Source of the DNA: Candidatus Bathyarchaeota archaeon
Lineage (GTDB): Archaea > Thermoproteota > Bathyarchaeia > 40CM-2-53-6 > RBG-13-38-9
NCBI GenBank assembly: GCA_018396915.1
Contig: JAGTRD010000005.1
Span: forward strand, 1 to 61,827
DNA: 61,827 nt
Reading direction: 5' to 3'
Part shown: in pieces, positions 1 through 61,827 of the stretch
Layout of the letters: each line of letters starts with the position of its first letter
Numbering within the stretch: the first letter of the stretch is position 1
Notes under the pieces: model-generated
Database searches by the model: none
Told to the model about the DNA's origin: nothing
The model's input: only the letters and a program-made list of their open reading frames with translations
Position numbers and translations under genes: made by a program

Positions 1-1
1 A

Positions 2-130
2 CACATCCACACTCCTGACTTAGATTTCAATCTCGAAGTCTTTCTATCTGAGAAGGCAGATGATATCCGTCTACGAATCTTCGATACCACGATTCGCAAA
101 CTCATCCTTCAAATAGTAGAGTCCAAATAG
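2..130 (+). CDS. C-terminal end of an unidentified protein (cut by window edge)
   Basis: An open frame enters from the left edge and ends at TAG 128-130, giving 42 residues rich in Asp, Ile and Leu and ending in IVESK. The composition looks like real protein, and a second small open frame follows 41 bases later on the same strand. I do not recognise the family. With only the tail visible no function can be assigned. Confidence 0.4.
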   Translation, partial: HIHTPDLDFNLEVFLSEKADDIRLRIFDTTIRKLILQIVESK

Positions 131-171
131 TTGATCAAACGAGAAGGCCAAGTAGCCATATCGAAAATTGT

Positions 172-339
172 ATGGGGAACCTCGAGGTGAAGGAGAAAGG
201 GACAGTTACCAAACCAAGCGTAGGCCCAAACGATATCGTAGATGAGTACGTATCGATTGTAGCCTCGAAGTTAAAGGGTAGAGTCGACCTGGAGCAGATG
301 ATTGAAGAAGAGGGTTTAGAAAGGATCGACATATATTGA
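172..339 (+). CDS. small unidentified protein, 55 residues
   Basis: The frame runs from ATG 172 to TGA 337-339 and encodes an acidic, charged 55-residue protein ending in RIDIY. A GTG at 187 is an alternative start. It follows the preceding partial gene closely and could be co-transcribed with it. The middle (DEYVSIVASKLKGRVDLEQMI) looks helical and resembles small antitoxin-like or partner proteins, but I see no diagnostic motif. Downstream it converges with the glycosyltransferase gene. Confidence 0.35.
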   Translation: MGNLEVKEKGTVTKPSVGPNDIVDEYVSIVASKLKGRVDLEQMIEEEGLERIDIY

Positions 340-384
340 CAGTGATACTCTGCCATCCAACCAGATCTTAAATATTGAGGATCT

Positions 385-1386
385 TTACCTCACAGGCGGA
401 TAGTGTAGGCTCCTCCCTGTGAGGGTGAAAGTTAAATCGTTTAGTAGGTAGAAGACTCCCAGCCTCAGGTAACCATACTTTCTAATCCTCCTCAAGGATG
501 TGTAAGCCACCATCCCCTCATCATAGACAAGTCTACCTTCACATCTGATCTTCAGTGATAGAGCAAGATCCTCAGAGAGCGTCCTACCCTCACCGAAACC
601 TCCACATTTGAGAAGTGGCCCCCTCCGGTATGCGCAGTTGAACCCAGCTATATGCGGCACACCGAAACTTATTGATAGACGCTGGAGACGGCCTACAGTG
701 AAGCTGTAAATTGCATAGTCCAAGCCTGAACCGCGATGCGGCAGCGTCGGACCTGTGGCACCGACAACCCCAGGCTCAGACAATGCCTCCCAGACACTTC
801 TAACCCAACCTTCAGAGGCAACCGTATCAGCATCTATGAAGGCAACTTTGTCGGCTTGAGCAGACCTCGCACCAATATTCCTCGCGTCCCCGACAGGCCT
901 ACCCTCACAGACAAGAACCCTATCAGCCATCGACCTGGCAACATCAACCGTCGAGTCGACGCTACCACCGTCCACAACAATAACCTCAAAATCCCCGTCG
1001 AAATCCTGCCTCCTAAGAGACCTCAAACATTCACCCAGATACTTCTCCTCATTCAATGTTGGAACGACAACCGAAACCTTACATGACCCGAAGAGAATCA
1101 GCGTAAAACAATTCCAGAAAAGACTCTTAAGGTCCTTCAAATCTCCATAACATATTTGGTGGGGCATCTTCACCTGTAAGACTTCAAACCAGTACCTCCC
1201 AAACCAAACCTGAACCAGACCATGAAGATCAACATAGAACCCGCCAGCCACCCTCCACAAGTAAACCATCACGAGAGATGTGGCGTCGAAACTTTTAGGC
1301 ATACATATGAATAGCAGCCAGCCGAAAACCCCTGCAGGGGCAAGTAAACTCAAATGTGAGAGCCCAGATTTCGACACTCCCCTCAT
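385..1386 (-). CDS. family 2 glycosyltransferase with N-terminal hydrophobic extension
   Basis: This protein would transfer a sugar from a nucleotide-sugar donor, probably at the inner face of the membrane. The GT-A core has the start motif VSVVVPTLNEEKYLGECL, then VDGGSVDSTVDVA, GDARNIGA and the metal-binding FIDADT. The C-terminal end is hydrophobic. About 100 residues precede the core, with hydrophobic stretches (LLAPAGVFGWLLFICM) that most family members lack. The frame opens further to 1470, but a strong TATA-like TTTTTATATA at 1431-1440 would place the transcript start near 1407, so I chose ATG 1384-1386; TTG 1389 and ATG 1398 are alternatives. Acceptor and product are unknown. Confidence 0.8.
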   Translation of the reverse strand: MRGVSKSGLSHLSLLAPAGVFGWLLFICMPKSFDATSLVMVYLWRVAGGFYVDLHGLVQVWFGRYWFEVLQVKMPHQICYGDLKDLKSLFWNCFTLILFGSCKVSVVVPTLNEEKYLGECLRSLRRQDFDGDFEVIVVDGGSVDSTVDVARSMADRVLVCEGRPVGDARNIGARSAQADKVAFIDADTVASEGWVRSVWEALSEPGVVGATGPTLPHRGSGLDYAIYSFTVGRLQRLSISFGVPHIAGFNCAYRRGPLLKCGGFGEGRTLSEDLALSLKIRCEGRLVYDEGMVAYTSLRRIRKYGYLRLGVFYLLNDLTFTLTGRSLHYPPVR

Positions 1387-1430
1387 CAACTGCAACATCC
1401 TCCGATAGAGTTGAGAGAATGAAAACTCCT

Positions 1431-1440
1431 TATATAAAAA
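1431..1440 (-). promoter_or_regulatory. TATA box of the glycosyltransferase gene
   Basis: The minus strand reads TTTTTATATAAGG here, a good archaeal TATA element. Transcription would start about 25 bases downstream, near 1407, just before a GGAGG at 1399-1403. This argues against a translation start at 1470. Confidence 0.55.
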
Positions 1441-1512
1441 TAAAGCATCGATTAGTCTAAAAACAGCCAATATAAATCGTGTTAAACGTGAATATGGTTC
1501 TGGATGAGAGAT

Positions 1513-1917
1513 ATGGTTATGAGATGCAGAGACTGGTTGAGATAGGCTTTAAAGGACCTTGAACATGCAAGAAAGTCTGTTGAGGCGGAAGACTATGAGT
1601 GGGCCTGCTTCGCGTCACATCAGTCTGCTGAGAAGGCTGTCAAAGCCCTATACCAGAGCATACACATAGATGCAATCGGAGATTCGATCTCAAGAATGTT
1701 GCAGGATCTTCCTGAAAACCTTAAACCTCAAAGAGACCTGATCCAACAAGCCAAGGAGCTTGACAAACACTATATACCAAACAGATACCCAAACTTCCAC
1801 CCTGAAGGCGCACCCCTGGACTATTATACATATGATGAGGCTCTGAAAGCTGTTGAGGGGGCGAGGAGAATAGTTGAATACTGCAGAAGTAAGATACCTG
1901 AAGATAAGCTTCGATGA
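1513..1917 (+). pseudogene. HEPN-domain protein with in-frame amber stop
   Basis: The frame from ATG 1513 reads MVMRCRDWLR, then TAG at 1543-1545, then ALKDLEHARKSVEAEDYEWA and a full HEPN helical domain (HQSAEKAVKALYQ) ending at TGA 1915-1917. HEPN proteins of this type normally read WLRQALKDLEHA, so TAG replaces an expected Gln codon (CAG) by one C-to-T change. HEPN proteins are usually RNases or partners of the nucleotidyltransferase encoded next door. A shorter product from an internal start at 1696 would lack the first helices. Most likely this is a broken member of a HEPN-MNT toxin-antitoxin pair. Confidence 0.7.
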
Positions 1918-1918
1918 T

Positions 1919-2258
1919 GTGCTGAAGAGACTACGCTCATACGCAAGAAGAAAAGCGAAAGAAAAACGTTAAAACAATAGTGCTGGCGGGCTCCATAGCC
2001 AAAGGAACATATACTGGAACATCAGACGCAGACATCCTAATTATCTCCGACGATCTACCCTCAAACATCCTCAACAGGCACACCATTTTCTCTGATGATA
2101 GGATGCCGATAGACCTTGAGCCACACGCCTACACCACCGAGGAGCTCCTCAAAATGTTGAGGCGAGGTGACAGATTTATATTGGACACCCTGAGATACGG
2201 CATACCCATATATGGGAAGAGATTCTTCAACCAACTAAGAACACAAATCTTTGAATGA
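1919..2258 (+). pseudogene. MNT-type nucleotidyltransferase, frameshifted
   Basis: The antitoxin-type minimal nucleotidyltransferase shows the active-site block LAGSIAKGTYTGTSDADILI and a C-terminal part ending in LRTQIFE. The expected N-terminal helix (DVLKRLRSYARRKAKEKR) is encoded in another frame from GTG 1919 and runs into TAA at 1970-1972. A one-base change between about 1964 and 1972 would rejoin the two parts. It overlaps or abuts the 3' end of the HEPN gene, as is usual in these pairs. Both genes of the pair are therefore damaged. Confidence 0.7.
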
Positions 2259-2493
2259 CCATAATATCCATGAGTAGACTCGATTAAAATTTTGGTGGAA
2301 ACTGTCTTCTCAACATCATACATGAACCCCCTCCAACCGCAGTATATGAGCGACCTACTCCAATCACTTTAGCTGAGTGATAGGCGAAGGTCTAGGAATT
2401 AATTGATAGAGGGGGGCTGGTCGGCTCAGGGGGTTGACATGGATAGATGAGTTCTATGAACTCACCGCAAACACAACAAAAAATCTCGAATCA

Positions 2494-2832
2494 TCACTTA
2501 CCCCTGAATTCTATCTTCAGCCCAATCCTCATCGACCATAAATCTTTGAAGTGTTCATCTTTAGTTACGAGTTTTAAGCCTCTGAGGGTGGCCATAGAAG
2601 CTATTAGAATATCTATCGCCGGTATGGGTTTTCCCAGACGTAGGAGCCTCACCGATAATTTCAGAGCCTCATCGCAGTCTCTCATCGTTGGGTATAGCAC
2701 CTTCAAACCTTCCAGCTCAACAGCCTTCGGGAACTCTATCAGGTTGAATATAGTTGTGCAGCCTCTGAGTTCCTTAAGTCCCCTTCTCACTGAATCTATC
2801 ATTACGCTCGTGTCATAGAGGTTCTCTTCCAT
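2494..2832 (-). CDS. PIN-domain toxin, VapC-like
   Basis: A 112-residue PIN-domain ribonuclease. The first acidic residue lies in LYDTSVMIDSV near the start, the central acidic residue in PAIDILIASMA and the last in VTKDEHF, the usual Mg-binding set of VapC toxins. The family cleaves tRNA or rRNA when freed from its antitoxin. The start overlaps the 3' end of the upstream antitoxin gene by 31 bases, typical of translational coupling. The length is slightly short for the family (120-140 residues) but all motifs are present. Confidence 0.8.
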   Translation of the reverse strand: MEENLYDTSVMIDSVRRGLKELRGCTTIFNLIEFPKAVELEGLKVLYPTMRDCDEALKLSVRLLRLGKPIPAIDILIASMATLRGLKLVTKDEHFKDLWSMRIGLKIEFRGK

Positions 2833-3071
2833 TCGAGTTCTCCCATCTTTCGATACTGTTCGATCGCCCTCTCAACAGAGATCTCGTCGATAGATTCCCC
2901 TGCTCCCAATATGAACTCCCTTAACTCTTCGATGTTGACACTTCCACTCTCCTCAACAATACGCAAATGGTCTGAGATGGCTCTACGAATAACTTCACTC
3001 CACTTGACCTCCCTATGCTTCCTCATCTTACTATGTAATTTCTTGGGGATAGCTATAGTTAAATTAGGCAT
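2802..3071 (-). CDS. ribbon-helix-helix antitoxin, VapB-like
   Basis: The 89-residue protein begins with a beta strand and helix pattern (NLTIAIPKKLHSKMRKHREV, then WSEVIRRAISDHL) that matches MetJ/Arc/CopG DNA-binding antitoxins. The C-terminal half (RAIEQYRKMGELEW) would bind the PIN toxin encoded directly downstream. It probably represses its own operon. An AT-rich stretch with TTCTTAAATATG lies about 25 bases upstream, so the transcript may be nearly leaderless. Confidence 0.75.
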   Translation of the reverse strand: MPNLTIAIPKKLHSKMRKHREVKWSEVIRRAISDHLRIVEESGSVNIEELREFILGAGESIDEISVERAIEQYRKMGELEWKRTSMTRA

Positions 3072-3449
3072 AAAGGGCTTTATGTGAATTCACATATTTA
3101 AGAATATTTACAGTTCTTATCTTATCCGGATTATATGCTAACAGTATGGCCGAAACTACACTCTCATGAGTGCCCACTCTCTTAATCTTCGGCTTCCTTC
3201 CACAGCGGCTCCTATGACATCTCTACCTCCTTTCAGAAATGAATCTCCCACATTTCGGACATACCTGCAACCGTAATTCACTGATCTAACTCGTGTCAAC
3301 TCTTATAAGTTTGGCCTATCTACCCCCTCTAACTCATCTAATATTTGATAGACCCTACTGTTATGCTCTAGGTGTTTCAGCCAAAAACTTTTATGAAGGG
3401 CGGCGTTTAAATACTGACTCCATATGTTCTACTTTAGAGGTTTCTAGGA
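3072..3449. other. intergenic stretch with a possible zinc-ribbon gene remnant
   Basis: No intact gene is seen. On the minus strand, one frame from 3285 to about 3061 reads VCPKCGRFISERR, a TAG at 3223-3225, then RCHRSRCGRKPKIKRVGTHE and SVVSAILLAYNPDK. The spaced Cys pairs suggest the remains of a zinc-ribbon protein. The AT-rich promoter of the VapB-like gene lies at the left end. Confidence 0.3.
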
Positions 3450-4205
3450 TTGGCCTTGACCGGCGAGCTATACGAGACTATAATACGTATTGTAGACCAG
3501 AGGGTCGGCGAGATCAAGGTTACAAGAGAAGACTTCGACAAGCTTACCAAGACAGTCTCTGAACTCTCAGGTGCGGTCCGTGACTTAGCTGAAAGGATGG
3601 TACGCCTCGAGGATGCTGTTGAGAAACTTGCCGAAGCCCAGAGGAGAACTGAAGAGAGGCTGAGTGAACTCGCTGAAGCCCAGAAGAGGACTGAGGAGAG
3701 AGTTCTGAGACTCGAGGATGCTGTTGAAAAACTCATTGAGGCCCAGAAGAGAACAGATGAGAGGCTGAGTGAACTCGCTGAAGCCCAGAAGAGGACTGAG
3801 GATGCTGTTGGACGTTTAGCTGTAGCTGTGGGCAGACTCTCAGACACCATTGGATATGGGCTCGAGGATGTCGCCATGGTCATGCTGCCGCCGTGGCTTG
3901 AGAGACATGAGAACGTGAAGGTTGAAGAGCTCGAGAGGCGGATCATAGAGGTTGAGGGTGAGAGCGTCGAAATCAACCTTTACGGTGAAGGTCTGAAGGG
4001 TCGAAAGAGAATATTAGTTGTTGGGGAAGTGAAGTCTAGGATCCATCAGAGAGATGTCAGGGAATTCGCTGGCAAGATTGAGAAGATAAGGAGGGTGGTG
4101 AAGGCGAATGTTTTCCCAGTAATGTTCGGATACTGGGTGCATCCGGCAGCGACCTCCTTGGGTAAGAGCCTAAACATCCGCCTCGTCGCATCATACCAAA
4201 GGTGA
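3450..4205 (+). CDS. coiled-coil protein with PD-(D/E)XK-like C-terminal domain (DUF3782-like)
   Basis: About 250 residues. Residues 40-135 form a long coiled coil built from repeats such as AEAQKRTEERLSEL, spaced by 14 or 21 residues, that is whole heptads. The C-terminal part has a Glu/Asp-rich strand pair ending in ILVVGEVKSRI, which fits the (D/E)xK motif of restriction-like nucleases. This architecture is common in Archaea (DUF3782 and relatives), but its biological role is unknown. The start is TTG 3450 or TTG 3456; neither has a strong ribosome binding site. It stands alone between two toxin-antitoxin loci. Confidence 0.7.
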   Translation: MALTGELYETIIRIVDQRVGEIKVTREDFDKLTKTVSELSGAVRDLAERMVRLEDAVEKLAEAQRRTEERLSELAEAQKRTEERVLRLEDAVEKLIEAQKRTDERLSELAEAQKRTEDAVGRLAVAVGRLSDTIGYGLEDVAMVMLPPWLERHENVKVEELERRIIEVEGESVEINLYGEGLKGRKRILVVGEVKSRIHQRDVREFAGKIEKIRRVVKANVFPVMFGYWVHPAATSLGKSLNIRLVASYQR

Positions 4206-4452
4206 GCTAAACCCTAATGGTCGACTGTCTTCTATCTCAGATCTACGCTTCAGTTCAAAGAGTGCCAAAGAATGATTTTCAAGTAGTCTATGAAAAATGG
4301 GATGAACATGTAGCGGAGTTGATTCCTCGCTCCTATTTTTTAAAAGGCCCGATTGCGTATAGCAGATTATCCAAATACATCATAAGTATTATTCATCAAT
4401 ACTTGAATAGTAAAAAATCGGAGAGAGTGCCCACATTCATATGTCGCGCATC

Positions 4453-5004
4453 TTATCGCTTATCTTCGGGCATGTGAGTATCTATCTCTCGCAGTATTCT
4501 CGCCAACAGCTTTGGTTCGATTCTGAAGCCTTTACTCACTAGTGCCAGCATCATTTCTTTTGTTTCGGTTCTATCAATTAATTTCTCTCTGAAGGCTTTC
4601 ATAACGACATATATTGTCCCTTTTACTTTTAGACCAAATGTCTCAGCGAAGGCTCTTCCGCTGGATTCATCCATCAATAGTAACGCGTCTGTTTTGCGTG
4701 CCAGTATTATGGCTTGCGCCTCTCCTACATGGATTTCGAAGGCCTTTTTCATCATCTTTTCGCGGAGCTCAGTCTCTCTTTCATTCAACTTTAAGATTTT
4801 TATCCAGCCTTGGTCGATGCATTCTTTTATGGCGAGCGCATCACTGAACCCTTCTTGTAAGCTCCTTTCGACGACTTCTTTGTAAACTTCCTCTGGGATA
4901 ATTACTTCGTCGAAAAGTTTTTTCAGCAATGTGATTCTGCCTACTTTTGAAAGCCATATTAGAGGGCTTGTGTTGGAGACTATGGGCAAAGGAGTGCTCC
5001 TCAC
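4453..5004 (-). CDS. DUF3368 PIN-like putative toxin
   Basis: 183 residues. The start has the PIN signature IVSNTSPLIWLSKVG, the middle has HVGEAQAIILARK and then LLLMDESSGRAFAE, all typical of DUF3368 proteins, which are relatives of VapC. Family members are predicted RNases paired with UPF0175 antitoxins, and such a gene lies directly upstream. Its GTG start (5002-5004) follows the upstream stop codon with no gap, which implies translational coupling. Confidence 0.8.
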   Translation of the reverse strand: MRSTPLPIVSNTSPLIWLSKVGRITLLKKLFDEVIIPEEVYKEVVERSLQEGFSDALAIKECIDQGWIKILKLNERETELREKMMKKAFEIHVGEAQAIILARKTDALLLMDESSGRAFAETFGLKVKGTIYVVMKAFREKLIDRTETKEMMLALVSKGFRIEPKLLARILREIDTHMPEDKR

Positions 5005-5298
5005 TTAAGCCTTCAAATCCTCTTCTAAATCATGCTCTGAGTATTGGATGAGAACGCCTCTCTCAGCCAAAATCTTATAGAGGTTCCACAAAGATACGCC
5101 AGCCAGATGAGCTGCCTTCCAGCCAGTAATTTGTCCTCTACGATACAGCTCAACGGCATGGTCTAGGTTCTTTTCTTTGACGCCGTGTTCTAGAATCTCG
5201 CGTATCAAGGCGGATCTGTCTTTTCCTTCTTTCTCCGCTAATTCGCGAAGTTTCTTTATGGTTTCACGAGGTAATCTTAGGCTGATTGTTTCAGACAA
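5005..5298 (-). CDS. UPF0175-type antitoxin with ribbon-helix-helix N terminus
   Basis: The N-terminal part SETISLRLPRETIKKLRELA is a ribbon-helix-helix DNA-binding unit. The C-terminal part (AVELYRRGQITGWKAAHLAG, then LYKILAERGV) matches UPF0175. The pair with a DUF3368 PIN protein is well known in archaeal and cyanobacterial genomes and is thought to be a toxin-antitoxin system. I chose TTG 5296-5298 because GGTGG lies 5 bases upstream of it and an AT-rich TATA-like stretch lies near 5333-5340; the frame remains open to 5316. Confidence 0.75.
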   Translation of the reverse strand: MSETISLRLPRETIKKLRELAEKEGKDRSALIREILEHGVKEKNLDHAVELYRRGQITGWKAAHLAGVSLWNLYKILAERGVLIQYSEHDLEEDLKA

Positions 5299-5530
5299 GG
5301 AACCACCGTGATACAATATATATCAATCGTATCATATAAACCATACCGAATGCCATGTCTTTCCAACGAAGGAATACCTCAACTCACCCATAATTATCCA
5401 TCCTTCTGGGCATTATCAATACACGTAAAGCAAGGTTCTTTGTCAAAAACAGCCTAGAATCAAACCCTAATTGGTAAAATGGCGCCGGGAGTGGGATTTG
5501 AACCCACGAGGCCCCAAGGGACCACAGGCT

Positions 5531-5542
5531 GTCAAGCCCCTT
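5531..5542 (-). other. tRNA-Ser(GGA) intron 2, canonical position 37/38, 12 bases
   Basis: After CTGGAG the sequence AAGGGGCTTGAC interrupts the loop before A38. The central helix is relaxed (three of four pairs, CTGG with CTTG) and the intron is very short. Removing it gives a standard seven-base anticodon loop with G37. Confidence 0.65.
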
Positions 5543-5550
5543 CTCCAGGC

Positions 5551-5568
5551 TTGGGCTCAATGCTGGAT
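5551..5568 (-). other. tRNA-Ser(GGA) intron 1, position 29/30, 18 bases
   Basis: The BHB can be drawn as exon GGGC, bulge AG/A (slash marks the cut), a short inner TC/GA helix, intron GCCC pairing with GGGC, then bulge AA/G. Cutting there joins CAG to GC and restores the anticodon stem. The same bulge sequences occur at the same position in the second tRNA-Ser of the window. Confidence 0.75.
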
Positions 5569-5661
5569 CTGCCCCGTACCAGGCTCGGGAATCCCGGCTG
5601 CTACACTTGCGTATTGATTATGTTCTTTCAGAAATATTTGGTTTGAGGTTAAAAGTTCTAT

Positions 5662-6683
5662 TTATCTTCCTCTTCCCTTCCATTCTTTCGGATATGTTCC
5701 AGCGCGCATTATAACCCTTCTTGTCTTCGCAGCTATGCCTCTATCAGCCTCCATTATCTTCTCCGTCGACATTGTGGCTTCGCCTAAGGCAACCACTTCG
5801 CCTTTCAATGTCATGATCGCCACAGGTTCTTCAGGCTCTATTCCAGTCTCCAACCTCACTATTCCAGGTATTGCGAGTTCGGCTCCATGACATATTGCAT
5901 CGACCGCTGAGTCTCTGACGTAGATTTTAGGTATATGTTTGAAGGCTTCCTCGACAGGCCTGATCATAATCCTTAGCATCTGCTCGTCATTTTCCTCTGT
6001 TAGTCTCCTCTTCGCCTCCTGTAATTCTTGGAGTGTGCAGTTATGTTCATCTTCCGTGAACGGCCCTGTTCTTGTTCTCCTCAACTCCCTCATATGTGCT
6101 CCACAACCTAGGGCTTCACCTATGTCTGAGCAGAGTTTCCTGATGTATGTCCCTGCTTGGCAGGCTACTTTGAATAGGACTCTCCTACCATCTATCTCAA
6201 GTAGGTTTATCCTGTATATTCTCCTCTTCCTGATTGTTCTCTTAACCGATGCTCTGACAGGTGGCTTCTGGTAAATCTCCCCAGTGAACTCCTCCAATAT
6301 TTTTCTAATATCTTCTTCCGGAAGATCCTCATGTAGCTGCATCAGGCAGACATATTCTTTCCCTGAATGTATGAAGACAGGTAGGGCTTTCGTCGCTTCC
6401 TCGAGGGCTACGGGCAAGACTCCTGTGACCATGGGGTCTCCCCGGCAACTTCAGCCTCTAGGGTTCCACCATGGCCTGCATGTGAGACCCCAAGAATATT
6501 CTTCACCCATGCGACTACTTGGTGGCTTGAAGGGTTAGGTGGCTTGTCAAGATTCACTATTCCAAGTTTTATATGTTCACTTATTGTCCTCTCACTCGGC
6601 CTCCTACCATATCTAGGGTCTGTCTCAACCTCAGCCAGTACTTTGACCTCTCTCTCAATCTCCCAGCTTGGTTGTTTACTCAT
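5662..6683 (-). CDS. cbf5: rRNA pseudouridine synthase Cbf5, gene split by an mRNA intron
   Basis: Cbf5 is the catalytic subunit of H/ACA ribonucleoproteins and makes pseudouridine in rRNA. Exon 1 is 6458-6683 (KLGIVNLDKPPNPSSHQVV, then HAGHGGTL) and exon 2 is 5662-6437 (PMVTGVLPVALEEATKA, CQAGTYIRKLCSDIG, and a C-terminal PUA domain). Read through, exon 1 shifts into a stop at 6408-6410. Removing 20 bases (6438-6457) gives TLDPMVTGVLP, with the catalytic Asp codon rebuilt across the junction, and a 333-residue protein of normal length. ATG 6681-6683 overlaps the end of rpl14e; ATG 6687-6689 is possible. cbf5 mRNA introns are known from Crenarchaeota, so this is an intron and not decay. Confidence 0.92.
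6438..6457 (-). other. bulge-helix-bulge intron in cbf5 mRNA, 20 bases
   Basis: Exon CCCT pairs with intron GGGG to form the four-base central helix. Each side carries an A-G-A bulge cut as AG/A. The inner part GGC-TGAAGTT-GCC makes a three-pair stem. Splicing joins CTAG to ACCCCATGG, a phase 1 junction inside the catalytic Asp codon. The expected enzymes are the tRNA splicing endonuclease and RtcB, inferred from the archaeal pathway. Confidence 0.85.
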
Positions 6684-6981
6684 CTGCATGGCCTTTCTCA
6701 AGTTTTGATTTTGTCTGTCTACTCTTCTTCTTGGCAGGTTGGGGTTGACCCTTCCTCTGTAGGATTTGGGCAACCTCCTCGTCGCTTGAACCCTTCCTCA
6801 CATCTATCTTCTCCCCTGTCGGCTCCAAATGTTTTATGTTTGCCCTCCTTCTCTTCACACCTGTCAATTCAGGTGGCCCAGTGACCAGGACGAAATTCTT
6901 GTCTATCGTATCTATTACGACGCATCTTCGACCCTTCTCCCTACCGTAGGTTTTGACGCATACTGCTCCAACCTCTATCAT
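6676..6981 (-). CDS. rpl14e: ribosomal protein L14e
   Basis: A 101-residue large-subunit protein with the SH3-like (KOW) start IEVGAVCVKTYGREKGRRCV and the block LVTGPPELTGVKRRRANIKH typical of archaeal L14e. The C-terminal 25 residues are a Lys-rich tail (AKKKSRQTKSK). It lies between cmk (2 bases upstream) and cbf5, which overlaps its last codons. This cmk-rpl14e-cbf5 order is conserved in Archaea. Confidence 0.93.
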   Translation of the reverse strand: MIEVGAVCVKTYGREKGRRCVVIDTIDKNFVLVTGPPELTGVKRRRANIKHLEPTGEKIDVRKGSSDEEVAQILQRKGQPQPAKKKSRQTKSKLEKGHADE

Positions 6982-6983
6982 GC

Positions 6984-7544
6984 TCAGACTCTTCTCCTCC
7001 TCTCTTTGAGTGTCTGAATGTAGTCGTCTACTATTTTATTAAGAATTTTCTTCATCTCCTCCAGTGGGTATAGGTTTGTGTCGACTATGAGGTCGTATAT
7101 TGAAGGGTCTGCCACATCTATATTGTAGATCTTCATGTATCTCTTCTTCTCAGCCTCCTCCCTAGCCAGGGTTGAGGCTTCAGCCTCTTGGAAGGTTAAA
7201 TTCTCTCTCTCAGCTATTCTTCTGATCCTCACATCTTTTGGAGCTATTAGTAGGATCTTCAGGTCTGCTTTTCCGTCAACCATCCATGCTGCTAGTTGGC
7301 CGTCCAATATTACGTCTCCCCTCTCAGCCTCCTGAACGATTCTGTTATCTATCTCCCTGTCTATTGTAGGGTCTGCCTCAGCAAGTTCAGCAAGACCTTC
7401 GAGACTCAGATTCTTCTCTTCAGCTAGTCTCCTGAATAGGTCTCCTGCAGAGACATGTCTTAAACCTAAATGTTCAGCCAAGGCTTTCGAATACGTTGTC
7501 TTTCCTGTTCCATGTAGACCCCCAACTGTGATTACTATTCCCAT
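6984..7544 (-). CDS. cmk: cytidylate kinase
   Basis: Phosphorylates CMP and dCMP with ATP. The P-loop is GGLHGTGKTTYSKALAEHLG at the N terminus, followed by VSAGDLFRRLAEE for nucleotide binding and IVQEAERGDVILDGQLAAWM. The lid region (EAEKKRYMKIYNID) precedes IYDLIVDTNLYPLEE. At 186 residues it has the short archaeal form. It sits inside the ribosomal operon, as is usual in Archaea. rpl34e, often next to it, is absent here. Confidence 0.92.
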   Translation of the reverse strand: MGIVITVGGLHGTGKTTYSKALAEHLGLRHVSAGDLFRRLAEEKNLSLEGLAELAEADPTIDREIDNRIVQEAERGDVILDGQLAAWMVDGKADLKILLIAPKDVRIRRIAERENLTFQEAEASTLAREEAEKKRYMKIYNIDVADPSIYDLIVDTNLYPLEEMKKILNKIVDDYIQTLKERRRRV

Positions 7545-7586
7545 ATCCTATCAACCGTAGTCTTCAAAGTGAGGTTGATCTTCGGT

Positions 7587-8099
7587 TCAACTCATCTCAG
7601 GGTTTGCTCCGAGAAGCCTAGACATCGGTAGGCTCATCGCTAGGGAGCATATTATGTACCATGATATGAATGGGAGTTTCTCACCCAGCAGGTATGGGAA
7701 TGTGAAAGGTGAGAGTGCTACCGTAGTGTCTTGGAAGAAGCTGCTCAGAATGTAGAATATTATCCAGAATGGTCCAATATATGTGAGGCTGACCTTCATC
7801 CTATCCCAACTCGCCTTCCCCTGCAACTGCATTATTGCCTTCTGCCTCTTCATAACCTTGGCCATCAACTGTTTATTATTCGTCTTCCTTGCAAGTTCAT
7901 ATTCTCTCCTCCAAGCCTTAACCTCCTCCATCACACTCTTCATCCTCTCGACGTCGACGAGAAGTCTGTTCGCCAGGTTAGTTGTCAATGATAGGATGAA
8001 GGCTACGGCTGCTATGAATATTGTTGAGTATGGTCTCGGCCCATATGGCTGTAGGGCTGTCATAAGCCATGTCCATAACTGGTCAAACATCTTTACCAT
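7587..8099 (-). CDS. DUF106 membrane protein, EMC3/Oxa1-superfamily insertase-like
   Basis: 170 residues with an N-terminal membrane segment (STIFIAAVAFILSLTTNLAN), a charged coiled-coil hairpin (REYELARKTNNKQLMAKVMK) and two further membrane segments (IGPFWIIFYILSSFF, FISWYIICSLAMSLP). This is the pattern of archaeal DUF106 proteins, related to the YidC/Oxa1/EMC3 insertases. Its place beside secY supports a role in membrane protein insertion. Start ATG 8097-8099 overlaps the end of adk; the frame is open further upstream, but only inside adk. Confidence 0.85.
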   Translation of the reverse strand: MVKMFDQLWTWLMTALQPYGPRPYSTIFIAAVAFILSLTTNLANRLLVDVERMKSVMEEVKAWRREYELARKTNNKQLMAKVMKRQKAIMQLQGKASWDRMKVSLTYIGPFWIIFYILSSFFQDTTVALSPFTFPYLLGEKLPFISWYIICSLAMSLPMSRLLGANPEMS

Positions 8100-8676
8100 G
8101 CACCTCCATGATGAGGCTGAGGATCTCTCTTGCTGCTTTAAGCCTTTGCCCCTCAAAATTCTTAACTGTCTTCACCGGAACCCCAGCTATGACTGAACAT
8201 GCAGCGGCCATCCTCCTGCTCCACTCAATATCCGTTGATACTTCACCGGCTTCATTTTCAATCCTCATCCTGTCCTGGTCTCTTCTCCTCCTCTCCTCAA
8301 TCTCGGCAGGTTCAGCCTCAACCATGATGATGAGGTTGGGCTTGAGCCTCTTCAGAACATGTTCAGGCAACCCAGGCAAGTATCCTAGACTAGTCTTGAC
8401 GGCGACATGAGTGTCTACAATTGTGACTTCACCCTCCATTCCAGCTATCTTCTCAGCTGCTTCAAGCTGGATCCTACGCTGCAGGTTTAGATCTTGCCTT
8501 CTAATCATATCCCTGTGAAGCTTCTTTCCTTCAGCCTCCAGAAGTCTGCTCATGACCGTTCCGAAATTCACTATTTCAACCTTCAGATTCTCCTGCATAG
8601 CAAGTTTCGATAGTTCTTCTAGAACTGTTGATTTGCCAACTCCAGGGGTTCCTGTAACTATTACTCTCAGGGGCAT
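8083..8676 (-). CDS. adkA: archaeal-type adenylate kinase AdkA
   Basis: Catalyses 2 ADP to ATP + AMP. The P-loop VTGTPGVGKSTVLEEL is near the N terminus, followed by the AMP-binding region IVNFGTVMSRLLEAEG and VDTHVAVKTSLGYLPGLP. At 197 residues it has the length of the archaeal trimeric AdkA type, not the bacterial one. It follows secY by 3 bases, in the usual archaeal secY-adk order, and its 3' end overlaps the DUF106 gene. Confidence 0.92.
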   Translation of the reverse strand: MPLRVIVTGTPGVGKSTVLEELSKLAMQENLKVEIVNFGTVMSRLLEAEGKKLHRDMIRRQDLNLQRRIQLEAAEKIAGMEGEVTIVDTHVAVKTSLGYLPGLPEHVLKRLKPNLIIMVEAEPAEIEERRRRDQDRMRIENEAGEVSTDIEWSRRMAAACSVIAGVPVKTVKNFEGQRLKAAREILSLIMEVHGKDV

Positions 8677-8679
8677 TTC

Positions 8680-10092
8680 CTACTCGCCGAGGAAGCCTCT
8701 CAGGGCTGGGAACATCTCACTCATCCTCTCCTTCACTAGGATCTGGTAGTACTGTTCAAGTATCCCAACCGTCAGAAGTATTCCTGTCCCTGAGCCGAAG
8801 GCTCCTAGGAAATCTGCTGAGGCCGCTATGGCTCCTACGGTTGCTCCTCCAAGAACAGTGACTGTGGGTATGTATCTTGAGAGGAGCTGCTGTATCGGTA
8901 GACTTGATCTTCTGAAGCCTTCTATCTGCATCCCTGAATCTATCAACTGTTTGGCAACTGTCTTCGGATCCATTCCTCCAACCTCAACCCATGTGACTGA
9001 GAAGAATATGCACATCAGGATGAATAGGCCTGCGTATACTGCTGCTCTGAAGGGGTCGCCCAACAGTCCTGTCAGGCTCCTAGGCGGAGCCAGATAATAT
9101 ATTAATCCACCTGTGGGTTCGATGTGGCCTTCTGTAACCTTGTATGTTCCAAGCAGGTTCAGCCAGAAGTTTGTGTTCGTCTGGTTGTATCTCTGCCATA
9201 GGATCTGGGTTATGAAGTATATGTTGCCCATCAGGGCCGCTGCAAATATGACTGGGATATTCGATGTGTATAGGAATTTTATTGGGAATGCTCCTCTGAA
9301 ACCTCGGTACTTCGCATATGAGACTGGTACGCTCACCTTCAACCCGTTCACATATATAACTATGATTACTACTGCGACTGTCGTCAGTAGGCCTACCATG
9401 TCCGGTAGGCCTCCACCCCTGTATAGGGCTTTTATCCCTTCACCCAACTGGAGGGACTGGGTGAAAGCTATGAGGGCGCCTAGAAACTTTCCATCCTGCA
9501 TCGGGCCCATAGGAGCCACCATGTCCCACCATATTCTCTGGGCAACCCCTGCTGCTATGAATAGGCTTATTCCGCTTCCTAGGCCCCAACCCTTCTGAAG
9601 CATCTCATCGAGAAGTATCAGTATGAGACCTGAGGCTACTAGTTGGCTGAGGATGGCTATCTGGGTTTGAACCTTCAAGGGTCCGTAGGCTCCTCCCAAT
9701 ATGTAGGCTAAGGCCTCAAATATCGTCATCAGAACAGCCAGGATCTTGCTTGCTCCTGTGAATAGGGATCTGTCCTCAGGGTTTGTCATATCCACATCTA
9801 TCATCTTCGACCCGCTCAATATTTGGAGTATGAGGCCGCCTGTCACTATAGGGCCTATTCCGAGCTCCATCAGTGTCCCCCTACTCGATGCGAATATGAC
9901 CCTCAACGCGCCTAGGGGGTCTTGGGCCCCACCCTTACCAACCCCATATAGGGGGACCTCACTCATGATCAGGTATAGGATGAGAGCTATGGCTGTCCAG
10001 ACGAGTTTCTCATTGAATGTTATTCTCTCAGGCTTCTTGATGTCTGGTAGATATTTTATGAATGGTTTGAAGATTTCGATGAATCTGGGCAA
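8680..10092 (-). CDS. secY: protein translocase subunit SecY
   Basis: The channel-forming subunit of the SecYE-beta translocon in the cell membrane. 470 residues with about ten hydrophobic segments. The N-terminal FIKYLPDIKKPERITFNEKL and YLIMSEVPLYGV are typical, followed by the plug region and IGPIVTGGLILQILSGSKMI. The cytosolic loop KVSVPVSYAKYRGFRGAFPI and IPVIFAAALMGNIYF match ribosome-contacting parts of archaeal SecY. The gene follows rpl15 by 3 bases in the spc operon. Confidence 0.95.
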   Translation of the reverse strand: MPRFIEIFKPFIKYLPDIKKPERITFNEKLVWTAIALILYLIMSEVPLYGVGKGGAQDPLGALRVIFASSRGTLMELGIGPIVTGGLILQILSGSKMIDVDMTNPEDRSLFTGASKILAVLMTIFEALAYILGGAYGPLKVQTQIAILSQLVASGLILILLDEMLQKGWGLGSGISLFIAAGVAQRIWWDMVAPMGPMQDGKFLGALIAFTQSLQLGEGIKALYRGGGLPDMVGLLTTVAVVIIVIYVNGLKVSVPVSYAKYRGFRGAFPIKFLYTSNIPVIFAAALMGNIYFITQILWQRYNQTNTNFWLNLLGTYKVTEGHIEPTGGLIYYLAPPRSLTGLLGDPFRAAVYAGLFILMCIFFSVTWVEVGGMDPKTVAKQLIDSGMQIEGFRRSSLPIQQLLSRYIPTVTVLGGATVGAIAASADFLGAFGSGTGILLTVGILEQYYQILVKERMSEMFPALRGFLGE

Positions 10093-10095
10093 GTT

Positions 10096-10485
10096 TTACT
10101 TGGCCTCTCTAACCTTTAATGTTCCACCTGCCTCCATAATCTTTCTCTTCGCCGCCTCTGAAGCTTCGTTGACCTCTATATTGAGGGGTCTACTGATCCT
10201 TCCTCCGCCGAGCAGCTTCACATAGCCGAGCTCTGTAAGGTTTACTACGTCACCTTTTGAACCTGACTCTTCGATGAGCCTCTCAAGTTCGCCGACGTTT
10301 ATCACCTTCCCCTCATCTTTGAGGGTCTTTGGACTTGTGAAGCCTTTCTTTCTGAGCTCCCAACCGTATCTTAGGACGCTCGGCCATTTATGTTTGAATG
10401 TTCCAGCCTTACCTCTTCCACCTCTCATCCCGCCTTTCCTATGTTGACCTGAGCGGCCCCAACCGCATGTTCTCGAACCCCTCAT
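10096..10485 (-). CDS. rpl15: ribosomal protein L15 (uL15), start uncertain
   Basis: The 129-residue frame has the L15 signatures MRGSRTCGWGRSGQHRKGGM and GRGKAGTFKHKW, with a C-terminal EASEAAKRKIMEAGG. The open frame continues upstream of ATG 10483-10485 as RLTATRKRKSRK, a basic stretch that matches the normal L15 N terminus, but no ATG, GTG or TTG lies in that frame. A GTG-GTG pair 43 bases upstream would be in frame if one base were removed. Either the start is the internal ATG or there is a one-base indel, real or from sequencing. Confidence 0.93.
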   Translation of the reverse strand: MRGSRTCGWGRSGQHRKGGMRGGRGKAGTFKHKWPSVLRYGWELRKKGFTSPKTLKDEGKVINVGELERLIEESGSKGDVVNLTELGYVKLLGGGRISRPLNIEVNEASEAAKRKIMEAGGTLKVREAK

Positions 10486-10534
10486 CTTTCTGCTCTTCCT
10501 CTTTCTCGTGGCCGTAAGTCTCCACCACCTTCTC

Positions 10535-11008
10535 CTAGATCATTCTCTCAATAGTCTGTTTGAAAGTTTCTTTTCTATATCCTACTTCCCCACCTCTGCC
10601 TTCAGGGTTCTTGAGGCTTCTTTTGAATCCTCCTTTTGGAGGGTGGAGTTTGAATACTGTCTTCAATCCTTTAGCCTCCAAATCTTTAGGTCTCAGTCTC
10701 CCTGAAGTCAACATCTCTGCTAGGCTCTGAATGTCGACCCCGAAACTTTCCTTGACATATCCATCGGTGAGGCCTGACCTGGCCTTGAAGAGTTTGGTTA
10801 GGATTTGGCTGTTAGCCTCTGACCAGAAAACCCTGTCTTTAACTTTTCTCAGGGCGCCCCTGGTCTCAGGTGTGTCTTCAAATATTTTTGCCATGTTGAC
10901 TCTTTTCAAGCCTAGTGTCTTGAGAATATTTTCAATATCGTCAGGTACCCCTGCTGAGCCTCTGACTCTGACTGCGAGGAGGCATCCAGCCTTGCTTTGA
11001 ACTTCCAT
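10535..11008 (-). CDS. rpl30: ribosomal protein L30 (uL30)
   Basis: 157 residues from ATG 11006-11008. The N-terminal LLAVRVRGSAGVPDDIENIL and TLGLKRVNMAKIFEDTPETR are diagnostic for archaeal L30, and the C-terminal LHPPKGGFKRSLKN matches the archaeal extension. The frame is open to 11155 but that part overlaps rps5 and is not conserved. It lies 35 bases after rps5. Confidence 0.93.
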   Translation of the reverse strand: MEVQSKAGCLLAVRVRGSAGVPDDIENILKTLGLKRVNMAKIFEDTPETRGALRKVKDRVFWSEANSQILTKLFKARSGLTDGYVKESFGVDIQSLAEMLTSGRLRPKDLEAKGLKTVFKLHPPKGGFKRSLKNPEGRGGEVGYRKETFKQTIERMI

Positions 11009-11043
11009 AGACCTATTCAACCTCTGGAGGGTTCTATTTATCT

Positions 11044-11691
11044 TCAGGCAACCCAACTCTCGGCTGTGACCATTCTGTATGTGTTTCTCAACGCGTCGTA
11101 TACTGCGTATGATATTGAGGTTAGGGTTTTGGTTGAGCCGAAGCTTCTCGTCCAACAGTCTCTGATCCCTGCAAGTTCAAGGATTGTCTTGGCCAATTCT
11201 CCTCCGACCAAGCCTAAGCCTCGGGGTCCAGGGATTATCTCGATCTCAACGCTTCCACATTTGCCTCTGACCTTGAATGGTAGGGAGTGTGGTAGGTTGC
11301 AGCTGCACTCCCAGCTTCCGCATCCCCTCCTAACAGGGATAACCGCCATCTTGGCCTGCAATGTTGCTTTATCTATTGCGTTTCTAACCTGTTTGGCCTT
11401 ACCTAGACCTACACCTATATATCCGTCACCGTTTCCAACAGCTACTACAGCTCTGAATCTTGAGCTCTCCCCTGCATCTGTCTGTTTCTGGACGAAGCCT
11501 ATTCCAAGAACCTTCTCCTGCAGGTTCGGTAAGAGAAGGTCCACTATCTCAGGCTCCTGAATCTTCTGTCCCTGCATGAATATCTCGTCTATTGATGTTA
11601 TCTTACCTTCCTGGACGAGGATGCCTATCTTTGTTTTAGGTGTCCATCCTGCGCCAGCCTGGCTTTGAGGTCTCTCACCCATCTTCTTCAC
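11044..11691 (-). CDS. rps5: ribosomal protein S5 (uS5)
   Basis: Small-subunit protein of 215 residues. The double-stranded-RNA-binding-like domain has [20 protein letters not shown] and the C-terminal domain has [20 protein letters not shown] and [13 protein letters not shown]. It contributes to the mRNA entry site and decoding accuracy. The start overlaps the end of rpl18 by 4 bases. Confidence 0.94.
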
Positions 11692-12287
11692 ATTTCCTTC
11701 CTATATGATTCTAGGATTCTTGTCTTGACCTCCTCGAAATGTTGGGGTAGGTCTTCAGGTTTGAGTCCAGCCTTCAAATATCTTGAGTATCTCCTCTTAT
11801 ACTCTTCAGGGTTCGACGATGTCTCGGCTGCGTATGATGCCACATGCTCACCTTTGATTCTGGCCTCCTCAGGCAGAATGTTCTCGCCGTGCGGTATGTC
11901 TAACCCTGAGTCTAGGGCTCCCTTCAAGACTGTGAATACTCTCGATCCTTTTGTGACCCTCCTCAAACCTATGTCGGCAACAGCCTCCTTTATGTTCTTC
12001 AGCCCAGCCCTCAACCCTGCGAGTAGGCCTGTGAGATATGCTGCTGGAAGGTTCCCACATCCACCCTTCCAACCGTATTTCTTAGCGAGCTCCATCGAAG
12101 TCGCCGAAGCCAAGGTTACGTCTCCTTTCGGTGTCGCCTCCACGATCTGGGCTATCGAATGTTTCCCCGTCACCCTGATGACCAGTCTAGGAAGGTTTGA
12201 TGTTAGGAGGGCTCTTCTGAGCCTGTAGTCTGTCTTACCTTCTCTCCTCCTTCTGAATGGGAGGTTGTATTTTGGTCCGTGGGCCAT
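11688..12287 (-). CDS. rpl18: ribosomal protein L18 (uL18)
   Basis: 199 residues beginning [20 protein letters not shown], with the 5S rRNA-binding core [20 protein letters not shown] and the block [20 protein letters not shown]. Binds 5S rRNA with L5 in the central protuberance. Coupled to rps5 by overlap and 3 bases downstream of rpl19e. Confidence 0.94.
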
Positions 12288-12290
12288 CCT

Positions 12291-12719
12291 CTATCTTCTC
12301 CTGATTAGTCCATGGGATTGGAGGTACTCGTTCAAATGTGTTTTACTCTTGAACATTCCACCCTTTGCCATAGGCATCAGTCTCCTGTAGACCTCTCTCG
12401 TTATCATCCTCCTGGTCTTCAGCTCTCTCAACCTCATCCTGATAGCTCTTATTCTCTGGATCCAGATTCTCTTCTCCAAGGATTTGGATCCTTCCTTCGA
12501 ACCTGGTCCTCTACCCTTCTCAACCTCAACTCTACGTCTTCCCCTGCTCACCCCACGTTTGGGTTTGGCTCTTATAACCCCTTCATGGATGAGTCTACGT
12601 ATCTCATCCTTCGTTATAGCTCCTTCAACCCTGTCCAACTGTTCAGGATCGATCCATATTCTGGATTCGCCGAGATTCATTATCGACGCTGCTAGTCTCC
12701 TCTGACTCTTCAGATTCAC
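12291..12719 (-). CDS. rpl19e: ribosomal protein L19e
   Basis: 142 residues of an archaeal and eukaryotic large-subunit protein. LKSQRRLAASIMNLGESRIW and the following DPEQLDRVEGAITKDEIRRL are diagnostic. The C-terminal long basic helix (WIQRIRAIRMRLRELKTRR) ends in LNEYLQSHGLIRRR. The start overlaps the stop of rpl32e by 4 bases. Confidence 0.94.
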   Translation of the reverse strand: MNLKSQRRLAASIMNLGESRIWIDPEQLDRVEGAITKDEIRRLIHEGVIRAKPKRGVSRGRRRVEVEKGRGPGSKEGSKSLEKRIWIQRIRAIRMRLRELKTRRMITREVYRRLMPMAKGGMFKSKTHLNEYLQSHGLIRRR

Positions 12720-13198
12720 TTCTGATCAGCCTCCGCTCCACCTAACTCTCCACCGTCAACCCCTTCGGTTTCATGTCGCTGGGTCTGCTCAGGCTCCGTC
12801 TCAGTAGGCTGCTCCTGTATTGGTGCTGGTGCTCCTCCAACATTCAGGATCTTGAACCCTAACCTTTGGGCTTGATCGATTATCTCAGCCCTCTTCCTTC
12901 CACCTACTCTGTGGCCTATTCTCACCGCATATACTTCAGGGTTTAACCCTTCTAGCTCCTTAACATTGTGTATGAGTCTCTCCCTGTAGCCTGAGGGGTG
13001 TAGGCCCCGATATGTCTTCGGCCTCCTGTATCCTACCATAGGCATGGCCGGCCAACCCCTCCTCCTCAATCTGACTCTGCTGGTCTTTCCTCTCGGCCTC
13101 CTCCATGACTCTTTCACCCTTACGTAGCGCCAGCTCTCCTGCCTTCTCACCTTTGGTTTAATCCTTCTGAGCCTCATTTTTCTAGGAGCCATTTTCAT
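12716..13198 (-). CDS. rpl32e: ribosomal protein L32e with acidic C-terminal tail
   Basis: 160 residues. The conserved core includes SWRRPRGKTSRVRLRRRGWP, PMVGYRRPKTYRGLHPSG and VYAVRIGHRVGGRKRAEI. After about residue 122 comes a low-complexity tail rich in Glu, Gln and Thr (EQPTETEPEQTQRHETEG) that most L32e proteins lack. The tail is in frame and followed closely by rpl19e, so it is probably real, but its role is unknown. Confidence 0.93.
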   Translation of the reverse strand: MKMAPRKMRLRRIKPKVRRQESWRYVRVKESWRRPRGKTSRVRLRRRGWPAMPMVGYRRPKTYRGLHPSGYRERLIHNVKELEGLNPEVYAVRIGHRVGGRKRAEIIDQAQRLGFKILNVGGAPAPIQEQPTETEPEQTQRHETEGVDGGELGGAEADQK

Positions 13199-13744
13199 CT
13201 AACCTTTCTCGAAGATGTATATTCCATCCAGGAAGACTCTCTGGTCCTTGTCTTTGATCTTTGTAGCTGCCTCGATATTTGCTGCTGTCTGACTCACATC
13301 CTCAATGTTTATCCCTTCAACGGTTATCTCTTCACCTGAGACTTTGACTGAGACGTCTCCTAGAAGCTCAACCTTCCTCGGAGACCTCTCCCCTGTGAAG
13401 TTTTCTATGAGTAGGATTCTCTCTTTCTCTTTGACCTTGACTGTTATTGGGAAGTGTGCGTGAACCATCTTCAGCTTATATCTGAATCCTTCGGTGACTC
13501 CTCTTATCATGTTCTTTATGTGGGATGCTGCTGTTCCAACCATTGCATACTCTCTCTTCCTCGGCCATTCCGTCTTTACTCTCAATCTTCCATCTTCCAA
13601 ATTTATTGTCACCGGCATATGGGAGAAGTCTCTGGTTAAGCTGCCTCTGGGACCTTCAACCTTGACTCTTCTACCTGAAACCTCAACCTTCACCCCTTCA
13701 GGTATCTCAACTGTTCTCTCAGCCAACTCGAGGATCGGCGTCAT
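13199..13744 (-). CDS. rpl6: ribosomal protein L6 (uL6)
   Basis: 181 residues with two L6 repeats. The first has VEVSGRRVKVEGPRGSLTRD, the second VKVSGEEITVEGINIEDVSQ and the end KIKDKDQRVFLDGIYI. L6 lies near the sarcin-ricin loop and factor-binding site. Immediately upstream of rpl32e and downstream of rps8 in spc order. Confidence 0.94.
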   Translation of the reverse strand: MTPILELAERTVEIPEGVKVEVSGRRVKVEGPRGSLTRDFSHMPVTINLEDGRLRVKTEWPRKREYAMVGTAASHIKNMIRGVTEGFRYKLKMVHAHFPITVKVKEKERILLIENFTGERSPRKVELLGDVSVKVSGEEITVEGINIEDVSQTAANIEAATKIKDKDQRVFLDGIYIFEKG

Positions 13745-13753
13745 TTACCCCTC

Positions 13754-14161
13754 CTAATATACGTAGGCTACTAGTCTACCGCCTGTATGCTTCTCCTTCG
13801 CCTCCCTGCTTGAGATGACTCCTTTTGGTGTTGTTAAGATCAGGGTTCCCATATCTCTTGATGGGAGGTATCTTTTCTCCCAATTCTCAAGTTCATCGAC
13901 TCCGACGGAGTATCTGGGCTTCACAACTCCACACTTGTTTATTCTTCCAAGTAGTTGAATCTTGAATTTTCCAGCTCTGCCGTCCTCAATATATTCGAAC
14001 TCCCCTATGTACCCGTTCCTCTGCATGACTCTGAGTACTTGACCCATCATCTTGGAAGCAGGCTGGACTATGCATTCTCTCTTCCTCCTCTTCTCTGTCT
14101 CAACTATTGTTGAGAGGCCGTTTGCCAACGGATCTAGTAGGGTCAAATTGAGTCTCCTCAC
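13754..14161 (-). CDS. rps8: ribosomal protein S8 (uS8)
   Basis: 135 residues with [40 protein letters not shown] and the C-terminal [20 protein letters not shown] typical of archaeal S8. Binds helix 21 of 16S rRNA. The start is GTG 14159-14161, overlapping the stop codon of rps14. Confidence 0.94.
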
Positions 14162-14319
14162 TCATACTTTCTGAATCCTAATGTTTGAGCTACCTCTCTG
14201 AAACATTGTCTGCATAGCATCAGCCCATATTTTCTTATGACTGGGCCTTGCTGGCCGCATCTTCTGCATGGTCTACTACCTTTACCTATCTTCCTCTGTT
14301 TCTTCGGTTTCTGTTTCAT
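14158..14319 (-). CDS. rps14: ribosomal protein S14, zinc-binding type (uS14)
   Basis: A 53-residue protein. It begins [20 protein letters not shown] and contains two Cys-x2-Cys pairs (CRRCG and CRQCF) that bind one zinc ion, ending in [12 protein letters not shown]14 sits in the head of the small subunit. The ATG (14317-14319) overlaps the rpl5 stop as ATGA, and its own TGA overlaps the rps8 GTG, so all three are translationally coupled. Confidence 0.95.
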
Positions 14320-14864
14320 TCAGGCTCCTGCTCCCCAAGAATCTCAATTCCAAGATTCTGCTTCGCATACTCTATCGCTTCTCCTCTTGTTACCAGGTGA
14401 CTTCTTGAGATATCTGACCTTTTGATAGTTCTCCTCTTCACCCTGTATCCTGGCCTCTCAAGGCTGACTGAGATGTTCATGCCGAAGATTCCAAGTTCAG
14501 GATAATATTTTGTTCCAGGTATCTCTATATGCTCTTTTATTCCAAATGAGAAGTTTCCGTAATCGTCGAAGGCTGAGCTTCTTACTCTGTTCCCAACTGC
14601 TGAGAGGTATGCCTTCAACCTCTCAAATGCTTCGCCGCCTCTTAATGTCACCATGCAAGCTATCGGTTCACCCTTTCTAACTCCGAAGTCTTTTATTGTC
14701 TTCTTCGCCCTTCTGGAGCATGGTTTTCGACCTGTAATCTGCTCCAGGACCTTTCTGGCTTTCTCGAGTTGCTCTCCAGACTTTCCGACTCCAATATTCA
14801 CTGTGACCTTCCCTAACTTTATCGTCCTCATAGGGTTCGTATCCTTCAATCTCTCTCCACTCAT
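14316..14864 (-). CDS. rpl5: ribosomal protein L5 (uL5)
   Basis: 182 residues with [40 protein letters not shown] and the C-terminal [16 protein letters not shown]5 binds 5S rRNA and contacts P-site tRNA. It starts 6 bases after rps4e and overlaps rps14 by 4 bases. Confidence 0.94.
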
Positions 14865-14870
14865 ATCTCG

Positions 14871-15611
14871 TCAACTCTCCGGCAACTTTATCAGAGGCTG
14901 ATCTTCTCCTATGACGTAGACGTATTCTGCTATTGTCTTGTATGTTTGGCCTTGACTGTCTTGGACTGTTACGATCTTCGACTTCTCAGTCTCCTCTATA
15001 TTGACTATCTTTCCATGTCTGCCCATGTTTCTTCCAGCTGTGATCAAACAGTATCTTCCCTCATCGAATCTTATGTGGCTGAGAATCTTCTGTTCAGGTA
15101 TGCTCAACTGTAATGTGTCTCCTGTCCTGTAGTCTGCTGTTTTGGCTTCACCGTCTATTATGATGTTTCTTCCATCGCTGAGGTTCAACTGTAACCTTCC
15201 ACCTCTCAGCAGGGTCTTCTTCTCTATTCTGCATATTTTGTATCCTCCCTCATCCTTCGTCACCTTCATCAGTGAGAGGCCTCTAGAAGGGTACGGTATG
15301 AGTCTGTATGTTGATCTCGCGTCTGGAACCTCTATTATATCCATCAAGCCTACTGGATAGTTCTCGTCTCTCCTTATCTTCCCGTCAACTTTTACTGCTC
15401 CTTTTGAGATTATTCTTCTTGCTTCCCTCGATGTCTTGGCATACTTCAACATCTCTCTCAAGACTATTTTAAGGGGGATAGACATTTCGGCGAGATGTGG
15501 TCCAGGACTTGGTTTAGGAGCCCACTTGAACTCTTTCATATGTATGGGCCAGAATGGGGGTGCGGGGAGCCTCTTCAAATGTCTAGATCCTCCTTTCCCA
15601 GCCATACTCAA
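14871..15611 (-). CDS. rps4e: ribosomal protein S4e
   Basis: 246 residues of an archaeal and eukaryotic small-subunit protein. The N-terminal GKGGSRHLKRLPAPPFWPI and KEFKWAPKPSPGPH are diagnostic. An S4-like RNA-binding domain (EARRIISKGAVKVDGKIR) is followed by a KOW motif near ITAGRNMGRHGKIVNI. It occupies the usual place between rpl24 and rpl5. Confidence 0.95.
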   Translation of the reverse strand: MSMAGKGGSRHLKRLPAPPFWPIHMKEFKWAPKPSPGPHLAEMSIPLKIVLREMLKYAKTSREARRIISKGAVKVDGKIRRDENYPVGLMDIIEVPDARSTYRLIPYPSRGLSLMKVTKDEGGYKICRIEKKTLLRGGRLQLNLSDGRNIIIDGEAKTADYRTGDTLQLSIPEQKILSHIRFDEGRYCLITAGRNMGRHGKIVNIEETEKSKIVTVQDSQGQTYKTIAEYVYVIGEDQPLIKLPES

Positions 15612-15612
15612 C

Positions 15613-16011
15613 CTACTCCTGAGGTTTCAATTCAACCGAGGCTTTCTCAAGTCTCTCTCTACGCCATCTATCTTCAAGGTTCAGGTTTGTTATCATGACT
15701 TTGGATGCGTGTATTGGGATCCTGACCTGTTCACCTGAAGCCTTCTCTCGCGTAACCCCTTCAACTATCACCCTCGCCTTTCTCCTGTCGACTTCTATAA
15801 CCTTCCCCTCTATTCCAGCGAAGTCTCCCCTCATGATCTTTACTGTGTCGTCAACCCTTACAGGTAAGGTTCTGACTCCGTATCTCTCCCTCAGTCTCGG
15901 GGAAAGGTTTGCACCCATCATCTTCCACCTATCCTTCTCTGTGGCTTTGATGATCTTTTTACGCTGTTTTCTAGGTTTCTTTGTCTTCACAGCCAAATCT
16001 TTGAACCTCAC
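15613..16011 (-). CDS. rpl24: ribosomal protein L24 (uL24)
   Basis: 132 residues with a KOW motif ([19 protein letters not shown]) and the archaeal N-terminal extension including [20 protein letters not shown]. The protein initiates large-subunit assembly by binding 23S rRNA domain I. ATG lies within the rpl14 tail (4-base overlap) and rps4e follows after one base. Confidence 0.94.
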
Positions 16012-16445
16012 AGTACTATGCTTGCTAGGTTTGCGACTCTAGGCCACCTCTCAGCAGCTTCTTTTGCTACTGGACCCCTTATCTCTGTTCCTTTCAACTC
16101 GCCTTCAGGGGTCATGATGACCGCTGCGTTGTCTTCGAACTGCACCCTGATCCCTTCAGGCCTCCTGAATAGTTTTCTCTGCCTTATGACTACTGCTGGA
16201 AACATTTGTCGTCTGAGTTCAGGTGTTCCCTTTGTCACTGAGACCATGACCATGTCTCCTACGCATGCTGATGGAACCCTTCTATGTCTGCCTTTGTATC
16301 CTATGACGTTTATCAGTTTGAGTTTCTTTGCTCCTGTATTGTCTGCGCAGTTGAGTATGGTTCCTGCTTGGAGGCCCCTTGAGATCTTCGGCCTATACTC
16401 TATCACTCCTCTAGCACTTACAGCTCTGGATTTAGGCGCCGGCAT
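16008..16445 (-). CDS. rpl14: ribosomal protein L14 (uL14)
   Basis: 145 residues. [20 protein letters not shown] and the later [20 protein letters not shown], then [20 protein letters not shown], are the L14 signatures. It binds 23S rRNA and contacts initiation factor 6. It lies 11 bases after rps17. Confidence 0.95.
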
Positions 16446-16456
16446 CCTCTTTCACC

Positions 16457-16792
16457 TCAACCTGAACCTGTTGACTTTTCGACTACGACGAATGACACTT
16501 CCTTACTTATCGGTCTACACTCGGCTATAGTCACCTTGTCTCCCTCCCTGACCTCCAGGCACGGTGGGCTGTGGGCCATTATTCTGCTCCTCCTCCTCTC
16601 ATACCTCATATACTTTGGAACATAGTGTAGGTAATCTCTCTCCACTGTTACTGTTCCCTTCATCTTGCTGCTTGCAACTGTTCCAGTCAATGTTCTTCTG
16701 TGAACCTTCAAACCTCCATGGAATGGACATAGCTTGTCGTCGCATGTCTTGGGCGGTGGCTTAAACCTTAACCCTATGTTGCGTGTCACCAT
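16457..16792 (-). CDS. rps17: ribosomal protein S17 (uS17)
   Basis: 111 residues. The archaeal N-terminal segment CDDKLCPFHGGLKVH and HRRTLTGTVASSKMKGTVTV are typical, and HSPPCLEVREGDKVTIAECR closes the OB fold. It binds 16S rRNA helices 7 and 11. The start overlaps the end of the RNase P gene by 7 bases. Confidence 0.95.
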   Translation of the reverse strand: MVTRNIGLRFKPPPKTCDDKLCPFHGGLKVHRRTLTGTVASSKMKGTVTVERDYLHYVPKYMRYERRRSRIMAHSPPCLEVREGDKVTIAECRPISKEVSFVVVEKSTGSG

Positions 16793-17070
16793 CTCCTAAC
16801 CCTCATCTTAACTCTATCTTCAGGTCTCGCCTGAATGACCTTACCTTCGACGTCGACGATCTCACCATTTGGCAGATAGAATCTTATCTGAACTATGTTC
16901 TTAGGAATCTTCAGGTCTCTACCTCCACTTCTAACGGTCAATATGTTCCTCGTCTCATCTACAATCTTACCCTTCAAACCAACTATCTGCCTGTTCGTAC
17001 TCTTCACTATCTTAGCCTCCAAACCTATCAATTCATGTCTTACAAGGTTGAACGGGTTTACCTCAGTCAC
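16786..17070 (-). CDS. rnp1: RNase P protein component 1 (Rpp29/Pop4 homologue)
   Basis: 94 residues. The Sm-like fold shows LVRHELIGLEAKIVKSTNRQ, GLKGKIVDETRNILTV and KNIVQIRFYLPNGEIVDVEG. It is one of the archaeal protein subunits of RNase P, which trims tRNA 5' leaders. The position between rpl29 and rps17 is conserved in Archaea; SUI1, often found between them, is absent here. Confidence 0.93.
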   Translation of the reverse strand: MTEVNPFNLVRHELIGLEAKIVKSTNRQIVGLKGKIVDETRNILTVRSGGRDLKIPKNIVQIRFYLPNGEIVDVEGKVIQARPEDRVKMRVRRW

Positions 17071-17285
17071 TTCTCCTCAACCCTCCTCTGCTGAGACTCC
17101 AAGGTTAGGATTCTGGCGATCGTTCTCCTCAACTCCCTTATCCTCCCAGGATTCTCAACACTCCCACCTGAGGCTACTGTTGTTCTAAGACGTGTAAGTT
17201 CAGCCCTCAACTCTATGAGCTTCTTACCCCTCTCCTCAGGAAGCATCTCTTTCAACTCACGCTTTCTCAGTATCGGCAACCTCAC
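17067..17285 (-). CDS. rpl29: ribosomal protein L29 (uL29)
   Basis: 72 residues, mostly two long helices: LRKRELKEMLPEERGKKLIE and RIRELRRTIARILTLE. It sits at the polypeptide exit tunnel and helps recruit SRP and SecY. The start overlaps the acidic tail of rps3 by 29 bases, and its end overlaps rnp1 by 4 bases. Confidence 0.93.
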   Translation of the reverse strand: MRLPILRKRELKEMLPEERGKKLIELRAELTRLRTTVASGGSVENPGRIRELRRTIARILTLESQQRRVEEK

Positions 17286-17961
17286 CCTCCTCCTTCATCT
17301 CCATCTCAACCTCCGTTGCTTCTCTCTCAACCTCGCCTTGAGCCTCCACAGCCCTCTCCTCCACTGTATGTTCCTTGACTGATGGTCTATCGATGAATTC
17401 ATAGTCAGGGGGAACTATAGAGACCTTCACACCGTAGAGTCCAGGTTTGAGTTGGCTGTATGCTGTTGCTGTCAACACCTGCCTTCTAACCTGGTCTCCA
17501 ACCTTGACAAGGTAGCCTTGACGGTACTTCTCGGTCCTCGCCCTCTGCGTCGTCAACTTGCCGCTTATCGCTATCTCAACACCTAGGGCGCCGGCGTCCA
17601 TTATTCTACTCATAGCCCAGTAGGCTGCCCTCCTGAAGTGTACACCCCTCTCTAAGGCCATAGCAACCTGGGCAGCCATTATCTTAGGGTCTAGCTCAGG
17701 CAACTCTATCGGAGCTATTGAGATCTGGGGGTTCTCCAAACCAAACCTCTCCTCGAGTATCTTGGTGAGGTCTCTCACACTCTGCCCCCTCCTACCTATT
17801 ACGAGTCCTGGCTTGGCTGCGAAGATTACTATTCTAGTGCCCATAGGGGTCTTGGTGAGCTCCATCCTACTGTATCCCGCCCTCTTCAACTCGTTCTTGA
17901 GAAACTCATCTATCTCAGCCTTCTTCGAATAGTCTTTGATGAAATATTTGTAGACTGACAT
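17257..17961 (-). CDS. rps3: ribosomal protein S3 (uS3) with acidic tail
   Basis: 234 residues. The KH domain includes RIVIFAAKPGLVIGRRGQSV and the C-terminal domain has ALGVEIAISGKLTTQRARTE. S3 lines the mRNA entry tunnel. The last 35 residues are Glu-rich (VEREATEVEMEMKEEGEVAD) and overlap rpl29. rps3 is separated from rpl22 by about 480 bases, so it probably has its own promoter (TATA at 18101-18110). Confidence 0.95.
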   Translation of the reverse strand: MSVYKYFIKDYSKKAEIDEFLKNELKRAGYSRMELTKTPMGTRIVIFAAKPGLVIGRRGQSVRDLTKILEERFGLENPQISIAPIELPELDPKIMAAQVAMALERGVHFRRAAYWAMSRIMDAGALGVEIAISGKLTTQRARTEKYRQGYLVKVGDQVRRQVLTATAYSQLKPGLYGVKVSIVPPDYEFIDRPSVKEHTVEERAVEAQGEVEREATEVEMEMKEEGEVADTEKA

Positions 17962-18444
17962 TTGTCAATTCACCTGAACCTATACTTCGAGGCTCCTCAG
18001 GCTTCTACTCTCATTGAGACTCAACTCTCCATATTTACTCTGATATGTCAATATTCTGCTTCCCTGAATACATACCGGTCTAGCAACATATCTTCAACTA
18101 ATATTTAAACTTCCCATGAAGGTCTAGTATCTGGATGGTTCTGTATCCTCACCGCATCTTTTTCTGGGGGGTCGCCGGCTCTCCATTCCAGAGAATCGGC
18201 CTACAATTAATGGAATCATCTACGGGTGCGTCTCTAACTATCCAGTCTCGTCAATATACCTACATAGACCCTATCCGCTAAAAGTTATCTAATCTCTAGA
18301 AGGAAGCTTTCATATTATAATTCAGGAATATCTACAGGTGTGTTTGCATCGTGAGCCGTGAGAACTATGAGGGTGAGAGGTCTTCTTGACGTTTATTTAC
18401 AGCGGATTGTGGCCTGACTCAGAGGTTTAGGGGCATACGCTGAA
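17962..18444. other. 480-base gap inside the ribosomal operon
   Basis: No open frame of note on either strand. The rps3 promoter lies at 18101-18110 on the minus strand. At 18174-18200 there is a hairpin with ten positions in each arm (nine pair, one as T-G) around a seven-base loop. I recognise no RNase P, SRP or box C/D RNA signature. In most Archaea rps3 follows rpl22 with little or no gap. Confidence 0.6.
18101..18110 (-). promoter_or_regulatory. TATA box upstream of rps3
   Basis: The minus strand reads AGTTTAAATATTAG. Transcription would begin near 18080 and leave a leader of about 118 bases before rps3. GGTGA about 8 bases before ATG 17961 would serve as ribosome binding site. Confidence 0.5.
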
Positions 18445-18906
18445 TCATTCTGTCTCGTATCCTACGAGCTCAACATGTGTTAGGGTGTTGAAGCTCGGCG
18501 ACGCCCTTCCGAAGGCTCTTGGAATATACTTCTTAATCTTCATTCCCCTATGGGATGCGGCGTGGATTATCTTTATCTTCTCAATGTCCAGACCCTTATA
18601 CTCAGCGTTTGCCTCGAGCTCCTCAAGCAGCTTCCTGAATCTTTCAGCGGCCTTCACCGGGTAGCGGCCTGCATGGAATCCTATTCCGCCCTTATGTGGA
18701 ACCTCCTTATTATAGCGCCTGTAAGGTATGGGTCTCCTCTTTGCTGTAACATCTTCAAGGAGCTTCTTGGCTTCTTGAAGCCTCATCCCTTTGATGGCCT
18801 TACATAATTCGACGGAGGCTTTCGGCGAGATCCTCAGCTCCCTACCTGAACATTTTACGGTCCTGTCTGGATCGAGCTCTTTGATTGAGTATCCCCAAGT
18901 AGGCAC
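18445..18906 (-). CDS. rpl22: ribosomal protein L22 (uL22)
   Basis: 153 residues beginning with WGYSIKELDPDRTVKCSGRE, then ISPKASVELCKAIKGMRLQE and KEVPHKGGIGFHAGRYPVKA, with ASHRGMKIKKYIPRAFGRAS near the end. L22 lines the exit tunnel. The start is GTG 18904-18906 with an AGGTGA about 8 bases upstream. It is cut off from rps19 by two plus-strand genes and therefore needs its own promoter (about 18945-18954). Confidence 0.94.
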   Translation of the reverse strand: MPTWGYSIKELDPDRTVKCSGRELRISPKASVELCKAIKGMRLQEAKKLLEDVTAKRRPIPYRRYNKEVPHKGGIGFHAGRYPVKAAERFRKLLEELEANAEYKGLDIEKIKIIHAASHRGMKIKKYIPRAFGRASPSFNTLTHVELVGYETE

Positions 18907-18940
18907 CGCATATTCACCTGGCCTCCGAAAGTTAAACTTA

Positions 18941-18958
18941 CCAGTCTAAAAAGTCTTA
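18941..18958. promoter_or_regulatory. divergent promoter between rpl22 and the winged-helix gene
   Basis: The sequence CCAGTCTAAAAAGTCTTA can be read as a TATA-like element on both strands. On the minus strand it lies about 40-50 bases before the rpl22 GTG; on the plus strand about 45 bases before the winged-helix gene. Opposed transcription from one AT-rich core is likely but not proven. Confidence 0.4.
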
Positions 18959-18995
18959 TGCAACGAGTTCTGATAATGATGGTTACTTGGTTTGA

Positions 18996-19454
18996 GTGAT
19001 GATTCTCTTGGATTCATATGATTCTGACTTGAAGAGTTTGGAGGCTGAGGTTAGAGGGACGACATTGAGGGTTTACTGGGAGTTTTTCAAAGGTAAAAGT
19101 TACGGTGTCAGGGAGGTTCAGAGGAAGCTCAGACTCTCAAGCCCCAGCGTAGCCCTCTACCATCTGGAGAAGTTGAGGAGGCTCGGGCTACTCGATAAGA
19201 ACAATTATGGACAGTATGTTCTGGTTGATGGAGTTAAGATTGGGGTTATGAGGAGCTTCATCAAGTTTGGGAGACTGGTCTTTCCAAGATATCTCTTCTA
19301 CGCCGTATTCTTCTGGGCGGCCTTATCGACATATATTGTTGAATCTATTCTGTGGGGTCTGAACCTAGACTCGGCCCTTACAGTAGTTACTTTATGCGCA
19401 GCGTCGGCGTCAACCTATGAGGCGGTTAGGGCTTGGAGGGATAGGCTCATCTGA
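18996..19454 (+). CDS. winged-helix DNA-binding protein with C-terminal membrane segments
   Basis: 152 residues. Residues 20-70 form a winged helix: LRVYWEFFKGKSYGVREVQR, RLSSPSVALYHLEKLRRLGL, DKNNYGQYVL. Two hydrophobic segments follow (YLFYAVFFWAALSTYIVESI and ALTVVTLCAASASTYEAV). Membrane-tethered winged-helix proteins of this shape recur in Archaea, but targets are unknown. Start GTG 18996 or ATG 18999. It forms a likely pair with the next plus-strand membrane gene and interrupts the ribosomal operon between rps19 and rpl22. Confidence 0.8.
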   Translation: MMILLDSYDSDLKSLEAEVRGTTLRVYWEFFKGKSYGVREVQRKLRLSSPSVALYHLEKLRRLGLLDKNNYGQYVLVDGVKIGVMRSFIKFGRLVFPRYLFYAVFFWAALSTYIVESILWGLNLDSALTVVTLCAASASTYEAVRAWRDRLI

Positions 19455-19495
19455 AGGGTAACGGTTAAGTTGAACCTGAGAGGTGTTATTTAAGG

Positions 19496-19747
19496 TTGGG
19501 TTTGAGAGGCTACGTCTCAACGGTTACTCTTGCAACTTTATGTGGTCTGATTCTTGTGACGTCTATTCTAAATTTCCAGACTATGAGGGGTCAGCCAACA
19601 TTTTTTACGGTTACGTATCCTGGAGAGAAGGTTCTGCCGGAGAAATTTGAGTGTAGAGTGTTTGCAGGCCGAGTCTATGCTCCTATCATAGTTGGATTCT
19701 TGGCGGCTGCCCTTGCCTACGGTCTGGCATCTAGAAGGTTTTCCTGA
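19496..19747 (+). CDS. small two-segment membrane protein
   Basis: 83 residues with one membrane segment near the start (VTLATLCGLILVTSIL) and one near the end (IIVGFLAAALAYGLAS); the connecting loop of about 35 residues would be outside. TTG 19496 is preceded by AGAGGTG, 9 bases away. It follows the winged-helix gene by 41 bases and is probably its partner. I do not recognise the family. It runs toward rps19, ending 58 bases before its stop. Confidence 0.65.
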   Translation: MGLRGYVSTVTLATLCGLILVTSILNFQTMRGQPTFFTVTYPGEKVLPEKFECRVFAGRVYAPIIVGFLAAALAYGLASRRFS

Positions 19748-19805
19748 TAGTTCCAGATGGATGTTGGGGGATGGTGGTCTTTCAAGTTTCGAAATTTCTT
19801 ATGTA

Positions 19806-20207
19806 TCACTTTAATGGTACGTACATGCTGGACCTTGAGGCTCCTATTCCTGGTGTGCCGTGTACAACCTTCTTGTTCGTTATCGCGAATTCTCCGAGGT
19901 AGTGGCCTATCATCTCTGGGGTTACCTCCACTGGAACGAATTCTCTTCCGTTATGCACTAGGATCTTTAGGCCTACCATCTCTGGGAGGATTACCATGTC
20001 TCTGCAATGCGTCTTCAAGACACCTCCAGCCCCCGATGATCCTCTTTTATACTCTTTAATCTCCTCGAGCAGCTTCCTCTGGGCTGGTGTCAACCCCCTC
20101 AGGAGGCTGCGTCTCTGTCTTGACGGTAGGAGTTTTATGAAATCGTCCATAGACATCTCTTTGAGCTGGTCGATCGTGTAGCCTCTATATGTGAATTCTC
20201 TAGGCAT
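19806..20207 (-). CDS. rps19: ribosomal protein S19 (uS19)
   Basis: 133 residues with the archaeal N-terminal [40 protein letters not shown] and the core [20 protein letters not shown] and [21 protein letters not shown]19 binds the head of the small subunit near the A site. It is 70 bases from rpl2, and the operon breaks after it. Confidence 0.95.
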
Positions 20208-20277
20208 CGCCGCCTATCCTCCTCAATATTGATGTTCTTTTCACCTTGAGTTAAACCTATCTCAACCGTCAACCTCT

Positions 20278-21015
20278 CTACATTTTCCCTCTCTTCTTCT
20301 TACCTCCTCTTCCTGTATGTCTAGCCGCTATCAGGCCCACCTTTCTTCCAGGTGGGGCGAATCTTGAGGTTGTTGTGGGTTTACCTTCATGTCTATGTCT
20401 TCCTCCTCCATGTGGGTGGGATGCTGCTATCATCGATGTCCCCTTGACTATTGGCCACCTTCTACCTCTGGATCTCATGAACTTCATTCTGTTCCCTGCT
20501 TTCAGGAATGGTTTGTCAACTCTCCCCCCTCCAGCTATGACACCGACCATCGCCCTACATCTCCCACTCAGATATATGCTCTTCATAGATGGGAGTTTGA
20601 CCTCTACTCCTCTGGGTGTGTGGGCTACGACCGTGGCGTAGGCTCCTGAGGATCTTGCGAGCCGGCCTCCATCCCCAGGCTTATACTCGACATTGCATAT
20701 GACTGTTCCTTCAGGGATCTTCTCCAGAGGCATAATGTTTCCGATGCTGACCGTGGACGCTTCGCCGACCTCAACCTTCTGGTTTACACTCAGACCTTCA
20801 GGGGCGGCTACGTAGAATCTGCTTCCATCCTCTAGCCTCATCAACGCTAGGGGTGCTCCTCTTCCTGGGTCGTGTATAAACTCCTCAACATAAGCTGTGA
20901 GTCTGCCACCTTCAACAGATACGTTGGGGTAGGATGCTTCAGCGACTCTTCTGTGGGTCGGCGCCTCAAATATTCCTCCTCTTCCCCTTCTCCTGACAAT
21001 TATTCTCTTGCCCAA
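20278..21015 (-). CDS. rpl2: ribosomal protein L2 (uL2)
   Basis: 245 residues. Key blocks are IIVRRRGRGGIFEAPTHRRV near the start, GGGRVDKPFLKAGNRMKFMR in the middle, and SHPHGGGRHRHEGKPTT near the end with the conserved His of the peptidyl-transferase region. The C terminus RHTGRGGKKKRGKM is basic. Confidence 0.95.
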   Translation of the reverse strand: MGKRIIVRRRGRGGIFEAPTHRRVAEASYPNVSVEGGRLTAYVEEFIHDPGRGAPLALMRLEDGSRFYVAAPEGLSVNQKVEVGEASTVSIGNIMPLEKIPEGTVICNVEYKPGDGGRLARSSGAYATVVAHTPRGVEVKLPSMKSIYLSGRCRAMVGVIAGGGRVDKPFLKAGNRMKFMRSRGRRWPIVKGTSMIAASHPHGGGRHRHEGKPTTTSRFAPPGRKVGLIAARHTGRGGKKKRGKM

Positions 21016-21030
21016 ACTCTAATCACCCTC

Positions 21031-21300
21031 TCACAATATTCCAAGTTTAACAGCAAGGTCTGCTGCTTTATATTCAGGTTTAAACTTGACGTAGGCCTTC
21101 TTTCTTCCATCTGGGGTTATCAACGTGTTGACCGATTCGACCTCAGCCTCGTAGAGTTCCTTGACAGCCCTCTTAACATCTCTCTTATCAGCTGCTGGGT
21201 TGACTATGAACGTTATCTTGTTCTCCCTCTCTATCATTGCAACCGTCTCCTCTGAGATAAGGGGGTACTGGATGACCTCGTGGAGTCTTATCCTGCTCAT
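21031..21300 (-). CDS. rpl23: ribosomal protein L23 (uL23)
   Basis: 89 residues: VIQYPLISEETVAMIERENK, FIVNPAADKRDVKRAVKELY, and the loop NTLITPDGRKKAYVKFKP. It sits at the exit tunnel as docking site for SRP and SecY. It overlaps rpl4 by 4 bases. Confidence 0.94.
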   Translation of the reverse strand: MSRIRLHEVIQYPLISEETVAMIERENKITFIVNPAADKRDVKRAVKELYEAEVESVNTLITPDGRKKAYVKFKPEYKAADLAVKLGIL

Positions 21301-22106
21301 GATAATTCATACCTCGTAAACTTTTCATCCAACATTTTCAGGGCTGACTCAGTATATACTGTCAGTCTACCTGGATGTGTTCCTGGGGCTAGGTCTTCAA
21401 CATTGAGGTCTGTAGCCTTCTCCAGATCTATTCCAGGAATGTTTCTGAAGGCTTTCACGACGCCTCTGTCCTCACTGTAGACTATGAGAGGTCCTTTGGG
21501 AATTTTTAGGCCTCTACCCCTCGAGCATGCTCTTCCTGATCTCCTCTTTATCTTTCCAATGACCCTCTCGACGTCGCTCCATAGGCCCAGCCTCCTCAAT
21601 ATCTCCCTCGCCTCTTTCGTCTCTGAAACCTGCTGTAGACTGTCGTCGACGATCAAGGGTATGGATGGTACGCTCTCCACCATGTGGCCTCTGGACTCCA
21701 CTATCTCCTTCATTCCCGTGGCTGCTACTGCTGAGGCGAGGGCTAGTCTAGCCTCCTTCTTATTCAGCCTCTTCCAAATCTTCTTATCAACCCTGGGTGG
21801 ATGTGCGAGTCGGCCTCCGACTGTGCTTGGTGCGAAGGCCGCGCTTCCTGCTCTGGGGTGTCTCTCACCCTTAACCCTCGGAACCCTTGCTAAGTCTCGG
21901 CCTACACCGAAAGATTCAGCTGTCGTCCTCTTACCCGCCATGGGGTCTCTCCCTTTAGGCTGGAGTCTATGGGTCTGTACGGCTACTACTGCCCTCCTGA
22001 TTATGTCTGGTCTGTATGGGGTCTCAAAGATTCTTGGGAGCTCAACCTTGCCTTTGAGTTTACCCTCCAAATCGTAGACTTCAACTGTTCTACCTGACAT
22101 TCTCAA
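21297..22106 (-). CDS. rpl4: ribosomal protein L4 (uL4)
   Basis: 269 residues in the archaeal long form. The tunnel loop is marked by RVKGERHPRAGSAAFAPSTV and RLAHPPRVDKKIWKRLNKKE, and the end has LEKATDLNVEDLAPGTHPGR. It lies between rpl3 (7 bases upstream) and rpl23. Confidence 0.95.
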   Translation of the reverse strand: MRMSGRTVEVYDLEGKLKGKVELPRIFETPYRPDIIRRAVVAVQTHRLQPKGRDPMAGKRTTAESFGVGRDLARVPRVKGERHPRAGSAAFAPSTVGGRLAHPPRVDKKIWKRLNKKEARLALASAVAATGMKEIVESRGHMVESVPSIPLIVDDSLQQVSETKEAREILRRLGLWSDVERVIGKIKRRSGRACSRGRGLKIPKGPLIVYSEDRGVVKAFRNIPGIDLEKATDLNVEDLAPGTHPGRLTVYTESALKMLDEKFTRYELS

Positions 22107-22113
22107 ACACCAT

Positions 22114-23121
22114 TCAATCTCCCTGCTTAGACTCCAGACTCAAATATTCTATCTTAGGAGGCCCCTCTATGGGTGTCGATGCTCTGGCTGGATATCTCAT
22201 CATAACAAGCCTCTTCGCAGCTCCTGGGACGCTCCCCATCAACATCACATATCCTCCTCTGACTATTCCGTAGTGTGGGAAACCTCCTCTCGGCGTTATC
22301 TCTGAACCGTTCTCTCCAACCTTGACTATCTGCTTGTTATATTCTGTCCTCTGGAAGAAACCTGTCTGACCTGCCCTCGGGACTGAATATATGATCGAGG
22401 ATGGGGTCCAACCTCCTATCGAACCGACTCCTCTCCTTGTCTTTCTAGACTTGTGGTGTAGTATTCTCACACCCCACCTCTTCACAGGTCCCTGGATACC
22501 TTTGCCTTTTGTTATAGCCACCACATCTACGAAGCTCCCTTCCTTGAATACTTCGTTAGACTTCACCATCTTACCTAGTAGACCCTTCGCATATTCGAAC
22601 TGCTCCTTCAATGTTCCCCCGCTCACCTTTATCTCTATTAGATGAGGTTTCTTCCTACCTATTCCTGTGAGTCTCGGCTGGGTTGCAGCTATCACCCTTA
22701 CCTCTGAGGCTTTCTCAATCGACCCTTCGAGTTTAGTCAGGGGGTCTTCACCTTCAGTTTTCTTCGGCGGGGTTATCACCCTCTCAAGATCCTTCGGAAT
22801 CTCAGTAGACCAGGCTTCACCTAAGGTTCTGAGCCCACCTTCATAGGTTCCGTAGAGCCTCACACCGCAGACTATGAGCGGCGGGGTTTCGAGGACAGTT
22901 ATTGGTATTGAGACTTCCCTGCCGAATGTGAGTGAGCCTTTATGCTGGTCGACTGTGATTATGTGGGTCATCCCAGCCTTGAAGCCTGGGAATGCGAGTA
23001 GCCTGGGCTCACCCTCAACATTGGGCCAGAACCTTATTCTCCCAACCCATCCAGCCGCCCTACTCTTCGGAAGATATGCTAAGGAGCCTCTTTTAGGCGC
23101 ATGTTTCTTTCTCCTTCCCAA
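22114..23121 (-). CDS. rpl3: ribosomal protein L3 (uL3)
   Basis: 335 residues of archaeal length. It starts with KKHAPKRGSLAYLPKSRAAG; the middle has VDVVAITKGKGIQGPVKRWG and the loop GVGSIGGWTPSSIIYSVPRA that reaches the peptidyl-transferase centre. It follows the SPOUT methyltransferase gene by 6 bases. Confidence 0.95.
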   Translation of the reverse strand: MGRRKKHAPKRGSLAYLPKSRAAGWVGRIRFWPNVEGEPRLLAFPGFKAGMTHIITVDQHKGSLTFGREVSIPITVLETPPLIVCGVRLYGTYEGGLRTLGEAWSTEIPKDLERVITPPKKTEGEDPLTKLEGSIEKASEVRVIAATQPRLTGIGRKKPHLIEIKVSGGTLKEQFEYAKGLLGKMVKSNEVFKEGSFVDVVAITKGKGIQGPVKRWGVRILHHKSRKTRRGVGSIGGWTPSSIIYSVPRAGQTGFFQRTEYNKQIVKVGENGSEITPRGGFPHYGIVRGGYVMLMGSVPGAAKRLVMMRYPARASTPIEGPPKIEYLSLESKQGD

Positions 23122-23127
23122 ACCTCT

Positions 23128-23991
23128 TCACCCCAACATGTTTATTATGCTAAGGGTTGCGTAGATAGCCTCCTCACTCCTGACTGTTTCAACACCTTGA
23201 TTCGGCACCGTGTTTACAGTGTAGTCTGCATACTCATTCAGGCTCAGCCCCTCCTTTGCCAGTATCTGGCTCAAACCTTCGGTTGGCGAGCCGAAGGCAA
23301 CCAGGACCCTTCTAGACTCATTCAGTGTTGACTGCAACCTAGGCAACACCTCACTTACCATCCTTCCGAATCTTGAAGTAGCTACGACGAGGTCGAACCC
23401 AACCTTTCTAGTAGACTCTGCAAGTGGAAGGTTCGTGACAGTAACATTATACCCCCAATATATGCTTATCTCATCCTCAGGGACCTTCACAGCCTCAACC
23501 TCCCCATCAACCTTGACTATTCTGACTGTGAGCCTCAACCCTTTAGGCAGCTTCTCATCTACCGTCACCGGTTTATCCAACCCTACGTCTATAAGTGTCT
23601 TGCCGCCGATCCTTGTGGAGACGACTCCTTGCCTGAAGTCTCCAACCTTCAGGTCCCTAATATTTTTGGAGACTTGGTGGTGGGGGGTGCGTAGGGGCGG
23701 GAGTATCCCTACATATTTGAGGTTGGGGTTTAGCCTTATCAGACTCCTCCTCAAGTATTGGGGCGTATCCATATATTTCAGGATTGCCTCTGCGAGTCTC
23801 GCCGTTTCCCGCTGGTCCATCTCAGGTTTATCTCTATATATCATTATATCTTCGACCCTGAATATGGATGAGGCCCGTCCAACCAACCCTACCTTGAAAG
23901 TTTTCTCCCTCAGGTGAGGAGTATCCTCAGTCAGCGATGCAGGTATGGCTATGCATAGTCTCCACTTTCTTCTGGGAGGATGTTGAACCAT
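23128..23991 (-). CDS. SPOUT-family RNA methyltransferase (DUF171/Methyltrn_RNA_3)
   Basis: 287 residues from ATG 23989-23991; the frame is open to 24015. The N-terminal WRLCIAIPASLTEDTPHLRE and the conserved LRRSLIRLNPNLKYVGILPP mark the archaeal family encoded next to rpl3. The C-terminal VAFGSPTEGLSQILAKEG and TVNTVPNQGVETVRSEEA form the knotted AdoMet-binding site. An inserted OB-like segment lies between. Substrate RNA is unproven; the rpl3 link suggests ribosome modification. It is the first gene of the block and likely lies close to its main promoter. Confidence 0.88.
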   Translation of the reverse strand: MVQHPPRRKWRLCIAIPASLTEDTPHLREKTFKVGLVGRASSIFRVEDIMIYRDKPEMDQRETARLAEAILKYMDTPQYLRRSLIRLNPNLKYVGILPPLRTPHHQVSKNIRDLKVGDFRQGVVSTRIGGKTLIDVGLDKPVTVDEKLPKGLRLTVRIVKVDGEVEAVKVPEDEISIYWGYNVTVTNLPLAESTRKVGFDLVVATSRFGRMVSEVLPRLQSTLNESRRVLVAFGSPTEGLSQILAKEGLSLNEYADYTVNTVPNQGVETVRSEEAIYATLSIINMLG

Positions 23992-24060
23992 CGATCTCCA
24001 CCATGATCTGAGCAAGCCTTACATGGCTATCCGACATTAAAACTCTAGGTTGAGAGCAAC

Positions 24061-25170
24061 ATGTTTGATCTCGACGATCCAAGCTTCATCAGGTCTAGGG
24101 ATGGGTGTGGCATGTTGGGTTTGATCGACTGTTTCCCAAGCATGCTCGTTGAAGGTTACAGTTCCAGATGGGTTGAGGGTCCTGAGAATATTTGTGGGCC
24201 GATCTCTAATGTTCTGATGGTTGGTTTCGGAGGTTCAGCGATATCCGGAGATATTTTGAGAGACTGGCTGATAGATGTTTTACATGTTCCTTTTGAGGTT
24301 CATCGCGGCTTGAGATTGCCAAGATACGTTTCAGACGAGACTCTGGCAATCATCGTGAGCTATTCAGGTGAGACTCTTGAGACTCTTCAGTTGCTCTCCT
24401 CATCCTTGAGGAGGGGTTGTAAGACCTTGACCGTTACATCTGGAGGTTTGATGGGTGAGATCTGTATTAAACGTAGAGTTCCAATGTTGAAGGTTGACGG
24501 TGGTCTACCTCCCAGGGCTGCGCTCCCTCTGCTCCTCTCAGCGACTTTGAAGGCCCTGACCGAGACAGATGTTGTTCCAGAGATGTCTGCGGAACTTTAT
24601 CGAACATCCTCTGAGCTCGAGGATAAGTCTAGATTGTGGAGGGTAGAGGTTGAGTCGGCGAATAATCCATGTAAGAGGTTGGCTACTGAGCTACTCAACA
24701 CTATCCCTGTAATATATTCCCTTGAAGGTTTAACGTCTGTCGCCAGGAGGTTCAAGGACCAGTTCAATGAGAATAGTAAGATCCCAGCTAAGTTCGACCT
24801 TATCCCTGAAGCTTGCCATAATGAGATTGAAGGTTGGTCCAAAGACTTTCTTTCAAACTATGATAGGCCTAGACTATCAACAATATTTATCAGAGACTTC
24901 TATGAGAGCCCCGATGAATCAGCTAGAATAGATGCTTTCAAGGAGCAAATTCAGTCTGTCGGCTTGAAAGATATTTTCGAGGTCTGGAGCGACCCATCCA
25001 CAAGGTTGGGTAGAATATTGCATCCAATACTATTCGGCGACTATCTCTCAACATATCTCGCTGTGGCAAGAGGTGTCGATCCAACGTCGATACCTGCGAT
25101 CAGTGCTGTCAAAGGTATGGTTGAGTCTAGGACAGGTTTGAGGGTTGAACTGGAGAAGATGATTCTCTAG
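24061..25170 (+). CDS. bifunctional phosphoglucose/phosphomannose isomerase
   Basis: 369 residues with two SIS domains. The first has VLMVGFGGSAISGDILRDWL and AIIVSYSGETLETLQLLSSS for the sugar phosphate. The second has PVIYSLEGLTSVARRFKDQF, EACHNEIEGW with catalytic Glu and His, and FGDYLSTYLAVARGVDPTSI. It interconverts fructose-6-P with glucose-6-P and mannose-6-P in archaeal sugar metabolism. Divergent from the SPOUT gene and convergent with rtcB, which ends one base away. Confidence 0.88.
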   Translation: MFDLDDPSFIRSRDGCGMLGLIDCFPSMLVEGYSSRWVEGPENICGPISNVLMVGFGGSAISGDILRDWLIDVLHVPFEVHRGLRLPRYVSDETLAIIVSYSGETLETLQLLSSSLRRGCKTLTVTSGGLMGEICIKRRVPMLKVDGGLPPRAALPLLLSATLKALTETDVVPEMSAELYRTSSELEDKSRLWRVEVESANNPCKRLATELLNTIPVIYSLEGLTSVARRFKDQFNENSKIPAKFDLIPEACHNEIEGWSKDFLSNYDRPRLSTIFIRDFYESPDESARIDAFKEQIQSVGLKDIFEVWSDPSTRLGRILHPILFGDYLSTYLAVARGVDPTSIPAISAVKGMVESRTGLRVELEKMIL

Positions 25171-25171
25171 A

Positions 25172-26650
25172 TCAGCCTTTACTCACACCTATCGGGACGA
25201 GTCTCGCTACTTTTACGGCTATGCCAAGCCTGTGGCTCACCTCAGCAATCCTGTCAACATCCTTGTAGGCTCCTGGAGCCTCCTCACTGACGACAGCCAT
25301 ACTTGCAGCCCTCACCAAAACACCCTGCTTCTCCAAGCTTCTCTTAACGTCCTCCCCCCAGTAACGTTTCTTGGCTGCGGCTCTGCTCAGACTCCTTCCA
25401 GCACCGTGTGCTGTTGAGCCGAAACTCAACTCCATAGACTTCTCTGTTCCAACGAGAACCCATGATGATGTCCCCATACTTCCAGGTATGAGGACCGGTT
25501 GACCGACACTGCGATATTTTGTGGGTATGGAGTGATGATTCGTAGGGAAGGCTCTCGTCGCGCCTTTCCTATGGACGTAAACCTTCACCACCCTCCCATC
25601 AACCTTATGCTCCTCTATCTTCGCAATATTGTGGGCGACATCATAGATAAGCTGCAGACCCATCTCATCTGCAGGTCTGTTGAAGACCTTCATGAAAGCC
25701 TCCCTCGTCCAGTGTGTTATCATCTGCCTGTTAGCCCAGGCGAAGTTGCATGCGGCAGCCATAGCTGGATAATAATCCTCAGCCTCAGGGCTCTTACCTG
25801 GGGCGCAGGCCAACTCCCTATCAGGCAGGTCTATACCATACTTTCTGACAGCCCTATCCATAACCTGCAGGTAGTCACTGCAAACCTGATGGCCTAAACC
25901 CCTACTCCCTGTATGGATGAATATCAGAATCTGCCCTGGACCGGTTATGCCGAAGGCTTTCGCAGCCTCCTCATCATAGACCGAGTCGACCTTCTCAACC
26001 TCCAAGAAATGGTTTCCACTCCCCAAACTCCCAAGTTGAGGTGAACCCCTAGACTTCGCAGTTGATGAGACCTTGCTAGGATCAGCCTCATCCATACAAC
26101 CCTCCTCCTCACATGAATATTTATCCTCAGACCATCCGTATCCCCTATCTATAGCCCACTCAACCCCATCTGAGAGGACCTTGTCGAGCTCAGTCTGGCT
26201 GACCTTAATCTGCCCCCTACTCCCTAAACCTGAAGGTATATAGTTGAAGAGTGTGTCAAGAAGCTTGGGGAGGATAGGCTTAACATCAGACTCTGAGAGG
26301 TCGGTTCTCAGCAGACGCACGCCGCAGTTAATGTCGTAGCCGACTCCTCCTGGACTCAATACGCCTTCGTCGTAGTCTGTTGCAGCTACGCCTCCTATTG
26401 GGAAGCCGTATCCTTCATGGCCGTCTGGAAGTGTTATTGAGTAGCGGTATATTCCTGGTAGGTGTGCGACGTTTGCACATTGCTCCAGAGTTCTGTCTAG
26501 CTTCATCTTCTCCAGAAGGAGTTCGTCGGCATATACTCTTCCAGGAACCTTCATACCTCTCTGGAATGATTGAGGTATCTCCCATATGTTGCTGTCTATT
26601 CTCTTAAGCTCTACTTGTTTAGTTGGTCTTCTGGATTCTCCCTCAGACAT
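25172..26650 (-). CDS. rtcB: RNA-splicing ligase RtcB
   Basis: 492 residues, joining 2',3'-cyclic phosphate and 5'-OH RNA ends with GTP, for example tRNA exons after intron removal. Metal ligands are visible: Asp and Cys in GGVGYDINCGVR, His in GSGNHFLEVE, His in FIHTGSRGLGHQ, and His in YDVAHNIAK. The guanylated His is in STAHGAGRSLSR. There is no intein. Archease is encoded 159 bases upstream on the same strand. The spliced cbf5 and tRNA-Ser transcripts of this window are expected substrates. Confidence 0.96.
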   Translation of the reverse strand: MSEGESRRPTKQVELKRIDSNIWEIPQSFQRGMKVPGRVYADELLLEKMKLDRTLEQCANVAHLPGIYRYSITLPDGHEGYGFPIGGVAATDYDEGVLSPGGVGYDINCGVRLLRTDLSESDVKPILPKLLDTLFNYIPSGLGSRGQIKVSQTELDKVLSDGVEWAIDRGYGWSEDKYSCEEEGCMDEADPSKVSSTAKSRGSPQLGSLGSGNHFLEVEKVDSVYDEEAAKAFGITGPGQILIFIHTGSRGLGHQVCSDYLQVMDRAVRKYGIDLPDRELACAPGKSPEAEDYYPAMAAACNFAWANRQMITHWTREAFMKVFNRPADEMGLQLIYDVAHNIAKIEEHKVDGRVVKVYVHRKGATRAFPTNHHSIPTKYRSVGQPVLIPGSMGTSSWVLVGTEKSMELSFGSTAHGAGRSLSRAAAKKRYWGEDVKRSLEKQGVLVRAASMAVVSEEAPGAYKDVDRIAEVSHRLGIAVKVARLVPIGVSKG

Positions 26651-26761
26651 TGGAAAACATCTCCTGTCGATTCTGTATTGTTGTTGATCGATTTAGCGAT
26701 ATCGAATATGCTTGAGCTCTTTAAACTTTCTTTATTCCTCTCTCTAATGTTTTCGGAAGAG

Positions 26762-26771
26762 TATTTAAAAA
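26762..26771 (-). promoter_or_regulatory. TATA box for rtcB
   Basis: The minus strand reads CCTTTTTAAATAC. Transcription would begin near 26738, leaving a leader of about 90 bases. A second candidate (AGTTTAAAG, 26719-26727) lies closer. rtcB may thus be transcribed separately from archease. Confidence 0.45.
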
Positions 26772-26809
26772 GGATTTTGGGAACGTGGGTTCTTACTGGT
26801 CTATATTGG

Positions 26810-27256
26810 TTAGAGGTCTAGAAGGAAGCGTAGCCTCCAGTAACCTTCCAGAAATTTTATCTCCATCATGTGGAAGGTGACTGCTTTAACCTCAGTCTTT
26901 GATATATGCCTCTCAGGATCATAGTCCTCACCATATATCTTTGCTCTAAGGTAGATGTGTTCACCTTCATCGTCTGAAATCTCCACTATGAATCTTGAGT
27001 AGAGCCTATTCTCAACATCGCATCTTACCAGCAAGGTTTCGAGCCAGGAGTAGAGTAAGGATTCGAGGTCGTGGCCTTCAACCTCGACGCTCTCCTCGAT
27101 CTTCGGTTCAACCTTAGACGTGTCTGTCATAACCTCAAACATTGCCAAAGCCGAGTTGGCGAAGGCCTCACTCAGACTCTTTCCGTAGGCCTCGATGTAT
27201 GCGTCTCCGGTATGCTCTAGAAACTTGAAGCTCCCCATATCTTCAGGCTGAACCAT
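26810..27256 (-). CDS. archease, RtcB activator
   Basis: 148 residues: FKFLEHTGDAYIEAYGKSLS and ALAMFEVMTDTSKVEP at the N terminus, LLYSWLETLLVRCDVEN in the middle, and AVTFHMMEIKFLEGYWRLRF at the end, all archease signatures. The acidic metal-binding residues include the Asp of HTGDAY and the terminal Asp of FLLDL. It speeds RtcB guanylation. Start GTG/ATG 27254-27256, though ATG 27238 (MGSFKF) is also possible. Confidence 0.92.
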   Translation of the reverse strand: MVQPEDMGSFKFLEHTGDAYIEAYGKSLSEAFANSALAMFEVMTDTSKVEPKIEESVEVEGHDLESLLYSWLETLLVRCDVENRLYSRFIVEISDDEGEHIYLRAKIYGEDYDPERHISKTEVKAVTFHMMEIKFLEGYWRLRFLLDL

Positions 27257-27362
27257 AAGCCTTCACGGAGATACTTAGTTTTCAAGGTTCAAAACTTTTT
27301 GGGAAATTTGGTAACCAGATTCAATATAGATATATGGTTGATCGTCATAATCCATTTTGGGG

Positions 27363-27725
27363 ATGTGTTTGGTAGATAAGGGTGAGTTGATAGAAGTTCT
27401 GAAGAAGGTATATGATCCGGAGTATCCTCTCTCTGTAATAGATTTGAAGATTGTCGGTGAGGGGGACATATCTTTTGAGGATGGAAAGGTAAGGATACTC
27501 TTCACACCAACCTCACCTTTCTGTCCTATGGGAGGAATGATAGGGGCTCTCATCAAGTACGCTATCGAGAAGAACACAGGTGTAGAGGCCCATGTCTCAG
27601 TCAAGCCTGGAACACACACTCAAGAAGATATGCTCAACGAGATGTTGAATGACCCTAAAAAGTATGAATCTGCCCTAGAGAGGTTGAAGGCATCAGGCTT
27701 GATTGAGAGGTGCATAATAGCTTAA
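27363..27725 (+). CDS. DUF59/MIP18-family protein, iron-sulfur assembly
   Basis: 120 residues with the family motifs LKKVYDPEYPLSVIDLKIVG and the Cys-Pro motif TPTSPFCPMGGMIGALIKYA, then VKPGTHTQEDMLNEML. DUF59 proteins act as scaffolds or targeting factors in Fe-S cluster transfer, sometimes next to ApbC/Nbp35. Start ATG 27363; TTG 27357 and TTG 27369 are alternatives. It stands alone between archease (divergent) and the tRNA gene. Confidence 0.85.
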   Translation: MCLVDKGELIEVLKKVYDPEYPLSVIDLKIVGEGDISFEDGKVRILFTPTSPFCPMGGMIGALIKYAIEKNTGVEAHVSVKPGTHTQEDMLNEMLNDPKKYESALERLKASGLIERCIIA

Positions 27726-27780
27726 CCGTCAACTCTCATGACAAGACTTATTTCCTGAATAACTGGTGAGATGCCAAACA

Positions 27781-27790
27781 ATTTTATAGT
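27781..27790 (+). promoter_or_regulatory. TATA box of tRNA-Ser(TGA)
   Basis: ATTTTATAGT lies about 25-30 bases before the mature 5' end at 27813, the standard archaeal spacing. Confidence 0.55.
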
Positions 27791-27830
27791 CAAGTTGTTT
27801 AAGCAGATATTAGCCGGGATGGCCGAGTGG

Positions 27831-27860
27831 ATCAACCGTAAGAGTTGAAAAGGGTCCAAA
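27831..27860 (+). other. tRNA-Ser(TGA) D-loop intron, boundaries ambiguous
   Basis: TCAAC (27832-27836) and GTTGA (27844-27848) form a perfect hairpin around seven bases. One reading removes 27831-27854 and leaves a normal loop with TCCAAA. Another removes 27834-27860, using the helix TGGA/TCCA with bulges TC/A and AA/G, but leaves a D loop without A21. I cannot choose between them. Confidence 0.55.
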
Positions 27861-27867
27861 GGCGCAG

Positions 27868-27883
27868 AGCAACCCACGCGTAA
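27868..27883 (+). other. tRNA-Ser(TGA) intron at position 29/30, 16 bases
   Basis: Exon GCGC pairs with intron GCGT. The bulges are AG/A and AA/G, the same as in tRNA-Ser(GGA) intron 1. Cutting joins CAG with GCC and completes the anticodon stem. Confidence 0.75.
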
Positions 27884-27891
27884 GCCTTGAG

Positions 27892-27908
27892 TAAACCTGA
27901 AAAAAGTG
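27892..27908 (+). other. tRNA-Ser(TGA) canonical 37/38 intron, 17 bases
   Basis: After CTTGAG, the segment TAAACCTGAAAAAAGTG precedes A38 and the 3' stem GCCTG. Pairing of CTT with AAG gives a relaxed central helix. Confidence 0.68.
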
Positions 27909-28033
27909 AGCCTGTGGCCCTTCAGGGCCTCGAGGGTTCGAATCCCTCTCCCGGCGCCATAATCCAAGCCAGATAACAGGTAGGATACCCATGTATTCTC
28001 AAAATTCTTGTAACTTCAAGAGGCCTATCCATG

Positions 28034-28402
28034 TTAAATCATGAGCAGTTCTGTTGGTTTCAACGTTTTTGTAGCTGGATCCACTTGGTAACCCAGAGCC
28101 TCCAGCGCCGTAGCCCCAAGCACCGGTGTATCCTTTGTCTCACCGAAGATCACAGGCGCGATTGCACGGTTGCCACCATATTCAAAAACCAGACCGCCAA
28201 TATCATGTTCAACAATAGATCCTCCGTAAACCCTTAACCCTCTTCGCTCAACAGGTCTTACGCCTAACTTCTCGAGGATAGGTTGAGGAATAGATGAGAA
28301 AACGGCCCCTGTATCCACTGGGGGGTCAACCTCATCGGACTTGGTCAAATCTGCAGGGCTATAGAGACTAACCTTAACGCGCACAAAGCCCAAAACTTTC
28401 AC
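28034..28402 (-). CDS. retropepsin-like aspartic protease domain protein
   Basis: 122 residues. The active-site motif is VDTGAVFSSIPQPILEKLGV with the catalytic Asp, and the second conserved block is VLGATALEALGYQVDP. This single-domain clan AA type is probably a dimer with one Asp per subunit. Such proteins are common in Archaea and Bacteria but mostly uncharacterised. It is the first gene after the tRNA-Ser on this side and is convergent with it. Confidence 0.75.
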   Translation of the reverse strand: MKVLGFVRVKVSLYSPADLTKSDEVDPPVDTGAVFSSIPQPILEKLGVRPVERRGLRVYGGSIVEHDIGGLVFEYGGNRAIAPVIFGETKDTPVLGATALEALGYQVDPATKTLKPTELLMI

Positions 28403-29123
28403 TCTAAATAAGAATTATGAGCGCTCTTTAATATCCATATCTAAAAAGTTTCATTAACTCGAGGGTTCGAAAATGTTACAACATATTTTTCTCGCGCCCA
28501 TATTCCTAGACTATATTGGTCAAACCCTTTTAGCGATTAGTCTATAACTGAGCTGCAATGTCCTTGCACAAGAATTCCCTTATATTTCTCCTACCAAATT
28601 CACGATTATACTGATTTCTATGCCTGCATCTCCATGAATCGATGAAACTTTTCATTATGTCTTCTGAATTTACGAGATCAGTGATCTTGATGACCTTACT
28701 ATGTGTTGCTCTTGGACTTTCATTTGGTACTGCAATACACTGAAGCATTTGAGAGAAATATTTGAAACTCTTGTAAAAGATAAGTTAGTAAATTGACCGA
28801 AATACCAGTAGCAGGCGATTAATATAAGAAAAGCATAATGGAATGAGGCTATATTTTCTGCAATCTGGGTAACCTTTAAGTTTAAACCGAGCTAGATCCT
28901 ATTCTGGCTAGATATGAAATATGATATCCAACTTTTTAAGCCTGTCAATTTGAAAATAGTCAAATCCGTCTCGAACCAATGTGGCGGAGGATTTCCATTG
29001 GAAGCCTACAAGAATACTTATTGGTCAGATAGCTGGTACTCAGCCGAATTTGATCTCTAGAGTTATAGTTACAACAATAGAGTTCCCTAGGTCTTTTGTA
29101 GTAACTCGTCTTGAGAGGCTAGG
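28403..29123. other. gene-poor stretch
   Basis: The only frame of note is 28542-28748 on the minus strand (68 residues, NSEDIMKSFIDSW, then RRNIREFLCKDIAAQL), of unknown family and uncertain reality. At 28458-28471 the 14 bases CTCGAGGGTTCGAA repeat the T-arm of tRNA-Ser(TGA) exactly. I see no other RNA gene. Confidence 0.5.
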
Positions 29124-29474
29124 CTACTTTTCTACCAACTTTAATGTTCCTCTCTCTGGAGGGGCATGTAGGAATGCCATCACCAGCTCCTCATCGCCTG
29201 TATTGGTCAATGTATGTACTAGTTTCGGCGGGATGTATATGGCTGTTCCCTGTTCAACAGGTATCCACTCTTCGCCGAGCAGAACCTTACCCTTACCCTT
29301 AATCACATAATAAACCTCCTCCGGCTCAACATGGTAGTGAGGCTTCATGGTCTCACCAGGCTTGAAGTAGCCTACGAGAAAGTGCACGGTCTCGCCCATA
29401 ACGTACTCTCTGATAACCCCTCCAAACTCAGTGATACTTCTAGTGTCTACTTCACGGATAACTCTAGCTTCCAT
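29124..29474 (-). CDS. small cupin-domain protein
   Basis: 116 residues from ATG 29472-29474. The first cupin motif is KPHYHVEPEEVYYVIKGKGK with two His and a Glu, and the second includes GTAIYIPPKLVHTLTNTGDE. Metal-binding cupins of this size act as enzymes or sugar binders; the substrate cannot be told from the sequence. A GGTG lies about 8 bases before this start; the frame stays open to 29504. Confidence 0.82.
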   Translation of the reverse strand: MEARVIREVDTRSITEFGGVIREYVMGETVHFLVGYFKPGETMKPHYHVEPEEVYYVIKGKGKVLLGEEWIPVEQGTAIYIPPKLVHTLTNTGDEELVMAFLHAPPERGTLKLVEK

Positions 29475-29682
29475 CAACATACACCACATTTGCTTTTCAT
29501 TCACTCGGTATAAAATTATTTCGAAGGAATATTCTGAGCTATCTCCTACTTATGAGAAGATGATGTCTATGCATATTCTAGAGTTTATTGAGACAAAACA
29601 GATTTTACCTAAAGGTGAGCTATGTAATTTACATTATAAAAAAACTCTGTGCATCATTCTCCTCAAAAACTCCAATATTGAT

Positions 29683-30133
29683 TCATAACTCCTTATTCTT
29701 CAAATAGTGAATTAACAGCAGATTCAAGTCTTGGCATTTCGAGAAAGCAGATGCAAGAATCTCATGAATACACTTAAGATTGTCTTTCAAGGAGTTGTGA
29801 ATATGTTTATCGTCAACGTTCCAGTACTGGTGTACAAGAAGATTTCTCAAACAAACCAGTGTCTTCACATCCTCGACACAGCCGACACCCTACCTTCGGC
29901 AGATATAGGTCACGGAATCCTTGAATGATGAAAATTCATATCCATAAGCCTCCAAGGCTATATGGGAGCATAGGCTCACTATCGATTATGCGAGAAATAT
30001 TAGTTGGTACCTCATGGAATATTGGCTTGTCGACACTCATATCCTCAAATCTCTTCGATGCAAGTCTTGTAAGCTCGCTGATCGAGTTCCTTACATCCCT
30101 TGCTTTGCCGTTGATGAAATCCCTATCTACCAA
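29683..30133 (-). pseudogene. decayed HepT/DUF86 HEPN toxin
   Basis: Three pieces in two frames make up one gene. The N-terminal part MVDRDFINGKARDVRNSISE, then ELTRLASKRFEDMSVD, ends at a stop near 29936. In another frame ALEAYGYEFSSFKDSVTYIC runs into a TAG at about 29893, followed in the same frame by VEDVKTLVCLRNLLVHQYW and DNLKCIHEILASAF to 29683. RNLLVH is the RNase Rx4H motif of HepT. A frameshift, an amber stop and probably a short deletion disable it. No intact MntA partner is seen upstream. Confidence 0.7.
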
Positions 30134-30341
30134 GCCTGAACCAACCCTAAATTGAAACTAGCTGCACCATATAACCGTTCCCAAGGGATATGTAAGACCA
30201 ATGGTGGGTATCCAGCGCATGTTTGGGTTAATCTAACCTATTTTCATAGAAGAACAGCTTCTTCAGATACCACTTGCATACAATCTTCAATCTTTTAAGC
30301 CGTGCCGTTGTATTGATTGGTATTAGGGTTGATGTTGAGGC

Positions 30342-33300
30342 TTGACGCTTAGAGTTCTTACTGTATTCATAGTCTTATTACTTGTTCAGGGGATGCTACA
30401 TAAGGTGGAGGGCCACTACACTCTGGGTTTTCAAGGGTTAAATGGTCCTGAGACTCCTATGGGTGACCGCATAAACTCTTTGCCTGGCGGACACTCATCT
30501 GGACATGTAGCTTATGTTCAGCCTGGAAGCCTCTATATGCCGCCTGCCCTTCAAGGTAACTATTATTCACCCAACGGATCGGTGATAGTGGATACTGTTG
30601 GCGACCTGTATTTCTACATAAACGTCTCATCCACAGTTGGACCTATAAACGTAACATGGGAGTTGAACCTTCACTTCGGAAGTTGGCTATACATAGCGAT
30701 CCCTCCAGAGTTTAACCCTCCTTCAGGTTGGGATACATTCATAGGTGGAAACTCAACCTACGTATGGTCCACAATAACTAATGATAGATTCCATATTGAG
30801 ACTGGGAAGTTCCCTGCAAGACATCCTCTGGCTCCGGAATGGTGGTACATCAGAATATCAGCTCCGAACACAACCTATACGGGGTCGAATCCAGCTTGGG
30901 CAGGTAGATCGTCAGGATTTCTATATCCTGCGGGCGATGATCCTTGGTTGGATAGGCAACTGAAGACTGGGCCTTTCAAAGGTTGCTACGAGGTCGTGGC
31001 TTATGGGGTTAAGGCTCCGAGCTGCTCTGGGAAATATTTCTTCAAGATTTTCTACACCTCAGGCTACGTCAACGGCGTCTGGGAGAACTACACATCCTTT
31101 CCACCTGAGAATTATCCTGTCATCCTAGTTAAGGGAGAGGTGGATCCAGGCTACATCTCAGGAAGGGTAAGGTATGGTGGGCACTCACAGTATTATTATG
31201 GTTACTATTATGGGTCGGGGGTTAGGGCTCCAGGGATGGTGATAGCTAATGGAACAGCTATAGACCCCTTAACCAATAAGCCTACGGGTCGAAGAGTATG
31301 TGGTGTAGGATACTTCAACATGACATCTGAGGGTTTCTATGAGATCGAGGGTTTAGCCCCTGGAATATACAGCCTTACAGCATACGCCGAAGGTTTTGAA
31401 CCCAAGACTCTGGCGAGATCGGTTACTGTGAAGAGGGGCCAGTCTATAACTGGTGTAGACATATATATTCAGCCAGGGGCCAAGATTCAACTCAGAGTAT
31501 TCTCGAAGTGTCCTACGGGGCCGGTCGACTGGCCGAGCTACGTAACATTCGGATACAACACTACAGTGCCCCTAAACCCTGTTGGGAGCCTCCTAGCCAC
31601 ATACAATATGAGCGGGTATAAGGGTTGGCCTTGGGGCCTAGTATATCTCGAGGTTAGAGACCATTCTGGTAGAACCATCTCCTACGATTGCCAGTACTGG
31701 AATATCACAGCGAACCCTAGGGACTTCACTGTGTATCTTGGTGACCCGAAATGTTACAGGGGGGTTGGAAGCAGATGGGACGGCCACATCCCCGACGGCC
31801 CAGCCCACTTCATCTCCGGTCTTGCTGGAGGAGTATACTACGTGACGGTGAACGTCTTCGGGTATGTTCAGCCTAAACCTCTCAGAGTTGAGATTCCAAA
31901 ACATGGATATACTGGAGCAGTTTACGCTGAGTTGGATTTGATGAAGGCAGGCACGATAGAGGTTACAGTCCACTTCCATAGTAGAGAGATGCCTTCGAAA
32001 CCATCGCCGCCGGTCCTTTCAGGGGATCTCGTGATCGAAGCCTACGACTCAGCTGGACGGTTGAGGGGATGGAACTATACCAGCCTCACGGCGGGCTCCA
32101 GTACAAACGTCACCCTCAAAATCATCGGCGAGTCAATACTCGTTACCAGAAACATCCTGAACGGTCTACCTGAAGACACATATACGATAAAGGTCTGGTA
32201 TCCAGGGTATGTCCAGCAAGAGTATCCGCAGGTTCAAGCATCCCTATGCAGCAGCAGCTACCTGAGCTTACACTTCATTAAGGGAGCGAACATAACGGGA
32301 ACCCTATACTCAAGAGACTGGCAGGATCCATCTCAACCTATTCCTTGGCAGCATCCAGGCCGAGAGATCTTGATAAGGGCGGTAGACAAGTTGGGCTACG
32401 CATATGGTGCCAATACTCTTCCAATCACTCAAGTGGCAGGCTCAAGCAATGTTTCCTTCAACGTCTGGGGGTGGGACAGTATAATCGCCAATTATTTGAG
32501 GTTCAACTGGATATCGAGGGGCCTCCCCTCAGGATTCTATTGTATCGAAGCATATACTGTCGGCTATGTTCAGAAGAATTTCAACTACGTCTGGGTTCAG
32601 AAAGGTGTAGACGCAACAGATGTCCCGGTCTATATTCATGTCGGCGCCACAATACTTGTTACAGTAGACTTCAAGACCGAGAATATTCCTGCACCTCTGC
32701 CCAGCGATCACTGGAGCTACTACTTCAGAATAGAGGCTTACGATGTCGCCGGCCGTCTCGTAGCTGCAAACATCACGGCTGTCAACCAGTCTACAACGGT
32801 TGGAGACCAGTTGAATCCAGCCCAACCCTCAGGTGTTAGGTCATGGACCTTCATGCTGCAAGGATTCAACGGCTTCACCACACCAACAAACCATGTGCCA
32901 GCCCTTAGGAAGGGTTACCATTCAGCCAGATACGCTAAGCCGGACATTGTCCAAGGAGATTACCTGGATTATGGGATTCCGCCTGGAACATATACTATCG
33001 CTGTTCGAGAGGAGACTGAAGGTCTGATCTCCCGCTACATCCAAATGGTGAGGTTGTCTGTGAGGGTTGAGGGTATGGTGAAGGTTCAGGTGATCCTGCA
33101 GATGGATGAGCAAGCTCTGATAGACGGTTATGTCTGGGTTAGGAACTGGATCGGAGACTATAGGGTAGCTTCTTGGCTTCAGATAAGAACGTTGGAACCT
33201 GCAGGTACAATATATACTTCCAAATCTATCGACGGATACTATGGGATCCGTGTTCCAAGTGGAGATTACAAGATAGCTGTTGAGTTGACCCCACCTGGCG

Positions 33301-33545
33301 GGGATGCTGGCTACTTCAGAGGGGTGAGGAGTGTCTCTGCGTCTTGGGGTTCAAGTGTGAATGGTCAAGACTTTTATTTGGACGAGAGCGGAATAGCAAT
33401 TCCAGAATTCAGCGCCATGAATCTACTTCTCATTCTAACAGTTGCACTAACCCTCATAATCTCAAGTTTTCTTTCTGAATCTCCATACAAGACATATAGA
33501 AGCTGCAATAATGGCCGAGGCTATTCCAATAATCGAGGGATGTAG
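30342..33545 (+). CDS. large secreted multi-domain protein with PEF-CTERM-like anchor
   Basis: 1067 residues. A signal peptide (VLTVFIVLLLVQGML) is followed by a beta-rich N-terminal region, then several carboxypeptidase-regulatory-like (transthyretin-like) domains, e.g. ISGRVRYGGH and EGLAPGIYSLTAYAEGF. The motif GYVQ recurs at the end of three of these units (VFGYVQPK, WYPGYVQQ, TVGYVQKN). Near the C terminus IPEFSAMNLLLILTVALTLI is a membrane anchor preceded by PEF, like archaeal sorting signals. A 23-residue tail after it overlaps the converging gene by 84 bases, so the last codons may be affected by a frameshift. Start TTG 30342; likely S-layer-associated. Confidence 0.75.
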   Translation: MTLRVLTVFIVLLLVQGMLHKVEGHYTLGFQGLNGPETPMGDRINSLPGGHSSGHVAYVQPGSLYMPPALQGNYYSPNGSVIVDTVGDLYFYINVSSTVGPINVTWELNLHFGSWLYIAIPPEFNPPSGWDTFIGGNSTYVWSTITNDRFHIETGKFPARHPLAPEWWYIRISAPNTTYTGSNPAWAGRSSGFLYPAGDDPWLDRQLKTGPFKGCYEVVAYGVKAPSCSGKYFFKIFYTSGYVNGVWENYTSFPPENYPVILVKGEVDPGYISGRVRYGGHSQYYYGYYYGSGVRAPGMVIANGTAIDPLTNKPTGRRVCGVGYFNMTSEGFYEIEGLAPGIYSLTAYAEGFEPKTLARSVTVKRGQSITGVDIYIQPGAKIQLRVFSKCPTGPVDWPSYVTFGYNTTVPLNPVGSLLATYNMSGYKGWPWGLVYLEVRDHSGRTISYDCQYWNITANPRDFTVYLGDPKCYRGVGSRWDGHIPDGPAHFISGLAGGVYYVTVNVFGYVQPKPLRVEIPKHGYTGAVYAELDLMKAGTIEVTVHFHSREMPSKPSPPVLSGDLVIEAYDSAGRLRGWNYTSLTAGSSTNVTLKIIGESILVTRNILNGLPEDTYTIKVWYPGYVQQEYPQVQASLCSSSYLSLHFIKGANITGTLYSRDWQDPSQPIPWQHPGREILIRAVDKLGYAYGANTLPITQVAGSSNVSFNVWGWDSIIANYLRFNWISRGLPSGFYCIEAYTVGYVQKNFNYVWVQKGVDATDVPVYIHVGATILVTVDFKTENIPAPLPSDHWSYYFRIEAYDVAGRLVAANITAVNQSTTVGDQLNPAQPSGVRSWTFMLQGFNGFTTPTNHVPALRKGYHSARYAKPDIVQGDYLDYGIPPGTYTIAVREETEGLISRYIQMVRLSVRVEGMVKVQVILQMDEQALIDGYVWVRNWIGDYRVASWLQIRTLEPAGTIYTSKSIDGYYGIRVPSGDYKIAVELTPPGGDAGYFRGVRSVSASWGSSVNGQDFYLDESGIAIPEFSAMNLLLILTVALTLIISSFLSESPYKTYRSCNNGRGYSNNRGM

Positions 33546-34562
33546 GATGTCGCGGCTCGACATATCTTGAGTTGGGGCTTCAAATTTTCTTTGGCCTTCA
33601 ACAACCAGTAATACAATATCACCTTCAGCCGTCAAATCAAAACCTACATTGGTCTTCGAGTCGACCCTAACCTTGAACTCGTACCTTCCAGAAGGAGCGT
33701 CGGCGGGAACGCTTACCAGAAACTCGATGTCTCCACCGCTGGGTCTGAATGTTGGGTTACGGTTTATTTTGATCCAGCTCTTCTCACCACTCACAGATAT
33801 ATTCTGGATGATCATACTGTCTGCCCCATGTAAGGTGAAGGGGATGAATCCTGAAGCTGAATCTCCAGGAGCTAGGACCTTTGTTAGTGGTTTAATGGTG
33901 ATTTTGGGTGGTTCAGGGGTTTGCATAGTATGCTGCTCCATAGGAGCCTCATAGAACTTGACGTCGTCAATCCAGACCTTGCCTAATCCCCAGAACTGTA
34001 TCACTGGGTCACCTCTTACAATCTTTGGATCGTCGATGCGAGCATCCAACGTCAACATGGTCCAGTCTGTGGAACCTCTGACAAACTCTCCGAAGACCCT
34101 GTATCTTGGAAGCAATGTCTCTGAGGAGTTGAAGAACTGTTGCATGAGCCGCAGGCCTTGTCCGCCGACACCGTCCAATCTTATCCAGACCTCTAGACGG
34201 TATGTCTTGCCTACAATTATCTTCGGCTTCAAAACCAGTTCCGGTATAGCTATCACGACCATATCGTCTACGCTATCTCCAACCATCAGGACGGAACTGC
34301 TTCCACTATGTGCTGTGGATGAGTTGCAGTATATTCTTGGTTTGCCACTCCAGATCTCGAAACCCCATGGGAATGGCCTCAGGCCTTGACTGTCAGAGTA
34401 TTCGTCGAAGTAGTAGCCGAAATCTTCGAAACTCGTCTCGATAGGTGGGTATATAGTCATCTCGTCCAACCTGATTCTTGGGTGGAGTGAATATCCGATC
34501 TGAAAGAGTGGTGTCTGAGCAACCAGTGTCAAGAGCAGTATCGGATATATCTCGAGCTTCAT
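33462..34562 (-). CDS. secreted, membrane-anchored protein with carbohydrate-binding-like domain
   Basis: 366 residues. An N-terminal signal peptide (IYPILLLTLVAQTPLFQIGY) is followed by a jelly-roll-like region (PPIETSFEDFGYYF, YRLEVWIRLDGVGGQGLRLM, VWIDDVKFYEAP) that resembles sugar-binding modules. Then comes an Ig-like domain (APSGRYEFKVRVDSKTNVGF) and a C-terminal anchor (IIGIASAIIAASICLVWRFR). It lies 15 bases after the six-hairpin protein and probably shares its operon. Ligand unknown. Confidence 0.7.
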   Translation of the reverse strand: MKLEIYPILLLTLVAQTPLFQIGYSLHPRIRLDEMTIYPPIETSFEDFGYYFDEYSDSQGLRPFPWGFEIWSGKPRIYCNSSTAHSGSSSVLMVGDSVDDMVVIAIPELVLKPKIIVGKTYRLEVWIRLDGVGGQGLRLMQQFFNSSETLLPRYRVFGEFVRGSTDWTMLTLDARIDDPKIVRGDPVIQFWGLGKVWIDDVKFYEAPMEQHTMQTPEPPKITIKPLTKVLAPGDSASGFIPFTLHGADSMIIQNISVSGEKSWIKINRNPTFRPSGGDIEFLVSVPADAPSGRYEFKVRVDSKTNVGFDLTAEGDIVLLVVEGQRKFEAPTQDMSSRDILHPSIIGIASAIIAASICLVWRFRKKT

Positions 34563-34577
34563 CGTTTACCCCTCAAT

Positions 34578-35885
34578 TCACCTTGTAGGTTTGCATCTTC
34601 TTGCAAGCTTGTATGTGGCTGCAAATGTCGGGACGCATATGGCCACTATGGTGAGGAAGAATATTGTCTTCGAGTACAACGGTTCGGATATATTTATGGT
34701 GGCAATTATCTCTTCAATGGTGTGGATTGCCAGAAAGTTATCCCAGATATTTGCATCCAAATATTCTTCAGGCCATGTCGATGTGAATGCACCGTGTAGG
34801 TTTGAGGATGAGTCCCTATACTGTCTTGGAAGAATCTTCTCAGTCAATACTCTTAACGAAAACTCGAGGTCTCCCTCAAGCAAAGCGAGCCTTGAGGCAA
34901 GTGAATAGGCACCTATGTCAAGCTCATACACCGAATGGTTTCCTCCATATGGGTCGTAATTGGAGTATATGGCTCCATCCTTCAAGTAAGCATCTCTAAA
35001 GAACTGGTATGTAGGTTTGGCTACATCTCCCAATCCAGCTTCAACGAGATGTATGGATGTAAGTATCTGGAGGGTGCTGCTCGAACCTGAACCGATATTA
35101 GAATATCTTGCTGAGGAGATGTTGTAGAGATCGTAGAACAGTCCAGTAGATCCTACCCGCCCATTAGAGACTACCTCCACACTGCGATCGAATGATCTGA
35201 TGATTGACGGGTCATATTCGGATGCCTTCAGAAGAGATTCGAAGTCGATGTATCCCAGAATAACTGTTGTAGACTTCAAACGAGAGTCTGTTGGGGTCCA
35301 GTCAACATTATCTACTAGAAGACCGTCGGTGGTCATGTAGTTTTTGACTCCACCGATCATCCTTCTGGCCAGATCAAGGTAAGCCTCATCCCTCCAAATC
35401 GCATACCCTTTAATGAGGGCCTTCAATATTCTCAGGTCATCTATCAAGGCGCTGCTGTATGATCCACCTATGTTCCTGAAAGGTGTGCGGTCAGGATTCA
35501 ACTTCCAATATGTAACTCCCAAAGAACCAACCTGATACCTCTCCAAGAAGGTGAACTCTTCATGGAAGAGTTTCAGGTCTTGTGAGGTTGCAGCGTAAGC
35601 CAAAGCTAAGCCTGTAGATTCTGATGTGATCTCATGGTTAACCCCGTAAACCGTTGAGTTCGGATGGCTTTCAAGATATGTTGAGTAGAAGCCACCGTCT
35701 ACACCCCTCATCTTGTTGATGAGGAAGTTCAGGCAGAGATCTCTAGACTCTGAAAGTTGACCCTTTAAGTCTCCAATCTTAAGACTATCCAGTGCATATG
35801 TTGGATAATTTTCGTATTGGCCCAGCCGGATCAGGATGAGTGAAAGCATTACTGGAAGGAAAATGCATCGTTTGGTCAAGGTCAC
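34578..35885 (-). CDS. secreted six-hairpin glycosidase-like protein (GH8-like), membrane-anchored
   Basis: 435 residues. Signal peptide, then an all-helical (alpha/alpha)6-type region with HEITSESTGLALAYAATSQD, GGSYSSALIDDLRILKALIK and LDIGAYSLASRLALLEGDLE, and a C-terminal anchor (TIFFLTIVAICVPTFAATYK). The Glu of SEST and Asp of DDLRI occupy places where GH8 and related enzymes have catalytic or binding acids. This suggests glycan hydrolysis or binding at the cell surface; activity is not proven. GTG start overlaps the upstream 622-residue gene by 4 bases. Confidence 0.7.
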   Translation of the reverse strand: MTLTKRCIFLPVMLSLILIRLGQYENYPTYALDSLKIGDLKGQLSESRDLCLNFLINKMRGVDGGFYSTYLESHPNSTVYGVNHEITSESTGLALAYAATSQDLKLFHEEFTFLERYQVGSLGVTYWKLNPDRTPFRNIGGSYSSALIDDLRILKALIKGYAIWRDEAYLDLARRMIGGVKNYMTTDGLLVDNVDWTPTDSRLKSTTVILGYIDFESLLKASEYDPSIIRSFDRSVEVVSNGRVGSTGLFYDLYNISSARYSNIGSGSSSTLQILTSIHLVEAGLGDVAKPTYQFFRDAYLKDGAIYSNYDPYGGNHSVYELDIGAYSLASRLALLEGDLEFSLRVLTEKILPRQYRDSSSNLHGAFTSTWPEEYLDANIWDNFLAIHTIEEIIATINISEPLYSKTIFFLTIVAICVPTFAATYKLARRCKPTR

Positions 35886-37750
35886 TTTCCCTCACCCTCA
35901 TCGACACCTCCCAAGCCAAAATTTCCAGATCCACTCCTTCTTTTATGTATGGCTCTCCTCATGAGCCATACAGTCACAGTCACTATCAGGATTACAGTTA
36001 TGATCAGGGGTGGGGCGGAGTAGGTGTCAACATAGGCTTCGCCCATAACCTGGCCTACTGTAAACGGTCTCTCTGCAACATTATTTGTCTTATCAGCCTC
36101 CTCCATCAATCCTTTAGGGTCGACTTTAATCATGATCGTTTGGGTTTTCTTTTGGGGGGTCCAAGTGAAATCTTCAACTATGGATGCCCCTGCAGGTACA
36201 GATATGTTCCTGGACTGTAGGGGGGCCCCGTCAACATATACTTCTATGGGGAAATTCTCAGCGTCCATCCTGCCTCTGTTAAATAATTCGATGAGTAGCC
36301 TATTCTCCACACCTATCTCTGGGGCCTTCTGAGTCTTTATGTCTTCAGGCTTAACGGCTATGTCTGGAAGGGTGAGCCAGAATGGGAGTGAGATTCTGGC
36401 AAGATGCATCGGACCATGTCTCCCAGTCGGAAGACGCCAAGTATCTATCTGAGCCATATATTTGCCTTCTCTATTGTTGAGGGCGCCGGTTGGGATTCTC
36501 CAGTAAACATCAAGCTCATGTCCTTTCCTTATCTGCTGGGTTAGGGTTCTCCTCAATGGGCCATATATGACCTCTTTATAGTCTGAGTCGTAGATGGTCA
36601 GTGTGATATTGTACTCGTAAGGTTTAACATCTTGGCTGCTCGGTGATACGTATGGGACTAGGGTGAACGCCACCTCAACTTCGAACCTCCCAGATTTGAT
36701 GAGTCTCGTATAAGCATCCTTCAATCCAAGGTAGGAGTTGACCCCGTAGAGGTCCTCCCATATCTCCCCTTTGAGTGGAGGAGCATCCTCCCCTGAGGTT
36801 ATGGTGACACCATAGTAGATATGGACTGCATGATCACTCTTATCGTCGGGGAAAGTCTCCGTCATTCTTGTGCTCCATGTACCCATAGGTTTCAGTGTGA
36901 CTTCGTGTTTTCCAATCTTTCCCATGTAGCCTGAGGGCCATAGGTGGAGGGTCCATACCACTGTCTCAGCAAACTTGTATTCTACAGATATTCTGAGAGG
37001 ATCGTCTCTGAGATTTGTTATGTTGAAGATGTAGTCTATTATGGTGGGAGGCGTCAACTCAACCTTTCCAGGCTTGAGCCTGAGAAGATTCATATGTGGG
37101 AGGGAGTAGTTGGAGCCTACGAATCTCAGTATCTCCCTACCGATCTCCCAAGAGTCTAGAATTGAGTCTCCTGAGTTGAATGTGAAGTAGAAGGTTGCCC
37201 TGTAATTTGGGATGTTATGTATCTGGTAGATGTTTGTTGCAATCAATTGTTCTCCAGGCCTCAGAGTCTCGGGGGTCTGGGTTGAATACTTGTAGAGCCT
37301 CCATAGGTTTCCGTCTGGAGCGATAATGTATGCGTGCCAACCGTCGAGCCTACAGTTCTCAATAGTCACATTTCCTCTATTCACCACCCTGTGCTTGAAG
37401 TATAGGTTCCAATGTTTCGACGTGTCTACGACAGGTATCCCGGTCAGATATCTGAATTCATAATCGTCTGGCGGGTGGGGTGCAGTCGACCCATTTATAA
37501 GGGATTCGAAATACTTCACGCCACCTCTATCGTAAACCTTGGCTACGGTTCCATTACCGGTCTCATAATTGTAAACGTCGAATTCAGGATCGTCTATTGA
37601 GATCAGGGTCTCAACGATGGTTGCCTCCAACTTCGAGGTTCCATCCACCGCAGCTCCGGTTCTAAAACTCAGCGGATACAGGCTCATGATTAATCCGCAA
37701 ATTATCAGGAGAGCCTTTATGTAGCGGCTTGTCGCAATCAAATAGAACAC
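35882..37750 (-). CDS. large secreted protein with CARDB-type domain and membrane anchor
   Basis: 622 residues. Signal peptide (IKALLIICGLIMSLYPLSF), a long beta-rich ectodomain, then a CARDB adhesion domain (GVENRLLIELFNRGRMDAEN, WTPQKKTQTIMIKVDPKG, EEADKTNNVAERPF) and an anchor (PPLIITVILIVTVTVWLMRR) followed by a basic tail. The ectodomain has many Asn-x-Ser/Thr sites. It is first in a coupled set with the six-hairpin and sugar-binding proteins. Confidence 0.72.
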   Translation of the reverse strand: MFYLIATSRYIKALLIICGLIMSLYPLSFRTGAAVDGTSKLEATIVETLISIDDPEFDVYNYETGNGTVAKVYDRGGVKYFESLINGSTAPHPPDDYEFRYLTGIPVVDTSKHWNLYFKHRVVNRGNVTIENCRLDGWHAYIIAPDGNLWRLYKYSTQTPETLRPGEQLIATNIYQIHNIPNYRATFYFTFNSGDSILDSWEIGREILRFVGSNYSLPHMNLLRLKPGKVELTPPTIIDYIFNITNLRDDPLRISVEYKFAETVVWTLHLWPSGYMGKIGKHEVTLKPMGTWSTRMTETFPDDKSDHAVHIYYGVTITSGEDAPPLKGEIWEDLYGVNSYLGLKDAYTRLIKSGRFEVEVAFTLVPYVSPSSQDVKPYEYNITLTIYDSDYKEVIYGPLRRTLTQQIRKGHELDVYWRIPTGALNNREGKYMAQIDTWRLPTGRHGPMHLARISLPFWLTLPDIAVKPEDIKTQKAPEIGVENRLLIELFNRGRMDAENFPIEVYVDGAPLQSRNISVPAGASIVEDFTWTPQKKTQTIMIKVDPKGLMEEADKTNNVAERPFTVGQVMGEAYVDTYSAPPLIITVILIVTVTVWLMRRAIHKRRSGSGNFGLGGVDEGEGK

Positions 37751-37766
37751 TCACTCATATTCAGTT

Positions 37767-38183
37767 TCAACTTTCTTTTAGCAGTTTCCATGTCCTCCTC
37801 ACAAGAAAAGCTGAGCAGAATATGTATGCGACTGAGGCTAGACCTACCCACCATGGTGCTCTAAGAACCTCATATTGAATAAGCAAGATGATTAATCCTG
37901 CTGAGGCCATTATTAGAGAGTACAGGGCTGTTGAGATCTTATCCCACAGGATCCGGCTTCTTCTGAGTTGTATGAAGTCTATGTCGAGAGGGTTGCCCTC
38001 CAGATCTGTGGTTGGGAGCTCGTTCGATTCACCGAAGCCGTATCCGATATCATACTCTAGAGACTTCGAGTATTCCTTGAGGGAGAGAGTTCTCTTACGT
38101 TCACTTGATACCGCCAAGAGGATGAGGAGGGTGGAGGCAAATATAAGGTACCATAGCCACCATTGAGCCTCTACATGAATCAA
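37767..38183 (-). CDS. small integral membrane protein, three segments
   Basis: 138 residues with one membrane segment at the start (WWLWYLIFASTLLILLAVSS), a hydrophilic loop (SLKEYSKSLEYDIGYGFGES) and two segments at the end (ALYSLIMASAGLIILLIQYE, WWVGLASVAYIFCSAFLVRR). No family recognised. Located 16 bases before the 622-residue surface protein on the same strand and probably in its operon. Confidence 0.65.
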   Translation of the reverse strand: MIHVEAQWWLWYLIFASTLLILLAVSSERKRTLSLKEYSKSLEYDIGYGFGESNELPTTDLEGNPLDIDFIQLRRSRILWDKISTALYSLIMASAGLIILLIQYEVLRAPWWVGLASVAYIFCSAFLVRRTWKLLKES

Positions 38184-38231
38184 TTACGATTCATCCGTAG
38201 AATTCTTCCACATCACAAATACTCTATGTAC

Positions 38232-39572
38232 TCAAGGTTGATAGCTTCTCATATGTGATGGTGAACCCAAGAGTAGGAGGTTTTGGCCTTTCCTTAACTT
38301 TTTAACGTCACCAGGCCAGGATGGTTCACCATTCTCATTATAAACCTGTAGGATCGATGTATCTCCGATTACTCTCAGATCCGTTAGCTTTGGTATGTGG
38401 CCTCTAACCTTAACTAATCTGTAGGATGCGTAGCCATCATCGAAATACTTCGGCTGATGTTTGAAACCTCTCTTTAAATGTTTGATGAGAATATTGGCTA
38501 TTCTACGGCCTGATTTGCCGTCGCCTATGACTCCACCATATCTCTTAGGGATCGGCCAGGTCTCATCTGAGATAGACCTCCTAATAGCTCTTTCAAGATT
38601 CTCAACTCCGATCACCCTACAGTTCCCTGAGATAACTGTCTCAGGCCTCTCAGTTGACCCTCTCAGGACAAGACACCTCTTACCGAGAATCGTCGCCTCC
38701 TCCTGAATCCCACCTGAATCTGTCAACACCAGGTTTGAGTCGATCAGAACCTTCAGAAAGTCCACATATCCTAGTGGAGGAGTCACAGTAACACTTGGCG
38801 CCTCTGATAGAACATATTGTAATCCACTCTTCTTCAATCTGTCTTTCGTTCTCGGATGGACTGGAAATATGATTTGGAAATCTCTAGCTCCAATTATGGC
38901 GTCGACTATCCTACCCAACCTCTGAGGATCATCGGTATTCTCGACCCTGTGGACAGTCAGGAGAATGGTGGGAGAATTTGCTTTCAAGCCTAGTCGCTCA
39001 ATAATATTAGAATTCACTGCTTCTCTACTATATTTCAGGCAAGAGTCGACTATTGTGTTACCTGTTACATATACTCGGTTCGGAGGGATGGCCTCCATTG
39101 AAAGGTTTGTTGCTGAGACGCTTGTTGGGCATAGACATATATCGGCAAGATGGTCCGCCACTATCCTGTTTCCTTCCTCAGGCATATTCTTATCGAAACT
39201 CCTCAAGCCTGCCTCAACATGGCAGAATGGAATTCTCAACTGATGAGAGATCAAGGCTGAGTAGGCGACTGTGTATGTATCGCCTACAGCCAAGACTATA
39301 TCTGGCTGAATCTGGTCGATAGCCCTCTGTAGACCTGACAGCCTTACACTTGAATCGACCCAATCTCCGCAAGGTTCAGCCTTGATAAGCTCCTTATCCG
39401 AAACGTTAAACTCGTCTATGAAACTTTCAAACATCGAGTAGTCTTCATGTTGGCCACTATAGACCATTATAAGTTCGACCTCATGGTGCTTGTCGAACGC
39501 CTTTATTATAGGCTCAGACTTTATGATTTCAGGCCTTGTGCCTAGAACTAGAGCCACATGAAACTTCGTCAT
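38232..39572 (-). CDS. wecB: UDP-N-acetylglucosamine 2-epimerase with C-terminal extension
   Basis: 446 residues. The N-terminal ALVLGTRPEIIKSEPIIKAF, FCHVEAGLRSFDKNMPEEGN, VHRVENTDDP and LTDSGGIQEEATILGKRC are diagnostic, with Asp, Glu and His active-site residues in place. It makes UDP-ManNAc for surface glycans. About 75 residues follow the usual end, including KLTDLRVIGDTSILQVYNEN and a beta-rich tail; the family is normally about 370 residues. The glycosyltransferase gene lies 22 bases upstream. Confidence 0.93.
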   Translation of the reverse strand: MTKFHVALVLGTRPEIIKSEPIIKAFDKHHEVELIMVYSGQHEDYSMFESFIDEFNVSDKELIKAEPCGDWVDSSVRLSGLQRAIDQIQPDIVLAVGDTYTVAYSALISHQLRIPFCHVEAGLRSFDKNMPEEGNRIVADHLADICLCPTSVSATNLSMEAIPPNRVYVTGNTIVDSCLKYSREAVNSNIIERLGLKANSPTILLTVHRVENTDDPQRLGRIVDAIIGARDFQIIFPVHPRTKDRLKKSGLQYVLSEAPSVTVTPPLGYVDFLKVLIDSNLVLTDSGGIQEEATILGKRCLVLRGSTERPETVISGNCRVIGVENLERAIRRSISDETWPIPKRYGGVIGDGKSGRRIANILIKHLKRGFKHQPKYFDDGYASYRLVKVRGHIPKLTDLRVIGDTSILQVYNENGEPSWPGDVKKLRKGQNLLLLGSPSHMRSYQP

Positions 39573-39594
39573 CTAGCAGAGTCTCCTCACTCTT

Positions 39595-40707
39595 TCATCC
39601 GAAATCTCTTGGTCTGAAGGTTTTGTGCCAACTTCTCAATGGTAGGAGAGACCTCAACCAGACTATTAAGTAAAGAATTGAACTTGCAAAAAAATATGCT
39701 AAGATAGTTGACTTTTTAACTTTCAACTTGAAGATATTCGCGGAGTTAATATAGAGCCAAAGCATCGTTCCCGCTGAGAGGATCCAAAGATTTGTGAGGA
39801 TGATGTCGAGGAGGTACCATTTAACGTACAGGCCGTAGATGAAGATGATCCAGCTTCCGACGGCGAATATTGGCTGAGTCTTCTCGAAGAAGTTCAGCAT
39901 ATTGTTTAGCAGCTTCTTTCGGTTATGGTGATATTTTAGTAGGGCCCACCCTCCCCTGGCCCAACGTGTCCTCTGTCTCATATAGGCCTTGATGTTTGTT
40001 GGAGCAAGTTCAGATGCTGCCGACTCAACATCGACTATTATCTCGAAGCCCCTCTCGGCAAGTTGACCGCTCAACTCGGCGTCCTCAACTAGGGACGGTG
40101 GAAAGAGAGCTAACTCCTTCTTGATGACTGTTATCGTTCCAGGCATCCATGGAAAATAGTTTCTAATCATAGACTTCTTCTGTTGGAGGTAGTTGGCTAC
40201 AGCAAATTCCAGTTGAACCATCCTTGTGAGCCAGTTCTCATCTGCATTTCTAACTTTTATTATTCCACATGCCGCTGAGACCCTCGGGTCTCTGAGGTAT
40301 GGGATCAGTTTCTGGATCGCCCCTGGCTCAGGCCTTGAGTCTGCGTCGAGGATACAGACTATATCGTTTGAAGCCGCTTCTATACCGTAGTTGAGAGCAT
40401 CCCATTTCCCTCTTCCACCCTCTTCCCTACGTAGAACCTTGACACCGCTGAATTTCGAGGCAACCTCTGAAGTGTTGTCTGTGCTTCCGTCGTCGACCAC
40501 AATAACCTCCTTATTGAGTTCACTGTCTTCAAGGATAGCTTTCAACGTGTTACCTATGACAGCCTCTTCGTCTCTGCATGGGATAATTATGGAGACCCTT
40601 TCATCTCGATACTCAGCTCTGGGTCTGAAGACCCCTCTGGCCATCAGGTCGATATAGAAGAATGTCGGTATGTGTAGCGGGGCTAATCCGTAGACTACTG
40701 GCAACAT
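39595..40707 (-). CDS. processive family 2 glycosyltransferase, membrane
   Basis: 370 residues. GT-A domain with VSIIIPCRDEEAVIGNTLKA, VDDGSTDNTSEVA, ILDADSRPEPGA, VEDAELSGQLAERGFEI and the QxxRW-type motif MRQRTRWARGGW, the set found in cellulose, hyaluronan and poly-GlcNAc synthases. Three hydrophobic segments at the C terminus form the membrane part. It is likely to polymerise a sugar across the membrane, possibly one derived from the epimerase product. Confidence 0.88.
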   Translation of the reverse strand: MLPVVYGLAPLHIPTFFYIDLMARGVFRPRAEYRDERVSIIIPCRDEEAVIGNTLKAILEDSELNKEVIVVDDGSTDNTSEVASKFSGVKVLRREEGGRGKWDALNYGIEAASNDIVCILDADSRPEPGAIQKLIPYLRDPRVSAACGIIKVRNADENWLTRMVQLEFAVANYLQQKKSMIRNYFPWMPGTITVIKKELALFPPSLVEDAELSGQLAERGFEIIVDVESAASELAPTNIKAYMRQRTRWARGGWALLKYHHNRKKLLNNMLNFFEKTQPIFAVGSWIIFIYGLYVKWYLLDIILTNLWILSAGTMLWLYINSANIFKLKVKKSTILAYFFASSILYLIVWLRSLLPLRSWHKTFRPRDFG

Positions 40708-40889
40708 GAGAATTCTGAACCTTTAAAGTTCTCGACTCTCTTTAATCTTCTGATGTAGTATTTGCGTATTTGAAGTAGATTTCTGTTCAGGAAATATGAG
40801 TTTAAACTCGAGAAGTGTGGAATATGATGTGGATTATGAAATTCTTCAGTGGATAGTTTGCCTATTCCCCTGAGACACTTCTGGATATT

Positions 40890-41168
40890 TCATTTTTGGC
40901 TTGACCTCTTAACAACCTCGACCTCATCTATACTATGGATTGTGGCTCCAAGATCTTCAATGCATTTTCTAACCATTTCAATTTTTATGTCGCTTCCTTC
41001 AATAGAGATCTTTATGCTCTCAGTATTCTGGTCTATCTCAGCTAACGATATTCCAACCCTGTCAACCCCCTGACAGGCTGCGATTCTTGATGCGAGCTCC
41101 GGAATCTGCGGTTGATGGGGTTTCAGAACGTCAAGGACAACCTTCTTCACTACAGGATCCTTATCCAT
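40890..41168 (-). CDS. DUF211 protein
   Basis: 92 residues, a ferredoxin-like fold typical of MTH889: VKKVVLDVLKPHQPQIPELA, ACQGVDRVGISLAEID, VRKCIEDLGATIHSIDEVEV. Members are small oligomeric archaeal proteins that may bind metal; function unclear. A TATA-like CATAAAAAG at 41186-41194 would start transcription near 41165, so ATG 41166-41168 is favoured over 41180 and the mRNA may be leaderless. Confidence 0.85.
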   Translation of the reverse strand: MDKDPVVKKVVLDVLKPHQPQIPELASRIAACQGVDRVGISLAEIDQNTESIKISIEGSDIKIEMVRKCIEDLGATIHSIDEVEVVKRSSQK

Positions 41169-41227
41169 ATTTCTATGCATCTTGACTTTTTATGGGATAT
41201 TCGCAAGCAGGTATTTTAACTGTTGGT

Positions 41228-41821
41228 TCAGCCTCTGTAGCCTGTCCACAACAATATGAGTGCAGCAGTTAAGACGCCTACTATCAACATTCTTAATCCT
41301 GAGATGAACGCATGCTCCCTCGAAACTCTTCCTGTGAATACTCCAAGAATGAATAGGATTGCGAAGATTATTATTACTGAGGCGGCTGCAGCCTCGCTCA
41401 CCGAGACGACTCCGTGCTCCGCCGCAATGAATGGAGATATCGAGGTCAACGATGATAGTGCCGGTGAGAGGGCGTCTACGGCTGCAGCCCATATGATCGC
41501 TGTCCTCAGAGCTCTGCCGTGAACGGATCTCTCCAGACTCCTCAGGAGGGACCTCTCAAGCTCCCTCAGCCTCCTAAGCCTCTCAGCCCTCTCAGCCAGG
41601 TATGCTCCTGAGAATCCTGACATACCCATAGCTAGACTTACACCTACACCCGCGCCGACTATGATCCTTGGCTGTATAGCTCCTGAAGCCCAAGCCCCCA
41701 ACACGACTCCTAAGGCGGTCAGGGCTCCGTCGAAGGCATTCATAACAAAATATCTTCGATAGATCGCTGTTACTCCAGCAATCTTGAGATAGAATCTGAT
41801 ACGCTCTACAAGATCCTTCAA
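41228..41821 (-). CDS. VIT1/CCC1-family iron or manganese transporter-like protein
   Basis: 197 residues. The N-terminal YFVMNAFDGALTALGVVLGA and the SMAMGxSGF-type block ISLAMGMSGFSGAYLAERAE, in the form VSLAMGMSGFSGAYLAER, are family hallmarks. A charged helix (RRLRELERSLLRSLERSV) lies between transmembrane segments 2 and 3, and three segments follow (AIIWAAAVDALSPALSSL onward). Transports Fe2+ or Mn2+; direction unknown. Confidence 0.85.
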   Translation of the reverse strand: MKDLVERIRFYLKIAGVTAIYRRYFVMNAFDGALTALGVVLGAWASGAIQPRIIVGAGVGVSLAMGMSGFSGAYLAERAERLRRLRELERSLLRSLERSVHGRALRTAIIWAAAVDALSPALSSLTSISPFIAAEHGVVSVSEAAAASVIIIFAILFILGVFTGRVSREHAFISGLRMLIVGVLTAALILLWTGYRG

Positions 41822-41939
41822 TCTCAGCCTCTAACCTTCTCTAAATATGATAGTTACCGTCTCTCGACGCTCCGAAGCTCATTCTAGAAATTATGGTCTG
41901 TGAACATATCTAAAAACATATTATGGTTGAATGTAGATT

Positions 41940-42470
41940 TCAGAGCCTCTCACCGATCTCCGATGTGAAGGGTACATAGACCAAGGCTACTACGACGCAT
42001 CCGTACCTGTCCTTTGGAACCCTCATGCTCCTAACAAGAACCTTTGGGTCAACCAGGGTCATACCCCTATCTGAAGCCATCCTCTTCATCCTCTTGAATA
42101 GTTCAGCGGTGATTGTGTCTTCATCCTTGTATCCATGGTTCTCAGCGACGAAACCGTATGTTGGACCTTTCTTATCTCTACATTTTGTGTATCCTATGCC
42201 TGCACCTATAACCTCACCCTCATCTCCATCCATCCTGGCGACTACTGCGAAAGTTATGGTGCCAGGAGTTATTCTCACAGGCTTCACCTCTATTGCATCT
42301 GCCGGAATTATAGACGAGACATATACTATGTTGCATTCGTCTATACCTGCCTGGCTCAGAGCGTCGTCGAAAGCGTTTAATGGAGACTCGGTGCTGGTTC
42401 CTTCGCCGCTAGATACGAAGAATGCTCTTGGAAGAAACATTCCGTGAACGGTCTTTAATCTCTTAACCAT
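41940..42470 (-). CDS. pdaD: pyruvoyl-dependent arginine decarboxylase
   Basis: 176 residues. The proenzyme cleaves itself between the two Ser of NIVYVSSIIPADA to create the pyruvoyl group. Other family blocks are PRAFFVSSGEGTSTESPLNA and VARMDGDEGEVIGAGIGYTK. Makes agmatine from Arg, the first step of archaeal polyamine synthesis. Crenarchaeota use an AdoMetDC-like enzyme instead, so its presence argues against a typical crenarchaeon. ATG 42470 chosen; ATG 42476 is possible. Confidence 0.92.
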   Translation of the reverse strand: MVKRLKTVHGMFLPRAFFVSSGEGTSTESPLNAFDDALSQAGIDECNIVYVSSIIPADAIEVKPVRITPGTITFAVVARMDGDEGEVIGAGIGYTKCRDKKGPTYGFVAENHGYKDEDTITAELFKRMKRMASDRGMTLVDPKVLVRSMRVPKDRYGCVVVALVYVPFTSEIGERL

Positions 42471-42679
42471 ATACATTCGTCCATAACTGTTCGGTCTTCA
42501 TGTTTAAGATTTTACTTTGATCGGGTATCCTCACCGTTTGAATGGTTGATACTTAAGATTCGCAGATTTAAGAATTTCTTGTCTATTATTCCGTCCCGAC
42601 GATCTTAAGGTGATCGTTAGAAATGGTTCTCAAGTTGGCTTCAGCCTGTTTACCTAACCTCCACAAATCGGTGGATGCC

Positions 42680-42970
42680 TCACTTCAAGACGTTTATTCT
42701 TCCATATCTTCCAACATTGAGTTGGGGTTCTCCCCTGAAGCTTGTGACGTATCCGTTCTCTATCTTGACTGTGTCGTTTACGTTTACGGTGTCTATCGCC
42801 TCATTCCAGAGTGAGAGTTTTATGGTTCCCGATTCGTCTTCCAATATTGCTGTAGCTACCCTGCTAGGCTCACCGAACTTGGTCATAACATCCCTCACTT
42901 CGCCTATCTCAACTACTCTGCCTTGCAGGTCTACACGTCTCATCCCAGGTTTGAGCTCGCTTATCTTCAT
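42680..42970 (-). CDS. single-OB-fold ssDNA-binding protein, RPA-like
   Basis: 96 residues: ISELKPGMRRVDLQGRVVEI, ATAILEDESGTIKLSLWNEA and KIENGYVTSFRGEPQLNVGR make a complete OB fold like archaeal SSB and RPA modules. It lacks the acidic tail of crenarchaeal SSB. The TRAM gene lies 10 bases upstream, so the two probably share a transcript. Confidence 0.85.
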   Translation of the reverse strand: MKISELKPGMRRVDLQGRVVEIGEVRDVMTKFGEPSRVATAILEDESGTIKLSLWNEAIDTVNVNDTVKIENGYVTSFRGEPQLNVGRYGRINVLK

Positions 42971-42980
42971 TACTTCTCCT

Positions 42981-43241
42981 CTACTTCACAACTGTTGCCG
43001 TTGCAAAGGATGCTCCTATCCCTGTTATTCTGACCTTTACCCTGTCGCCTGCTCTAGTCTCAGGTACAAAGATTATGAAGTTCTGAACCTTCGCTATTCC
43101 ATCCCCTTTCCTACCTATCGTCTCTATTGTGACGTCGTACTCCTCTCCTTCCTTGACAGGTATGGGTTGGCTTATCCTCCTAGGTCCTCTCCTAGGCCTT
43201 CCGCTGAACCTCTTCTCGGAGCCCCTTGATTCCTCCTCCAT
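42981..43241 (-). CDS. TRAM-domain protein
   Basis: 86 residues. An Arg-rich start (RGSEKRFSGRPRRGPRRI) is followed by a TRAM domain: VKEGEEYDVTIETIGRKGDG, IAKVQNFIIFVPETRAGDRV. Small TRAM proteins of Archaea bind RNA and act as cold-shock or chaperone-like proteins. Coupled to the OB-fold gene. Confidence 0.88.
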   Translation of the reverse strand: MEEESRGSEKRFSGRPRRGPRRISQPIPVKEGEEYDVTIETIGRKGDGIAKVQNFIIFVPETRAGDRVKVRITGIGASFATATVVK

Positions 43242-43308
43242 ACTTCCATCGCTCCTCCTATTTTATGTAAGCTAGTGACTTCAAGATGAGAATTTGAAAA
43301 GGGTCTGC

Positions 43309-43325
43309 TGCTTGGATTCCAAGCA
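43309..43325. terminator. hairpin downstream of valS
   Basis: TGCTTGG-ATT-CCAAGCA is a perfect seven-pair stem with a three-base loop, about 100 bases past the valS stop. On the minus strand CCCTTTTC follows within ten bases. It may mark a transcript end; archaeal termination relies mainly on T runs, so this is tentative. Confidence 0.4.
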
Positions 43326-43426
43326 ATCTCTCTTCTCAAACACTTCTCATCTATGAGATCCTAACTTACGATTCTTCTAGTGTTCCACCGGATATATTAA
43401 AGCCTTCTGGGAAAGGCTTAAACTAC

Positions 43427-45886
43427 TCATATTTTGATATCGACTCTGATATTTGGGTGATCCTTAACCTCCCTCCCAAAACTTTCGGTACTTAAAATTT
43501 CAACCTCAACCTTCATTGAATGCAGAACTTCACCGATATCTTCGCGGGAAGCCTCCATCGCCGAAAACAATTCATCTGCAACATATATCTTGAGATGGTC
43601 GATCGGCTGTTTTAGGGAGATATGTCTCTCAGACTTGATTCGTCTAACCTCAGCGATCACAGCTAAGATGGCGTCGCCGCAACTCTCAGCCTCCCCGCTG
43701 ATGAGCTCAGAATCAGGCTGAGGCCAGGGATTTAGGTGGATGCTTCTTGGCAAATTCTCCTTCAACGGTAGGACCTGATATATGGCTTCGCATATATGTG
43801 GACATATCGGTGCCAGAAGCTGAATTATCCTCAAGAGGCTATGGTATAATGTGTACTGGGCAGCCTTCCTCCTAGACGACTCCAAACCGGTCCTGTAAAG
43901 TCTATGTTTGACGGCTTCGAGATACTGGTCGCAGAGTATGTGCCATGTGAAATCTCTGATAGCCTCCAGAGCCATGTTGAACTGGAAACTCTCATAGGCC
44001 TCTGTGACTGTTGAGGTCAATTTCTGAAGTTTACTCATAAGCCAGCGGTCGATGAGTTCAAGCTGCACTTCACCATCCTCATAGTCGATCAGGTTTGAAT
44101 GTATGAATCTGGCGGCGTTCCAGAGTTTTGTAAGGAATCTCTTGCCATACTCGATCTCACCCCAATTGAATTGTAGGTCGTAGCCTGTCGCTGCGCCTCC
44201 CGCAGCCCATTGCCTGATCGAGTCTGCACCATACTTCGATATGGCCTCGAAGGCCTCCACATAGTTTCCGAAAGACTTGTGCATCATCCTTCCATCGGCC
44301 CCTCGGACCATACCGTTCACAAGGACTGTTTTGTATGGAGCCTCCCCGAAGAGGGCTAGGTGCTTGACCATCAGATAGTAATCCCATGTTCTGATTATGT
44401 CCAAGCCGTTCGGCTGAAGATCTGCTGGGAAGAGCCTATTGAAATGTTCTTCATTGTCAGGCCAACCTGCATGTACCGCGCATGTGATCGACGAGTCCAT
44501 CCACGTATCCATCACATCACTCTCACCAGTAAACTCAGCACCACCGCAGTTTGGACACTCTGACTCCCTCGGCTTCTCAAACCTCGGATCGACAGGCAAC
44601 CATTCCTTCTTGGCCACTAGGACTTGGCCGCACCTTTTACAGTACCATACAGGTATTGGTGTCGCAAAAACCCTCTGCCTCGATATGACCCAGTCCCAAT
44701 CCAAGGATCTAGCCCAGTCTATCATTCTATGCTTAGAGAATGATGGGATCCAGTTCACCTTATCCGTCCATTCTAGAACCTGATCAGTCATGTCGCGTGT
44801 TCTCATGAACCATTGTCTCCTGGAGATTATCTCTACAGGTGTATGGCATCTCCAGCAGCAGCCTACGCTCTGACTTATCTTCTCAGACTTGTATAGGAGA
44901 CCTTTCTTTTTCAAGTCAGTTATGATGTTGGCCCTTGCATCTCCAACATTCAGTCCAGCATAATCTCCAGCATCATCGCTCAACCTCCCATCCTCAGTGA
45001 CTAGATTGACTACGGGCAGACCATACTTCTTCTGCCATTTAACGTCGGTCTTATCCCCGAATGTACATACCATAACAACTCCTGTCCCAAATTTTGGATC
45101 GACATCATCATCTGCAAGAATCTTCACCCTACGTTTAAAGATAGGAACCTCAACCTCCAATCCTAAATATGGCCTGTACCTCTCATCATTGGGATTGACA
45201 GCTACAGCTACGCAGGCAGGTAAGAGTTCAGGTCTGGTTGTTGCTATTGTGATCCTCACACCTTCCGGATCAAAGTAGAGATATACCAGTTCACTCTCAC
45301 GTTCAGAGTAGACGACCTCAGCCTCAGCTATTGCCGTTTCACATCTCGGACACCAGTTCACAGGATGCTCACCCCTGTATATGTAGCCTCTCTCATAGAG
45401 GATGATGAATGAGAGTTGAGTAGCCCTGTAATATGTGGGGTCCATCGTCCTGTACTCTAAGCTCCAATCCATGGAGTATCCCATGGCCTTCATGGCGGCC
45501 CTCATCTTCTCAATGTAATCATCCGTCAACCTGATGCAGATCTCCTTAAACTCTTGAAGTGGGACGTCCCTCTTCCTTATGCCGTAGAGTTTCTCAGCCC
45601 TGACCTCTGTAGGTAAGCCGTGGCAGTCCCATCCTTGAGGGAAATGGACGTTGAAGCCCCTCATCCTCTTGTATCTTGCAACAAAGTCTATGTAACACCA
45701 GTTCAAGGCGTTTCCAAGATGAAACTCGCCACTCGGATATGGTGGTGGAGTATCTATACTGTAGGTCTGTCTCACCTTATCTTCACGGTTGAAGCTGTGG
45801 AGGCCCCACCTCTGCCAAGCCTCCTGCCACTTACCCTCATGCACCGCCGGAACATACGTCTTGGGCAAAGGATTCTTTATCCCCAT
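43427..45886 (-). CDS. valS: valyl-tRNA synthetase
   Basis: 819 residues, class I synthetase. The HIGH-like site reads EFHLGNALNWCY (N for the last H) and the KMSKS-like site reads GRMMHKSFGNYVE. The editing domain shows TIATTRPELLPACVAV and the substrate region WCPRCETAIAEAEVVYSE. A zinc-like Cys set appears in WYCKRCGQ and ECPNCGG. The C-terminal anticodon domain includes IDRWLMSKLQKLTSTVTEA. Similar signature variants are known among archaeal ValRS, but the KMSKS change (H at position 3) is worth checking. It is a single gene with no coupled neighbours. Confidence 0.93.
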   Translation of the reverse strand: MGIKNPLPKTYVPAVHEGKWQEAWQRWGLHSFNREDKVRQTYSIDTPPPYPSGEFHLGNALNWCYIDFVARYKRMRGFNVHFPQGWDCHGLPTEVRAEKLYGIRKRDVPLQEFKEICIRLTDDYIEKMRAAMKAMGYSMDWSLEYRTMDPTYYRATQLSFIILYERGYIYRGEHPVNWCPRCETAIAEAEVVYSERESELVYLYFDPEGVRITIATTRPELLPACVAVAVNPNDERYRPYLGLEVEVPIFKRRVKILADDDVDPKFGTGVVMVCTFGDKTDVKWQKKYGLPVVNLVTEDGRLSDDAGDYAGLNVGDARANIITDLKKKGLLYKSEKISQSVGCCWRCHTPVEIISRRQWFMRTRDMTDQVLEWTDKVNWIPSFSKHRMIDWARSLDWDWVISRQRVFATPIPVWYCKRCGQVLVAKKEWLPVDPRFEKPRESECPNCGGAEFTGESDVMDTWMDSSITCAVHAGWPDNEEHFNRLFPADLQPNGLDIIRTWDYYLMVKHLALFGEAPYKTVLVNGMVRGADGRMMHKSFGNYVEAFEAISKYGADSIRQWAAGGAATGYDLQFNWGEIEYGKRFLTKLWNAARFIHSNLIDYEDGEVQLELIDRWLMSKLQKLTSTVTEAYESFQFNMALEAIRDFTWHILCDQYLEAVKHRLYRTGLESSRRKAAQYTLYHSLLRIIQLLAPICPHICEAIYQVLPLKENLPRSIHLNPWPQPDSELISGEAESCGDAILAVIAEVRRIKSERHISLKQPIDHLKIYVADELFSAMEASREDIGEVLHSMKVEVEILSTESFGREVKDHPNIRVDIKI

Positions 45887-45998
45887 ATGTTACACCATAC
45901 CGCCCCTCTCTGATCCTAAATTTCAAGACCCCCAGAGATATCTATGTGACAATCAAAAGTGTTTCGTAAAGTTTCGACACCATTCTGATCTACCCATA

Positions 45999-46808
45999 CT
46001 AGAACGTGTCGAGAAGCCTCTGCTTCCTCTCAGGCTCTGTATTGAGTCTGATTCGCATGTTGTCTCTCGCCGCGACTGTTCTGATTCTTGAAGCTTCCTC
46101 AATGGCTTTAGCCTCAACGTCAGGGTTTGAATATATCATCCTCATGCCGAATCCTGTTATGATAGATGATTCAGGCCTTGCTTCTTCAAGTATCTTGATA
46201 GCATCATCTGTGCATAGGTGACCCTTTATAGGCGCGCCCCTCGGCCTCAGAACACACATGATGAGTAGCCTCACCCCCCTATACTGTTCCCCTAAACCCT
46301 CGAAGTACTCGGTATCTGAGGTGTATCCGATCTCCCCCCAAGGCAGGGTCAGTCTGAAACCGATTGTGTCCGGATCCCCATGTTTAGCCCTCAAGGCTCT
46401 GACCTTAACCTCACCCAGATCGACGATGTCGCCTGGGGAGACCTCGCAAATTTGGCTTAGCATCCCCTTATGGTAGGACGATATTCTAGGCTCACAAGTA
46501 TCATTTCCGTTCAGAACTCCTTTAGGAGCTATGAGGATACCTCTCTTCTTCGCTCCACCCTGGGTTATGGCTTCAATATATACCTCAGCATCATTGTCAT
46601 GGTCTGGATGGCAGTGAGATATGAGTAGGTACTCAACTTTCTGAGGGTCGAGATTCAACTGGTTCGAATAAGCTATGGAGCCTGGACCTGGATCGATCTG
46701 TATGTTGGAGGATCCTATAATTCTGATTCCACCAGTTCTCCTCCTCTGAGTTATCATCGAGTAACGGCCACCACCTGTCCCTAGGAATATAAGCTCAACC
46801 TCACCCAT
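45999..46808 (-). CDS. metallo-beta-lactamase-fold hydrolase
   Basis: 269 residues from ATG 46806-46808. The metal site HxHxDH appears as LLISHCHPDHDND, followed by ALRAKHGDPDTIGF and YTSDTEYFEGLG with further ligands. IKGHLCTDDAIKILEEARPE closes the fold. Resembles RNase Z-type and phosphodiesterase-like enzymes but lacks the tRNase Z exosite; substrate unknown. Confidence 0.85.
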   Translation of the reverse strand: MGEVELIFLGTGGGRYSMITQRRRTGGIRIIGSSNIQIDPGPGSIAYSNQLNLDPQKVEYLLISHCHPDHDNDAEVYIEAITQGGAKKRGILIAPKGVLNGNDTCEPRISSYHKGMLSQICEVSPGDIVDLGEVKVRALRAKHGDPDTIGFRLTLPWGEIGYTSDTEYFEGLGEQYRGVRLLIMCVLRPRGAPIKGHLCTDDAIKILEEARPESSIITGFGMRMIYSNPDVEAKAIEEASRIRTVAARDNMRIRLNTEPERKQRLLDTF

Positions 46809-46856
46809 CAACCACACCAACACAAACTAATGTTAAACCTCAAAATATTCACAAAT

Positions 46857-47897
46857 CTAACATCTCCCAAAGAATCGACGGACATACACCACCAGAATAA
46901 GTATTCCGAATGTAAACCCAGTGGCCTCCAATAATATGTTTATGACCTCACCAAGAAATATAAATGGTCCACCGTAATTTTTGATGGCGACTATATAGAT
47001 ATAGAAATAGTAGTTAAAGAACCAGTGTAGCAAGACAGGTGCATAGAAGCCGAAAGTCAGATACATAATGAAGAATATGAAGCCTGCCAAAAATGACGTC
47101 GAGACCTTGCCGATCTCCCAACCTGATCCTGAAAAGTAATGAGCTAGACCGAAGACTGTTGAAGTTGAAAGAATCAGAAACCACTCTCCGACACTGATAC
47201 CTCTCAAGAACCCATCTCTAATTATACTCGGCCAACCAAGAGACTCCTTAGCATGGTCAGGGTAAAGTATCGATCTCAGAGAGATTCTAATAATTCTTCC
47301 CAGCGTCATTTGCTTCAGAACATCTCCTCGCAAGGCCAGTCTAAAAATAAAGTAGACTGCGAAGGGAGATATACGGTACATGAACTCCTCAAATACCGGC
47401 GAGTATGCGAGATTGAAGAGGCCCCTATAAAGGTCTTCAAACTCAATCGAACCTGTAGATACACCTGCAACCTCTTGGAGGTTCTGTATAACAGTCACCG
47501 CGATGAGGAGTATGCTTGAAACGGCGGGGAAAGTATATAGGAAATTGCTGTCTCTAGATATGGGGTTCAGATTACTCACACCCCTTACGGAACTGTGGAA
47601 GCTGATGCCGTCCATCCAAGCCAATGTAAAACAGAGAACATAAAATATCCATGTTGAGGCAAATATGAGGCCGAAAGGAATCGAGGTAGGTATCTTGAAA
47701 ACGAATAGGGCTGCGAAACCTACTGGAAGATTCTCTGCCGATTTCAAACTGAAACGGTATCCCTCAGGATGGAGTAGCATGAAGTACATCCCTAGGATCA
47801 TTGAAAGAATATAGGTTGAAACTAAGAAAACAACCACAGCACGCCAAATGTATTCCAAGACTTGGATGAAGACTCTTACTCTACACATCCCTTCCAC
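46857..47897 (-). CDS. CPBP-family intramembrane protease (CAAX protease-like)
   Basis: 346 residues, at least seven hydrophobic segments. The three family motifs are EExxxR in PVFEEFMYRISPF, FxxxH in TVFGLAHYFSG, and HxxxN in LLHWFFNYYFY. Members act as prenyl-protein proteases or in defence and surface-protein processing. Target unknown. The N-terminal part (VFLVSTYILSMILGMYFMLL) is a membrane segment. Confidence 0.8.
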   Translation of the reverse strand: MEGMCRVRVFIQVLEYIWRAVVVFLVSTYILSMILGMYFMLLHPEGYRFSLKSAENLPVGFAALFVFKIPTSIPFGLIFASTWIFYVLCFTLAWMDGISFHSSVRGVSNLNPISRDSNFLYTFPAVSSILLIAVTVIQNLQEVAGVSTGSIEFEDLYRGLFNLAYSPVFEEFMYRISPFAVYFIFRLALRGDVLKQMTLGRIIRISLRSILYPDHAKESLGWPSIIRDGFLRGISVGEWFLILSTSTVFGLAHYFSGSGWEIGKVSTSFLAGFIFFIMYLTFGFYAPVLLHWFFNYYFYIYIVAIKNYGGPFIFLGEVINILLEATGFTFGILILVVYVRRFFGRC

Positions 47898-48052
47898 ATC
47901 AACAGTTTTCTCATCGCATATCTATGTAGCGTCATTGATCTAAGTTGGATCTAGACCATGGAATTGCTTAAGTCTTTTTAAAATAGTCGATGTGACTTAA
48001 CATCTTTGTTTAAAGAACCTCTATAATCAAAAACCCAACCAATTAAGTTTGA
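47898..48052. other. intergenic region upstream of the CPBP and Cys-rich genes
   Basis: AT-rich with TTTTTAAAATAG around 47974-47987, which can act as TATA box. No RNA or further gene recognised. Confidence 0.35.
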
Positions 48053-48421
48053 GGTCGACTCCAAACGTTAAAGCCACCGAAGGTCAATCAGCCTATAAGT
48101 TTAGTATCAAACAACATAGGCAGGACATGCGGGGAATGTTCAATATTCAGTAAGTGTAAGGGCGGGTTCTGCCCAAAGACTGAGGTCGAGGTCAGTAGGA
48201 CACATCCAGCATGCCAATTCTTTTCAGATAATCATGAGCCAAGATATTCTTACAGGAGAACCTCGGCGGATTCACCATCGCAAGGCAACGGTCTAGGCCT
48301 ACATGCAAGGAGCTATGTTGACCCAGGTGAGTGTGAAGGGCCAGACCCCGAGTACTGCACAGTCTACTGCTCCAAATATTGGAGCTGCAAACTTGTTCTA
48401 GAGGAAATTAAGAAGAAGTAG
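48053..48421 (+). CDS. small Cys-rich protein with no standard start codon
   Basis: The frame is open from 48053 to TAG 48419-48421 (up to 122 residues) but contains no ATG, GTG or TTG upstream of the conserved part, so the start is unresolved; ATA 48116 and ATA 48095 are possible non-standard starts. The product has nine Cys: CGECSIFSKCKGGFC, then HPACQFF, and a C-terminal CEGPDPEYCTVYCSKYWSC. The spacing suggests metal or Fe-S binding. The tail KLVLEEIKKK is basic. Alternatively a small indel hides the start. It converges with metK. Confidence 0.6.
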   Translation, partial: GRLQTLKPPKVNQPISLVSNNIGRTCGECSIFSKCKGGFCPKTEVEVSRTHPACQFFSDNHEPRYSYRRTSADSPSQGNGLGLHARSYVDPGECEGPDPEYCTVYCSKYWSCKLVLEEIKKK

Positions 48422-48452
48422 TTTCGAGACAGTCTGGTTCATCGACGATACT

Positions 48453-49664
48453 TCAACATAGCCTCAATGTTCCATAGGTCAGGTTCTTACAGAAGGTTTC
48501 TAGATCGTCGAGTTCCGCCTGAATAGTCTCCTTTACAGGCGCTTCAACATCCTTCATTGAAGTGTTAGGTTCGAGTATGATTTGGGCTGAGACCACTTTA
48601 GGCTCGTTTATCGGCTTCCCTATCTGGCTGAGCAACCATATATATACTTCCTTCAAGCCTGGAACTTTACGGTAAACCTCTTCGGCGATCTTGTAGGTTA
48701 AGATATTGTAGATTTTACCTACATGGTTGACTGGATTCTTACCGCAGGCAGCCTCCGAACATGTAGGCCTATTCAGAGGAATGATGCCATTGACCCTGTT
48801 ACCCCTGCCGACTTGCCCGCAGTCACCGCCGTCAGCCGATGTTCCGAGAACAGTCAGATACACGCCTCCCAGACCCCTACCAGGCACATCTGCCGTGTTC
48901 AAGTCCACATTAACCTTGAAGTCAACCCTAGATTCTACATACCTCCCTATCTCCTCATGAACCTCCCTCTTAACCCTGAAATAAGCCTCCTCACTTTCAA
49001 TATACTTGTCTATGAATGCTATTCCAACAGTGAGGTTTAGGTTCCTATCCTTCCTCAAACCCATGACTTTCACATCCTCACCTGTCTGGGGGAAGGACCT
49101 CTTGAATTCACGACTGTTCAAATAGTACTCCGTATCCCTCACAATCTCCTCTGTAGGTGTTAAGGGAGCGAAGCCGACTGCGGCTGACGTGTCATTTGCA
49201 CCCAGAAACTTTCCCCTCCTTGCAAATATGTCGGTTAAGGCTTGGGATCCCGGCTTCAACTCAACCTGATATCTTACATGTTCATCCGGATCAACATGTT
49301 TCAGGTTACTCCTTATCCACTCCTTCGCTGTCTTAACTGTGATCTCCTCTACAGGTATATCCTCAGAGTCTACGTTGAATGTTGCCCTATCCCCGAAAAC
49401 GAGCAGCATAGGCTTCAAGACTTTCCCACCTCCAAAAGCAACTTTCACGTCTCCCGCAACAAGCAGCCCCTTGTCAATATTGTGATGCAGAACAGCGCCG
49501 AATCTCTTGATATACTCCCTGCTCAGGGCTCTGGATACCTCATCCATTATGGAGTCGCATATAGTATCCGGATGGCCTAAACCTTTCCTCTCACATATCT
49601 CAGTACGTTGCTCAGTTATCGGCTTCTGTTTCAACTCGTCCAGGACTATCTCAAGCATACCCAT
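48453..49664 (-). CDS. metK: archaeal S-adenosylmethionine synthetase
   Basis: 403 residues. The archaeal-type MAT, only distantly like the bacterial one, shows ERKGLGHPDTICDSIMDEVS near the start, NIDKGLLVAGDVKVAFGGGK, and GTSADGGDCGQVGRGNRVNG with the conserved glycines and acids for ATP and metal. It makes AdoMet from Met and ATP. ATG 49662-49664 has GGAGG 6 bases upstream; the frame is open to 49688. Confidence 0.94.
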   Translation of the reverse strand: MGMLEIVLDELKQKPITEQRTEICERKGLGHPDTICDSIMDEVSRALSREYIKRFGAVLHHNIDKGLLVAGDVKVAFGGGKVLKPMLLVFGDRATFNVDSEDIPVEEITVKTAKEWIRSNLKHVDPDEHVRYQVELKPGSQALTDIFARRGKFLGANDTSAAVGFAPLTPTEEIVRDTEYYLNSREFKRSFPQTGEDVKVMGLRKDRNLNLTVGIAFIDKYIESEEAYFRVKREVHEEIGRYVESRVDFKVNVDLNTADVPGRGLGGVYLTVLGTSADGGDCGQVGRGNRVNGIIPLNRPTCSEAACGKNPVNHVGKIYNILTYKIAEEVYRKVPGLKEVYIWLLSQIGKPINEPKVVSAQIILEPNTSMKDVEAPVKETIQAELDDLETFCKNLTYGTLRLC

Positions 49665-49779
49665 GACCTTCCTCCGTCTAATCAACATTTACAATATTAA
49701 TAATTCGTTGCCATCAAGATTCCATTAGGAATTTAACGAGTAGAATTGACACTTGAACCTAGTCCATGTGCTGATATAT

Positions 49780-50283
49780 TCATTCAGAGACTGCGTCATA
49801 TAATATCTCGACCGTCCACTTGGCGGCCTTCCCAACAACATCTGGACACTTATCCGTGTGGCCTCCAGCCTTCTCAAAAGCCTCACGATCCTTTGGATCC
49901 CAGAGGTTGAACGACCTCCCCATAATCTTCTTCTGAATATCCTTACACAATATGCTCCCATACTCGCTGATGAACTTGTCATGTAACTTCATGGTCAGCA
50001 CCATACATTTCTCCCTCTCCCCAGGGTCATTGAATTCTTCACGTCCATATTTGGATCCTATGGCTGCTGCGCCACCCGAGAGGGCTCCACAAGTTCCATC
50101 CCCACACCTGGCGTAACCACCCGCAAGGGGATCTATTGCCTTGAAAATCTTCGGATCACCGATCTTCATCACTTCGCTGACTGCTGCGAAGACACATTGT
50201 GGACAGCTACCGTAGCTCCTCTCAAAGTTGAATCCCAACTCATAGGCCTGCCTCATCGCCTCCTCCTTATTTAACTCAACCAA
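49780..50283 (-). CDS. C_GCAxxG_C_C family redox-type protein
   Basis: 167 residues. Cys-rich helical family with GSCPQCVFAAVSEVM, GDGTCGALSGGAAAIGSKYG, a Cys in REKCMVLTMKLH, and further ones in SILCKDIQKKIMGRS and TDKCPDVVGKAAKW. It is similar to proteins found next to oxidoreductases in anaerobes and may bind a metal cluster or flavin partner. It is divergent from the alcohol dehydrogenase gene 123 bases away. Confidence 0.8.
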   Translation of the reverse strand: MVELNKEEAMRQAYELGFNFERSYGSCPQCVFAAVSEVMKIGDPKIFKAIDPLAGGYARCGDGTCGALSGGAAAIGSKYGREEFNDPGEREKCMVLTMKLHDKFISEYGSILCKDIQKKIMGRSFNLWDPKDREAFEKAGGHTDKCPDVVGKAAKWTVEILYDAVSE

Positions 50284-50406
50284 CAGTCCCCACCCAAGCC
50301 ATACGTAAATTTACAGTTTACCTCTGGATCCAGTTTAAAAGGGTTCCCATATTTACGAAATAGATGTTTACAACATCAAAATGTGAAGTCATGGTAGTGG
50401 TGCTGA

Positions 50407-51432
50407 TTGAAGGCTGCGAGGTTCTATGAGGTTGGTAAACCCCTCAAGATTGAGGATGTTGATATTCCACGAATATCAGACTCTGAGGTTCTAGTCAGGG
50501 TCAGGTCCTGCGGAATATGCCACACCGACCTACACTTCATAGATGAAGGATTGATCAAGCCTGGGAAGGTACCTCAGATTATGGGGCATGAGGCTGCTGG
50601 TGATGTCGTCGAGGTTGGAGAGAGGGTTAAAGATGTGAAGGTTGGCGATAGGGTTCTCATCCATTTCTACTTCAGCTGCGGTGAATGTTACTATTGTCGG
50701 AGGGGTAGGGAGAGCCTATGTGTAAGCCCAGAATTTCAACACTTCGGCTTCACAACAGACGGTGGATACGCAGAATATGCGAAGGCCCCAGCCAGAAGTA
50801 TTATTAAACTTCCTAGCCAGTTGCCTTATGATGCTGGGATACTTGTGGATGCAGGGTCAACAGCCTACCATGCCGTAAGGGAGATTGGAAAGGTCAGGCT
50901 CGGAGACTTTGTTGTCATAATCGGCTCCGGCGGGGTCGGCCTCTGTACTCTTCAAATGGCTAAACTCAGCGGAGCCACAGTGATGGCTGTCGATATTCGC
51001 AGTGACAAGCTGGATGCAGCGAAATCTTTGGGTGCAGATCACGTGTCGAACCCAACAGTCGACAATCTGTATGAGAAGGTGATGAGATTGACTGAGGGCA
51101 GGGGTGCTGACGTCATCTTTGAGTTTGTAGGTTCAAGTGAGACGATGAGTAGGGCCGTCGATATTCTGGCAAAGGGCGGGAGACTCGTATTCATAGGATA
51201 CTCCAAGGATGACCTAACCATAAATCCTAGAAGACTGGTCACTGGGGAACTTCAGATAGTCGGCTCACGCGCAAGCTCAAGATATGAGACTGTTGAAGTT
51301 GTAAATCTTGTGAGAGATGGAAGGTTCAAACTCGACCCCTTGATAACTCATAGAGTGTCTTTGGATGATGTGAATAAGGGTCTGGACTTGGTCAGAAGAG
51401 GTGAATCTATCAGGGTAGTTGTCAGGCCCTGA
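50407..51432 (+). CDS. zinc-dependent alcohol dehydrogenase family protein
   Basis: 341 residues. Catalytic zinc ligands: Cys in SCGICHTDLHF and His in MGHEAAGDVVEVGERV. Structural zinc: FSCGECYYCRRGRESLC. The Rossmann fold shows VVIIGSGGVGLCTLQMAKLS and AVDIRSDKLDAAKSLGADHV, an acidic residue favouring NAD. Start TTG 50407. Substrate (alcohol or sugar) cannot be assigned. Confidence 0.9.
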   Translation: MKAARFYEVGKPLKIEDVDIPRISDSEVLVRVRSCGICHTDLHFIDEGLIKPGKVPQIMGHEAAGDVVEVGERVKDVKVGDRVLIHFYFSCGECYYCRRGRESLCVSPEFQHFGFTTDGGYAEYAKAPARSIIKLPSQLPYDAGILVDAGSTAYHAVREIGKVRLGDFVVIIGSGGVGLCTLQMAKLSGATVMAVDIRSDKLDAAKSLGADHVSNPTVDNLYEKVMRLTEGRGADVIFEFVGSSETMSRAVDILAKGGRLVFIGYSKDDLTINPRRLVTGELQIVGSRASSRYETVEVVNLVRDGRFKLDPLITHRVSLDDVNKGLDLVRRGESIRVVVRP

Positions 51433-51481
51433 TTCAGTATGGAAGCGAAACTTCAATGGGGATGCGACAGTGTTTGAGAGG

Positions 51482-53266
51482 TCAGGCTGTTGGCTGAGGC
51501 TTTCTCACTATCTCCCCGCAACTCGAACAGAAGAGGTCTTCCGCCCCAACTCTTGCACCGCATTTAGGACAAACGAGTAGTTGAGGCTCAATATGAGGAA
51601 CTCTAGGGATGCGCCTACGTCTATGGACGAACGTTGCAACTGCAGATATGACAGCGAGTGCTGCGGCGACTACTAGGATCATCTTGTTCGACAGAGGTGC
51701 TGGGAGGATGCTAGTCTTCTGAAATGTAACCCTATTGCTGGAGGAGCCTTCGACATCATCGTTTCCAAGCCACATCGCCCTCACAGTCCAGTTGCCAAGT
51801 TCATCTGGCGAATATAAGTCTTTGAACCGCCCTTCACGATCAACTCTAGTCTTTCTCGTAACGGTCTTCTCGCCTGGCCCGTGATAAATAAGGTCTACCT
51901 CTGAACCTTCAACAGGGGGCTTCATAATTCCTGATATTTCAAATTCTTCAAGCAATATTCCAAGCCAACCTTGACCTACAGAGATTTCCAGACTACTGGC
52001 CATCTTATCGATTCTCAAGGCAACCGTTGAAGAGTGGGTCTTACCCTTTCCAGAGGCTTTCACTACAACAGTGTACTCACCGACCTTCACAGAAGATCCG
52101 GTCTTAACAATGAGTTGGGACGTAAATGGGGGTTTACCCGATGGAACGGTTAAAATCGGCGTGGCTCCTTCCGGTATGCCTGAGACGGTCAAAACTACTG
52201 TCTCATCAAATCTTCCCAGAGGCTTCAAATCAAAGGTTAGAGTTGCATTCTGTCCTTTCCTGACAGAGGTTCTGTTCACTGGACAAGTTATCATGAAGTC
52301 CTCCCTCTTAACTGATAGCGTAGCTGTAACGACTTTTGAAAATCCCTTGCTTGAGGCTGAGATGGTGAGTGTGTAATTGGCCTCAGTCGAGGCTCCGGAA
52401 GCATCTATTGTAAGTATCGATGTGAATGTTGGCGTTCCAGTCTGGGGTGAAAAAGCATATTTCAAATCGGCTGGGAGACCTGAAGCATTGAGTGAGACTT
52501 CCGCTGGGGTCCCACTCAGGAGATTGACTGTGACTGTGTAGGAGGCTTTATCTCCAATATTCACAGTCTGGACTGAAGGATTTACTGTTATGGAGAAGTC
52601 GAATCTTGGAACCACTGTAAGAATTGCTGTTGCCTGCCGTGTGATGCCACGCGCATTGCCTATGACTGTTATCGTGTAGGCTTGTGGAGGTGTATCTGTT
52701 GAGGTTGAGATGTAAAGATCATCGCTGGTGCCCAGACGCCACTTCATACCTTGACCCAGACCCGAAACATCAACGGTGATGGTCACACCGCTGTAGACGG
52801 GGCTACTGTATGTGACCAGTATTTGGAAGCTCGCTGTTCCGCCCTGCTCGACGGTCTTGGATGTTGGCGACAGTGATAATGAAAAGTCGAATGGTGGGCC
52901 CTGAACATAGAATATCGTTGACGCCGTATAAGTGGCTCCTCCCCAACCTGGAAATGAAGCTGAGGCCTGTACAGTGCAGGTTCCGGGAACTGAGGTTAAA
53001 CCAGTCGCAGTGAATGTGTACCAGTAACCGTAACTTACGGTTCCTACATTGTAAGTCACAGTCCCTGCTGGTGTGAATACACGTATTGTTACTGAAGCCT
53101 CCTCGGAGACCCATACACCTATAACTACTCGGTCACCTATACTGTAGGTCGAACGGTCCGTAGAGACCTCAACCGTAGGTGCAATCGCAGAATGTGCAGG
53201 TGTGAGAGGCATGTTAGTGAGGAGGAGAGAAAGAAGTATGATAAGCGCTAAACCCATCTTAAACAT
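51482..53266 (-). CDS. secreted Ig-like repeat protein with cytoplasmic zinc ribbon
   Basis: 594 residues. Signal peptide (LALIILLSLLLTNMPLTPAH), an N-terminal beta domain (DRSTYSIGDRVVIGVWVSEE), then three or four Ig-like repeats with FSLSLSPTSKTVEQGGTASF, FSITVNPSVQTVNIGDKASY and FMITCPVNRTSVRKGQNATL. After a membrane segment (KMILVVAAALAVISAVATFV) the C-terminal end is a zinc ribbon, CPKCGARVGAEDLFCSSCGE, inferred to be inside the cell. Probably a surface protein of archaeal envelope; partner unknown. Confidence 0.75.
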   Translation of the reverse strand: MFKMGLALIILLSLLLTNMPLTPAHSAIAPTVEVSTDRSTYSIGDRVVIGVWVSEEASVTIRVFTPAGTVTYNVGTVSYGYWYTFTATGLTSVPGTCTVQASASFPGWGGATYTASTIFYVQGPPFDFSLSLSPTSKTVEQGGTASFQILVTYSSPVYSGVTITVDVSGLGQGMKWRLGTSDDLYISTSTDTPPQAYTITVIGNARGITRQATAILTVVPRFDFSITVNPSVQTVNIGDKASYTVTVNLLSGTPAEVSLNASGLPADLKYAFSPQTGTPTFTSILTIDASGASTEANYTLTISASSKGFSKVVTATLSVKREDFMITCPVNRTSVRKGQNATLTFDLKPLGRFDETVVLTVSGIPEGATPILTVPSGKPPFTSQLIVKTGSSVKVGEYTVVVKASGKGKTHSSTVALRIDKMASSLEISVGQGWLGILLEEFEISGIMKPPVEGSEVDLIYHGPGEKTVTRKTRVDREGRFKDLYSPDELGNWTVRAMWLGNDDVEGSSSNRVTFQKTSILPAPLSNKMILVVAAALAVISAVATFVHRRRRIPRVPHIEPQLLVCPKCGARVGAEDLFCSSCGEIVRKPQPTA

Positions 53267-53424
53267 ATTATATCCCTAAACAGTTTCTGGGAGAGTCTAT
53301 TTAAGCCTGATCACACATTGCAATTTAATAGTCCGCTGAATAGTTGCCGTGAATAATAGAGACGGAAGGCCAAAACAATATTTGACTTTCAATAATCCAA
53401 AATAATAGTTGTGAGGGAGGAGGT

Positions 53425-54522
53425 TTGATAGGAAGAGATGATGTGGCGAGAGCGCTATCAAAATATGACCTAGGGAATCTAAGGATCGGTACTATAGGAA
53501 GCCACTCGGCTCTAGACATATGCGACGGCGCCAAGGATGAAGGGTTCGAAACGGTGACCTTATGCCAGAGAGGCCGAGAAAAAACATACCTGAGATACAG
53601 GAGGATAATAGATAAAGTACTCATTCTGGACAAGTTTTCAGACATGGCCCGCGAGGATGTGCAGGAGGAGTTGAGGGTACTCAATGTCATATTCATCGCC
53701 AACAGGTCATTCTCAACCTATGTCGGATACGACAATATTGAGAACAAGTTTCTCGTCCCAATATTTGGCAATAGAAGGATGTTGAGATCTGAGGAGAGGG
53801 ATGCGCCTAGGAATCAGATGTACCTCCTAGATAAGGCTGGAATAAGAACCCCTAAAAAGTTTAGGGGTCCGGAAGAAATAGATCGACTAGCCATAGTCAA
53901 GGTTCCTGAGGCTGCTAGAAAGATTGAGAGAGCATTCTTCTACGCGGCTAATCCAGATGACTTCAGGGTCCAAGCCGATTTAAGGGTTAGTAAAGGCATA
54001 GTATCACTTGAAGACTTGAGGAAAGCTACTATCGAAGAATTTGTTGTAGGCGCCAGATTCAACTTTAACTATTTCTGGTCCCCCATCCATGACAGACTGG
54101 AGTTCTTAGGAGTTGACAGAAGGATACAGACAGACCTCGACGGAGTCCTCTCACTCCCTGCGAGAGAGCAGCTGGAGTTGAAAATGGTCACTCAGAATAT
54201 TGAGGTAGGCCATGAAGGGGCTACTCTGAGAGAGTCTATCGTCGACAAGGTTTACGAGATCGGTGAGAAATTCGTTAGAGTATGCAGAGATGAATATCCG
54301 CCGGGAATAATTGGTCCATTCGCCTTGCAGGGAGCGATAACGAAAGACTTGGAGATATGTATATTCGATGTCAGCCCAAGGGTTCCAGGCTCACCTATAA
54401 TATCTACCACGAGTCCATACACGAAATGGTTCTTCGGCGAACCTATGAGCACAGGTAGAAGGATAGCCCTCGAGATCAAGGCAGCCAGGGATCTTGGAAG
54501 AATCGGTGAAGTTGTGACTTGA
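53425..54522 (+). CDS. PurP-like ATP-grasp protein (paralogue with altered ATP loop)
   Basis: 365 residues. The PurP/DUF1297 frame shows IGTIGSHSALDICDGAKDEG, IEEFVVGARFNFNYFWSPIH, RLEFLGVDRRIQTDLDG, PPGIIGPFALQGAITKD and FGEPMSTGRRIALEIKAARD. The glycine-rich ATP loop (GARGGRGFF in the neighbour) is replaced by EAARKIERAFFYA. It could be an inactive or differently acting partner of the second PurP. It overlaps the downstream purP gene by 4 bases. Start TTG 53425 (ATAGGAAGAG follows). Confidence 0.88.
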   Translation: MIGRDDVARALSKYDLGNLRIGTIGSHSALDICDGAKDEGFETVTLCQRGREKTYLRYRRIIDKVLILDKFSDMAREDVQEELRVLNVIFIANRSFSTYVGYDNIENKFLVPIFGNRRMLRSEERDAPRNQMYLLDKAGIRTPKKFRGPEEIDRLAIVKVPEAARKIERAFFYAANPDDFRVQADLRVSKGIVSLEDLRKATIEEFVVGARFNFNYFWSPIHDRLEFLGVDRRIQTDLDGVLSLPAREQLELKMVTQNIEVGHEGATLRESIVDKVYEIGEKFVRVCRDEYPPGIIGPFALQGAITKDLEICIFDVSPRVPGSPIISTTSPYTKWFFGEPMSTGRRIALEIKAARDLGRIGEVVT

Positions 54523-55628
54523 TAACGAAAGATGAGATCCAAAATATTCTGCAACACTACGACCTAGAGAAGGTGAGTATAGGAACTATCTGCTCCCACT
54601 CGGCCCTACAAATATTCTATGGAGCCAAGCAGGAAGGGTTCAGGACAGTTGGAATATGCCTCCCAGACAAGAAATTCGTATACGATGCCTTTCAACTTGC
54701 GAAACCAGACGAATATATCCTAGTTAACAGATACAGCGACCTGACAGATAGTTGGGTCCAAGAGAAGCTTAAGAGAATGAATACGATCATCATTCCACAC
54801 GGATCCTTCGTCGAGTATGTTGGTGCTGACAATATAAAAAACAGATTTCATGTTCCTATGTATGGAAACAGGATATCTCTGGAGTTTGAGGGAGACAGAA
54901 GCAAGATGAGGATGTGGCTGCAGGAGGCTGGAGTCAAGGTGCCCAAGGAATATTCAGAGCCTGCAAAGATAGATAGGCCCTGCATAGTGAAGTTCCATGG
55001 GGCAAGAGGGGGGAGGGGCTTCTTCATTGCTAACTCAGACGAACAGTATAAACAGCAACTTGAGAGAGCCTTGAAGCGAGGAGTAATCACAGATGAAGAT
55101 GTGGATAAAGCCACTATACAGGAACTTATCATCGGCGTGAGATATTACCCCCAATACTTCTATTCGCCGATATTCGGGGGCGAGGTTAAGGCTGGTGAGG
55201 GGCGTGTCGAACTTCTCGGAGTAGACAGAAGAGTTGAGAGCAACGTTGACGATCTATATAGGATCCCTAGATTTGAGGAGGCAGGGGTGGAGCAGTCATA
55301 TGTCATAACAGGAAATATTCCAGTAGTCCTGAGGGAATCTCTTCTACCGAAGATTCTTGATCTAGGTCGAAGGATTGTTGATTCGTCTGTCAAACTCTTC
55401 CCACCAGGCATAGTTGGACCATTCTGCATAGAGACCATATGCACAGACGAGCTTGAATTCGTGACATTCGAAGTATCTGCAAGGATAGTTGCTGGAACAA
55501 ATCTCTACCCTGAAGGTTCACCCTACTCATGCTACCTATACCCCAAACCCATGTCTACAGGTAGAAGAATAGCTTACGAGATAAGAGAAGGAATAAGCAA
55601 AAATAAGCTCCAATACTTAGTTAGTTGA
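54519..55628 (+). CDS. purP: formate-dependent FAICAR synthetase PurP
   Basis: 369 residues. Converts AICAR, formate and ATP to FAICAR, the archaeal replacement for PurH formyltransferase. SIGTICSHSALQIFYGAKQE, the ATP loop VKFHGARGGRGFFIANSDEQ, IQELIIGVRYYPQYFYSPIF, LLGVDRRVESNVDDLYRIPR and the C-terminal YPKPMSTGRRIAYEIREGIS are all in place. Overlap with the upstream paralogue (4 bases) implies one operon. Confidence 0.92.
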   Translation: MITKDEIQNILQHYDLEKVSIGTICSHSALQIFYGAKQEGFRTVGICLPDKKFVYDAFQLAKPDEYILVNRYSDLTDSWVQEKLKRMNTIIIPHGSFVEYVGADNIKNRFHVPMYGNRISLEFEGDRSKMRMWLQEAGVKVPKEYSEPAKIDRPCIVKFHGARGGRGFFIANSDEQYKQQLERALKRGVITDEDVDKATIQELIIGVRYYPQYFYSPIFGGEVKAGEGRVELLGVDRRVESNVDDLYRIPRFEEAGVEQSYVITGNIPVVLRESLLPKILDLGRRIVDSSVKLFPPGIVGPFCIETICTDELEFVTFEVSARIVAGTNLYPEGSPYSCYLYPKPMSTGRRIAYEIREGISKNKLQYLVS

Positions 55629-55711
55629 GAGTTACTCCAGATTAAAAAATGTAAACCTTCAAAACAAAATATATGACTTACACTAATTTACTTTAATATG
55701 AGGGATGGTTG

Positions 55712-56245
55712 ATGAATGTCTTCGAAGCGATCAAAACCAGAAGAAGCATCAGAAAGTATAAGCCTGACCCTGTTGAGAAGGAGAAGCTGGAAAAGATCTT
55801 AGAGGCAGGTAGGCTGGCCCCATCAGCCGCAAACAGGCAACCATGGCACTTCATAGTCGTAACCGATCCCACAGTGAGGGAGGCTCTGAGGCTCGCACAT
55901 GAGAGTGACTGGTCCGTCAGAAGCACTAGCCAAGTATTGAAGGCCCCAGTTATCATAGTGGTATGCGCTGAACCAGAAGCTGCATGGAGAAGGAACGATG
56001 GGGAGGAGTATTGGAAGATTGACGCTGCAATAGCGATGCAGAATATGGTGCTGACCGCAACTGATGAAGGGTTGGGGACATGTTGGATAGGGGCCTTCAA
56101 TGAGGAGAATGTGAAGAAGGTTTTGAAGATTCCACCGGAGATAAGAATAGTAGCTCTAACCCCATTAGGATACCCTGCAGAGTCGAAAGGAATTGTCTCC
56201 GACAGGAGACCTTTAGCCGAAATAATACATTACGATCGATGGTAA
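55712..56245 (+). CDS. nitroreductase-family FMN protein
   Basis: 177 residues. FEAIKTRRSIRKYKPDPVEK binds FMN phosphate, APSAANRQPWHFIVV follows, and DAAIAMQNMVLTATDEGLGT with CWIGAF and VALTPLGYPAESKG complete the family pattern. Reduces an unknown substrate with NAD(P)H. ATG 55712 has GAGGGATGG upstream; TTG 55709 is adjacent. It starts 80 bases after purP. Confidence 0.88.
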   Translation: MNVFEAIKTRRSIRKYKPDPVEKEKLEKILEAGRLAPSAANRQPWHFIVVTDPTVREALRLAHESDWSVRSTSQVLKAPVIIVVCAEPEAAWRRNDGEEYWKIDAAIAMQNMVLTATDEGLGTCWIGAFNEENVKKVLKIPPEIRIVALTPLGYPAESKGIVSDRRPLAEIIHYDRW

Positions 56246-56338
56246 AACACCGAACATTTAGAAATTTCCTGTTAAAGCTCCATGGAAACCAATTTATAAG
56301 ATCTCTTATTTAGTGTAACGTTTGAGGTTTGAGTTACG

Positions 56339-56710
56339 ATGTTCCAGAACCTTACCAAGTTGCTGATACAGGTGATTGTCAGCGTAATAATTCTCTCTCC
56401 CATTCTGTGGATCGTGGGCAGGACGATTGTCGGGGGGAGGAAGGCAAGATTCTCCGATGCCCTATGGATTGTTGCCCTCGGAATAATAATCAACTCATTC
56501 ATCGGAGCGTACGTCCACGGCATTCTCGGTTTCATAGTGACCTTGATAGTTTGGCTTGCATTGATAAAACACTTCTTCGACACAGGCTGGGGGACAGCAA
56601 TAGTAATAGCCGTGATAGCGATAATTGTTCTGGGGATAGTTGCATTGATTCTAGCCTTCCTCGGCTTAGCATTCATATCTGGAATGGGAGTTATGAAAGG
56701 AATACTATGA
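56339..56710 (+). CDS. small integral membrane protein, four segments
   Basis: 123 residues, nearly all hydrophobic: LIQVIVSVIILSPILWIVG, SDALWIVALGIIINSFIGAY, ILGFIVTLIVWLALIKHFF and TAIVIAVIAIIVLGIVALIL. It begins with MFQNLTKLL. No family recognised. Followed by a strong terminator. Confidence 0.75.
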   Translation: MFQNLTKLLIQVIVSVIILSPILWIVGRTIVGGRKARFSDALWIVALGIIINSFIGAYVHGILGFIVTLIVWLALIKHFFDTGWGTAIVIAVIAIIVLGIVALILAFLGLAFISGMGVMKGIL

Positions 56711-56721
56711 TTAGAGCTAAA

Positions 56722-56774
56722 GCATCTCCAATCAACATGGAGATGCCAAAAGTTCCCTTTTTTTTAAAAAAAAA
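56722..56774. terminator. hairpin with T8-A9 run between convergent genes
   Basis: GCATCTCC (56722-56729) and GGAGATGC (56739-56746) form a perfect eight-pair stem around a nine-base loop. Eight T and nine A follow at 56758-56774. It serves both directions: T run for the plus-strand gene, A run (T on the minus strand) for the DUF402 gene. Confidence 0.7.
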
Positions 56775-56783
56775 GATTTACCG

Positions 56784-57302
56784 TTAACACTTATTGAATT
56801 CAGTTACGAATCTGGGAGGGAAGCATCCTCTACGAACAAGATTGATCAACATGTCTAGCTTGCGCCTTGCGTATGCAGATGTCTCATAGTCAATCCATCC
56901 GCTCTTTAAGGCCTCTTCAAACTCCTCTTCATCAAGAATAGCAGTGTCTAGACTGGTCGATATCCAAAGGTCAAGAAACAAATCTACTATTCTCAAAGTA
57001 TTTCGGCCGACTATTTTAGGAGGTTTAATGATGTCGCAGTAATATCCCTTCAAGGCCCCTTTGAGATCGTAAACTTTTCCAACATCATAAGATTCGCCTT
57101 TGAAGACAAACCAGATGACACGGTAACCATCATCTAGGACAACCTTATCCTTAATTATGATAGGCCTCTTAGGATGCGCAACCCCTTCAGAGACTATTAC
57201 ACTCCCATCCATGTAAAGCAACTTGTTGTTATAGATTGAAATTTTGTCCGGTGGCCTAACATATTCTACCACTATGTAACTTTCAGTTTGATTGTTTTCC
57301 AT
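56784..57302 (-). CDS. DUF402 protein, possible ribonuclease or nucleotide phosphatase
   Basis: 172 residues of the DUF402/FAU-1 fold: GYRVIWFVFKGESYDVGKVY, LKGALKGYYCDIIKPPKIVG, DLFLDLWISTSLDTAILDEE and EFEEALKSGWIDYETSAYA. The conserved Tyr-Tyr, Asp and Lys set is that of a phosphatase-like RNA-binding module. It is convergent with the membrane protein and single. Confidence 0.8.
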   Translation of the reverse strand: MENNQTESYIVVEYVRPPDKISIYNNKLLYMDGSVIVSEGVAHPKRPIIIKDKVVLDDGYRVIWFVFKGESYDVGKVYDLKGALKGYYCDIIKPPKIVGRNTLRIVDLFLDLWISTSLDTAILDEEEFEEALKSGWIDYETSAYARRKLDMLINLVRRGCFPPRFVTEFNKC

Positions 57303-57425
57303 TTATAAGTTAACCAGCCAAATAATACCAGCCTATTTCTTTAATAGCTCGTAGACAATTCCTCTTGAATGCCTTTCAAAAATTTAAAATATGTGATCTC
57401 ACTCAGGCCGGAGGAGGTGTCTACA

Positions 57426-57716
57426 ATGAATAGAACGAAGCTGAATGCGATAGTTAATATTCTGTCACTTGTCTTATTCTTGATCTCTCTGGTTTCAGGT
57501 CTTGTCCTATGGCAGATTTTACCCAGTGGCGATGGTTTAGGGTTTAGGGGAGGCCTAGGGTCCAGAGGAAGAATCTTCATGAACATTACGCGTAATGAAT
57601 GGTTAGATTTACATAATTACTCAAGCATACTCTTCGCATGTTCAGTTGCAGTACACTGTTTGCTACATTGGAGATGGTTTAAGTCAGTGATGAAGATTCT
57701 TGGTGGTGAAAGTTGA
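57426..57716 (+). CDS. DUF4405 membrane protein, cytochrome b-like
   Basis: 96 residues from ATG 57426; the frame is open to 57369. Two membrane segments: NAIVNILSLVLFLISLVSGL and SSILFACSVAVHCLLHWRWF. His residues in WLDLHNYSSI and HCLLHW could bind heme, as proposed for DUF4405. The 3' end overlaps the malate dehydrogenase start by 4 bases. Confidence 0.72.
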   Translation: MNRTKLNAIVNILSLVLFLISLVSGLVLWQILPSGDGLGFRGGLGSRGRIFMNITRNEWLDLHNYSSILFACSVAVHCLLHWRWFKSVMKILGGES

Positions 57717-58627
57717 TATCGATCATAGGTGCAGGTAAGGTTGGCAGCGCCTGCGCACTAAATATAATTCGTATGAATATTGCGGATGTGACGCTTGTCG
57801 ACGTTCAGGGAGGTCTGGCTGAGGGTGAGGCACTTGATATGAGACATGCCTCACCATCCTTTGGGTTCGATAGAGTCGTTAAAGGTACGACAAGGTTTGA
57901 GGATATAGCTGGGTCTGAGGTTGTCATTGTAACAGCTGGCTACCCTAGGAAACCAGACACCTCAAGAAGAGATCTCGCTCAAGGCAACGCTAGGATAGTC
58001 TCCTCAGTAGCTCAGGAGGTATCTCGTTATGCTCCTGAGAGTGTTATATTAGTGGTTACGAATCCTGTGGACGCCATGACCTACATAGCATACATAAAGT
58101 CAGGGTTTCCCAGAAACAGGGTTTTAGGGATGGGGGGGATACTTGACACATTAAGATACCGTACTTCGATAGCTTCCGAACTTAATGTTTCAAGTGAGGA
58201 TGTTCAGGGCCTTATTATTGGAGAGCATGGAGACCTGATGATCCCACTTACAGAATATACGGCAATCTCAGGTATACCTGTAAAGAAGCTTCTCAAGCCA
58301 GAGAGGTTGAGTGAGATAATTGAGAGGGCCAGGTTCAGCGCCATGGATGTCATCAAGTTGAAAGGGGCTACGGTCCATGCGCCTGCCTCAGCAGTTTCAA
58401 TGATGGTTGAGAGCATAGTGAAGGGGAGGAATAGGTTAACCGTTGCTTCAGTGATTCCTGATGGAGAGTATGGTTTGAAAGATGTATCGATAGGCCTCCC
58501 AGTAATCTTGGGAAGGAATGGCGTCGAGAGGATAGTTGAACTTGAACTTGACGACGATGTGAAAAGTAGACTCGTCGAAGCCGCATCATCGATACAGTCA
58601 GTGATATCACAGATACAGCAAATCTAA
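57713..58627 (+). CDS. mdh: malate dehydrogenase (LDH-like family)
   Basis: 304 residues. NAD-binding ISIIGAGKVGSACALNIIRM, substrate loop VTAGYPRKPDTSRRDLAQGN with Arg where lactate dehydrogenases have Gln, and the active-site His in IIGEHGDLMIPLTEY. The Arg favours malate; this comes from the family rule. Start TTG 57713. Coupled to the DUF4405 gene. Confidence 0.9.
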   Translation: MISIIGAGKVGSACALNIIRMNIADVTLVDVQGGLAEGEALDMRHASPSFGFDRVVKGTTRFEDIAGSEVVIVTAGYPRKPDTSRRDLAQGNARIVSSVAQEVSRYAPESVILVVTNPVDAMTYIAYIKSGFPRNRVLGMGGILDTLRYRTSIASELNVSSEDVQGLIIGEHGDLMIPLTEYTAISGIPVKKLLKPERLSEIIERARFSAMDVIKLKGATVHAPASAVSMMVESIVKGRNRLTVASVIPDGEYGLKDVSIGLPVILGRNGVERIVELELDDDVKSRLVEAASSIQSVISQIQQI

Positions 58628-58701
58628 ATTTGACGGATAGCCGGCCAATCCTACAACTTAAGAGGCAAAATCAATAAAAAATTATGGTATGCTGATTTAC
58701 C

Positions 58702-59964
58702 GTGAGTAGTGGCGAGGGCCGCCTCGAGCCCACACTCAGTTTATTCGACGCTATCTCGATAGGTCTGGGAGCTATCATAGGCGGCGGAATATTCGTTGTG
58801 ACCGGCATAGCAGCTGGCCTGGCAGGTCCAGCCCTCATACTCTCAATATCGATAGCTGCAATTATCTCACTAGTGACAGCCATGAGCTTTGCAGAGTTGA
58901 CCGCTTGGCTTCCAGCTGAAGGGAGCGTCTACGAGTTTTCTTACAGGCTTGTATCTCCTGTCGTAGGGTATTCGGCAGGATGGATGTGGATCATCTCAAA
59001 CATATTCGCCGGAGCAACTGTATCTCTAGGATTCGGCTATTACCTCACAGCCTTAGCTCCAACTCTAGACCCTAAGTTGGTCGCTGTAATATTATGTATG
59101 CTCTTTACGACCCTGAACTGTGTAGGGGTTCAGGAGTCGGCGAAGTTTAACAATTTACTGGTCATTTCGAAAATAGTCGTTCTCGGAATATTCATAATTG
59201 CAGGCCTTCCGCATCTAAACTATGAGTTTTTCAAGATTCAAGGAGAATATTTGTCCGGCATCCTCCCTGGAACCTTCTATATTTTCTTTGCATACGGAGG
59301 ATTTGCTAGAGTCGCCGTCATCGCTGAGGAGGTGAAGGATGCTGAGAAGACCGTTCCACGAGCCATACTGATCGCATTGGTGGCTTCAGCTATTATCTAT
59401 ATATTGGTTGGAGGAGTCGCCGTAGGCCTTATTGGAGCCGAGAGACTGGGTAGATCAAACTCCCCACTTGCAGAAGCCATAAGCGCCGCCGGAAACCCAT
59501 TGCTGTTGAGCATTGTATCCATAGGAGGAATGCTAGCTACGGCCAGTGTTCTATTAACATCAATCCTGGGAGTTTCACGTATGGCATACGCCATGTCCAT
59601 CAGAGGCGACCTTCCACTATTCCTTGGCAAGATTCATTCGAGGGTTAAAACACCATACATATCGGTCCTGACGGCTGGCTCAGTCATTGCTGTACTCATT
59701 CTACTCCTAGATCTCAGGGACATTGTGGCCGTCAGCACATTCGGACTATTGTTCAACTATAGTTTGGCAAACCTCTCAGCGTTTAAGCTTGATTCAAGAG
59801 TTAGGCGGTACCCAAGACCGTTACCTGCTATTGGGCTGGCAACGTCGACAATTCTCTTATGTTTCATTCAACCCAGCACATTAGTAATGAGTATTGTATT
59901 TCTATTAGGTGGGATCATACATCATATGTTGAAGAAATCCTATCTGGAGTCTGGAGATAAGTGA
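58702..59964 (+). CDS. APC-family amino acid permease
   Basis: 420 residues with about 12 hydrophobic segments. The first-segment motif is LSLFDAISIGLGAIIGGGIF, and IFFAYGGFARVAVIAEEVKD is the family-typical motif in segment 6. Imports amino acids or related solutes by proton or sodium symport. Start GTG 58702; a TATA-like AATAAAAAATT lies upstream. Substrate unknown. Confidence 0.9.
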   Translation: MSSGEGRLEPTLSLFDAISIGLGAIIGGGIFVVTGIAAGLAGPALILSISIAAIISLVTAMSFAELTAWLPAEGSVYEFSYRLVSPVVGYSAGWMWIISNIFAGATVSLGFGYYLTALAPTLDPKLVAVILCMLFTTLNCVGVQESAKFNNLLVISKIVVLGIFIIAGLPHLNYEFFKIQGEYLSGILPGTFYIFFAYGGFARVAVIAEEVKDAEKTVPRAILIALVASAIIYILVGGVAVGLIGAERLGRSNSPLAEAISAAGNPLLLSIVSIGGMLATASVLLTSILGVSRMAYAMSIRGDLPLFLGKIHSRVKTPYISVLTAGSVIAVLILLLDLRDIVAVSTFGLLFNYSLANLSAFKLDSRVRRYPRPLPAIGLATSTILLCFIQPSTLVMSIVFLLGGIIHHMLKKSYLESGDK

Positions 59965-59984
59965 TCGAGAAAGGATAATTCCCA

Positions 59985-61109
59985 TCACTTATACTCAGCA
60001 AATCTTAGGATTGGGATGCCTAGAAGATTAATCATCGATAAGAGCTGGAATGCAAAGTCAAAACTCAAATTATCTGCAAGATACCCAACCACAGGGTTCA
60101 CTATTGCCCCTGAAAGGAAGCTGGCTGTCATCGCAACCCCAACCAGGGTGCCCATCACACTCCGATCACTGATCTCGGTAACCCATGTGTCTGTCACGGC
60201 AAGGCATCCGAAGACCACAAGACCCATAGCCCCGAGCAGTATGATCAGGAGGCTAGATGATGCGAAAGTAATTAGATACGTTAATAGTCCTTGGCCTAGG
60301 AGAAGGAGTACAAGCATAACTCTTCTTCCAGTGAGGTCGGAGAGCCTACCGAACACTGGGCTTCCAAATATCCCCATAATCTGTAGAAGAGAAAGTAGCT
60401 GCGCACCATAACCTAACTCTAAACCGTACTTCTTCATCAGGTAAGTTGTGAGGAAAGGATTCAGCCCCCTGAAGGCTACAACCTGAACCAGCCCGAAACA
60501 GAATATGATGATCATCAACCGCAACACTTTACGGTTGAGAAGTGTTCTTTTAAGTTCGGCGCCTGATGATCCTTTACGCTCTGTCTTAGGCTCCTCTACT
60601 CCTAAACATATGAGTAGAGCGATCAGTAGACCGATGAGTGAGAAGAGGATGAAGCTGTACCGCCAGTTGAATGTTACAGCGACATAGGCTGATACGACTG
60701 GTGCAACGAATGATCCTATCGCTCCTCCTGTCTGATGGAAGCCCATCGACTCGCCGAGCTTCCTCCTCTCAACAACAAGGAATATGAGGGGGATGCCTAT
60801 CGGATGGTAGGATGCGCCTCCGACACCGGAGATGAACTGGGCGACGCCGAGTTGAAGTACGTTCTGCGAGAGTCCACATAGAAGTGTCCCTGCAGAGTAA
60901 ATCACTAGCCCAGCCACCATTATGTTCTTGCGCCCCTTACGGTCTGAGAGGTAGCCAAAAGGAATCTGGGCTAGGGAATATGGTAGGATAAAGGATGCGA
61001 CGAGCAGCCCAGCCGTATAATATGATATTTGATATTCTGAGATTAAGGACGGGAGGATTGTTGGGAGGATCAGCTGCAGCAAATGGTTCATTCCATGCGA
61101 TGATGACAA
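59985..61109 (-). CDS. major facilitator superfamily transporter
   Basis: 374 residues with 12 hydrophobic segments. The loop 2-3 signature is QIPFGYLSDRKGRKNIMV, and GVGGASYHPIGIPLIF and SPVFGRLSDLTGRRVMLV are typical. In-frame residues RTGSLPLILL continue upstream of TTG 61107-61109, but no standard start codon lies in that stretch. Substrate unknown. Confidence 0.88.
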   Translation of the reverse strand: MSSSHGMNHLLQLILPTILPSLISEYQISYYTAGLLVASFILPYSLAQIPFGYLSDRKGRKNIMVAGLVIYSAGTLLCGLSQNVLQLGVAQFISGVGGASYHPIGIPLIFLVVERRKLGESMGFHQTGGAIGSFVAPVVSAYVAVTFNWRYSFILFSLIGLLIALLICLGVEEPKTERKGSSGAELKRTLLNRKVLRLMIIIFCFGLVQVVAFRGLNPFLTTYLMKKYGLELGYGAQLLSLLQIMGIFGSPVFGRLSDLTGRRVMLVLLLLGQGLLTYLITFASSSLLIILLGAMGLVVFGCLAVTDTWVTEISDRSVMGTLVGVAMTASFLSGAIVNPVVGYLADNLSFDFAFQLLSMINLLGIPILRFAEYK

Positions 61110-61315
61110 CAGAATTAAGGGTAGGCTACCGGTTCGAATATCTATTCTCCTCCATCCAGTGACCCTTCAAAACGATTGCAATACACATTTAAGGCTTTCC
61201 AAATTTCAGCAGATCATCTATAAACGGTGTGACATGTTTGTTTCGTCTGGTTCCGCTAAGTTAATCCATTCGGCTGAGAATAAATCTGGACGAGTCGAAT
61301 ATCTGAGGTGGTTTA

Positions 61316-61636
61316 ATGGGATTCGATGAAGAGGTATGGAGTCTATTGAGGAAGATTCCGAAGGGGAGGGTCACAACATATAAGTTAGTGGCTGAAGCCA
61401 TGGGGTCCAAGGCTTACAGAGCTGTTGGGAATGCTTGTAGGAGAAACCCATACTCACCAACTGTGCCCTGCCACAGGGTTGTAAAGTCTGATGGGAGGGT
61501 AGGTGGTTTCGGCGGGGAGGTCTCTGGAAGAAATGTTGAGAGGAAAATTAGAATGTTGAGGATGGAGGGTGTTGAAGTTAGAGATGGGAGGGTTTTGAAT
61601 TTCAGTGAAATACTCTTCAAGTTTAGACAGGTCTGA
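61316..61636 (+). CDS. ogt: O6-alkylguanine-DNA alkyltransferase (Ogt/MGMT C-terminal type)
   Basis: 106 residues containing only the catalytic domain. The active-site motif is PTVPCHRVVKSDGRVGGFGG, the Arg finger region is YRAVGNACRRNP, and IPKGRVTTYKLVAEAMG starts the helix-turn-helix. It removes alkyl groups from guanine, consuming itself. The Met start is at 61316 with GAGGTGG upstream. Confidence 0.9.
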   Translation: MGFDEEVWSLLRKIPKGRVTTYKLVAEAMGSKAYRAVGNACRRNPYSPTVPCHRVVKSDGRVGGFGGEVSGRNVERKIRMLRMEGVEVRDGRVLNFSEILFKFRQV

Positions 61637-61693
61637 CATGATTTTAGATTGTTTTGCTCGGCTTGGCAACTATTGTAGGAGGCGCCTGTTTTT

Positions 61694-61827
61694 ATGGTTA
61701 GGATGAGTGGTTATCGAGCTGTCGTCGAATCTTTGCTTGAGGAGAATGTTGAGTATTTATTTGGGTTGCCCGGAAATCCGAAGGTGGTTTATGACCAGCT
61801 CTACGATACACCTGAGATAAAGCCGAT
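61694..61827 (+). CDS. thiamine pyrophosphate enzyme, N terminus (cut by window edge)
   Basis: Begins at ATG 61694 (GTG and ATG alternatives nearby) with GYRAVVESLLEENVEYLFGL and PGNPKVVYDQLY, the N-terminal PYR domain start of acetolactate synthase-type enzymes. Only 44 residues are visible. The exact enzyme (acetolactate synthase, glyoxylate carboligase, or similar) cannot be decided. Confidence 0.75.
   Translation, partial: MVRMSGYRAVVESLLEENVEYLFGLPGNPKVVYDQLYDTPEIKP

Follow-up and report, generated by a model that had tools for sequence, protein, structure and literature searches.

The window analysed here, a stretch of 61,827 nucleotides that is contig 5 of a metagenome-assembled genome, very probably carries a functional tRNA-Ser(UGA) gene, apparently the only copy, into which three archaeal introns of the bulge-helix-bulge (BHB) type are inserted. 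As read from the sequence and by a parser that scores BHB geometry, the gene occupies positions 27813-27959 of the forward strand (147 nt, three introns), and its spliced product is a class II tRNA of 89 nt with an encoded CCA (Table 1). The preliminary description had proposed a 147-base tRNA-Ser(TGA) gene with insertions in the D loop, at 29/30 and at 37/38, and its coordinates and sites held in our parses. It had also placed the D-loop and 29/30 introns 10-15 bases apart, but the exon between them is 8 nt long. The bulges read CA-A and AA-A at the 21/22 intron and AG-A and AA-G at the 29/30 intron, while the 37/38 boundary is ambiguous by one base (G37). The last exon holds the long variable arm, the T arm, the 3' strand of the acceptor, the discriminator G and the CCA.

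Table 1. Features of the tRNA-Ser(UGA) gene and its surroundings, with further interrupted tRNA genes of the same genome. Locations are window positions unless a contig is named.
Feature	Location	Strand	Description
RtcB, tRNA-splicing ligase	25172..26650	-	492 aa; Pfam PF01139, E 3e-175
Archease, RtcB co-factor	26810..27256	-	148 aa; Pfam PF01951, E 3e-45
Putative archaeal promoter	27776..27788	+	BRE-like AAACA and TATA box ATTTTATA, -37 to -25
Exon 1	27813..27834	+	tRNA positions 1-21; from all parses
Intron 1	27835..27859	+	21/22, D loop, 25 nt; BHB helix GGAU/GUCC
Exon 2	27860..27867	+	positions 22-29, 8 nt
Intron 2	27868..27883	+	29/30, 16 nt; BHB helix GCGC/GCGU
Exon 3	27884..27891	+	positions 30-37; anticodon UGA
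Intron 3	27892..27908	+	37/38, the canonical site, 17 nt; relaxed BHB CUUG/AAAG
Exon 4	27909..27959	+	positions 38-76
tRNA-Ser(GGA)	5480..5598	-	two introns: 29/30 (18 nt), 37/38 (12 nt)
tRNA-Asn(GUU), L021	own genome, contig C34		three introns: 8/9, about 30/31, 37/38
tRNA-Leu(UAA), L024	own genome, contig C14		three introns: 15/16, about 30/31, 37/38

The main parser was a dynamic programming routine in which introns were allowed and BHB geometry was scored. A second parser worked without any tRNA sequence template, from cloverleaf pairing, BHB rules and a few invariant bases alone, and it returned the identical three introns. Its score of 39.4 was not equalled by any of 240 dinucleotide shuffles that kept the acceptor and T arm (mean 31.2, maximum 38.8); the best shuffle came near the real score, hence this is a modest test taken alone. 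When the gene was aligned with the intronless tRNA-Ser(UGA) gene of a genome in the same order (G011) and BHB geometry was ignored, the insertions were exactly 25, 16 and 17 nt long, though where precisely the D-loop and 37/38 introns begin and end then still depends on the BHB. An earlier sequence-only aligner was dropped for misplacing these same two boundaries, and its successor has a BHB term.

Removal of the introns restores a standard tRNA: ARAGORN called the spliced sequence tRNA-Ser(tga), and intronless orthologues exist (L161 and L166). Run without introns on the unspliced gene, ARAGORN found no tRNA, and the whole window gave no match by ARAGORN or by Rfam at the gathering threshold. 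With introns allowed (-i), the unspliced gene was miscalled as tRNA-Phe. If the gene were a different tRNA, for instance tRNA-Phe(GAA) with one intron, then this call would be correct. However, it excises the wrong bases and overlooks the class II variable arm, and relatives with fewer or no introns but the same exons (L161, L166) are unambiguously Ser(UGA), leaving this identification with a negligible chance of being right. The exons of the tRNA-Ser(UGA) gene are collinear within the 147 nt, so that it is neither a split nor a permuted tRNA gene, and the introns, at 16-25 nt and with no Rfam match, are not of the self-splicing group I kind with its large catalytic core.

The decisive evidence is comparative. 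Genes of relatives were located by DNA similarity and then parsed, a comparison with related genomes that had been proposed beforehand. Within the family (f1) the gene came from eight genomes, G000, G001, G002 and G004-G008, and all eight share the 21/22, 29/30 and 37/38 introns; G003 stands outside this count, having yielded its Ser(GGA) gene only. Across the family the exons are 89-99% identical, whereas the introns are 47-83% identical. Measured against G000, exon identity was 98.9% in G001, 95.5% in G005, 94.4% in G006, 91.0% in G008 and 88.8% in G004 (79-88 of 89 positions), and intron identity was 83%, 59%, 60%, 58% and 47%, respectively.

Outside the family the intron sets differ, and a natural empty site is therefore found for each of the three introns. 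Within the same order, two families (f2 and f5) are without the 29/30 intron; most members of f3 are without 37/38 and have an extra intron at 8/9, giving the set 8/9, 21/22 and 29/30; f6 has introns at 8/9, 21/22 and 37/38; and in f4 two genomes, G011 and G019, have intronless Ser(UGA) genes (L161 and L166). Elsewhere in the class, the genes read in f13 carry 37/38 only, and f21 and part of f9 carry 8/9, 21/22 and 37/38. The 29/30 site is empty in L038-L040 (CAG-GCC), the 37/38 site in L043-L045 (CTTGAG-AGCC), and the 21/22 intron is missing from L041, L161 and L166. Two gapped patterns run over 257 genomes of the class found no Ser(UGA) gene with four introns (8/9 plus 29/30 and 37/38), the patterns being exact, so that variants in divergent exons would escape them. 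The f4 Ser(GGA) genes keep two introns though their Ser(UGA) genes have none, which may reflect secondary loss or gene replacement. The Ser(GGA) genes of G061, G099 and G082 (L182, L197 and L253) also have three introns, at the other sites 15/16, 29/30 and 37/38.

These comparisons bear directly on the D-loop insert. From sequence alone its position is ambiguous, although, given a mature D loop of GGAUCAAGGC, it can be placed to within about 1 nt even when the BHB is disregarded. One could suppose that there are just two introns, at 29/30 and 37/38, and that the D-loop insert is retained as an enlarged mature D loop. A conserved long D loop was what the preliminary description had named as the observation that would contradict it. 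Instead, the introns diverge, the insert varies in sequence and in length (13-27 nt) between relatives, and it is missing from f4 and f13 genes. Its end also co-varies with exon bases (GGAU/GUCC, GGAC/GUCU, GGAU/AUCU), and an insert recurs at this place in eight families. We consider retention of the insert very unlikely and treat all three inserts as introns.

The strength of the BHB helices differs between the three sites. In the window gene the central helix forms four pairs at 21/22, four at 29/30 and three of four at 37/38, with one mismatch. The expectation of BHB-like folds at every intron was thus borne out for the first two, and at 37/38 only a relaxed form is present. Shuffling the introns of the window gene gave p values of 0.002 (21/22), 0.007 (29/30) and about 0.10 (37/38). 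Combined over families by Fisher's method, the values were 5e-10 for 21/22 (eight families), 4e-4 for 29/30 (three families) and 3e-6 for 37/38, all leaning towards the BHB in that the boundaries had partly been picked using it. The 21/22 central helix beat shuffles in most genomes, and the 37/38 BHB is weak (2-3 of 4 pairs) in several family members.

A stronger test comes from the 29/30 site, where in the window gene the sequence by itself allows a single boundary. Among 30 Ser introns at this site, the exon types GCGC, GGGC and GAGC are matched by intron strands GCGU/G, GCCC/U and GCUC/U. All 30 pair exon base 25 with its partner in the intron (C-G in 11, G-C in 12, A-T in 7), and 118 of 120 helix pairs are formed. 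None of 20,000 permutations did as well, a figure that is not a strict probability, related sequences each having been counted separately. In secondary-structure ensembles of the precursor the strict BHBs are minor states, and thermodynamic modelling by itself would fail to predict them.

Could the gene be a decayed pseudogene or relic, its tRNA-Ser(UGA) being supplied by another gene? Gene finders overlook it, and the 1.63-Mb genome is about 96% complete in 42 contigs. Against this, the exons are strongly constrained, the promoter is kept, and the search of the genome gave no further Ser(UGA) match. The promoter element lies at an equal distance upstream in G001, G002 and G005-G008, while the adjacent bases diverge. 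We found one gene each for the Ser isoacceptors UGA, GGA, CGA and GCU, and tRNA-Ser(UGA) is apparently single-copy, with the qualification that a 42-contig assembly might miss a second, intronless one. UCA is the top serine codon: among window ORFs of at least 200 codons, some of which may be spurious, it accounts for 238 of 829 serine codons. Since each isoacceptor has one gene and UCA is the most used codon, the tRNA-Ser(UGA) gene is probably indispensable, and we regard decay as highly improbable.

The genome encodes enzymes that fit a functional, intron-containing gene. The adjoining RtcB and archease genes lie 0.5-2.6 kb upstream of the tRNA gene on the opposite strand. On the other side, an ORF of 1067 aa (window 30342-33545, forward strand) combines a signal-like N terminus with a hydrophobic segment at the C-terminal end and possibly encodes a secreted or surface protein. 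Two separate EndA genes encode a catalytic alpha subunit of 183 aa and a divergent beta subunit of 192 aa, in whose sequence no catalytic His was seen. The alpha subunit is close to structures from Crenarchaeota (A. pernix 3P1Z is among the nearest that have been solved). Its extra stretch YGKPVGIPKP aligns with the A. pernix loop YGQPLDVEKP and retains the Lys, which we take to be the critical residue. The crenarchaeal EndA loop and its Lys confer broad specificity (PMC6379350). The two-gene arrangement agrees with an EndA of the (alpha-beta)2 type, whose broad specificity is predicted to cover relaxed as well as non-canonical BHBs. The initial reading of three BHB-type introns is thus backed by conservation, empty sites and covariation, together with a fitting set of splicing enzymes.

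We infer the following course of expression. The conserved TATA box, 25 nt upstream, probably directs the start of transcription, and the transcript would fold so that a BHB can form at each intron-exon junction. An (alpha-beta)2-type EndA would cleave both bulges of every BHB, and RtcB with archease would join the exons into the 89-nt tRNA. The 29/30 BHB uses exon bases 24-27, which belong to the mature D stem and anticodon stem, and therefore competes with both. If these bases pair with the intron, the two stems are excluded, so the 29/30 intron would probably be removed early, restoring the anticodon stem for the 37/38 BHB. In a folding model at 65 C, the 37/38 BHB became more probable once the 29/30 intron was gone, and the 29/30 BHB became less probable once the D-loop intron was gone, each in all six family genomes tested; these ensembles were read for the direction of change only, their absolute probabilities being low and 65 C perhaps not matching the growth temperature. 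That the order of excision may matter, as was initially suggested, is thus plausible, and early departure of the 29/30 intron is weakly favoured by the model. Ordered splicing has a precedent in C. merolae (PMC9602550), and for tRNAscan-SE 2.0 it was noted that one intron may need to go before another BHB forms (PMC8450103).

The closest named relatives of RtcB are Ca. Bathyarchaeota genomes (69% identity or less), which places the host in or near the Bathyarchaeia; the same relatives do not place it in the Thermoproteales. Parser and hand reading together found introns in 26 of 29 recovered tRNA genes, about 49 in total or about 1.7 per gene; these counts are computational and come from an incomplete tRNA set (loci L001-L030 and L141-L154). 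Variable-arm introns returned by a generic parser in class II tRNAs were judged artefacts. In G004, of the same family, many tRNA genes are similarly stretched in length. Pyrobaculum calidifontis, with 71 introns in 46 genes, has the reported archaeal record (PMC8450103); the intron density of the host is comparable to or above it.

Several consequences follow for this lineage. Because the standard gene finders used either miss or misname the tRNA-Ser(UGA) gene, genomes of this kind would seem to lack part of their serine decoding. For four intron sites of a single tRNA, the lineage offers a natural record of gain and loss; it also provides a compact substrate, with BHBs competing against the mature stems, on which splicing order is directly testable. 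It also tests, outside the Thermoproteales, the proposal that (alpha-beta)2 EndA permits intron spread. We suggest tentatively, rating the chances somewhat below even, that extreme tRNA disruption has a second, independent centre in the Bathyarchaeia, with a family-wide density at least equal to the record and an obligate order in which the 29/30 intron leaves before the D and anticodon stems form.

In archaea, tRNA genes carrying as many as three introns have been described mostly from the Thermoproteales (PMC4033280, PMC4390854, PMC8450103), among them tRNA-Glu(UUC) of P. calidifontis and tRNA-Pro(UGG) of P. islandicum (Sugahara et al. 2008, as quoted in PMC4390854). The preliminary description was right about this literature, but such genes are not rare in the present lineage. 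Like the Thermoproteales genes, those studied here are interrupted up to three times by short BHB introns, at canonical as well as non-canonical sites, in an intron-rich genome with an (alpha-beta)2 EndA, here predicted from two genes. Unlike them, they belong to another archaeal class, the tRNA concerned is tRNA-Ser(UGA), its three introns are fixed throughout a family, and relatives swap to the sets 8/9, 21/22 and 29/30 or 8/9, 21/22 and 37/38. Ca. Caldiarchaeum subterraneum is likewise uncultivated, outside the Thermoproteales and endowed with multi-intron tRNAs including D-arm sites, but it has introns in 13 of 45 tRNA genes, several in three (PMC3293823), as against 26 of 29 recovered here. 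The tRNA-Ile(UAU) gene of Cyanidioschyzon merolae also combines three introns with D-arm and anticodon-arm BHBs, and its anticodon intron is the last to be removed; it differs in being eukaryotic, in having a T-arm rather than a 29/30 intron, and in its eukaryotic endonuclease and ligation (PMC9602550). In the openly accessible literature we found no report of tRNA introns in Bathyarchaeia or of four-intron archaeal tRNAs. Three-intron tRNA genes are thus already known from the Thermoproteales and algae, and the window gene fits them except in its taxonomic position. What is new is the lineage, the family-wide fixation, the roughly 1.7 introns per recovered tRNA gene, and the interchangeable use by relatives of four sites, up to three per gene.
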